NCBI GenBank assembly: GCA_030526265.1
Contig: JAUNDE010000018.1
Location: forward strand, 1-35,810
Source of the DNA: Eubacteriales bacterium
GTDB taxonomy: Bacteria; Bacillota; Clostridia; Lachnospirales; Lachnospiraceae
Direction: 5' to 3'
Length of the DNA stretch: 35,810 bases
How positions within the stretch are numbered: position 1 is the first letter of the stretch; the number at the start of each line of letters is the position of its first letter. Below the pieces are notes generated by a model. The model ran no database searches. It saw nothing but the letters and a program-made list of their open reading frames with translations, and was not told where the DNA came from. The position numbers and the translations under genes are program-made. Below are positions 1 through 35,810 of the stretch, in pieces.

Positions 1-265
1 GATTGTATGTCGATTGATGCTCATAAAAACTAACATTCATATCAATCATAAATGAGGCATCATTTCGGATGGAAAGCGACACACTGTCATTCATATCATG
101 ATCTTTAAGGACTTCTGCTTCTAATGTGGTATAAAAAGCATGAATTCCTTTTAGATATTCAAGATATGATTTAGACACGCATGAAAGCGCAAAAGAAAAA
201 GATGCTTTTGAGATTAGTTTAGCATCCCAAAAACATCTTTTCAACTCATTTAAATTAGAATACAC
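1..265 (-). pseudogene. Partial nuclease/transposase-like protein, cut by left window edge
   Basis: On the minus strand a frame stays open from a GTG at 265 to the window edge. Its last residues read RNDASFMIDMNVSFYEHQST, which resembles a recurring motif (NDxSF...NLYEHQST) of PD-(D/E)XK nuclease/transposase-like proteins that are common in Lachnospiraceae; this family link is from memory of the motif. The first 40 codons or so look unlike the family, no ribosome binding site precedes the GTG, and a stop lies just upstream, so the 5' part is probably degenerate. The true extent is unknown because the gene continues beyond base 1. Bases 266-416 between this and the next fragment hold nothing I recognise. 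Confidence 0.4.
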
Positions 266-416
266 TATTTATTGTTCTCAGTTACTTAGCTACCGGAAGT
301 CTACCGAATTAAGCTCTGACATTATCAAAAATACCAGTATTTCATCAAAATAGTTTTTACAATTTCATCTGCTTTATCAAAACAAGTCGTTGCTTTTTAC
401 ATCCCTAAACTGGAAG

Positions 417-560
417 TTATCGGTTTAACATAAACTGCTCCAAGTTTCGCTCGTGATTATATTTAATTGAAGCCTTTCTTCCGTTAGACTCATAATCCTT
501 TGCGACCTTCGGGTGCTCATTCAGATAGTCACGGAAATACAGTTCGTCATTATCCCCGGG
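417..560 (-). pseudogene. GrpB/UPF0157-family C-terminal fragment
   Basis: A minus-strand frame ending in TAA at 417-419 encodes GDNDELYFRDYLNEHPKVAK followed by DYES and a lysine-rich tail. This is the typical C-terminal block of GrpB (UPF0157) nucleotidyltransferase-fold proteins (family knowledge: DELxFRDYLxxHPxxAxxYexLK). Nothing of the roughly 120 upstream residues is present; the fragment butts directly against the end of the broken GIY-YIG gene, and the frame just upstream is closed by that gene's TGA at 561-563. It is therefore a gene remnant with no start codon, left by a deletion or recombination. Confidence 0.65.
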
Positions 561-978
561 TCAGTGTTCTTCGTGAATGTACCGTACATCCAGTAAAAAG
601 CTTAATAACCCTTCGATCTTTCCCCTCTGAACCGTATCGTCCTCCAATGTATTTCGCATAGCAGTATTTCTTCAGATATTGTTTTGCATCATCCATACTT
701 GTTATGTTTTCTTCTGATGCATCTTCAACCAGATACTTCTTCAGTCTTGCATTTGTTTTAGGCCCATGCAAGTGATTGGTATAGAGGCGTCTTCTTAAAT
801 TCTTGGTTCTCCCAACATAAAGGACTTCACCGCTTTTTTCGTCAAAGATAGCATATACACCGGCAATGCCATCAGGAATGTCGGAAGGAGTGAGCGTTCC
901 AAAGTAAAGATAGGGTGCAGATAATAATTCCTGCGCAATCGCCCGCCCTGTATTCAATGAATATTCGATGTCGATCAT
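550..978 (-). pseudogene. GIY-YIG nuclease-domain protein, frameshifted near the C terminus
   Basis: The start ATG at 978 opens a protein with the GIY-YIG core GVYAIFDEKSGEVLYVGRT at about residues 39-57, followed by the basic NLRRRL helix. GIY-YIG domains hydrolyse DNA phosphodiesters; small stand-alone members have unknown substrates. The uninterrupted frame runs to 550 but its last ~32 residues after KYI look random. Moving one base at about 640-646 restores a family-like tail (EDDTVQRGKIEGLLSFLLDV, then RYIHEEH) ending at TGA 561-563. The simplest reading is one extra G in a GGAGG stretch. Either a real frameshift mutation or a sequencing error would explain this. No partner gene is evident. 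Confidence 0.65.
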
Positions 979-1091
979 ATCATGATTCTCCTGTCCAAGA
1001 TCATTTTTTGTGCTGTTTTATGAGATGGCAATGATATTCCATCTCAGTCAGTTTTCTTTCCTTTTTCTTCATCATTACTCTCCAAAATTTG

Positions 1092-1595
1092 TTATACCAA
1101 AAACAGCTCCATTTCTATGCACTCCCATTCTCCAATAGCCATTTTATATAATTCTTTTCTTTCAACAGAACGAAATCCAACTGCTTCATAACAATATCTC
1201 GCGCTATTGTTATTTGAAAAAACTCCTAACGTAATCATAGATGCATTTAACTCATTTCTGGCATAATCAATTGCTAATTTTAACATTTCTTTTCCTTTTC
1301 CACATCCTCTTAATGCAGGGTTTACGATTACATACCCAAAACGAACTATGCTATCGTCTATTTCATTTGGATACCTTATAAATAAATGCCCTATAACAGT
1401 ATCATTTTCATCAATAGCACTAAGTGGTATAAATCTGTCACTTTCAATTACTGGTTCATAATTTTTGTTCAAGTCATCATCTAAAATTGGGAACTTGTCT
1501 ATTCTATCTGCTGACCACTGATACAAACTCATTTCATCTTTAATCCAGCTACATATAATTGCCGAATCATCTTTTTTATATTTTCTAAGCTTCAT
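1092..1595 (-). CDS. GNAT-family N-acetyltransferase
   Basis: This 167-residue protein has the acetyl-CoA-binding motif A of GNAT enzymes: a beta strand (VRFGYVIVNP), then RGCGKGKEMLKLAIDYA at about residues 95-111, and the motif B signature NNNSARYCYEAVGFRSVERK near the C terminus. Family members transfer acetyl from acetyl-CoA to an amine of a small molecule or protein N terminus; the substrate cannot be read from sequence. An N-terminal KYKKDDSAIICSWIKDE stretch is typical of the RimJ/RimL-like small acetyltransferases. It is AT-richer than its neighbours and stands alone beside decayed genes, which suggests accessory status. Its start lies just inside the edge of the hairpin-rich element at 1609-1708. 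Confidence 0.85.
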   Translation of the reverse strand: MKLRKYKKDDSAIICSWIKDEMSLYQWSADRIDKFPILDDDLNKNYEPVIESDRFIPLSAIDENDTVIGHLFIRYPNEIDDSIVRFGYVIVNPALRGCGKGKEMLKLAIDYARNELNASMITLGVFSNNNSARYCYEAVGFRSVERKELYKMAIGEWECIEMELFLV

Positions 1596-1608
1596 ATTTT
1601 TCTCCTAC

Positions 1609-1708
1609 AAAATGGGGATTGACCGAGCTCTTTGAGCGAGGGATGCTTCTTGTCCGAAGGGCAAGAAGATGAGAGAAAGATACTGCAAAAACCGGCGAAG
1701 CCCATTTT
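1609..1708. repeat. Hairpin-rich ~100-bp repeat-like element
   Basis: The element is bounded by AAAATGGG (1609-1616) and its inverted copy CCCATTTT (1701-1708). Inside lie a GCTC-ttt-GAGC hairpin (1627-1637) and a strong 10-bp hairpin with a GAA loop (CTTCTTGTCC at 1646-1655, GGGCAAGAAG at 1659-1668). It separates the GNAT gene from the HAD gene. The layout suits a MITE/REP-like dispersed element or a structured RNA; no other copy was noticed in this window, so repetition elsewhere is inference. Confidence 0.5.
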
Positions 1709-1775
1709 CTCGGTTTCATTGTAATTGACACTGTGAATATAAGTTTTAGTTATCCTCCCAAAGTTAAAAGAATAA

Positions 1776-3421
<1,646 letters not shown>

Positions 3422-3587
3422 TATGATTTATCTCCTGCTTGATACAAAAATTCGTTTGCCGTCTCACTTATTTTAGCATGAAAATGAGTGGATGAGTAAA
3501 ATTTACATCATCTATCCGTTTATTCAGACGATGTATTTTGAAGCAAAGGACGGCTATGTATCGTTTTCTTTTTTTGTCCCCTTAAAG

Positions 3588-3624
3588 TATAATAAATTGA
3601 ACGCTTTTTAAAAATCGAACGCTT
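3588..3624 (+). promoter_or_regulatory. modE-like gene promoter -10 and direct-repeat operator candidate
   Basis: A perfect TATAAT lies at 3588-3593. Immediately downstream are two near-identical 10-mers, TTGAACGCTT (3597-3606) and TCGAACGCTT (3615-3624), 18 bp apart start to start. Their position over the expected transcription start and before the ribosome binding site is typical of a repressor operator, perhaps for the adjacent ModE-like protein. The operator role is inference. No good -35 is visible. Confidence 0.5.
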
Positions 3625-3647
3625 CATGTTTTGAAAGGAAGAAAGAA

Positions 3648-4013
3648 ATGTGCGAGAACATTAGAACAGATATTAAAGTACGATTGCTTTCCGATAAGAA
3701 ATTTTTCGGGCCGGGTATCTGTGAGCTGCTGGAAGAAATTGGAAAATGTGGATCGATTCAGGCTGCCTGTAAGGAGATGGGGTTATCTTATTCAAAGGGA
3801 AGTCACATTCTGAAAAATCTTGAAAAAGGTCTGGGGATTCCGATGGTTCAGAGGTGGACAGGGGGTTCCGGTGGCGGCGGAGCGGAACTGACCGAAGAAG
3901 CAAGACAAATGATCCGGAGTTATCGGTCGATGGTTCGTGATATTGAAAGCTATGCAAAAGAGGCTTATCGTAAATATTTTTCTGATATTCTGGGAGAATG
4001 TGCGGGAAAATAA
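3648..4013 (+). CDS. ModE-like winged-helix transcriptional regulator
   Basis: This 121-residue protein is a stand-alone ModE N-terminal type DNA-binding domain: residues ~24-85 include a CGSIQAACKEMGLSYSKGSH helix-turn-helix, a LysR-like KNLEKGLGIPMVQR recognition/wing region and the glycine-rich GGSGGGGAELTEE wing typical of ModE (family knowledge). The C-terminal molybdate-binding (Mop/TOBE) domains of E. coli ModE are absent, as in many short clostridial homologues. The ATG at 3648 has a GAAAGGAAG site just upstream; an earlier in-frame start is less likely. The gene lies directly before a wrecked modA-like gene, so its original job was probably regulating molybdate/tungstate uptake. It appears intact. 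Confidence 0.85.
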   Translation: MCENIRTDIKVRLLSDKKFFGPGICELLEEIGKCGSIQAACKEMGLSYSKGSHILKNLEKGLGIPMVQRWTGGSGGGGAELTEEARQMIRSYRSMVRDIESYAKEAYRKYFSDILGECAGK

Positions 4014-4058
4014 GGAAATGTAAGAGATAGTTTTTGAAAAAAACAGGAGAAAAAGATA

Positions 4059-4419
4059 ATGAAAAAAAGAGTACTTGCATTATTAATGAGTGGTGTGATG
4101 GTATTTGGGATTGCAGCATGATCGAATTAAGAAAACAGTGATGGAACAGAGTCAAAGGAGACAGCAGAAGAAACATATGGACGAGCTGGAAGGACTGGAG
4201 CTTATTTTGTCTGATACAAGAGCGAATGTCGTGAATAACCAGGTATGTGTTGTTACATATGCAGGAAGTGAGACGAAGGTTACAGGCCTCTCAGATATCG
4301 GAAATGCAGAAGCAGATGACCTCGAAAAGGAGGCTGCATTTGATTTCCTTACATTCCTTACTTCAGATACGGCAAAAGAAATCTATGAGAAATATTATTT
4401 TGACATAAATGTAGAATAG
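4059..4419 (+). pseudogene. modA: Collapsed molybdate ABC transporter substrate-binding lipoprotein
   Basis: An ATG at 4059, preceded by AGGAG, encodes a lipoprotein signal, MKKRVLALLMSGVMVFGIAA, then TGA exactly where the lipobox cysteine (TGC) is expected, followed by a second in-frame stop. After a frame change the sequence resumes as DELEGLELILSDTRANVVNN, a stretch matching the first half of ModA-type proteins, then jumps from LSDIGNAEADD to EKEAAFDFLTFLTSDTAKEI, which is the typical C terminus of these proteins. About 250 residues are expected but only the ends remain, so at least two internal deletions plus point stops occurred. No modB or modC permease/ATPase genes follow; asnS comes next. 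ModA identity rests on family pattern recognition. Confidence 0.75.
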
Positions 4420-4495
4420 GACGGAAGGATTATTGACACCTATACAGATTATTGATACCGGAAGAAAAGATTCTGTTTATGAAATAAAAAATGTG

Positions 4496-4504
4496 TGCTA
4501 TAAT
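4496..4504 (+). promoter_or_regulatory. Extended -10 promoter for asnS
   Basis: TGCTATAAT is a perfect extended -10 (TGnTATAAT) 62 bases before the asnS start. The -35 is weak (TTTATG at 4476-4481 with a 17-bp spacer). No T-box-like sequence lies between it and asnS. Confidence 0.6.
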
Positions 4505-4565
4505 AACGGGATAGACAGCTTAGGACACAAACAGAGCGTTACATTATCAGAAGGAGCAGGGACAG

Positions 4566-5957
4566 ATGAAGTTAATTACGATCAGAGATTTGTACAAGAA
4601 CCGGGAAGAATACCTGGATAAGAAGATAACCATCGGCGGATGGGTAAGAAGCATCAGAGATTCGAAAACATTTGGGTTTATTGTGGTAAATGACGGAACA
4701 TATTTCCAGCCACTGCAGGTTGTGTATCATGACAAAATGGAGAATTTCGCAGAAGTTTCCAAATTAAATGTCGGTGCAGCCCTTATCGTAACCGGAACGC
4801 TTGTGGCAACTCCAAACGCGAAGCAGCCATTTGAGATTCAGGCAGATGAGGTTACTGTAGAAGGAAATTCAGCACCGGAGTATCCGCTTCAGAAAAAGAG
4901 ACACAGCTTCGAGTACCTCAGAACGATCTCCCATCTTCGTCCTAGAACAAATACGTTCCAGGCAGTATTCCGTGTGAGATCACTCACGGCATATGCGATC
5001 CACAGATTCTTCCAGGAGAGAGGATTTGTATATGTGCATACACCATTGATCACAGGAAGTGACTGTGAGGGAGCAGGTGAGATGTTCCGCGTTACAACAC
5101 TTGATATGGCGAATGTTCCAAAGACAGATGCCGGAGAAGTCGATTATACACAGGATTTCTTTGGGAAGGAGACAAGCCTTACCGTAAGTGGACAGCTGAA
5201 TGCAGAGGCTTATGCACAGGCATTCCGCAACATCTATACATTTGGACCAACATTCCGAGCAGAGAATTCCAACACAACACGTCATGCGGCTGAGTTCTGG
5301 ATGATCGAGCCGGAGATCGCATTTGCCGATCTGGAAGACGATATGGAACTTGCGGAAGATATGTTGAAATATGTGATCAGCTACGTGATGGAGAACGCAC
5401 CGGAAGAGATGAATTTCTTTAATTCCTTCGTAGACAAGGGACTGATCGCAAGACTGCAGAATGTTGTTTCCTCAGAGTTTGCAAGAGTGACTTATACGGA
5501 AGCAATCGAACTTCTTGAGAAAAATAACGATAAATTCGAGTACAAGGTATCATGGGGAACCGATCTTCAGACAGAGCATGAGCGTTATCTGACAGAAGAG
5601 ATCTTCAAGAGACCGGTATTCGTTACAGATTATCCGAAGGATATCAAAGCCTTCTATATGAAACTGAATGAGGATAACAGGACTGTGGCAGCAGTAGACT
5701 GTCTTGTGCCGGGAATTGGAGAGATCATCGGAGGAAGTCAGAGAGAGGACGATTACGATAAGCTGAAAGCCCGTATGGATGAGCTCGGAATGAAGACAGA
5801 GGAGTACGAGTTCTACATGGATCTTCGCAAATATGGTTCTACACGTCATGCGGGATTTGGTCTTGGCTTTGAGCGCTGTATCATGTATCTGACAGGTATG
5901 AGCAATATCAGAGACGTTGTTCCGTTCCCACGTACGGTAAATAACTGTGACCTTTAA
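4566..5957 (+). CDS. asnS: Asparaginyl-tRNA synthetase
   Basis: The 463-residue protein is a class IIb aminoacyl-tRNA synthetase that charges tRNA-Asn with asparagine in the cytosol. An OB-fold anticodon-binding domain occupies about residues 17-105 ([20 protein letters not shown]). Class II motif 2 is seen in [20 protein letters not shown], and motif 3 in [15 protein letters not shown] near residue 430, with its ATP-binding arginine. The length fits bacterial AsnRS. The ATG at 4566 has AGGAG at 4552-4556. It heads a plus-strand series with the two-component genes, which follow after only 41 bp with no terminator. Confidence 0.97.
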
Positions 5958-5998
5958 TCTTTGGCAGACGTATCTGAAAATGTGCAGGGAGGGATTCT

Positions 5999-6688
5999 AT
6001 GAACATTTTAGTTGTTGATGACGAGAAAGAAATTGCTGACGTTATTGAACTGTATCTTCAGAATGATCAGTATTCTGTGTTTAAGTTTTATACAGGTCAT
6101 GATGCATTAAAGGCGATAGGTGAGATGAAGATCGATCTTGCAATACTGGATGTCATGCTTCCGGATATTGACGGATTTCAGATACTGAAGAAAATCAGGG
6201 AGAAATACACATTCCCGGTCATTATGCTGACGGCGAAAACAGAGTATATGGACAAGATCACAGGTCTTACACTCGGTGCGGATGACTATATTCCAAAGCC
6301 GTTTAATCCGCTTGAGTTGATTGCCAGAGTAAAAGCACAGCTTCGCCGTTATACGCAGTATAATGACGGCGGAAAAGAAACAGGCGATGTCATTGATTTC
6401 GGGGGATTGTTTTTGAATCGTACTTCACACGAGTGTGTGTATAACGAAGTTCCTCTTACATTGACACCGATCGAATTTTCAATCTTATGGCTCCTTTGTG
6501 AGAACCGGGGAAAAGTTATCAGTTCGGAAGAACTGTTTGAAAAAGTCTGGAATGAAAAGTATTACAAGAACAGTAACAATACCGTTATGGTGCACATCCG
6601 GCATTTAAGAGAAAAGCTTTCAGCACCAACAGGAAATTCTGATTTCATCAAGACAGTATGGGGAGTTGGATATAAGGTTGAAGAATAA
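5999..6688 (+). CDS. OmpR/VanR-type response regulator
   Basis: This 229-residue regulator has an N-terminal receiver domain (VVDDEK acidic pocket, phospho-acceptor Asp51 in ILDVMLPDIDG, MLTAK and the KPF lysine) and a C-terminal OmpR-type winged helix (LTLTPIEFSILWLLCENRGK through TVWGVGYKVEE). It binds DNA as a phosphorylated dimer to control transcription. Its 3' end overlaps the start of the histidine kinase gene, so the pair is translationally coupled. Sequence style is closest to VanR-like regulators of clostridia, but no vancomycin-resistance genes lie nearby, so that resemblance says nothing about resistance. Targets are unknown; the downstream nuclease/ATPase genes are candidates by position. 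Confidence 0.93.
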   Translation: MNILVVDDEKEIADVIELYLQNDQYSVFKFYTGHDALKAIGEMKIDLAILDVMLPDIDGFQILKKIREKYTFPVIMLTAKTEYMDKITGLTLGADDYIPKPFNPLELIARVKAQLRRYTQYNDGGKETGDVIDFGGLFLNRTSHECVYNEVPLTLTPIEFSILWLLCENRGKVISSEELFEKVWNEKYYKNSNNTVMVHIRHLREKLSAPTGNSDFIKTVWGVGYKVEE

Positions 6689-7904
6689 TTATACCAAATT
6701 AAAATTAAGCATTTTATTGCAGACAATGCTGATCGCAGCATTGACTGTACTCGTTGGCGGCTTTCTTCTGAATTATGTAGTCGAAGGAATCTACAAAGAT
6801 TCCTTCGGCGATACATTTGTAAGGTTTATGGAATTGTTTCATATGGAAGAACAGACCGCCATTGATTTATATTGGGGACTGATCGGCAATAATAAAGTCT
6901 TTTTCAGTATTGTCGGTTTCATGCTTTTGTTTGCGCTGTTTTTCTACATTGCGCTTTCGAATCTTACGAAATATCTGGATCAGGTAGGGGACGGTATCGA
7001 GAATATTCTTTCGGAATCAACAGAGCCGATCCATCTGATTACAGAGCTGAAACCAATCGAGATCCGTCTGAATGAGATCAAGGCAACGATCCGCAGACAG
7101 GAGCTGGAGGCGATCGAGAGTGAAAAGAACAAAAATGATCTCGTTATTTTTCTGGCTCACGATTTAAAGACGCCGCTTACATCGATCGTTGCTTATCTTA
7201 CAATGCTTGACAGCCACCCGGAGATGTCTGTGGAGGAGAGGGCAAAGTATACACATATTTCACTTGAGAAAGCGATCCGTCTCGGACAGCTGATCAACGA
7301 GTTCTTTGATATTACGAAGTTCAATCTTCAGCAGATCGAACTGGAACCGGTGGAAGTGAATCTGTCGATGATGCTGGAGCAGATCGCAGATGAGCTTTAC
7401 GGTGTACTTCAGGAGAAACATTTATCGTGCGAAGTTGAGACAATCGATAATCTTATGATCGAGGGAGACCCGGATAAGCTCGCCCGTGTATTTGACAATA
7501 TCCTTCGAAACGCGATCGCGTATTGCTACAAAGATTCTACGATCCGGATCGATGCACATATCAAATGGGATGATGTCGAGATCGTATTTGAGAATCAGGG
7601 ACCGAGAATCCCGGGTGCGAAGCTTCAGACAATATTCGAGAAGTTCTATCGTCTCGATGATTCCAGATCGAGTCAGACCGGAGGAGCAGGACTGGGGCTT
7701 GCGATCGCAAAAGAGATCGTTGAACTGCACGGAGGAAGGATCATTGCAAAGAGTGATGACGAGAAGACTCGTTTTGTTGTGACACTGCCGATGAAAAAAG
7801 AAGTTGAGGAGAGTGCGGAAAATGAAGTTCATACACGCAGCAGACGTGCATTTAGGAGCGGAACCGGACGTCGGAAAAAACCAAAGAAAAACCCGCGCAA
7901 GTGA
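6678..7904 (+). CDS. VanS-like sensor histidine kinase
   Basis: A membrane sensor kinase: TM1 at about residues 10-35 (LSILLQTMLIAALTVLVGGF), a short external loop of about 45 residues, TM2 (FFSIVGFMLLFALFFYIAL), then a HisKA helix with the phospho-accepting histidine about residue 161 (FLAHDLKTPLTS), N box (DNILRNAIAY), and G boxes (IFEKFYRLDDS, GAGLGLAIAKEIV). It autophosphorylates and passes phosphate to the preceding regulator. The start is a TTG, at 6678 (MKNNYTKLKL) or 6666; both overlap the regulator's 3' end. The last ~27 residues are highly basic (RRKKPKKNPRK) and are encoded within the first 83 bp of the next gene in another reading frame. Confidence 0.92.
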   Translation: MKNNYTKLKLSILLQTMLIAALTVLVGGFLLNYVVEGIYKDSFGDTFVRFMELFHMEEQTAIDLYWGLIGNNKVFFSIVGFMLLFALFFYIALSNLTKYLDQVGDGIENILSESTEPIHLITELKPIEIRLNEIKATIRRQELEAIESEKNKNDLVIFLAHDLKTPLTSIVAYLTMLDSHPEMSVEERAKYTHISLEKAIRLGQLINEFFDITKFNLQQIELEPVEVNLSMMLEQIADELYGVLQEKHLSCEVETIDNLMIEGDPDKLARVFDNILRNAIAYCYKDSTIRIDAHIKWDDVEIVFENQGPRIPGAKLQTIFEKFYRLDDSRSSQTGGAGLGLAIAKEIVELHGGRIIAKSDDEKTRFVVTLPMKKEVEESAENEVHTRSRRAFRSGTGRRKKPKKNPRK

Positions 7905-8883
7905 GATTTGGCGTACCTTTGAAAATTTGATTACAGTATGTGAAGAAGAAAAGATAGATCTCCTGTTTATTGCAGGAGATTTATTTCATAGGCAGCCTTT
8001 GCTCAGGGAGCTTAAGGAAGTGGATCATCTGTTTGGTACACTGTCGAAGACCAGGGTTGTATTGATCGCAGGCAATCATGATTATATAAAATCAAATTCC
8101 TACTATCGCACGTTTGAATGGAGTCCGAATGTGACGATGCTTGACAGTGACAGCGTGGAGTATGTGGAATTTGAGCATCTTGACACAGCAGTCTACGGAC
8201 TCAGCTATCACGAGAGAGAAAATACAGAGCCGGTCTATGAGAAGATTCGGATTCATGATTCATGCAGACATCACATTCTGCTTGCTCATGGTGGTGACGA
8301 GAAGCATTTTCCGTTTCGGAAAGCGGTAATGCAGCAGATGGGCTTTGATTATATTGCACTTGGCCATATTCACAAGCCGGGAGCGCTCATTCCGGACTAT
8401 ATGATCTATTCCGGAGCGCTGGAGCCGATCGACAAGAATGACATTGGGAAGCATGGATATGTGAAAGGTGAGCTGACAAACGAAGGATGCCGGACGACAT
8501 TTGTTCCGTTCGCGAAGAGGGAATATATTCATCTGGAACTGGAGATCGAGGAGCATATGACAGGCTTCGAAGTCCGAAAGAAGATCCAGAGCGAGATTGA
8601 AGCAAATGGCACACAGAATATCTACAGGGTAGTTTTGGAAGGATTCAAAGAGCCTGAGATCGTATTTGATTTTGGCGGTGTGGATGTATACGGGAACATC
8701 ACAGAGATCGAAGACAATACGAAGCCCGCATATGATTTCTATCATCTGCTTCAGAAGAATCGGGGGAATCTCCTTGGTAAATATATTGAGAGCTTTGGAG
8801 ATGCTTCACCGGATACGATCGAGTACGATGCGCTCTGTGAAGGTGTACAGGCACTGATGGAGACATCGGGAAGCAGGACTTAA
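7822..8883 (+). CDS. SbcD/YhaO-like metallophosphoesterase (DNA nuclease)
   Basis: This 353-residue protein carries the five phosphoesterase motifs of Mre11/SbcD nucleases: DVHLG (D8, H10), AGDLFH, AGNHDY, LAHGG and GHIHKP, followed by a C-terminal cap region. Such enzymes bind two metal ions (usually Mn2+) and, with an SbcC/Rad50-like ATPase, trim DNA ends and hairpins. The ATG at 7822 (GAGGAGAG upstream) lies inside the kinase gene. It is followed after 25 bp by an SbcC/YhaN-like ATPase gene, its likely partner. The pairing most resembles the Bacillus yhaO-yhaN pair. Function in DNA repair is family inference. Confidence 0.88.
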   Translation: MKFIHAADVHLGAEPDVGKNQRKTRASEIWRTFENLITVCEEEKIDLLFIAGDLFHRQPLLRELKEVDHLFGTLSKTRVVLIAGNHDYIKSNSYYRTFEWSPNVTMLDSDSVEYVEFEHLDTAVYGLSYHERENTEPVYEKIRIHDSCRHHILLAHGGDEKHFPFRKAVMQQMGFDYIALGHIHKPGALIPDYMIYSGALEPIDKNDIGKHGYVKGELTNEGCRTTFVPFAKREYIHLELEIEEHMTGFEVRKKIQSEIEANGTQNIYRVVLEGFKEPEIVFDFGGVDVYGNITEIEDNTKPAYDFYHLLQKNRGNLLGKYIESFGDASPDTIEYDALCEGVQALMETSGSRT

Positions 8884-8908
8884 ACGTGCGTCGTATAATG
8901 GAGGATTT

Positions 8909-10513
8909 ATGAAATTACTGGAATTAAATCTGAAAAACTTTGGAAAATTTCATAATAAGAAACTTGCATTTGGTGACGGGATCCAGCTGATATATGGTGA
9001 AAATGAGTCCGGGAAGTCAACGATCCATACATTTATCAGATCGATGCTGTTCGGTATGGAGCGGGGGCGCGGAAGGGCAGCAGGAAGTGACGAGTTCTCG
9101 AAGTACGAGCCGTGGGAGAATGGGAATTATTATTCCGGTGAGATGAAGATAGAATGTGAAGAGAAAGTTTTTTGTTTACAAAGAAATTTTGATAAGTATT
9201 CTAAGAGTGCGTCGCTGATCTGTGAGACGGACGGAGAGGTGCTTTCTGTTCATCATCAGATGACGAGAGGATCAAAAGGCAGGCAGGATCAGGAGAGTGA
9301 TGATCTGGGAATCCTCCTTGATGGACTGACAGCTGCCTCCTATGAGAATACATTGTGTATCGGGCAGCTTCTTGCCGGCACGAACCAGGAACTGTCCGAT
9401 GAGCTGAAGAATTATGCGATGAACTACTATGTGACCGGTGACAGTGATATCGACTTTACTTCGGCTAAGGAAAGTCTTCTTCAAAAGAAGAAAAAACTGG
9501 AGAAAGAGTCAAAAGGGCTGCTTGAGGAGAAGCAGAAGAAACGTGAGGAGATCGCACACGAATCGTCTTATATCTGGAGAGATATGATGCATATGGATGC
9601 GGAAATCGATTCACTCAAAAAGGAATATCAGCGCATGGAAGAGAAAGAGAGCGATCAGGATCATGCATGGCAGGAAGTGCGAAAGCAGCGCGTGACAGAT
9701 ATGATTCGGCCGAAAAAGTGGAGGATCCATCCGATCGAGATCATCGCCATTATACTGATAGATATCCTGTCATTTTATTTTCTGCCGAATCCGTGGAAAG
9801 CATATGTGACGGTACCGATTGTGATCGCTGGAATAATCTATATATGGAACCGGATGAAGGTGAGTAAAGCAGAGGCGGGAAAGAGCGCCGGGAAAGAGGA
9901 TGGCTCTGATGAAGAGGAATCATCGAGAGAGCAGATTTACTGGGAGTATGAAAAGCTTCTGAAGATGAGGATGGAGAAACAGATTGAGTACGATAACCTT
10001 CAGGAGAAAATCCGGGAGCTGGATGAGATGAATCCGGATTATCTGGAAACGGAGAGAAAAGTGCAGGCGGTTGCACTTGCCCTGAATCGTCTGGAAGAAG
10101 TCTCAAAGAGCATGCAGACGCAGCTGGCAGCAAAGCTGAATCAGAGAGTCTCAGAGATCGTTTCTGTCATCACAGATGGAAAGTATGACAGACTGACCGT
10201 TGATGAAACGCTTCAGATGCATATTTACCATGAGGGAAGGATGATCTCGCTGAATCAGGTAAGCAGAGGAACGCTGGAGCAGATCTATTTTGCGCTTCGG
10301 ATTACTGCAGCAGAGATTTTATATCAGGAAGAGTATCCGATCATACTGGATGATACATTCGCATTTTATGATGAGGACAGACTTCGCAATACACTCCGCT
10401 GGCTGTCAGACAGCGGCAAGCAGGTGCTGCTTTTTACGTGCCACAAAAGAGAAGCGCAGATCATGAATGAGATGGGAATCCCGTATGACAGGATTTCTCT
10501 ATCGAATGATTGA
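8909..10513 (+). CDS. Short SbcC/YhaN-like AAA ATPase with central membrane hairpin
   Basis: An SMC/Rad50-type ATPase of 534 residues: Walker A GENESGKST at residues 30-38, a coiled-coil arm (about 190-260), two hydrophobic segments at about 276-292 (IEIIAIILIDILSFYFL) and 299-316 (VTVPIVIAGIIYIW), a second coiled coil (about 340-425), the ABC signature-like NQVSRGTLEQIYFALRI near 448, and Walker B YPIILDDTFAFYDED near 480. Typical SbcC and YhaN are about twice as long. The paired membrane segments at the tip of the arm would tether the ATPase to the membrane, as in some YhaN relatives. It is the predicted partner of the preceding nuclease. Its stop codon TGA overlaps the -35 of the thiamine operon. 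Confidence 0.85.
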   Translation: MKLLELNLKNFGKFHNKKLAFGDGIQLIYGENESGKSTIHTFIRSMLFGMERGRGRAAGSDEFSKYEPWENGNYYSGEMKIECEEKVFCLQRNFDKYSKSASLICETDGEVLSVHHQMTRGSKGRQDQESDDLGILLDGLTAASYENTLCIGQLLAGTNQELSDELKNYAMNYYVTGDSDIDFTSAKESLLQKKKKLEKESKGLLEEKQKKREEIAHESSYIWRDMMHMDAEIDSLKKEYQRMEEKESDQDHAWQEVRKQRVTDMIRPKKWRIHPIEIIAIILIDILSFYFLPNPWKAYVTVPIVIAGIIYIWNRMKVSKAEAGKSAGKEDGSDEEESSREQIYWEYEKLLKMRMEKQIEYDNLQEKIRELDEMNPDYLETERKVQAVALALNRLEEVSKSMQTQLAAKLNQRVSEIVSVITDGKYDRLTVDETLQMHIYHEGRMISLNQVSRGTLEQIYFALRITAAEILYQEEYPIILDDTFAFYDEDRLRNTLRWLSDSGKQVLLFTCHKREAQIMNEMGIPYDRISLSND

Positions 10514-10538
10514 CAAATGTGAAAACGAGGAATAAGAT
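10510..10538 (+). promoter_or_regulatory. Thiamine operon promoter
   Basis: TTGACA (10510-10515), a 17-bp spacer and TAAGAT (10533-10538) form a good SigA promoter. The -35 contains the stop codon of the preceding ATPase gene, and the transcript would begin right at the riboswitch. Confidence 0.75.
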
Positions 10539-10544
10539 AATAAA

Positions 10545-10640
10545 AGCAGGGGAGCTTGTTATGGCAGGCTGAGAGGAAGGAAGCACCTTCGACCCTATAA
10601 CCTGATGCGGATAATGCCGCCGTAGGAAGTCATAAGCAGG
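10545..10640 (+). ncRNA. TPP riboswitch (THI element)
   Basis: The conserved blocks of the thiamine pyrophosphate aptamer appear in order: GGGGAGC, GGCTGAGAGG, ACCTTCGACCC, AACCTGAT, GCGGATAATGCCGC and CGTAGGAAG. It senses thiamine pyrophosphate and lowers thi expression when the vitamin is plentiful. A terminator directly downstream indicates control by premature termination. Confidence 0.95.
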
Positions 10641-10648
10641 GATTTTTT

Positions 10649-10686
10649 ACAGGAGGATACCACAGATGGTACTCTCCTGTTTTTTG
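10649..10686 (+). terminator. Riboswitch-controlled terminator
   Basis: ACAGGAG (10649-10655) pairs with CTCCTGT (10674-10680), extended by a TACCA/TGGTA inner stem, and is followed by a T run (10680-10686). It sits between the TPP aptamer and thiS and is the likely expression platform. Confidence 0.9.
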
Positions 10687-10720
10687 TTATGGGAAAGAAA
10701 ATCGTTGAAAGGAGCGAAAT

Positions 10721-10915
10721 ATGGTAATCGTAAATGGAGAAGAGCTTGATATTGCCGGAAAGACGGTTGCAGAATACCTGGCTGCAACGAACTATGATCC
10801 AAAGCGCATTGCGGTGGAACGCAATGGAGATATCGTATTGAAATCCCAGTACGGCGAAACGATACTGAAGGACGGCGATACACTGGAAGTTGTAAGCTTT
10901 GTGGGAGGTGGCTAG
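10721..10915 (+). CDS. thiS: Sulfur carrier protein ThiS
   Basis: This 64-residue ubiquitin-fold protein ends in VVSFVGGG; the C-terminal Gly-Gly is adenylated by ThiF and converted to a thiocarboxylate that donates sulfur to the thiazole ring made by ThiG. The sequence MVIVNGEELDIAGKTVAEYL is typical of ThiS. AAGGAG precedes the ATG. It is the first gene after the TPP riboswitch, and thiF follows immediately, its ATG directly after the thiS stop. Confidence 0.95.
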   Translation: MVIVNGEELDIAGKTVAEYLAATNYDPKRIAVERNGDIVLKSQYGETILKDGDTLEVVSFVGGG

Positions 10916-11554
10916 ATGAGTCGTTTATCCAGGAAAGAGTGGATGGATGCTCTGGTCGCTCGACATGGGGCAGAGTTACAGGAGAAATTTACCCAGGCCA
11001 CGGTGGCAGTCTGCGGACTGGGTGGTTTGGGATCCAATATTGCGATCGCACTTGCACGGGCCGGCGTCGGCAGGCTGATCCTTATTGATTTTGACTGTGT
11101 AGATATTACAAATCTGCACCGACAGCAGTATAAGGCAGATCAGATAGGTCTCTGTAAAACAGAGGCGCTGAGAGACAATCTTTTAGAGATCTCTCCATTT
11201 ATTAAGATCGAAACAGTTACTGCAAAAATCACCGAGGAGAATCTGGTGGAATTATTGAAAGACGCAACCGTGGTATGTGAGGCGTTTGATCATGCAGAAA
11301 TGAAGGCAATGCTTGTCAATGGAGTGCTGGAAAAACTGCCGGGATGTTACCTGGTTGCAGCATCCGGGATGGCAGGCATGGATACACCCAACGCGATACG
11401 GACACGAAAGATCATGAAGCATTTTTACCTTTGTGGGGATGAAGTAAGTGATGTATCCGACATGATCGGGCTTGTGGCGCCGCGTGTTATGCTCTGTGCC
11501 GCTCACCAGGCGCACACCGTCCTGCGGATTCTTGCAGGAGAATATGAGGTATAA
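10916..11554 (+). CDS. thiF: ThiS adenylyltransferase ThiF (short, family 2)
   Basis: A 212-residue E1-like enzyme that activates the ThiS C terminus with ATP. The nucleotide-binding loop is [12 protein letters not shown] (about residues 32-43); an acidic strand [16 protein letters not shown] and the downstream lysine are the ATP/Mg-handling residues of the E1 fold. The protein lacks the CxxC zinc pairs of E. coli ThiF, matching the shorter clostridial form. It abuts thiS and is followed by thiG after 16 bp. Confidence 0.92.
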
Positions 11555-11570
11555 GAAAGAAGGTTTTACT

Positions 11571-12344
11571 ATGATGAAAAATGATAAATTGATAATAGGG
11601 GGACATGAATTTCAGTCGAGATTCATCCTTGGATCAGGAAAATACTCGATGAAACTGATCGAAGCTGCGATAAAGGATGCCGGGGCAGAAATCATTACCC
11701 TGGCTGTTCGCCGGGCAAACACAAAAGAGCATGAGAATATTCTGGACTACATTCCGGAAGGGGTTACGCTGCTGCCGAACACCTCCGGCGCAAGAAATGC
11801 AGAGGAAGCCGTCCGTATTGCAAGACTTGCGAGAGAACTTGGATGTGGTGATTTTGTGAAAGTGGAGATCATGCGTGACACGAAATATTTGCTGCCGGAT
11901 AATCAGGAGACAATCAAAGCTACGGAAATTCTTGCGAAGGAAGGATTTGTGGTAATGCCTTATATGTATCCGGACTTGAATGCAGCACGTGACATGGTAA
12001 ATGCAGGCGCTGCGACGATCATGCCGTTAGCTTCTCCGATCGGTTCAAACAAAGGGCTCTCAACGAAAGATTTTATTCAGATACTGATAGAAGAGATTGA
12101 CCTTCCGGTGATCGTTGATGCAGGTCTTGGCAGACCATCCCAGGCATGTGAGGCGATGGAGATGGGGGCAGCAGCGATTATGGCAAATACTGCACTTGCG
12201 ACAGCAGGAGATCTTCCGATGATGGCCGCTGCATTCCGTCAGGCTATTGAAGCAGGTCGTAAAGCATATCTGTCAGGTCTTGGCCGTGTATTGACTCGTG
12301 GTGCGTCTTCTTCTGACCCGCTGACAGGATTTTTGCGTGATTAA
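11571..12344 (+). CDS. thiG: Thiazole synthase ThiG
   Basis: The 257-residue TIM-barrel enzyme condenses 1-deoxy-xylulose 5-phosphate, dehydroglycine and ThiS thiocarboxylate to the thiamine thiazole phosphate. Characteristic stretches are [10 protein letters not shown] at the N terminus, the Schiff-base lysine K97 in DFVKVEIM, and the phosphate-binding [19 protein letters not shown] region. The ATG at 11571 has AAGAAGG 8 bases upstream; a longer in-frame extension upstream is a shadow over thiF. It uses dehydroglycine made by ThiH, encoded next. Confidence 0.96.
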
Positions 12345-12356
12345 GGAGTGGCAGCT

Positions 12357-13610
12357 ATGGAAAATCAGTTTTTGGTAGATTCGGAATGGCTGTCAGAGGC
12401 AGCGCTTAAGAAAAAGCACCGGTTGGAAACAGATCCGGCAAGCAGAAAGAATCATATGGAATATTTGCCGGATATGGAAATCATCGAGTCTGACGTATGT
12501 GAGAAAGTGATCTCGCAGATGAAAGAGTATGATTATTCCGTCTATACAGCCAGAGATGTTCGGGCAGCGTTAGACCATGAGATCTGTAGTGTCGAGGATT
12601 TCAAAGCTCTGCTTTCACCTGCGGCAGAACCATTCCTGGAAGAAATGGCGCAGAGAGCCAGAATAGAGACAGGAAAGCATTTTGGAAATACGGTATATCT
12701 GTTTACACCTTTGTACATAGCAAATTACTGCGAAAACTATTGTGTATACTGTGGTTTTAACTGCTATAACCATATTAAGCGTATGAAGCTTAGTATGGAG
12801 CAGATCGAGCATGAAATGAAAATCATTGCGGATTCCGGCATGGAAGAAATTCTGATCCTGACGGGAGAAAGCCGCGCACAAAGTGACGTGGAATATATCG
12901 GTGAGGCATGTAAACTCGCGAGAAAATACTTCCGTATGGTAGGAATCGAAATATATCCGGTGAATACAGAGGAATATCGCTATCTTCACGAGTGCGGAGT
13001 TGATTATGTAACAGTTTTCCAGGAGACTTATGACTCGGATAAATATGAGACACTGCATCTGTTTGGCCATAAGCGGGTATGGCCGTACCGCTTTGATGCA
13101 CAGGAGCGTGCCCTTCGCGGCGGTATGCGCGGCGTGGCATTCTCTGCATTGCTTGGATTATCCGATTTCCGAAAGGATGCGCTTGCCAGTGCGCTCCATG
13201 TATATTATCTGCAGAGAAAATATCCTCATGCTGAAATGTCATTGTCATGTCCGAGACTCAGGCCAATCATTAATAATGATAAGATCAATCCGCTGGACGT
13301 AGGAGAGAAACAGCTCTGTCAGGTTCTCTGTGCCTATCGTATCTTTCTGCCTTTTGTGGGAATCACTGTTTCTTCCCGTGAAAGTGCGGAATTTCGAAAT
13401 GGGATTGTAAAAATTGCTGCAACGAAAGTGTCGGCAGGAGTTTCTACCGGTATTGGTGATCATGAAAGCAAATATACCGGAAAAGAAGATGATGCCGCAA
13501 AGGGTGATGAGCAGTTTGAAATTGATGATTCGCGCAGCTTTGAGATGATGTATCAGGATATGTCTGAGGAAGGGCTGCAGCCGGTACTGAATGATTATGT
13601 GTACGTCTAA
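12357..13610 (+). CDS. thiH: 2-iminoacetate synthase ThiH
   Basis: This 417-residue radical-SAM enzyme cleaves tyrosine to 2-iminoacetate (dehydroglycine) for thiazole synthesis, the anaerobic alternative to ThiO. The [4Fe-4S] cluster cysteines are C125, C129 and C132 in CENYCVYC, and the C-terminal part matches the ThiH/BATS domain. AAGGAG at 12343-12348 fits the ATG at 12357 better than the upstream GTG at 12348. Use of ThiH fits an anaerobe. Its last 20 bases overlap the following thiE-like gene. Confidence 0.96.
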   Translation: MENQFLVDSEWLSEAALKKKHRLETDPASRKNHMEYLPDMEIIESDVCEKVISQMKEYDYSVYTARDVRAALDHEICSVEDFKALLSPAAEPFLEEMAQRARIETGKHFGNTVYLFTPLYIANYCENYCVYCGFNCYNHIKRMKLSMEQIEHEMKIIADSGMEEILILTGESRAQSDVEYIGEACKLARKYFRMVGIEIYPVNTEEYRYLHECGVDYVTVFQETYDSDKYETLHLFGHKRVWPYRFDAQERALRGGMRGVAFSALLGLSDFRKDALASALHVYYLQRKYPHAEMSLSCPRLRPIINNDKINPLDVGEKQLCQVLCAYRIFLPFVGITVSSRESAEFRNGIVKIAATKVSAGVSTGIGDHESKYTGKEDDAAKGDEQFEIDDSRSFEMMYQDMSEEGLQPVLNDYVYV

Positions 13611-14211
13611 GATTCTCTGCGTTACGAATCGAAAGCTGTGCGGTGAAGATTTTCTGACGCGGATAGAGCGGATCGCCGCCTGTCACCCGGCGGGGATCAT
13701 CCTGCGGGAAAAAGATTTGCCGCCGGAAGAATATAAAGAACTTGCAATACAGGTGATGGAAATCTGTAGACGGCATGACGTCCGCTGTATCTTACATAAT
13801 TTTGTAGGTGTTGCATTACAGCTTCGGGCAGATGCGATCCATTTGCCTCTGCATGTTCTTCAGGGGACGACAGAAGAGGAAAGATCACATTTTCGTGTCA
13901 TAGGTGCATCGTGTCACAGTGTTTTGGATGCGCAGAATGCGAGGGAGCTTGGCTGTACGTATATTACAGCCGGGCATGTATTTGAGACCGATTGTAAAAA
14001 AGGTCTTCCGGGAAGAGGACTTTCATTCCTGGAAGAAGTTTGTTCTTCGGTAGAGATTCCGGTGTACGGTATCGGGGGAATTGATCCCTCGAATGTAGAG
14101 CAGGTGTATGCTGCCGGAGCAGACGGAGCATGTCTGATGAGCAGTCTGATGAGATGCGAGGACGTGCCGGGATTCTTGAGATCCATGGAGAGAGGAAAAC
14201 AGGATAAATAA
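13591..14211 (+). CDS. thiE: Thiamine phosphate synthase (ThiE/TenI family)
   Basis: The 206-residue TIM-barrel protein has ThiE family blocks: LREKDLPPEEYKELA, the HNFVGVALQLRADAIHLP strand (substrate pyrophosphate side), ASCHSVLDAQNARELG, and the C-terminal phosphate-binding YGIGGIDPSNVEQVYAAGAD. ThiE joins the thiazole and pyrimidine phosphates into thiamine phosphate; the related TenI subgroup aromatizes thiazole instead. The NDR motif of classical ThiE reads HNF here, so TenI activity is possible. The start overlaps thiH by 20 bp, making it the last gene of the operon. ThiC and ThiD are not in the window. Confidence 0.82.
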   Translation: MIMCTSKILCVTNRKLCGEDFLTRIERIAACHPAGIILREKDLPPEEYKELAIQVMEICRRHDVRCILHNFVGVALQLRADAIHLPLHVLQGTTEEERSHFRVIGASCHSVLDAQNARELGCTYITAGHVFETDCKKGLPGRGLSFLEEVCSSVEIPVYGIGGIDPSNVEQVYAAGADGACLMSSLMRCEDVPGFLRSMERGKQDK

Positions 14212-14215
14212 ATGG

Positions 14216-14252
14216 AACAATCGCCCGGGCCGTTACGGTTCGGGCGATTGTT
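14216..14252. terminator. Bidirectional terminator between thiE and prs
   Basis: AACAATCGCCCG (14216-14227) pairs perfectly with CGGGCGATTGTT (14241-14252). It lies in the 54-bp gap between convergent genes and can end transcription from both. Confidence 0.85.
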
Positions 14253-14265
14253 GTGAATGATATTT

Positions 14266-15450
14266 TTATCTGTTATGTTTCTGGTTGTATTCATCAACGC
14301 AGTGCTGAATTCTGTCATTCGGATTCAGAATACTGTTGATTGAACTGTCATGATTGAGTGTATCGATCATAAGAGCCATATATTTGCTCATATCGCAGTT
14401 GATATAATATGGTTTTGATAATAATTCAGGTGACTGATAGATCAGGTTTGTAGTAAGAATTCCTGTGATAAGTCCCTCTTCATATGCCTGGTCAAATTTA
14501 TCCAGACCGTTTGTAAACAGACCAAATGTAGCTGCTGCAAAGATACGTTTTGCCTTGCGCTGTTTTAACTGACGTGCAACGTCGAGGATACTGTCGCCGG
14601 AAGAAATCATATCATCAAGGATGATCACGTCTTTTCCTTCTACAGAAGTTCCAAGGAACTCATGAGCGATGATCGGGTTACGTCCGTCGACGATGCGGCT
14701 GTAGTCACGGCGTTTGTAGAACATTCCCATGTCGATGTTCAGAACGCTGGCCATGTAGATCGCACGTTCTGTAGCGCCTTCATCCGGGCTGATCGCCATC
14801 ATGTGATCACTGTCGATTACAAGATCATCATATGTTTCAAGGAGGCCTTTTACAAACTGGTATGTCGGACGAACGGTCTCAAATCCGTGAAGAGGAATCG
14901 CATTCTGTACACGTGGATCATGAGCGTCAAATGTAATGATATTGTCTACGCCCATACGGACAAGCTCCTGAAGAGCAAGTGCACAGTCAAGAGACTCTCT
15001 TGTGCTTCTCTTGTGCTGACGTCCTTCGTAAAGGAATGGCATGATAACGGAGATACGTCTTGCTTTTCCTCCGATCGCAGCGATGATTCGCTTCAGGTTC
15101 TGATAGTGATCGTCCGGAGACATGTGATTGACGTGACCTGTCATAGAGTATGTCAGACTGTAGTTACACACATCCACAAGGAGATATACATCCTTACCAC
15201 GTACAGATTCACCGATGATACCTTTGGCTTCACCTGAGCCAAAACGAGGAACTTTTGCATCGACCAGGAAGGATTCTTTGTCGTATCCATGGAAAAGCAT
15301 GTTATCTTTGAATACGGAATCTTCTTCTTTGCGCCATTGTGTGATGTAATCATTTACCATGGCACCCATTTCCTGACATCCGTCAAGAGCAATGATTCCA
15401 AGTGGTCCGACTGGAATGTTGTCTAAGTTACGTTCGCTTCTGCGTAGCAT
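14266..15450 (-). CDS. prs: Ribose-phosphate pyrophosphokinase, long divergent form
   Basis: A 394-residue PRPP synthetase homologue, longer than the usual ~315. The PRPP/ribose-5-phosphate loop is VIILDDMISSGDSILD at about residue 275, and an ITFDAHDPRVQNAIP segment stands where canonical enzymes have VDLHADQIQGFF. The enzyme makes PRPP from ribose 5-phosphate and ATP for nucleotides, histidine and tryptophan. Divergence at the flexible-loop and DLH regions marks it as the alternative Firmicute clade; classical activity is probable but not proven. AGGAGG precedes the ATG. It is the last gene of a dnaD-dnaI-prs operon. Confidence 0.85.
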   Translation of the reverse strand: MLRRSERNLDNIPVGPLGIIALDGCQEMGAMVNDYITQWRKEEDSVFKDNMLFHGYDKESFLVDAKVPRFGSGEAKGIIGESVRGKDVYLLVDVCNYSLTYSMTGHVNHMSPDDHYQNLKRIIAAIGGKARRISVIMPFLYEGRQHKRSTRESLDCALALQELVRMGVDNIITFDAHDPRVQNAIPLHGFETVRPTYQFVKGLLETYDDLVIDSDHMMAISPDEGATERAIYMASVLNIDMGMFYKRRDYSRIVDGRNPIIAHEFLGTSVEGKDVIILDDMISSGDSILDVARQLKQRKAKRIFAAATFGLFTNGLDKFDQAYEEGLITGILTTNLIYQSPELLSKPYYINCDMSKYMALMIDTLNHDSSINSILNPNDRIQHCVDEYNQKHNR

Positions 15451-15470
15451 AAAATGTACCTCCTAAAATA

Positions 15471-16457
15471 TTATCTACCCATAAGTTTCTTTTTGATTCG
15501 TATATCATCCCCAGTCATACGAAGTATCGAATAACCGCTGGTGATTCGTGAGAAAATACGTTCTGAATACAATGTGATCAGATCGTCCGGTGAAAGATTT
15601 GTTGAAATAATCGTAGATCTCTTTCTCATAAGTCTTTCGTTCAGACAGACAAACAGCTGAGAAATTGTAAAACTGTTTGAAAATTCTGTTCCGAGATCAT
15701 CGATGACGAGCAGGTCACAGTCAAAGATATGCTCATAATCCAGTGTCGCATCGGAATCTTTGTCAAACTGCTTCATAGCAAAGATATCAAATAATTGTGA
15801 AGCTGTAAAGTATATTACGGAATGACTCGTATCTAACAGTTCTTTTGTCACGCAGTGTGTGAGAAATGTCTTTCCGACACCGGTGTCCCCATACAGGAAT
15901 AAATTACGAAAATCTGAATCAAAGGTTTGCACGAATTCCCTGCAGACCCGGAGTGCAGTCTGCATTGCACTGTAAGAAGAACGCCCGGTAAATGCATCGA
16001 TATGGTCTTCGGAATAATATTCGGTTGAAAAAGTGTCGAAATTCTCCCGTTTTAATTCCTCTTTGACATTCGACTGTGTATAGAGAAAATCAATGATCTG
16101 CTTTTTGAAACAGTGGCATTTCTCATCACCGATATATCCGGTATCGTGACAATCAGGACAGATGTATTCAAGCTCCAGATAGTCTTCAGGATAGCCGGCT
16201 TTTTTCAGAAGCAGCTTCTTCTCCTCAAAAAGAAGATGGAGATCATTCTTCAGAGAAGTGAGAGCCGTCTCGTCTCCATCCAGTAATTTCCTCGCATATG
16301 CCACGCTGAGCTCTGAGATCGTGTCATCCAGTGTCTTCAGTCTTGGAATGCGGTGATAAACTTCTTCAAAACGACTGCGCAGACGTGTTTCATTATCCAG
16401 TTGTCTCTGCTCGTAGATGCGCATGAAATAGTCATACTGAGAATTTGTTAGTGCCAC
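15471..16457 (-). CDS. dnaI: DnaC/DnaI-type replicative helicase loader
   Basis: This 328-residue AAA+ protein has an N-terminal helical part, a zinc-ribbon CPDCHDTGYIGDEKCHC (about residues 105-121), Walker A GDTGVGKT and Walker B CDLLVIDDLG, the pattern of DnaI/DnaC loaders that place the DnaB/DnaC helicase on DNA at initiation. A GTG at 16457 (MALTNSQYDYF) with AAAGGA 8 bases upstream is preferred to the TTG at 16487. It lies 57 bp downstream of the dnaD-like gene and 20 bp before prs. Symbol by function; orthology to B. subtilis dnaI is inferred. Confidence 0.88.
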   Translation of the reverse strand: MALTNSQYDYFMRIYEQRQLDNETRLRSRFEEVYHRIPRLKTLDDTISELSVAYARKLLDGDETALTSLKNDLHLLFEEKKLLLKKAGYPEDYLELEYICPDCHDTGYIGDEKCHCFKKQIIDFLYTQSNVKEELKRENFDTFSTEYYSEDHIDAFTGRSSYSAMQTALRVCREFVQTFDSDFRNLFLYGDTGVGKTFLTHCVTKELLDTSHSVIYFTASQLFDIFAMKQFDKDSDATLDYEHIFDCDLLVIDDLGTEFSNSFTISQLFVCLNERLMRKRSTIISTNLSPDDLITLYSERIFSRITSGYSILRMTGDDIRIKKKLMGR

Positions 16458-16514
16458 GATATCATTCCTTTTCAATCTGATTCGCAAAGGAAACAGGGTT
16501 CTTTTTGCGAACCA

Positions 16515-17534
16515 TTACTGTGTTTCAATTAATTTACTTGTCAGGTCATCCATATTTGTATAGGTGCGACCTTCAAAATTGTTGAATTTATTGCGCGACG
16601 GTTTTGTCGCTCTCTGTTTGGATGGTGCATTCAGGAGAGTCTTGTCTTTCTGGTAAGCCAGATCCAAAGCTTTGACGTCGTTCAGTGTGTGAACATTCTT
16701 GTCCATCCATTTTTTTAAGATAGAATCTGTGTAATCAAAACTCGGCTGATGGATAGCATTTATTGTTCGATTGCAGGCTTCGATGATCAGATCAGAAGAA
16801 AAGCCATATTCGTTATACCATCTCTTTATGTAAGCAAGCTCTGTTGTGGCAGGAGCTCGTCCTTTGATGCCGTAAGCATTTAACACTGCGTAGCTGTTCT
16901 GGCAGTACTGCCCGGAGCTTTCTTTTGCCTCTGACACGGTGGTAATACCATTATCATGCCATGACATTCCTACTTTTTTTATATAATGAATGCTCTTGTG
17001 ACCGTTCTCTACACAGTATTCGATCAGATATTCGATCAGATCAGCTGACATACCCAGATCATCATAGAAATAGATGATGGTTTTGGATTCAGTCTGAGTC
17101 AGTGTCTTGCCGAGATACTGCTCTGTCACATGGAGTATTTCCCTGAATTCATCACGGTTGTTCTGACTTCTTTTTTGGACGGAAGAATTCGAAATAGAAA
17201 CTTCCGGAGCTGACATGACAGGAATTTGTTTTTTTACTGTAACCGGAGACTCGTCCAGGCGATCCGGTACGCCGGCAGCCTTTGGCTCATAATCGAGGAG
17301 TCCCTGCTTTTTCCAGTAATTGAGTGCGCGTGTAACATCCTTTTCGGTGCAGTCCAGAGTGTCTGCAAGCATAGAGATGCTGAGCTCTTTCGAAGGATCG
17401 CTCATGTGACGGAGTAAGAGCAGGTATACTTTCACATATTCTCCGTTTGCGCACGGCATATACTTATCTATAAATTCATTTTCCAGCAGGGTCGCATTAC
17501 CCTGAACATAATTTGTCAAAGTCAATTTTGTCAT
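16515..17534 (-). CDS. DnaD-domain primosome protein
   Basis: The 339-residue protein has a winged-helix N terminus (about residues 15-90: EYVKVYLLLLRHMSDPSKEL, then LADTLDCTEKDVTRALNYWK) and DnaD/DnaB (phage-replication type) domains in the middle and C-terminal half, with YYFYDDLGMSADLIEYLIEYC-like helices and WYNEYGFSSDLIIEACNRT. Such proteins remodel DNA with DnaA and help load the helicase; the neighbouring loader gene supports this. The ATG at 17534 follows GAGGA; an earlier in-frame start (17564) lacks support. Confidence 0.88.
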   Translation of the reverse strand: MTKLTLTNYVQGNATLLENEFIDKYMPCANGEYVKVYLLLLRHMSDPSKELSISMLADTLDCTEKDVTRALNYWKKQGLLDYEPKAAGVPDRLDESPVTVKKQIPVMSAPEVSISNSSVQKRSQNNRDEFREILHVTEQYLGKTLTQTESKTIIYFYDDLGMSADLIEYLIEYCVENGHKSIHYIKKVGMSWHDNGITTVSEAKESSGQYCQNSYAVLNAYGIKGRAPATTELAYIKRWYNEYGFSSDLIIEACNRTINAIHQPSFDYTDSILKKWMDKNVHTLNDVKALDLAYQKDKTLLNAPSKQRATKPSRNKFNNFEGRTYTNMDDLTSKLIETQ

Positions 17535-17574
17535 TTTATATTCATCCTCGTACCATTCTATCAATAGTAAATGT

Positions 17575-17583
17575 ATTATAGCA
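17575..17583 (-). promoter_or_regulatory. Extended -10 promoter of dnaD-dnaI-prs
   Basis: Read on the minus strand, TGCTATAAT is a perfect extended -10 about 40 bases upstream of the dnaD-like start. A clear -35 is not visible. Confidence 0.6.
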
Positions 17584-17655
17584 CCCGGGAAATAGCTGAA
17601 AAAGAAATATTTCGTTCAAAACAGCGCTTTTTTGTTGATAAAAAAGTGTGGAAAC

Positions 17656-17664
17656 TGTGGATAA
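17656..17664 (-). promoter_or_regulatory. DnaA box
   Basis: On the minus strand the nonamer is TTATCCACA, a perfect DnaA box, with a weaker TTTCCACA-like copy 8 bases further on. It lies in the gap between murC and the dnaD-dnaI-prs promoter, about 75 bp upstream of that promoter, touching the murC stop codon. Confidence 0.6.
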
Positions 17665-19044
17665 CTAACGATTTAGGAGATTTTCTCCAATGTTTACTAC
17701 GTCTCCGGCACCCATAGTTATCAACACATCACCTTTCTTACAATGTTCGAGGAAAAAGTCTTCGATTTCACCAAAGGTTGGAAAGTAATATGCATCGCGG
17801 CCTTTTGCCTTCAGAGCGTCAGCGATCTGTGCAGAAGAGACGCCGAGGTCGTCCGTTTCACGAGCTGCGTAAATGTCAGCGAGTACAATGTGATCAACAT
17901 TGGAAAGAGCATCTACAAATTCATTGAATAACGCTTTTGTCCTTGTGTATGTGTGTGGCTGGAAAACACACCACAGCTCTCTGTGTGGATAATGTTTTGC
18001 GGCCAGAAGACTTGCTGTGATCTCTGTAGGATGATGTGCATAATCATCAATGATCGTGAAACCGTTCTTCTCTCCTTTGTATTCAAAACGACGATTTGTT
18101 CCCTCGAACGAAGAGAGTCCTTTCTGCATATCTTCAAAAGAAATATTCATAATATGAGCAGTCACGATCGTTGAAAGAGCATTCAAAATATTGTGGTCTC
18201 CTGTTACGGAGAGGTCGATGTGACCAATGAAGGAACCGTGTTCCATGACATCAAAAGATGCATGGCCTTTTTCGTCGTGAGTGATATTTGTCGCATAATA
18301 GTCTGAGGTTTCTTTCCTTCCGTAAGTGATCACATTGCAGTGAAGCCCATCTGTGATCTCTGTAAGATCAGGAATCTCGTCACCGATGAGAAGCGTTCCG
18401 TCTTCCGGCAAAAGTTCTGCAAATTTGCGGAATGAATTTCGGATATCCTGAAGATCTTTAAAGAAATCAAGATGATCTGCGTCAATATTCAGAATAATTG
18501 CGATCTTAGGGAAAAAATGGAGGAAACTGTTTGTGTATTCACATGCCTCCGTAACAAAAATTTCTGAATTGCCGACGCGGATATTTCCGCCGATCGCCTT
18601 CAGGATACCTCCGACAGAAAGTGTTGGATCCTGCTCGGCAGCAAGTAGAATATGGGACAGCATGGAAGTTGTAGTTGTCTTGCCATGTGTTCCGGAAATG
18701 GCGATCGGAGTATCGTAATTTGTCATAAGTTGTCCAAGAAGTTCTGCACGACTCAACATAGGAAGATTCCGGCGTTTTGCTTCTGCGAATTCTTCATTAT
18801 CTTCATGAATTGCGGCGGTATATACGACAACGTCAATTCCGTCTATAATATTAGAAGCTTTCTGTCCATAGAATACAGCTGCACCCAATTGCTCCAGATG
18901 TCTGGTGAGCGGGGATTCTTTTGCATCAGATCCGGAAATTGTGAAATCTTCTTTCAATAATATTTCGGCAAGTCCGCTCATGCTGATACCGCCGATCCCG
19001 ATAAAGTGAACATGTATTGGTTCATGAAAATTAATTTTATACAT
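17665..19044 (-). CDS. murC: UDP-N-acetylmuramate-L-alanine ligase
   Basis: This 459-residue Mur ligase adds L-alanine to UDP-N-acetylmuramic acid in cytosolic peptidoglycan precursor synthesis. The N-terminal Rossmann domain binds UDP-MurNAc (HFIGIGGISMSGLAEIL), the ATP loop is GTHGKTTTT (residues 118-126), and DDYAHHPTEI is the conserved Mur histidine motif. The ATG at 19044 follows AAAGGA; an upstream in-frame ATG is a weaker choice. It is transcribed alone, divergent from spoVG. Confidence 0.97.
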   Translation of the reverse strand: MYKINFHEPIHVHFIGIGGISMSGLAEILLKEDFTISGSDAKESPLTRHLEQLGAAVFYGQKASNIIDGIDVVVYTAAIHEDNEEFAEAKRRNLPMLSRAELLGQLMTNYDTPIAISGTHGKTTTTSMLSHILLAAEQDPTLSVGGILKAIGGNIRVGNSEIFVTEACEYTNSFLHFFPKIAIILNIDADHLDFFKDLQDIRNSFRKFAELLPEDGTLLIGDEIPDLTEITDGLHCNVITYGRKETSDYYATNITHDEKGHASFDVMEHGSFIGHIDLSVTGDHNILNALSTIVTAHIMNISFEDMQKGLSSFEGTNRRFEYKGEKNGFTIIDDYAHHPTEITASLLAAKHYPHRELWCVFQPHTYTRTKALFNEFVDALSNVDHIVLADIYAARETDDLGVSSAQIADALKAKGRDAYYFPTFGEIEDFFLEHCKKGDVLITMGAGDVVNIGENLLNR

Positions 19045-19103
19045 AAGACAATCCTTTCTAAACATACGTCAAAACTGTCATTTTCTAATCATCATCCTAT
19101 ATT

Positions 19104-19138
19104 ATTATATACATATCTCAAAAAAAAACCAAGGTCAA
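19104..19138 (-). promoter_or_regulatory. murC promoter candidate
   Basis: On the minus strand TTGACC (19133-19138) is followed after 17 bp by TATGTA (19110-19115) and then TATAAT (19104-19109). A long T tract lies in the spacer. The exact -10 is uncertain. Confidence 0.5.
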
Positions 19139-19197
19139 ATTTTTGTTGGATTTGTATAAAATAATTATTAATTTCCAGAATTCATTGGTAAAATTTA

Positions 19198-19226
19198 TTC
19201 ACACCGGCGTGCTTGTATGTTATACT
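19198..19226 (+). promoter_or_regulatory. spoVG promoter
   Basis: TTCACA (19198-19203), 17-bp spacer, TATACT (19221-19226) preceded by TGT (extended -10). It fits SigA. The 109-bp untranslated leader to spoVG shows no recognised element. Confidence 0.7.
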
Positions 19227-19335
19227 GATAACAAGGATTCTAAGTGTGATTTTTTTTAGAGAAAATGCAGAAGATTATCTTAGAATAAATGGTCATGAGT
19301 CAGAGAAATGACCAAAGAAAGGAGTAAGGAACGCA

Positions 19336-19611
19336 ATGAAGATTACAGATGTACGCGTGCGCAAAATGACAAAGGAAGGGAAGCTGAAAGCTGTGGTTTC
19401 CATCACTATGGATGATGAGTTCGTAGTACATGACATTAAGGTTATTGAAGGCGAGAAAGGCTTCTTTATTGCAATGCCTAGCAAGAAGACGTTGGATGGC
19501 GAGTATCGTGATATTGCGCATCCGATTAATTCTGGTACAAGAGAGCGTATTCAGAGCATTATTCTCGAGAAATTCGAGGAAGCGATGAATGAAGAAGAAC
19601 AGGACAACTAA
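19336..19611 (+). CDS. spoVG: Septation/sporulation regulator SpoVG
   Basis: The 91-residue protein matches SpoVG from its first residues ([20 protein letters not shown]) to [21 protein letters not shown] in the middle. SpoVG is a small nucleic-acid-binding regulator that affects septation, spore cortex formation and exoprotein synthesis. GAAAGGAG precedes the ATG. The gene is monocistronic, ended by the terminator at 19654-19688. Confidence 0.96.
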
Positions 19612-19653
19612 GGATTCGACATAGAGACAGATAATACAGGCACCGGAATTATG

Positions 19654-19688
19654 AAATCCCCCGCACAGTCAGATGTGTGGGGGATTTT
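19654..19688 (+). terminator. spoVG terminator
   Basis: AAATCCCCC with GCACA pairs with TGTGTGGGGGATTT and runs into TTTTT. It may also stop the convergent pseudouridine synthase operon. Confidence 0.85.
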
Positions 19689-19705
19689 TGGTGATTCATG
19701 TGTTT

Positions 19706-20368
19706 TTATAATTCTCCGATTTCAAAATGCATGGATTCTCCTGTGCGCGGATGCCTGAATGTGAGTCGGTAGGCGCAGAGTTTTAACTCCTGATAACCAC
19801 GGATATTCGAAGCAGCGGGATTGTATTTCGTGTCCCCTGCGATCGGGCAGCCAAGGTGGGATAACTGTACCCGTATCTGATGATGACGCCCGGTATCAAG
19901 CGTAATTTTTAAGCGTGTCTGCTTATCAGATGTTTTTTCAAGTACTTCATAGTGCAGCTTTGCAATTCTGGCTCCCGGGGTGTCCGGAGAACAGACACGG
20001 GAAGTGTTTGTTCTGCCGTCTTTTACAAGATAATCCGTCAGATCACCGGAGGATTCTTTTGGACAACCGTCAACAAGTGCCAGGTAGTGCTTTCCAAACC
20101 CGGAAGAAATAATCTGGCGGCTCAGTGCAGCAGCAGCGGACTTGTTCTTTGCAAATACAAGAATACCTGAAACGGGCTGGTCTAACCGGTGGATGACTGC
20201 AATATAAGGCCGGGATCCCGTGTCTGCTCTCGCTATGTGGTTCAGGAGCATATGCTCAAGATCCGGAGTGCCGGTCTTTTTTGTCTGAGTTGCGAGCCCG
20301 TGCGGTTTCACGCATACAATGATGTCATCGTCTTCAAATAAAATATTTAAGGAATTTTTTGTTCTCAT
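19706..20368 (-). CDS. RluA-family pseudouridine synthase
   Basis: A 220-residue short RluA-type enzyme that isomerises uridine to pseudouridine in rRNA or tRNA. The catalytic aspartate is in the family motif HRLDQPVSG (about residues 62-70); the IVCVKPHGLATQ and DTGRHHQIRVQLSHLGCPIAGDTKY blocks are also typical. There is no N-terminal S4 domain, unlike RluD. The target site is not predictable. It lies 32 bp downstream of the dehydrogenase gene on the same strand. Confidence 0.92.
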   Translation of the reverse strand: MRTKNSLNILFEDDDIIVCVKPHGLATQTKKTGTPDLEHMLLNHIARADTGSRPYIAVIHRLDQPVSGILVFAKNKSAAAALSRQIISSGFGKHYLALVDGCPKESSGDLTDYLVKDGRTNTSRVCSPDTPGARIAKLHYEVLEKTSDKQTRLKITLDTGRHHQIRVQLSHLGCPIAGDTKYNPAASNIRGYQELKLCAYRLTFRHPRTGESMHFEIGEL

Positions 20369-20400
20369 AATTTTTATAGATCATATATTCAAATGCGCTC

Positions 20401-21360
20401 CTAAACAACGAGGTTGCGTTCGCGACCTTCCAGGAATGCTTTGATATTTTCATAGTTTTCTGTTACAACACGAGTTCTTGCTTCTGTGCTTGCCCATGCC
20501 ATATGTGGGGTGATGAAGAGCTTTGAACTGTCTTTGATCTTACTCAGAGGATTTGTCTCACGAAGTGGTTCGTGTTCAAGAACGTCAAGCCCGGCAGCTG
20601 CAATCTCATCATTGATCAATGCCTCGTATAAATCAGCATTGTTTACGACAGGTCCTCTGGCGACGTTGATAAGGATGGCGCTCTTCTTCATTTTCTTCAG
20701 TGCGGCTGCGTCGATCAGATCACGTGTGAGATTTGAGAGAGGGCAGTGAACAGAAAGGATATCTGCCTGTGCAAGAAGCGTGTCAAAGTCAACGCGTGGA
20801 TAATCTGTGCAGGTGCTTTTGCCGGAAGCAGAGTAGAAGATGACCTTACAGCCGAAGGCTGCAGCGATTCTTGCCACCATGCGCCCGATTCCGCCCATGC
20901 CGATGATACCCCATGTTTTACCTGCAAGCTCGAAGAATGAGCGGTCAAAGTTTGAAAAACGTTTCTGCGCAGAGTATTCACCTGATTTTACATAGCTGTC
21001 ATAGTGTGGAAGGTTTTCTAAAAGATAAAGAGCGAGTGCAAATGTGTGCTGCGCAACGGCTTCTGTGCAGTAATTGCGTACATTTGCAACGCGGATTCCG
21101 CGGCTTTTGCAGTATTCGATGTCGACGTTGTCAAAGCCTGTAGCAAATTCACAGATCAGTTTGACGTTTTTCGCTTCTCTAAGGGTCTCTTCGTTCATTG
21201 GGAGTTTGTTGTTGATGATGATGTCGGCATCTTTGACTCTTTCTTTTCCATCGGTGGTATTATCTGTATTTGAGTAACTCGTTACATCACCGAATTCTTC
21301 AAAACAGGAAATATCTATATCGGTTCCGACACTGTCGCGTTCTGTTATTACAATTTTCAT
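20401..21360 (-). CDS. NAD-dependent D-2-hydroxyacid dehydrogenase
   Basis: This 319-residue enzyme has the D-isomer 2-hydroxyacid dehydrogenase layout: a catalytic domain in two parts around a Rossmann domain with GMGGIGRMVA (about residues 155-164). Catalytic residues are the arginine in NVARGPVVN, the glutamate in LEHEPL and the histidine in ITPHMAW. Substrates may be hydroxypyruvate, glyoxylate or another 2-keto acid; the group most resembles glycerate dehydrogenase/hydroxypyruvate reductase. The ATG at 21360 follows GGAGG. It heads an operon with the pseudouridine synthase. Confidence 0.93.
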   Translation of the reverse strand: MKIVITERDSVGTDIDISCFEEFGDVTSYSNTDNTTDGKERVKDADIIINNKLPMNEETLREAKNVKLICEFATGFDNVDIEYCKSRGIRVANVRNYCTEAVAQHTFALALYLLENLPHYDSYVKSGEYSAQKRFSNFDRSFFELAGKTWGIIGMGGIGRMVARIAAAFGCKVIFYSASGKSTCTDYPRVDFDTLLAQADILSVHCPLSNLTRDLIDAAALKKMKKSAILINVARGPVVNNADLYEALINDEIAAAGLDVLEHEPLRETNPLSKIKDSSKLFITPHMAWASTEARTRVVTENYENIKAFLEGRERNLVV

Positions 21361-21448
21361 GATGCTATACCTCCATAAACTGGTTTGATGTGTTTTATTC
21401 TATCATATTTATAAAAGAACTGCTATATGGGAAAAGTAAAAGGAAGGG

Positions 21449-21477
21449 TTGACAAAACAGGGGGATTCCATTAAAAT
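21449..21477 (+). promoter_or_regulatory. proS promoter
   Basis: TTGACA (21449-21454), 17-bp spacer, TAAAAT (21472-21477). It lies just upstream of the T-box leader. Confidence 0.75.
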
Positions 21478-21519
21478 TACGGATAATTGAACAGTTCACC
21501 TGTAATGATAGTTACAAAA

Positions 21520-21760
21520 GGTGAAATAGCGATGAAGAGGAATAGTAGTCGGTCGAACATATTACAGAGAAGAATCGTATGCTGAGAGATTTTGTATGAG
21601 AACCCGATAAACCTGCCTTGGAGCTTCCGTGTGAAAAGCATGGCGCATGCATCGGCGTTAACGATGGAATGAGAGAACTGCCCGGAGGCAGTTAATTAGG
21701 GTGGTACCGCCGAGCTTTCGGTCCCTTGTGGATGGAAAGACCGGGGGTTCTTTTTTATTT
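21520..21760 (+). ncRNA. T-box leader controlling proS
   Basis: The 14-nt T-box core AGGGTGGTACCGC lies at 21698-21710, preceded by stem I features (GAAGAGGAATAGTAG, CTGAGAG, CCTTGGAG) and followed by a terminator stem (CGGTC...GACCG with T run, 21716-21756). The UGGU in the core fits the ACCA end of tRNA-Pro. Uncharged tRNA-Pro should favour read-through. The specifier codon is probably a proline codon near 21603-21614 (CCG or CCT); I could not fix which. The whole 436-bp gap before proS is promoter plus this leader. Confidence 0.9.
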
Positions 21761-21796
21761 TCATTGTAAATATTAGGAAAGAAAGAGGAGAGAGAC

Positions 21797-23239
21797 ATGG
21801 CAAAGCAGCAGAAAATGGTAAAAAACATCACTTCCCGTGATGAAGATTTCGCTCAGTGGTACACAGACGTTGTACGCGAAGCAGAATTATGTGATTATTC
21901 GAGCGTAAAAGGATGCCTTAACTACCTTCCAAACGGATATGCGATCTGGGAGAGAATCCAGGCAGACCTTGACAGACGTTTTAAAGAGACAGGCGTAGAG
22001 AACGTATATCTTCCAATGCTGATCCCGGAATCACTTCTTGAGAAAGAAGCGGATCATATCGAAGGATTTGCACCGGAAGTTGCGTGGGTTACACATGGTG
22101 GTATGGAGAGACTTCAGGAGAGACTCTGCATTCGTCCTACATCAGAGACACTTTTCTGTGATATCTGGGCTAGAACTGTAAAATCACACAGAGATCTTCC
22201 AAAAGTATGGAACCAGTGGAATTCCGTTCTTCGCTGGGAAAAGACAACAAGACCATTCCTTCGCTCAAGAGAATTCCTGTGGCAGGAAGGTCATACAATC
22301 CATGCGACATATGAGGAAGCAGAAGCAAGAACGATCCAGATGTTCCATGTATATGAAGACTGTTACAAGGAGACAATGGCAATTCCATACGTATCAGGAA
22401 GAAAGGCAGAGCACGAGAAATTTGCAGGAGCGCAGGATACTTATACAGTAGAGGCTCTCATGCATGACGGAAAAGCGCTTCAGTCTGCGACAAGCCACTT
22501 CTTCGGAAGCGGATTCCCGGATGCATTCGGAATTAAATATGTAGATAAGAACAATGAACTTCAAAGCGTATACGAGACATCCTGGGGATGGTCTACAAGA
22601 AGTATCGGAGCACTTATTATGGTTCACGGTGATGATGACGGTCTTGTACTTCCGCCACATGTTGCTCCGATTGAGTGCCGTATCATTCCGATCGCGCAGC
22701 ATAAGGAAGGTGTCCTTGACAAGGCAGATGAACTTCTCGCTGCACTTAAGAAAGCCGGATACAGAGTGAACATTGATGATTCTGAGAAGAGTCCGGGATG
22801 GAAATTCGCAGAGCAGGAGAAGCTCGGTATTCCTACACGTATCGAGATCGGACCAAAGGATCTTGAGAACAATCAGGTTGTTGTTGTTCGCCGTGATACC
22901 CGTGAGAAGATCATTGTTTCAATGGATGAGATCGCAGTAAAACTTCGTGACATTCTTGAGACGATCCAGTCTGATATGTATGACAGAGCAAAAGAATTCC
23001 TTGACAGTCATATCTTCGAGGCGACAAATCTTGATGAGATGAAAGAGCAGTTCACAAAGAACCGTGGATTTGTAAAAGCATGCTGGTGCGGAGATCCTGC
23101 GTGTGAAGGTGAAGTGAAATATGTGACAGGCGGAGCAGCGACAAGATGTCTGATTGAAGATGAAGAATTTATCTCAGACAAATGTATTTACTGTGGAAAG
23201 CCTGCAAAACACATGGCATACTGGGGCAAATCTTACTAA
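21797..23239 (+). CDS. proS: Prolyl-tRNA synthetase (archaeal/eukaryote-like type)
   Basis: The 480-residue protein charges tRNA-Pro with proline. It lacks the editing insertion domain of long bacterial ProRS and has the type-3 (archaeal/eukaryotic-like) arrangement: catalytic class II core with RPTSETLFCDIW and RWEKTTRPFLRSREFLWQEG, an anticodon-binding domain, and a C-terminal zinc-binding region with CWCGDPACEG and CIYCGKPAKH ending in the conserved Tyr. The ATG follows a GAGGAG site. Control by the T-box leader fits its role. A terminator follows. Confidence 0.96.
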   Translation: MAKQQKMVKNITSRDEDFAQWYTDVVREAELCDYSSVKGCLNYLPNGYAIWERIQADLDRRFKETGVENVYLPMLIPESLLEKEADHIEGFAPEVAWVTHGGMERLQERLCIRPTSETLFCDIWARTVKSHRDLPKVWNQWNSVLRWEKTTRPFLRSREFLWQEGHTIHATYEEAEARTIQMFHVYEDCYKETMAIPYVSGRKAEHEKFAGAQDTYTVEALMHDGKALQSATSHFFGSGFPDAFGIKYVDKNNELQSVYETSWGWSTRSIGALIMVHGDDDGLVLPPHVAPIECRIIPIAQHKEGVLDKADELLAALKKAGYRVNIDDSEKSPGWKFAEQEKLGIPTRIEIGPKDLENNQVVVVRRDTREKIIVSMDEIAVKLRDILETIQSDMYDRAKEFLDSHIFEATNLDEMKEQFTKNRGFVKACWCGDPACEGEVKYVTGGAATRCLIEDEEFISDKCIYCGKPAKHMAYWGKSY

Positions 23240-23254
23240 AATATACGTTGAGAT

Positions 23255-23289
23255 AAAGAGGCTGTTTGAAAAAACAGTCTCTTTCTTTT
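23255..23289 (+). terminator. proS terminator with cca promoter inside
   Basis: AAAGAGGCTGTTT (23255-23267) pairs with AAACAGTCTCTTT (23272-23284) over a GAAA tetraloop, then TTCTTTT. One G-T pair only. Confidence 0.9.
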
Positions 23290-23294
23290 ATAAT
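23266..23294 (+). promoter_or_regulatory. cca promoter embedded in the proS terminator
   Basis: TTGAAA (23266-23271) lies at the terminator loop; a 17-bp spacer and TATAAT (23289-23294) follow. It would start cca transcription about 25 bases before the ATG. Confidence 0.65.
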
Positions 23295-23326
23295 AGAAGC
23301 AGAATGTAGGGAAAGGAGAAGCATAC

Positions 23327-24646
23327 ATGGTTGAAATACAGATTCCTGAAAAAGTAAATAAGATCATTCATACGCTTCAGGCACATGGGTATGAAGCATA
23401 TGCAGTAGGAGGATGTGTGCGGGACTCTTTCCTTGGAAGGATCCCGATGGACTGGGATATCACGACATCTGCCATGCCGGAGGAGACGAAGGCATTGTTT
23501 CCGCATACATTTGATACCGGTATTGAACATGGAACGATCACGGTGCTTTTAGATCATGAAGGGTTTGAAGTGACAACGTATCGCGTGGACGGAAAATACG
23601 AGGACAGCCGTCATCCGAAAGAGGTCACATTTGTTCGGAATCTGAAAGAAGATCTTCTTCGAAGGGATTTTACGATCAATGCGATGGCATATAATGAAAA
23701 AGACGGACTTGTCGATATCTTTGGAGGAATGGAAGATCTCAGGTCGGGTGTGATCCGATGCGTCGGTGATGCAAGATCAAGATTTTCTGAAGATGCACTT
23801 CGAATTTTGCGGGGAGTGCGATTTGCCGCTCAGCTCGGATTTGATATTGCACCGGATACAAAGGAGGGGATGCGTGAACTTGCTCCTACGCTCCGGAATA
23901 TCAGTGCAGAAAGAATTCAGACTGAACTCGTTAAGATGCTTTGTTCGCCAAGACCGGATATGCTCAGGGAAGCGTGGAAGCTTGGTATCACGAAAGAATT
24001 TATACCGGAATTTGATGAAGCGATGGAGATCACGCAGGAAAATCCACACCATATGTATTCTGTAGGGGAGCATATCCTGCATGCGCTTATAAATGTGAGA
24101 AACGACAAGGTACTCCGGCTTGCAATGTTATTTCATGATATCGGAAAAACGAAGGCAAAGACGGTAGATGAGAATGGAGTGGCTCATTTCAGGGGGCATG
24201 AGGAAATGAGCGAGAAGATGGCAGGTGAAATCTTAAAGAGACTGAAGTTTGATAATGATACACTGAACCGCGTAAAGAAGCTTGTGTATTTTCATGATTA
24301 CTATATGCCGTTGGAGCCGAAGTATGTGCGAAGAGCGATCAATAAGATCGGGGAAGAACTCTTCCCGCTTTATCTGGAAGTGCGAAGGGCAGATGTTCTT
24401 GCTCAAAGTCATTATCAATTAGAAGAGAAGCTTTCGGAGATCGGGACGGTGAAGAACCTGTATGAAGAGATCATGGAAAAGAAAGAGTGTGTTTCACTCA
24501 AAACACTTGCAGTGGGTGGCCGTGATCTGATCGAGGCCGGAATGAAGCCGGGAAAAGAAATTGGAACGACACTCGCGCGTCTTTTGGAACTCGTGATCGA
24601 ACATCCGGAATTAAATACAAAAGAAGAGCTTTTAAAGCATATATAA
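23327..24646 (+). CDS. cca: CCA tRNA nucleotidyltransferase with HD domain
   Basis: This 439-residue enzyme adds or repairs the CCA end of tRNA. The nucleotidyltransferase head has AVGGCVRDSFLG and the DWDI metal-binding pair (about residues 26-50), followed by RRDFTINAMAYN and the neck motif ERIQTELVKML. The second half carries an HD phosphohydrolase domain (MLFHDIGKTKAKT), seen in many bacterial CCA enzymes. GGAG precedes the ATG. It sits between the proS unit and a CotS-like gene. Confidence 0.95.
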   Translation: MVEIQIPEKVNKIIHTLQAHGYEAYAVGGCVRDSFLGRIPMDWDITTSAMPEETKALFPHTFDTGIEHGTITVLLDHEGFEVTTYRVDGKYEDSRHPKEVTFVRNLKEDLLRRDFTINAMAYNEKDGLVDIFGGMEDLRSGVIRCVGDARSRFSEDALRILRGVRFAAQLGFDIAPDTKEGMRELAPTLRNISAERIQTELVKMLCSPRPDMLREAWKLGITKEFIPEFDEAMEITQENPHHMYSVGEHILHALINVRNDKVLRLAMLFHDIGKTKAKTVDENGVAHFRGHEEMSEKMAGEILKRLKFDNDTLNRVKKLVYFHDYYMPLEPKYVRRAINKIGEELFPLYLEVRRADVLAQSHYQLEEKLSEIGTVKNLYEEIMEKKECVSLKTLAVGGRDLIEAGMKPGKEIGTTLARLLELVIEHPELNTKEELLKHI

Positions 24647-24696
24647 AAACGATATTGTTTCTTTTGTGGGCGTCTATGACTTGGTCCCTGAGAAAG

Positions 24697-24725
24697 GAAT
24701 AAATATTCCCCTGTACGCATACATT
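24697..24725 (+). promoter_or_regulatory. SigE-like promoter candidate for CotS-like gene
   Basis: CATACATT (24718-24725) is a full match to the SigE -10 consensus CATACAnT. GAATAAA at 24697-24703 (14-bp spacer) is a partial -35 match. It precedes a spore-coat-type gene by 40 bp. Assignment is by eye. Confidence 0.5.
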
Positions 24726-24758
24726 GAAAAGAATGGATTTGGGTGAGAGGTACAGGGG
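24708..24758 (+). other. Hairpin that would hide the CotS-like gene's ribosome binding site
   Basis: CCCCTGTAC (24708-24716) is complementary to GTACAGGGG (24750-24758), which contains the AGGGG ribosome binding site for the ATG at 24766. A transcript entering from cca would fold it; a transcript from the SigE-like promoter starts inside the loop and lacks the left arm. Confidence 0.55.
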
Positions 24759-24765
24759 TTTTGTT

Positions 24766-25749
24766 ATGCAGGAATATGAACTGAATATACTGGAACAATA
24801 TGATTTGGAAATAAAGAACACCCGAAAAACAAGAGGAGCGTTTCTTTGTGAGACAGAACAGGGATTGTTTCTGTTGAAAGAGGCGATGATATCGGACAAA
24901 CGTGCGGAAGTGTTAAATAGCCTCGGCAATATACTGATAAGATCCGGATATGAAAAAATAGACAGGATCCGTTCAAATAAAGACGGGAATCTGATCAGTG
25001 TATCAGAAGATGGAAGCAGGTATATATTGAAGCATTGGTATTATGGAAGAGAATGCGATGTCCGCAGAAACAGAGAATTGTTTGAGGGAGCTGCGAATCT
25101 GGCAAGACTTCATCTGGTGATGAAGATGCCGGTGAGTGAATGCGAGATGGAAGCACCTCTGATAAAGATCTATGAGTCAAGAAACCGGGAACTCAGGAAA
25201 GTCAGACAGTTTGTTCGGAGCAGGTCGGCAAGGGGAGAATTTGAGCTGCAGTTTCTGAAAGAATTTGAGGGATTATTTGAATGGGCGAGAGCAGGGATCT
25301 CGGAACTTCGACTGTCAGAGTATGAAGAACTGTACAGAGAGAGTCAGAGAGAACAGGTCTGGATCCACGGAGAATATAATTATCACAATATCCTGTTTAC
25401 ACAGGATGGTATTGCAACGACATGCTTTGAAAAGTGTAAGTGCAATGTTCAGGCGGAAGATCTGTATTACTTTTTGAGGAAAGCAATGGAGAAACACAGG
25501 TGGAATGTGAGACTGTGTGACTGTATGCTCAATGCGTACAATGCAGTACGTCCAATGGATGAAAGAGAAATGGAATACTTGAAAATACGATTCATTTATC
25601 CGGAGAAATTCTGGAAGATCGCGGGGGCTTATTATCGCTCGAACAAAGCATGGATTTTGGTGAAAAATGTCGAGAAATTTCAGGTTGCAGTGTCGCAGAC
25701 GGAGGAAAAAAAACAATTATTAAAAGATATCTTTGGATTTTCCCTCTGA
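24766..25749 (+). CDS. CotS-like spore coat protein (kinase-fold)
   Basis: The 327-residue protein has the aminoglycoside-phosphotransferase-like fold of CotS/YutH-type spore coat proteins: an N lobe (about residues 15-95) with a FLLKEAM lysine strand, and a C lobe with HGEYNYHNILF at residue 201, matching the HGDxxxxN catalytic loop except Glu for Asp. The DFD-like metal-binding motif is replaced by FEKCKCNVQAEDLYYFLRK, a known CotS-type variation. It probably lacks kinase activity and acts structurally in the spore coat. The ATG at 24766 has the AGGGG site; an earlier in-frame start (24724) lacks a site. Confidence 0.8.
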   Translation: MQEYELNILEQYDLEIKNTRKTRGAFLCETEQGLFLLKEAMISDKRAEVLNSLGNILIRSGYEKIDRIRSNKDGNLISVSEDGSRYILKHWYYGRECDVRRNRELFEGAANLARLHLVMKMPVSECEMEAPLIKIYESRNRELRKVRQFVRSRSARGEFELQFLKEFEGLFEWARAGISELRLSEYEELYRESQREQVWIHGEYNYHNILFTQDGIATTCFEKCKCNVQAEDLYYFLRKAMEKHRWNVRLCDCMLNAYNAVRPMDEREMEYLKIRFIYPEKFWKIAGAYYRSNKAWILVKNVEKFQVAVSQTEEKKQLLKDIFGFSL

Positions 25750-25763
25750 TTGGGCAAATTTAC

Positions 25764-25878
25764 TTGACAAAGAGAGTAGAATATGATAAAAATATTTAGC
25801 GTCGAATCTTAAAAAAGCCTTATAAATCAAGGGTTTCAGAGGTGTTTACTTGACATCGTAACACAGAAACGTCATAAT
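25764..25878 (+). promoter_or_regulatory. Tandem promoters of hup
   Basis: Two SigA-like promoters: TTGACA (25764-25769)-17 bp-TAAAAA (25787-25792), and TTGACA (25850-25855)-17 bp-CATAAT (25873-25878). The 11-mer TTTACTTGACA occurs at both, 86 bp apart. Two promoters fit a highly expressed DNA-binding protein. Confidence 0.65.
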
Positions 25879-25922
25879 ATATTTAAGGTAACAAGAAAAG
25901 AACGGTAGGAGGAATAATAGAT

Positions 25923-26198
25923 ATGAATAAGACAGAATTAGTTGCAGCAATTGCAGCTCAGGCAGAGTTGTCAAAAAAAGATTCAGAGAAAGCATTGAAG
26001 GCTTTTGTTGATGTTGTTACAGAAGAGTTGAAAAAAGGTGAGAAGATCCAGCTTGTTGGATTTGGAACATTCGAAGTAAGCGAAAGAGCAGCAAGAGAAG
26101 GAAGAAATCCTCAGACAGGTGAGACAATGAAGATCGAAGCTTCTAAAGCACCTAAATTCAAAGCTGGTAAAGCATTGAAGGATGCTATCAACGCTTAA
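25923..26198 (+). CDS. hup: HU-family DNA-binding protein
   Basis: A 91-residue histone-like protein with the canonical HU layout: MNKTELVAAIAAQAELSKKD dimerisation helices, VGFGTFEVSERAAREGRNPQ arm and TGETMKIEASKAPKFKAGKALK. HU binds and bends DNA without sequence specificity and organises the nucleoid. The ATG follows GGAGGAATA. A strong terminator (26230-26260) comes after it, so it is mostly a single-gene unit; read-through may feed rqcP. Confidence 0.97.
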   Translation: MNKTELVAAIAAQAELSKKDSEKALKAFVDVVTEELKKGEKIQLVGFGTFEVSERAAREGRNPQTGETMKIEASKAPKFKAGKALKDAINA

Positions 26199-26229
26199 TT
26201 GAGTTTGATTGTCTATTATAACTAACGAA

Positions 26230-26260
26230 AGCATCGGGAGGAATCCCGGTGCTATTTTTC
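26230..26260 (+). terminator. hup terminator
   Basis: AGCATCGGGA (26230-26239) pairs with TCCCGGTGCT (26244-26253), followed by ATTTTTC. Confidence 0.9.
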
Positions 26261-26281
26261 TTAATAAACAGGAGAATCATT

Positions 26282-26521
26282 ATGAGACTGGATAAATTTT
26301 TGAAAGTTTCCAGATTGATCAAGAGAAGAACTGTCGCAAATGAAGCATGTGATGCAGGACGCATTCTTGTAAATGGAACAGTTGCGAAGGCATCGATGAA
26401 AGTGAAGCCTCAGGATGTGATCGAGATTGTATTTGGAACAAAGACAGTAAAGGTGGAGGTTCTGGAGATCAGAGACACCACGAAGAAGGAAGAGGCAAAG
26501 GATCTGTTTCGATATCTGTAA
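26282..26521 (+). CDS. rqcP: S4-domain ribosome quality control protein RqcP
   Basis: This 79-residue protein is almost only an S4 RNA-binding domain: MRLDKFLKVSRLIKRRTVAN, DAGRILVNGTVAKASMKVKP, then a strand-rich C terminus. It matches RqcP (YabO, Hsp15-like), which with RqcH extends stalled peptides with alanine on 50S subunits. AGGAG at 26269-26273 precedes the ATG. Its position before yabP/yabQ/divIC matches the Bacillus order. Its stop overlaps a SigE-like -35 for yabP. Confidence 0.92.
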   Translation: MRLDKFLKVSRLIKRRTVANEACDAGRILVNGTVAKASMKVKPQDVIEIVFGTKTVKVEVLEIRDTTKKEEAKDLFRYL

Positions 26522-26547
26522 TAATCATGATATTTCCGGCATATGCT
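26519..26547 (+). promoter_or_regulatory. SigE-like promoter candidate for yabPQ
   Basis: TAATAAT (26519-26525), 14-bp spacer, CATATGCT (26540-26547) resemble the SigE consensus (kmATATT, CATACAnT) with three mismatches. In B. subtilis yabPQ are SigE-controlled, which supports the idea. Confidence 0.35.
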
Positions 26548-26574
26548 GAATTGTCGGAAAGGTTGTGATAAATT

Positions 26575-26859
26575 ATGGAAGAAAAGCAAGTGAGAGGTCC
26601 ACATAAGCTCGTGATAAATAATCGAAAAACAAGTCTGATCACAGGGGTTTTGGATGTATTATCATTTGATCTGAATGAAGTTCTGCTGGAGACAGAACAG
26701 GGGATGCTGATGATCAAAGGGACGGATCTTCATGTAAACAGACTGAATCTTGAAAAAGGAGAAGTTGATCTGTCCGGAAATATTGACAGTGTTGCATATT
26801 CGGATATTCATGGTCAGAAGAAAAATGGAGATTCCTTTCTGCAGAAACTATTCCGGTAG
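26575..26859 (+). CDS. yabP: Sporulation protein YabP
   Basis: A 94-residue protein of the YabP/YqfC family: MEEKQVRGPHKLVINNRKTS, a MTGVL-like strand (SLITGVLDVLSFDLNEVLLE) and a beta-rich middle (MLMIKGTDLHVNRLNLEKGEVDLSGNID). YabP is required for a late stage of spore formation with YabQ. The ATG follows GGAAAGG-type sequence. It lies 53 bp after rqcP and 16 bp before yabQ. Confidence 0.9.
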   Translation: MEEKQVRGPHKLVINNRKTSLITGVLDVLSFDLNEVLLETEQGMLMIKGTDLHVNRLNLEKGEVDLSGNIDSVAYSDIHGQKKNGDSFLQKLFR

Positions 26860-26874
26860 AGAAGGCATTTGCTT

Positions 26875-27228
26875 ATGTCAGGACTTAGAATAGAGGGAAT
26901 GGCATTTTTGACGGCTGTGCTGACGGGAATGATTTTGGTCTGTGGCTATACATGTATCAGAAAGTTTCGAAGAGTGATCACACATTCTTCGGTCATGATT
27001 GCGATCGAGGATGGACTGTACTGGCTTATCACGTCAATTTATGTTTTTCTGCAGATATTTCGTACGAGTAATGGGAGCATCAGGTGGTACTTTGTGGCAG
27101 GTGTTGTCATTGGATGTGGCATATTTTGGAAATTAAGCAGAATGCTGTCATGGATATTGCGAAAATCTGCTGAAAAAGAAGAAGAGAAATTAGAAAAAAC
27201 TATTGAATTCAATGATGAAAAACGATAG
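26875..27228 (+). CDS. yabQ: Sporulation membrane protein YabQ
   Basis: This 117-residue protein has three or four hydrophobic segments (AFLTAVLTGMILVCGYTCI, DGLYWLITSIYVFLQIF, WYFVAGVVIGCGIFWKL), as in YabQ, a membrane protein of the mother cell needed for forespore cortex formation. The FRRVITHSSVMIAIEDGLYW stretch is the conserved YabQ core. The ATG at 26875 (AGAAGG upstream) is preferred over the TTG at 26869. Confidence 0.9.
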   Translation: MSGLRIEGMAFLTAVLTGMILVCGYTCIRKFRRVITHSSVMIAIEDGLYWLITSIYVFLQIFRTSNGSIRWYFVAGVVIGCGIFWKLSRMLSWILRKSAEKEEEKLEKTIEFNDEKR

Positions 27229-27290
27229 TATAAAAGTAGTATGATCTGGATACTTTTCATAAGGTATCAAAGTAAGGGTGAGTATATAAT

Positions 27291-27605
27291 ATGAGTAACA
27301 AGAGAAGAAGCCGGAAGAAAAATTCTCTCAGATATCACAAAGCAAGTGTTCTGGGAATCAGTATGATTCTGATCTTACTTGTGGTGGTGGTGTCGGTTGG
27401 AAGCCTTTCTCTCAAAGCGAAGAACAGCGCTTATATAGCACAGGAAGCAGAGCTGGAAGCAAAGATTGCAGAGCAGGAAGAACGTGCGAAAGAGATTGAT
27501 GAACTGGAGGCTTATGTTGGAACCGATGAATATGTAGAACAGGTTGCAAAGGACAAACTGGGACTTGTTCATGAAGATGAGATTATATTTAAAAATAACA
27601 ATTAA
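27291..27605 (+). CDS. divIC: DivIC/FtsB-like septum formation initiator
   Basis: A 104-residue cell-division protein: basic cytosolic N terminus (NKRRSRKKN), one membrane helix (about residues 20-41, VLGISMILILLVVVVSVGSL), a coiled coil (about 47-74, rich in AELEAKIAEQEERAKEID) and the conserved EYVEQVAKDKLGLVHEDEII. DivIC joins FtsL and DivIB in the division complex outside the membrane. Position before spoIIE matches Bacillus. It ends at a strong terminator hairpin. Confidence 0.93.
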   Translation: MSNKRRSRKKNSLRYHKASVLGISMILILLVVVVSVGSLSLKAKNSAYIAQEAELEAKIAEQEERAKEIDELEAYVGTDEYVEQVAKDKLGLVHEDEIIFKNNN

Positions 27606-27618
27606 TGAAATTACGAAA

Positions 27619-27656
27619 GAGAAGCTTTGGAAATGTTCCAAAGCTTCTTTTCTTTT
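27619..27656 (+). terminator. Terminator or attenuator between divIC and spoIIE
   Basis: GAAGCTTTGGAA (27621-27632) pairs perfectly with TTCCAAAGCTTC (27636-27647) across a 3-base loop, then TTTTCTTTT. It ends 20 bp before the spoIIE start. Confidence 0.85.
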
Positions 27657-27676
27657 AGAAATCTGGAGGATATCTC

Positions 27677-29080
27677 ATGGAAGAAGTTATGAAACAGGAA
27701 GTGTTCGCAAATCCATATGTCATGCAGATTGATAAATTTGCAAGGTCGTTGAAACATTTGTCGGAAGCATTTCTTTGTATGGAAGATTATAAAGGAATGA
27801 TCACAGAGGAAGAGATGGAGGATATGTTTTCTTATGTGACAGATCATGTGTGTGGCCATTGTGATAATAGGAACCGGTGTCTTGCAGAACAGAAGGAAGA
27901 AACAAGACAAATGCTTCATGAGATTTTATGTGCGGCAGAGGAGTATGGTGCGGAGCTAAATGTTGAATTGAAGAGGACTCTTGAGAAGAGGTGCAACAGG
28001 GCACCGGAATTTCTGGAAGAAGCGCTGAATGTGTTCGGGGAAGTAAAGCAAAAACTTCTCTGGAACAATCGAATCGTGCAAAACAGAGAGGGCTGTGCAT
28101 CGTCGCTTGTATCCTTTGCGGACATGATCTCCTGTGCAGCAAGAGAGCTGGATGCAGGGATATTTCTGGACGAGCGGATGGAACGAAAGTTGAAAAATCG
28201 CTTTAAAAAAAGTGGCATCAAATTGATCAGTACAGTATTTTTTGTGTATCGGAACGGAAAGCATGAATTTCATCTGACGCTGAAGACAGCGAAAAGGCAA
28301 TGTGTAACGACAAAGGAAGTTGGGCGTATGGTTTCAGAATGTGTCGGAAAAACGATGACTCCGCGCGCAGATGAGCAGCTGATCATATGGGATGAGTACA
28401 GTACAATCGTCCTGCAGGAGGCAGTCCGGTTTCAATCCATTCAGGGTGTTGCAAAGATAGGGAAAGATTGTCAGAAGATATCAGGCGACACCTTTTTTAT
28501 GACAAAGCTAAGCGGCGGAAAAGAAGGGATTGTATTGTCAGATGGAATGGGTTCCGGTAAGCGTGCGTTTCGGGAAAGCGCAATGGTCGTAGAAATGCTG
28601 GAGGAGCTTCTTGTTGCAGGCTTTCCACCAAAATCCGCAATACAGATGTTAAATACTGCGTTGGTAGTTGGCCGGGAGGAGATTGTCTTCTCTACTGTTG
28701 ATATGTGTGTGATCGATCTGTATGAAGGGGTGTGTGAGTTCTTTAAAGCAGGAGCGTCTACTTCGTTTATTCGCCATCGGGACCATGTTGAGAAACTGGC
28801 CTCCAGTTCTCTCCCGGTTGGTGTATTACAAAACATTGAGATCAATCATGTGAGAAGAAAACTGGAGGATGGGGACATGATCGTACTGATCACGGATGGA
28901 GTGATGGATGCTTTTCCTGTAAATGAGCAGGAGGCGATACTCGGAGCATTGATCCAGGGAGCAAAGAGTGAGAATCCAAAAGAGATAGCACATTATGTAT
29001 TAGAACAGGTACTTGCTTTTGGTAATACGAAACCGGCAGATGACATGACCGTGATGGTTGTGGGGGTGTGGGAGATATAG
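27677..29080 (+). CDS. spoIIE: SpoIIE phosphatase lacking the membrane domain
   Basis: This 467-residue protein holds the regulatory and PP2C-type phosphatase parts of SpoIIE: an N-terminal cysteine cluster CGHCDNRNRC (C59, C62, C68), a helical region, then the catalytic acidic residues in ISGDTFF, LSDGMGSGK, ITDGVMD and ADDMTVM. SpoIIE dephosphorylates SpoIIAA to activate SigF in the forespore. Classic SpoIIE (about 820 residues) begins with ten membrane helices; here none are present. GGAGG at 27665-27669 precisely fits the ATG, and the 71-bp gap to divIC holds no lost 5' part, so the short form appears genuine. Synteny (yabPQ-divIC-[spoIIE]-tilS-hpt-ftsH) supports orthology. Confidence 0.92.
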   Translation: MEEVMKQEVFANPYVMQIDKFARSLKHLSEAFLCMEDYKGMITEEEMEDMFSYVTDHVCGHCDNRNRCLAEQKEETRQMLHEILCAAEEYGAELNVELKRTLEKRCNRAPEFLEEALNVFGEVKQKLLWNNRIVQNREGCASSLVSFADMISCAARELDAGIFLDERMERKLKNRFKKSGIKLISTVFFVYRNGKHEFHLTLKTAKRQCVTTKEVGRMVSECVGKTMTPRADEQLIIWDEYSTIVLQEAVRFQSIQGVAKIGKDCQKISGDTFFMTKLSGGKEGIVLSDGMGSGKRAFRESAMVVEMLEELLVAGFPPKSAIQMLNTALVVGREEIVFSTVDMCVIDLYEGVCEFFKAGASTSFIRHRDHVEKLASSSLPVGVLQNIEINHVRRKLEDGDMIVLITDGVMDAFPVNEQEAILGALIQGAKSENPKEIAHYVLEQVLAFGNTKPADDMTVMVVGVWEI

Positions 29081-29203
29081 GGAGCTATCGCATTTGTCCG
29101 GATGTGCTTTTTAGCGGCGGAAACTAAAAAATGCGTGGACATTGCAGGGTTATATGTATATGATAAGCATATAATAAACAGATAAAAAATACCTGGTGAG
29201 AAG

Positions 29204-30634
29204 ATGATTGAAAAAGTAAAAAACTACATGCTGCAAAAACGCATGGTTCAAAAAGATGATAAGATCGTTGTAGGCATATCGGGAGGTCCGGATTCCATAT
29301 GCCTTCTTTGTGTGCTTGCAGAACTTAAGGAAGAGTTCGGGTATGAGCTTGCGGCAGTTCACGTAAATCACATGCTGCGCGGAGAGGATGCAGATCTTGA
29401 TGAGCAATTTGTGACAGATTTTTGTGACAAAATGCAGGTGCCGCTGAATGTTGTACGTGAGGATGTAAAAGTATATGCGGAGAAATATCATCTGTCCACG
29501 GAAGAGGCCGGGCGAGAGGTGAGACGACAGGCGTTTGAGCAGACAATGAGGCTTTATGATGGGAATAAGATCGCCCTTGCACATCACATGAATGATAATG
29601 CAGAGACTGTGCTTTTCCATCTGGCGAGGGGAACCGGTGTGAAAGGGGCAGCAGGAATACAGCCGATATCGGGAAACTACATTCGCCCGCTCCTTTGCCT
29701 GAAGAGAGAAGAAATCGAAGCGTATCTGCAGGAAAAGGGCATTAAAAGCTGTCTAGATAAGACAAATCTGGAAAATCTATATACGAGGAATAAAATACGA
29801 AATGAGATCATTCCGTATTTTCGGGAACATATCAATGAAAAGACAGTGGAACACATCTATGCATTTACAGAACAGATGAGAGAACTGAAAGCATTTGTGG
29901 ACAGTTTCGTGCGTGAGAAGTTTGATGAGATTGTCGTTGTAAAAGAGGATGCATATTTTCTTCCTGTTGAAGAACTTGAGAAAACAGATCCTGCACTGCG
30001 GTCATATCTGATTCGCGAAGTGATCGTTCAGGCGGCTGGACGAGAGAAAGATATTGAATCCATTCATCTGCGAGATGTGGAAGAGCTGATGCGCAAACAG
30101 TCCGGAAGACAGATCGACCTGCCATATGGGCTTAGAGCATTCAGGGAATATGATGATATCTGTATCAGGGAAAAAGAGGAATCTGAAGAGAAACTGTTTG
30201 TAGAGCTGATGGAAAGTGGTGAAGAAACAGATGGTTTTCACAGGATGATCGAAGTTTCGCAGAGGGATGTGAAGCTGGAAATACGTATGTTTTGCAGAGA
30301 AAAAAACTGGTCTGCATTTGTGGAACAACCCTACACGAAGTGGTTTGATTATGATATAATAAAAAATAGCATTGTCCTTAGAACAAGGCAGCCGGGAGAT
30401 TGTATCACGATCAATGACTGTGGACAGACACAGAAGCTGAAAAAGTATTTTATCAATAACAAAATACCGGAAGCAAAAAGAGACAGGATCTTGCTTCTTG
30501 CAGATGGCAGCCACATTATGTGGATCGTCGGATACAGGCAGAGTAAGAAATACCAGATAACGGATACAACAAAAAAAGTATTGGAAATAAAAATTTTTAA
30601 TTACGGAGGAAAAAACAATGGCAGAAAGTATTAG
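29204..30634 (+). CDS. tilS: tRNA(Ile)-lysidine synthetase
   Basis: The 476-residue enzyme converts the anticodon C34 of tRNA-Ile2 to lysidine so that it reads AUA. The PP-loop is SGGPDS (S26-S31) in IVVGISGGPDSICLL. Typical following blocks are HVNHMLRGEDAD and ALAHHMNDNAETVLFHLARG, plus a C-terminal substrate-binding region with KLKKYFINNKIPEAKRD. The length is typical. It ends inside the start of hpt (17-bp overlap). The 123 bp before it hold a TATATG/CATATA palindrome (about 29152-29173) and no convincing promoter. Confidence 0.96.
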   Translation: MIEKVKNYMLQKRMVQKDDKIVVGISGGPDSICLLCVLAELKEEFGYELAAVHVNHMLRGEDADLDEQFVTDFCDKMQVPLNVVREDVKVYAEKYHLSTEEAGREVRRQAFEQTMRLYDGNKIALAHHMNDNAETVLFHLARGTGVKGAAGIQPISGNYIRPLLCLKREEIEAYLQEKGIKSCLDKTNLENLYTRNKIRNEIIPYFREHINEKTVEHIYAFTEQMRELKAFVDSFVREKFDEIVVVKEDAYFLPVEELEKTDPALRSYLIREVIVQAAGREKDIESIHLRDVEELMRKQSGRQIDLPYGLRAFREYDDICIREKEESEEKLFVELMESGEETDGFHRMIEVSQRDVKLEIRMFCREKNWSAFVEQPYTKWFDYDIIKNSIVLRTRQPGDCITINDCGQTQKLKKYFINNKIPEAKRDRILLLADGSHIMWIVGYRQSKKYQITDTTKKVLEIKIFNYGGKNNGRKY

Positions 30635-31145
30635 AGTATTAGTGTCAGAAGAAGATGTCGATAAGAAGATTTATGAGATCGGCACACAGATCAGCAAAGA
30701 TTATGAAGGGAAAGATCTTCATATTATCGGTATCTTAAAGGGAAGCGTTTTCTTTATGTGTGAACTTGCAAAAAGAGTAACCGTACCTGTTACGATGGAC
30801 TTCATGAGTGTATCAAGTTACGGTGCCGGAACAATCTCAAGCGGAATCATCAACATTAAGAAAGATCTTGATGAATCGCTTCAGGGCAAGGATGTACTGA
30901 TCGTTGAGGATATCATTGACTCGGGAAATACACTTTATCATTTGCTTGACATTTTGAAAAAGAGACATCCTAGAAGTATCAAGATCTGTACATTGCTTGA
31001 TAAACCGGAGAGACGTGTGAAAGACGTGAAAGTAGACTACGTATGCTTCCAGATTCCGGATGAGTTTGTAGTTGGATACGGACTTGATTACGCTCAGAAA
31101 TATAGAAATCTTCCATACATCGGCGTAGTGGAAGGCATAGAGTAG
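30618..31145 (+). CDS. hpt: Hypoxanthine phosphoribosyltransferase
   Basis: This 175-residue type I phosphoribosyltransferase converts hypoxanthine/guanine and PRPP to IMP/GMP. The PRPP-binding motif is VLIVEDIIDSGNTLYHL (about residues 94-110), and VCFQIPDEFVVGYGLDY near the C terminus is the purine-binding hood. GGAGG at about 30605 precedes the ATG, which lies in the last codons of tilS. ftsH follows after 14 bp. The tilS-hpt-ftsH order is conserved in Firmicutes. Confidence 0.96.
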   Translation: MAESIRVLVSEEDVDKKIYEIGTQISKDYEGKDLHIIGILKGSVFFMCELAKRVTVPVTMDFMSVSSYGAGTISSGIINIKKDLDESLQGKDVLIVEDIIDSGNTLYHLLDILKKRHPRSIKICTLLDKPERRVKDVKVDYVCFQIPDEFVVGYGLDYAQKYRNLPYIGVVEGIE

Positions 31146-31159
31146 GAGGAAATAAAATA

Positions 31160-32998
31160 TTGGAAAATGGAAAAAGACGTGGACCTGGGAACATTTTGTT
31201 TGTCATTATGATCCTGGGCTTGCTGGCTGGGATGTGGTACACGAATCGCTGGGATTCGAATGCCAAACGGCTGACATATCAGGAGTTTGAAAAAATTGTT
31301 GAGGATCAGAAGGTTGAAGATGTTGTGATCATTCAGAACAATGATGTGCCAACCGGAAGAGTAAAACTGACACGAAGTGATGATGATGCACAATGGGTAC
31401 TTAATGTATCAGATGTAAATGAAGTCTGTCAGTTTCTCAGAGAAGAAAATGTGGAGTACACGATGACGGATGTTCCGGGAGAAGACTGGTTTGCCTCTGC
31501 AATCTATCCGATCGTTGTTATGCTGATGGGTGTGCTTTTGCTTCTCTTTATCATGAATCGTCAGGCAGGCGCAGGCAATAAAGCGATGAATTTCGGAAAG
31601 AGCCGTGCAAAGATGCATGATGGTTCTGATAAGAAAGTGACATTTGCTGATGTGGCAGGCCTTCAGGAAGAAAAAGAAGAGTTGGAAGAAATCGTTGATT
31701 TTCTGAAAGCTCCTAAAAAATACATTCAGGTTGGAGCCAGAATTCCCAAAGGTGTTCTGCTTGTGGGACCACCTGGAACAGGTAAAACATTGCTTGCTAA
31801 AGCAGTAGCCGGAGAGGCAGGAGTTCCATTCTTTACGATTTCCGGATCTGACTTCGTTGAGATGTTTGTCGGTGTCGGTGCATCCAGAGTAAGAGATCTG
31901 TTTGCTGATGCGAAGAAGAATGCTCCATGTATTATCTTTATTGACGAGATTGATGCCGTTGCAAGACGACGTGGTACCGGTATGGGCGGCGGACATGATG
32001 AGAGAGAACAGACACTGAACCAGCTGCTTGTTGAAATGGACGGATTTGGTGTCAATGAGGGGATTATCGTAATGTCTGCGACAAACCGTGTAGACATTCT
32101 GGACCCTGCGATTCTCAGACCGGGTCGATTTGATCGTAAAGTCGGTGTCGGAAGACCGGATGTAAAAGGAAGAGAGGAAATCCTGAAAGTTCATGCCAAG
32201 GGCAAACCGCTTGGCGATGATGTGGATTTGAAACAGATCGCACAGACAACTTCCGGATTTTCAGGGGCAGACCTTGAGAATCTTCTGAACGAGGCTGCGA
32301 TCTATGCAGCAAAAGATAATCGTGTTTTCCTTAGACAGGATGATATTCGTCGAGCATTTGTAAAAGTGGGCATCGGAGCAGAGAAGAAGAGTAAGGTTGT
32401 CTCAGAAAAAGAGAAAAAGATCACGGCTTACCATGAAGCGGGTCATGCGGTCCTGTTCCATGTACTTCCGGATGTCGGACCTGTTTACAGTGTATCGATC
32501 ATACCGACCGGTATGGGGGCTGCAGGTTACACAATGCCGCTTCCGGAGAAGAATGAGATGTTTAACACAAAGGGCAGGATGCTTCAGGATATTACAGTCG
32601 CACTCGGCGGACGTATCGCAGAAGAAATCATTTTTGACGATATTACAACAGGTGCGTCACAGGATATCAAGCAGGCGACAGCTACTGCAAGAGCAATGGT
32701 AACCAAATATGGTATGTCTGATAAGATCGGCCTGATCAATTATGACAGTGATAATGATGAAGTCTTCATCGGAAGAGATCTGGCACATGCACAGAGAAGT
32801 TACGGTGAGCAGATTGCCGGGATGATCGATGAAGAAGTAAAGAATATTGTTGACACATGTTATAAACGCGCTAGACATATTATTGAGAAATACCATTTTG
32901 CTCTTGAGGCATGTGCACAGTTACTGCTTGAAAAAGAAAAGATTACGAGAGAGGAATTTGAGGCATTGTTCGAGGGTGTGGAAATATCAGAAGACTAG
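31160..32998 (+). CDS. ftsH: ATP-dependent membrane protease FtsH
   Basis: The 612-residue protein is a hexameric AAA+ zinc protease that degrades misfolded membrane and regulatory proteins. Two N-terminal helices (about residues 10-27 and 113-132) flank an extracellular domain; Walker A GPPGTGKT is at 203-210, Walker B IIFIDEID follows, and the zinc site HEAGH is at 425-429. The start is TTG at 31160 with a strong AGGAGG site; an in-frame ATG is not available nearby. The GH13 gene follows after 19 bp. Confidence 0.97.
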
Positions 32999-33017
32999 AG
33001 AATGATGTAAAACGACT

Positions 33018-35060
33018 ATGAATAAAAAAGCTTTTTTTTGCGATGGAACAGATAATTATGTGATACCGTCAGAACCGGGACCACTTGAGATGGTAGAATT
33101 TCTTTTTCGAACTGCAGCGGGGGATGTTGACAAAGTATCTTTGTGCTCGCGAAATCAGACGTTTGAGATGACAAAGAGGGAAACAAAAGGCGGCTTTGAT
33201 TATTACCACATCTTCATGGAGATGGGGAAGGATACATTCGTGTATTATTTCCAGATCCAGAAAGGTGAAGAAGTTGCCTACTATGACCAGAGTGGATCGA
33301 CGTACGGATATCGCGAAGAGTATGCATTTAAGATATGTCCCGGATTTTCTACACCGGACTGGGCGAAGGGTGCGGTTATGTACCAGATCTTTACAGACCG
33401 GTTTAACAATGGTGATCCGTCCAATGATGTGCTGGACAGAGAATACTGTTATATCAATGAACATGTAAAGAAAATTGAGGACTGGGATCAGTATCCGGCA
33501 GAATCAGATATCCGCAACTTTTATGGCGGAGATCTGAAAGGAGTCTGGGATAAGCTGGATTATCTTCAGGATCTGGGTGTTGAAGTGATTTACTTCAATC
33601 CACTGTTCGTGTCTCCGTCGAATCACAAATACGATATTCAGGACTATGATTACATCGATCCACATTATGGGGTGATCGTGAAAGATGAAGGAAGAGTTCT
33701 GAAAAAGAATGAGCTGGATAATCGAAAAGCAACGAAATTCCAGAAACGAGTGACGGACTTTAGAAATCTGGAAGCGAGCAACAAATTCTTTGCTGATCTT
33801 GTGGCAGAGATTCACAGAAGAGGTATGAAAGTCATTATTGACGGGGTCTTTAATCATTGCGGATCCTTCAATAAGTGGCTGGATAAAGAACTGATCTATG
33901 AAGGTAAAGTTGGGTTTGAGCCTGGAGCATATGTGACATCTGACAGTCCGTACAGGGATTATTTTGACTTCGCAAACAATGATGAGAAAGAATGGCCGCA
34001 CAATGATACGTACGACGGATGGTGGGGTCACAGTACACTGCCAAAGCTGAATTACGAGGCGTCAAAAGAACTGGAAGATTACATCCTCCGTATCGGACAG
34101 AAATGGGTGTCAGAGCCTTACAATGTCGATGGATGGAGACTTGATGTGGCAGCCGATCTCGGACATTCATCAGAGTACAATCATAGCTTCTGGAAGAAAT
34201 TCCGGAAGGCGGTGAAAGAAGCAAACCCGAATGCGATCGTGCTGGCAGAGCACTATGGGAACCCGCAGCCGTGGCTGATGGGAGATGAGTGGGACACTGT
34301 CATGAATTACGATGCATTCATGGAGCCGGTCACATGGTTCCTTACCGGGATGGAAAAACACAGCGATTCCGAGAATTTTGGAATGCGGGGAAATGCGGAT
34401 GCATTTGTTGCATCGATGACATATAATATGGCGCGCTATACGACATCATCCCTTCAGGTGGCGATGAATGAACTCTCGAATCATGATCATTCGAGATTCC
34501 TGACAAGAACGAATCATTTCGTTGGAAGACTCGGGAAAGCAAGTCCGGAGGATGCTAACAACAATGTAAACAAGGCAGTGATGCGGGAAGCAGTTGTGAT
34601 GCAGATGACATGGGTCGGAGCTCCGACGGTGTATTACGGAGATGAGGCCGGTGTGTGTGGATTTACAGATCCGGATAATCGAAGAACGTATCCGTGGGGG
34701 CATGAAGATAAAGAACTGATTGCTTTTCACAGAGATATGATCCGTATTCACAGGGAGAATAAAACACTGAAAACCGGATCGATCAAGATGTTGACTTCTC
34801 AGTGGGGTGTGTTAGCATATGCACGTTTTGACAAAGAGAATCAGATTATTGTAATCGTGAATAACAGTGATTCACTCAAACAGGTGACCGTTCCGGTATG
34901 GCAGGCAGAATGTCCGATGAAGGGCAGTCTGAGAAGACTTGTCTACACATATGAGAAAGGATATACGACAGAGCACGAGGAATTCCTGATCATGGATGGA
35001 GAAATAGTGGTGAATATGGGAAGTCATTCTGCACTTGTCCTGAAAAATATGGGGTATTAA
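33018..35060 (+). CDS. Cytoplasmic GH13 alpha-glycosidase (neopullulanase-like)
   Basis: A 680-residue GH13 (alpha-amylase superfamily) enzyme with an N-terminal CBM34-like beta domain (about residues 1-115), a (beta/alpha)8 catalytic barrel and a C-terminal beta domain. The catalytic triad is Asp376 (DGWRLDVA), Glu411 (VLAEHYG) and Asp490 (NHDHSRFL). There is no signal peptide, so it acts inside the cell on imported maltodextrins or pullulan fragments. It resembles subfamily GH13_20 (neopullulanase/cyclomaltodextrinase). It lies 19 bp after ftsH with no terminator between, an unusual partner for that operon, and ends at a strong terminator. Confidence 0.9.
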   Translation: MNKKAFFCDGTDNYVIPSEPGPLEMVEFLFRTAAGDVDKVSLCSRNQTFEMTKRETKGGFDYYHIFMEMGKDTFVYYFQIQKGEEVAYYDQSGSTYGYREEYAFKICPGFSTPDWAKGAVMYQIFTDRFNNGDPSNDVLDREYCYINEHVKKIEDWDQYPAESDIRNFYGGDLKGVWDKLDYLQDLGVEVIYFNPLFVSPSNHKYDIQDYDYIDPHYGVIVKDEGRVLKKNELDNRKATKFQKRVTDFRNLEASNKFFADLVAEIHRRGMKVIIDGVFNHCGSFNKWLDKELIYEGKVGFEPGAYVTSDSPYRDYFDFANNDEKEWPHNDTYDGWWGHSTLPKLNYEASKELEDYILRIGQKWVSEPYNVDGWRLDVAADLGHSSEYNHSFWKKFRKAVKEANPNAIVLAEHYGNPQPWLMGDEWDTVMNYDAFMEPVTWFLTGMEKHSDSENFGMRGNADAFVASMTYNMARYTTSSLQVAMNELSNHDHSRFLTRTNHFVGRLGKASPEDANNNVNKAVMREAVVMQMTWVGAPTVYYGDEAGVCGFTDPDNRRTYPWGHEDKELIAFHRDMIRIHRENKTLKTGSIKMLTSQWGVLAYARFDKENQIIVIVNNSDSLKQVTVPVWQAECPMKGSLRRLVYTYEKGYTTEHEEFLIMDGEIVVNMGSHSALVLKNMGY

Positions 35061-35126
35061 AAGAAAAAAGCCTTTGTCAGAAAAATTGAAATCTGATGCA
35101 AAGAAGCATTACAGGTAAGATAAAAC

Positions 35127-35170
35127 GAGAGAAAGCGAATGGAAATCCAATCGCTTTCTCTCATTTTATC
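35127..35170. terminator. Terminator after GH13 gene
   Basis: GAGAGAAAGCGA (35127-35138) pairs with TCGCTTTCTCTC (35151-35162), with an inner TGGA/TCCA stem, followed by ATTTTATC. It may serve both converging genes. Confidence 0.9.
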
Positions 35171-35190
35171 TAAAGGGGTCAGTAATTATA

Positions 35191-35810
35191 TTATAAATCC
35201 TCGCATTTTTCTGTAGTGTAAACGACGCCTTCCTTCATAACAAATGCACAGTCAAGAAGTGCCATGTGATCTGTCATTAGATCTCGCTTCCATGCTGAAA
35301 TATCAGCTAGCTTACCAACTTCAATGGTACCGATCTTATCGTCTAACTGAAGAATTTCTGAGTTGACTCTGGTTGCTGCTTCCAAAGTACGGAATGGATC
35401 CATTCCGCTGTCTCTCCAGGCCTTGAATTCATAACCGCTCTCATAGTTGTTATGTGTTGCAACCATATCTGTTCCATAACCGAGTTTACATCTGGAATTA
35501 ACAATTACTTCACGTCCGGCCTGCATTCTCTCTTTGTAAAGTTCAAGTTTTTCCCGGTACTCAGGCTGTTTTGTCTGAATAGCAACTGGATCATAATGAA
35601 CTGCTTCTTCATATGGACAGAATGTAGGAACCACATATACATTATTCTCAACAATCATATCTTCTGTCTCTTTGTCCATCAGTGAGCAGTGCTCCATACC
35701 ATCGATACCGGCTTTGATGAGTTTCTGCTGAAGAGGCGCGCTGTAAACATGAGCGGTAAACCAGACTATTATGATACGATCGAAGGTCAGCACAATAACA
35801 TCCTGTATTT
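35191..35810 (-). CDS. Amidohydrolase C-terminal part, reaching the right window edge
   Basis: Minus-strand frame open from the window edge to TAA at 35191. From about base 35757 downward it reads TAHVYSAPLQQKLIKAGIDG, then MEHCSLMD and PTFCPYEEAV, the metal-ligand histidine and strand blocks of amidohydrolases, and ends with LGYGTDMV (metal-ligand Asp), AATRVNSEILQLDDKIGTIE and VGKLADIS, the typical C-terminal beta domain of this family (imidazolonepropionase/prolidase-like). The ~18 codons to the right (VIVLTFDRIIIVWF) do not look like the preceding barrel strand. The gene may be cut at about 35757 by a deletion or insertion, or simply continue beyond the window with a frame error. Substrate unknown. 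Confidence 0.6.
   Translation of the reverse strand, partial: IQDVIVLTFDRIIIVWFTAHVYSAPLQQKLIKAGIDGMEHCSLMDKETEDMIVENNVYVVPTFCPYEEAVHYDPVAIQTKQPEYREKLELYKERMQAGREVIVNSRCKLGYGTDMVATHNNYESGYEFKAWRDSGMDPFRTLEAATRVNSEILQLDDKIGTIEVGKLADISAWKRDLMTDHMALLDCAFVMKEGVVYTTEKCEDL

Follow-up and report, generated by a model that had tools for sequence, protein, structure and literature searches.

Gene content and borders of the locus

Within the window (the whole stretch of DNA analysed, 35,810 nt, from a gut bacterium), we identified a response regulator (RR), a sensor histidine kinase (HK), a nuclease, and an ATPase gene between asnS and a TPP riboswitch:

4566..5957, + strand: asnS, asparagine--tRNA ligase (NCBIfam NF003037, 2.5e-209)
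5999..6688, + strand: OmpR-type response regulator (RR), VanR-like (NF033117, 381 bits, cut-off 350)
6666..7904, + strand: sensor histidine kinase (HK), VanS-like (NF033091, 363.6 bits, under the cut-off of 400)
7822..7904, + strand: 83 nt shared by the 3' tail of HK and the 5' part of the nuclease gene, read in two different frames
7822..8883, + strand: SbcF/YhaO-type nuclease (Mre11/SbcD superfamily), 353 aa, ATG at 7822 (Pfam Metallophos, 3.5e-15)
8909..10513, + strand: short-armed SbcE/YhaN-type (Rad50/SbcC-like) ATPase, 534 aa (Pfam AAA_23/AAA_27)
10538..10645, + strand: TPP riboswitch, bounding the unit on its downstream side (Rfam RF00059, 64.1 bits, cut-off 54.3)

The four genes from RR to ATPase are real and co-directional, as a sequence-only reading of this DNA had described them, and their coordinates and Pfam domains (Response_reg and Trans_reg_C in RR; HisKA and HATPase_c in HK; Metallophos in the nuclease; AAA_23, AAA_15, and AAA_27 in the ATPase) confirmed that description. 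With HK started at its first possible codon, its gene shares 23 nt with RR, and 25 nt separate the nuclease from the ATPase. The thi genes 3' of the ATPase lie behind the TPP riboswitch and thus form a separately controlled unit. That reading had also noted a lack of terminators along the run; the same-strand run stands, but the terminator argument carries little weight, since a consensus scan of the window found 9 terminator-like sites against a mean of 6.9 in shuffled DNA. A promoter scan of the window returned 20 sites with 19.4 expected, and no T-box was identified upstream of asnS at E values up to 1 (positions 3900-6100 scanned).

Family identity of the nuclease and ATPase

By sequence comparison, the nuclease and ATPase are a pair of the YhaO/YhaN (SbcF/SbcE) type, nearer to it than to canonical SbcCD, which bears out the YhaON-like identity proposed earlier. 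The ATPase aligned to YhaN-type sequences with an hhalign E value of 1.3e-74, versus 2.4e-8 to canonical SbcC alignments, and its BLASTP matches were 5e-16 to a YhaN-type protein versus 6e-4 to the canonical SbcC of its own genome. Likewise, the nuclease matched a YhaO-type protein at 1e-22, from a locus (L161) that also has YhaN-type and YhaM-like genes, versus 8e-9 for its own canonical SbcD. The separate canonical SbcCD of this genome lies on another contig; its SbcD scored 159.9 bits against the SbcD model TIGR00619, over the cut-off of 77.65, whereas the window nuclease reached 59 bits, under it. The two pairs have superfamily, head architecture, and nuclease fold in common, but the genome's canonical SbcC, unlike the window ATPase, carries a CPVC hook, has a frame of 901 aa, and lacks a central hydrophobic peak.

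In the yhaONM operon of Bacillus subtilis, which encodes SbcEF (YhaN/YhaO), an Mre11-type nuclease gene is followed by a Rad50-like ATPase gene, as here. A central hydrophobic segment and the absence of a CxxC hook are shared with the YhaON type as measured in L161 and a second locus, L160, rather than in B. subtilis itself; both loci also carry a YhaM-like gene with HD and OB domains. The two YhaON-type ATPase frames compared (938 and 975 aa) are about twice the length of the window ATPase. Unlike yhaONM, the window has no YhaM-like gene beside the pair (YhaM is not known to be needed for membership), and asnS and, in its own lineage, a two-component system lie alongside. B. subtilis SbcE is described as SMC-like and involved in double-strand break repair (PMC4205851), the SbcEF genes are dispensable for viability in a nicking-Cas9 screen of B. 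subtilis (PMC12748557), and yhaO and yhaN of B. pumilus are listed under lexA/SOS (PMC3896406). In the window, by contrast with the B. pumilus listing, a scan for LexA-type boxes (GAACN4GTTC) gave 0 exact sites and 10 one-mismatch sites against 14.07 expected, so no box of this pattern was found, and SOS control was rejected. The best solved relatives by sequence were from archaeal Mre11-Rad50 (Rad50 3qku, 2.8e-22 by profile; Mre11 3auz, 4e-10). Archaeal Mre11-Rad50 has long arms with a zinc hook, whereas the arms in the window are short.

The ATPase head carries the expected motifs, aligned here in 44 sequences (43 of 75 ATPase rows plus the window):

8996..9022, + strand: Walker A, residues 30-38 (G30, N32, E33, G35, K36, and T38 invariant in 44 sequences)
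10262..10282, + strand: ABC signature S-x-G-T-x-x-Q, residues 452-458 (S452 and G454 in 44/44, T455 in 42/44)
10337..10354, + strand: Walker B PIILDD, residues 477-482 (D481 invariant in 44 sequences)

The second acid of Walker B is D in 28/44 and E in 16/44. At 534 aa, the ATPase falls within the range of 75 Lachnospiraceae-type short homologues (478-652 aa), whereas 19 long YhaN-type relatives have open frames of 795-1592 aa, some of them lengthened by non-coding upstream sequence; the earlier estimate of about half the usual length holds. The long arms of the YhaON type (ATPases of ~900-1000 aa) are not matched, and the window ATPase is a short-armed variant.

The Mre11-type residues D8, H10, D53, N85, H86, H156, H182, and H184 are all present in the window nuclease, and 34 of the 36 aligned rows retain all eight (of 80 loci, 77 yielded a nuclease frame, 55 passed the start motif, and 35 of these were aligned with the window). 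Two relatives, L071 and L090, have lost metal-ligand-type residues, so catalysis cannot be essential in every member. In the literature searched, which was available in part, no short-armed member turned up whose DNA processing had been assayed.

Gene neighbourhood and the two-component genes

Among the 75 rows with visible upstream DNA, asnS was the commonest gene directly 5' of the nuclease (47 rows), with RR-HK in 11 (window included) and other genes in 17, in agreement with the earlier remark that such pairs are seldom encoded with a sensor kinase. A search of genomes for the four-gene order, proposed with that remark, identified it in 12/12 genera whose kinase is at least 61% identical and in 9/10 species of the same genus, a true unit in its own lineage. 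Adjacency is firm within this lineage but not outside it: besides the prevalence of asnS, 4 of the next 5 kinases (49-55% identity) adjoin asnS, and the 7-8 kb fetched contain no match to the nuclease or the ATPase. In one Lachnospiraceae lineage, RR and HK would have entered (or stayed in) the space between asnS and the pair; there they are local operon neighbours and not a proven switch of the nuclease.

Surface-signal control of the pair by the kinase is possible; a VanRS-like system would sense an envelope signal and set the expression of a membrane-bound nuclease pair, as a regulated module. This agrees with the retention of the four-gene order in relatives whose ATPases, in other genera, share just 37-49% identity with that of the window, with one change on the tree, and with the overlap or abutment of the kinase and nuclease genes in 30/30 RR-HK loci besides the window. 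With nuclease starts placed by motif and some genomes present in both sets, the overlaps measured 65-122 nt in 10 RR-HK loci and 0-158 nt in 20 loci (one abutting, 0 nt). The 83-nt overlap in the window suggests translational coupling, and in the RR-HK lineage nuclease translation is probably coupled to that of the kinase. However, several members have just 16-41 nt between asnS and RR (41 in the window), and the aligned gaps have no motif common to all beyond ribosome-binding-like sequence, so a dedicated RR-controlled promoter is not evident. Together with the kinases that keep asnS and lack the pair, and the rows in which asnS and not a kinase directly precedes it, this makes a regulated module unlikely, and we favour RR and HK as operon neighbours of the nuclease pair. 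The asnS-RR gaps of several genera contain a GC-rich inverted repeat.

The likeness to VanR/VanS is uneven: RR is over the cut-off of the VanR-ABDEGLN family model, and the best match of HK is the VanS model, but its score is under the cut-off. A Pfam scan of 27 window proteins identified no D-Ala ligase-type (D-Ala-D-Lac/D-Ser) gene. On the opposite strand, at 20401-21360, there is a lone 2-hydroxyacid dehydrogenase-type gene.

Predicted membrane hairpin and proposed complex

Midway along the ATPase arm, we identified one further feature from hydropathy and its recurrence in homologues:

9731..9850, + strand: predicted transmembrane hairpin, mid-arm, residues ~275-314

The first of its two hydrophobic stretches, residues ~275-293, is strong, with a mean hydropathy of 2.0 over 19 residues; the second, residues ~298-314, is weak, at 1.39 over 19 and 1.71 over 17. 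An equally hydrophobic pair arose in 1/300 shuffles of the window ATPase, and the pair is not a chance feature, since the trait recurs in homologues. A central hydrophobic peak was found in 75/75 short homologues and 19/19 long YhaN-type relatives but in 0/25 canonical SbcC, whereas a central CxxC hook was found in 24/25 canonical SbcC versus 2/75 short and 0/19 long homologues; the window ATPase lacks the CxxC zinc hook. Two separate central peaks were found in 77/81 short and 18/19 long rows. The 75-row set leaves out 5 of 80 loci (L061, L082, L085, L086, and L107), whose starts were not placed automatically, and all five have central peaks. By hydropathy, the segment thus characterises the YhaN-type relatives examined, short and long, and with the peak in both groups and none in the hooked SbcC, the zinc hook seems to have given way to a membrane hairpin, in the window on short arms. 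The sequence-only reading had placed membrane helices in the arm as part of a two-component-linked module; the helices are predicted family-wide, but the peaks in short and long relatives show that they are not special to such a module. Overall, its interpretation is partly supported.

Alternatively, the hairpin could be soluble, a hydrophobic tip that takes over dimerisation from the zinc hook and anchors nothing in the membrane. Its mid-chain position, where canonical SbcC has the CxxC hook, would suit such a tip, as would the only moderate hydrophobicity of the second helix in the window, one of the 4/81 short rows whose second peak does not reach 1.4, though it falls just short. Against this, the mean hydropathy of the two best hydropathy windows is at least 1.81 in 75/75 rows, and basic residues in the hairpin flanks average 3.8 before and 4.5 after (15 residues each) versus 0.85 in the whole loop, which is short (median 9 residues, few basic), as is typical of a membrane hairpin. 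Membrane anchoring of the ATPase, as predicted from hydropathy and charge bias alone, is well supported. Staphylococcus haemolyticus YhaN appears in a table of surface-shaving proteins with a membrane location (PMC7137321), which also argues against a soluble tip, and we regard that alternative as distinctly improbable. In the YhaN/SbcE literature, consulted as partial texts with few subscription journals, we came across no account of SbcE with such a hairpin, which is weak evidence. B. subtilis YhaN presumably carries transmembrane annotations in databases.

We therefore propose, with a probability of about 65% for the explanation as a whole, a short-armed SbcEF (YhaON-type) complex with membrane-hairpin arm tips, to which RR and HK are operon neighbours. 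The nuclease and ATPase would form an SbcEF complex of the Mre11-Rad50 superfamily, in which two ATPase heads dimerise on ATP, with putative ATP gating, and carry two nuclease subunits. Both arms of each ATPase (roughly 75-110 residues) would lie in the cytosol and end in a two-helix hairpin in the cytoplasmic membrane, in place of the zinc hook. With short arms ending in this way, the complex would act near the membrane, on substrate DNA within about 10-15 nm of it, and its targets may be incoming DNA or, at the cell periphery, DNA ends and nicked or branched molecules.

The usual picture of Mre11-Rad50 is of soluble complexes linked by a zinc hook. If the proposal is true, a dedicated DNA-end processor would be kept at the membrane beside the cell's own soluble SbcCD, the short-armed form would offer a compact, testable model for a membrane-bound sister family, and "hook or hairpin" would give a simple sorting rule for the two families in genome annotation. 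A bolder version, which we offer tentatively and consider rather doubtful, is that all SbcEF are membrane-embedded Mre11-Rad50 complexes with a hairpin for the hook, that the Lachnospiraceae nuclease, its arms shortened, acts only on membrane DNA (incoming or extruded), and that one lineage placed it under envelope-sensing VanRS-like control.

The pair also resembles Rad50-like ATPases and nucleases of anti-phage defence: the ATPase matched 42 PADLOC models (best AriA at 2.8e-16 over residues 1-471 and PbeC at 2.4e-15, also GajA and LmuB). With the ATPase and nuclease scanned, PARIS/AriA or another PADLOC system was rejected, as the nuclease matched only PDC-S10 (6.1e-9) and, weakly, PDC-S60 and an endonuclease model, and the partner gene was not found. 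A defence module is highly improbable compared with the membrane-hairpin SbcEF complex, as the GajA, PtuA, and LmuB matches cover just the first part of the head, the AriA match spans both head halves but reflects the general ATPase fold, and the pair occupies a conserved place after asnS or behind RR-HK (47 and 11 of 75 rows) and not variable islands.

Layout of the module

The window makes up contig C92 (35.8 kb); the draft genome to which it belongs totals 2.2 Mb over 107 contigs. ORF and domain annotation confirmed the coordinates and domains that the sequence-only reading had assigned to the module, which lies between asnS and a set of thiamine genes.

Features of the module and its flanks
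4566-5957, forward strand, asnS
5999-6688, forward strand, response regulator
6666-7904, forward strand, sensor kinase
7822-8883, forward strand, metallophosphoesterase (nuclease)
8909-10513, forward strand, Rad50/SbcC-like ATPase
10538-10645, TPP riboswitch, ahead of the thi genes
from 10721 on, thiS, thiF, thiG, a radical-SAM gene (thiH-like) and a thiE-like gene, behind the TPP riboswitch

Elsewhere in the window, a T-box leader (RF00230, 119.8 bits, 21523-21729) was identified with a prolyl-tRNA synthetase gene directly downstream (region 21523-21797). A SpoIIE-like ORF (27677-29080) aligns to the SpoIIE_N model from model position 352 onward, and the N-terminal part absent from this frame possibly reflects a frameshift or a separate ORF.

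Family placement and nuclease residues

In a 44-row alignment of the ATPase family, Walker A was invariant, the signature read S-x-G-T-x-x-Q, and the second acid of Walker B was D in 28 rows and E in 16. Profile comparison of the ATPase alignment gave E 1.3e-74 against 14 long YhaN-type ATPases and 2.4e-8 against 8 canonical SbcC. Single-sequence BLASTP, with the long locus L161 as YhaN-type reference, gave 5e-16 to YhaN-type versus 6e-4 to canonical SbcC for the window ATPase and 1e-22 to YhaO-type versus 8e-9 to canonical SbcD for the nuclease. On these comparisons, the pair is closer to YhaO/YhaN than to SbcD/SbcC. In L161, a gene with HD and OB domains, the domain make-up of yhaM, comes after the YhaN-type gene, matching the arrangement expected for a yhaONM operon. 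A separate canonical SbcCD was identified on contig C10 of the window's own genome.

The window nuclease carries eight Mre11-type residues (D8, H10, D53, N85, H86, H156, H182, and H184), whose catalytic roles we assume from Mre11/SbcD. All eight were retained in 34 of 36 aligned nuclease rows, and with H56 added as a ninth scored position, 33 rows were unchanged. Two homologues on one branch, L071:8958-10001 and L090:8958-10001, have lost metal-ligand-type residues, with D53 aligned to N and N85/H86 to D/C or S/C; they therefore look like inactive nucleases, yet are paired with an ATPase of the window's kind.

Short arms and a predicted central hydrophobic hairpin

Arm length distinguishes the window-type ATPase from its long relatives: 75 short members span 478-652 aa, whereas the frames of long relatives span 795-1592 aa, some of them lengthened by upstream noncoding sequence. 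By the window's residue numbering, each arm has ~75-110 residues, so that, estimating from helix rise, the ATPase heads would lie ~10-15 nm or less from the membrane.

We identified two hydrophobic stretches in the window ATPase, near residues 275-293 and 298-314, and an equally hydrophobic pair arose in 1 of 300 shuffles. The second stretch is weak alone (1.39 over 19 residues, 1.71 over 17). A central hydrophobic segment was present in all 81 ATPase rows (the window plus 80 named loci), and the two best windows averaged at least 1.81 in 75 of 75 short homologues. A near-middle segment was also found in 19 of 19 longer YhaN-type relatives, a nonrandom sample taken from the stronger phylum-wide search hits, and an ORF matched a crude Mre11 motif in 15 of those 19 regions. 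Two separate central peaks, each at least 1.4, were counted in 77 of the 81 short ATPases and 18 of the 19 long ones; the exceptions were the window, L044, L063, and L081 among the short rows and L160 among the long. In contrast, a central peak of 1.4 was seen in 0 of 25 canonical SbcC taken from the top matches of 60 genomes, and 24 of these 25 proteins had a central CxxC. The membrane topology proposed in the sequence-only reading thus finds support, but as a trait of the family rather than of this module. Across the 75 short homologues, the hairpin flanks held 3.8 and 4.5 basic residues per 15, and the loop held 0.85 (zero in 30 of 75), the pattern that would be expected if the hairpin inserts into the membrane with both arms in the cytosol.

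The title of the paper that named SbcE reportedly also mentions competence. One source describes Bacillus subtilis SbcE as SMC-like and as taking part in double-strand break repair (PMC4205851), another implicates SbcEF in such repair and calls its role poorly characterised (PMC6452273), and a third places SbcEF among factors nonessential in cells with nicking Cas9 (PMC12748557). In a surface-shaving table, a YhaN of Staphylococcus haemolyticus is given a membrane location (PMC7137321). This literature and the hairpin together best support a reading in which nuclease and ATPase would form an active complex, a membrane-anchored DNA-end processor acting beside the soluble SbcCD.

Gene neighborhood and transcription

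Among the best 80 of 511 related loci in named genomes (flanks up to 10 kb) plus the window, asnS immediately preceded the nuclease in 47 of 81 rows, the regulator-kinase pair stood between asnS and the nuclease in 11 (the window included), another upstream neighbor occurred in 17, and contig ends hid 6. In a tree of 76 ATPases, all 11 regulator-kinase rows fell inside one 13-row set (SH-aLRT 96), the remaining two having no visible upstream DNA. One change suffices to explain the trait among rows with known state, and the regulator-kinase pair may have been gained in one lineage or lost in others.

Across a set of 150 genomes with a single representative for each genus of the family, kinase matches of at least 61% identity occurred in 12, own genome included, and all 12 kinases directly precede nuclease and ATPase (the last two at least 0.44 kb apart in genome G004), counts that are not independent of the named-locus counts since some genomes are in both collections (e.g., L044/G106). 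The same order was found in 9 of 10 same-genus species; the tenth, G151, gave only weak AAA_27 matches, and its fetched stretch lacked nuclease and ATPase genes. However, of the next five kinases (49-55% identity), four adjoin asnS and one adjoins neither asnS nor the pair, and no nuclease or ATPase match was found near those four in the 7-8 kb fetched. These five count against a tight kinase-nuclease bond. ATPase matches lay on another contig in G119, G129, and G020, and weakly in G146; G104 had none among the matches listed. At L216, L217, L218, and L219, a VanRS-like pair comes after asnS, and the nuclease and ATPase genes are absent. The kinase may be a long-standing neighbor of asnS.

The kinase stop falls 83 nt within the nuclease gene in the window, 65-122 nt within it in ten relatives, and 0-158 nt in 20 others (one abutting exactly), with nuclease starts set by motif. 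The kinase 3' tail looks conserved because it is the nuclease's own conserved start read in another frame, and the overlap would fit translational coupling. Between asnS and the regulator lie 41 nt in the window, as few as 16 nt in the lineage, and up to 154 nt in other cases, and the aligned gaps showed no motif common to all; a single transcript from asnS onward is therefore likely, with no evident sign of a dedicated regulator-controlled promoter in the gap. The window held no box matching the LexA-type pattern that was scanned for; in B. pumilus, one source lists yhaO and yhaN under lexA/SOS (PMC3896406). In several genera, the asnS-regulator gap contains an inverted repeat, GC-rich and of the GGGACGGGG...CCCCGTCCC type (L038, L041, which has a second copy, L079, L089, L206, L207, and L210); it looks like an intergenic hairpin element that is spreading.
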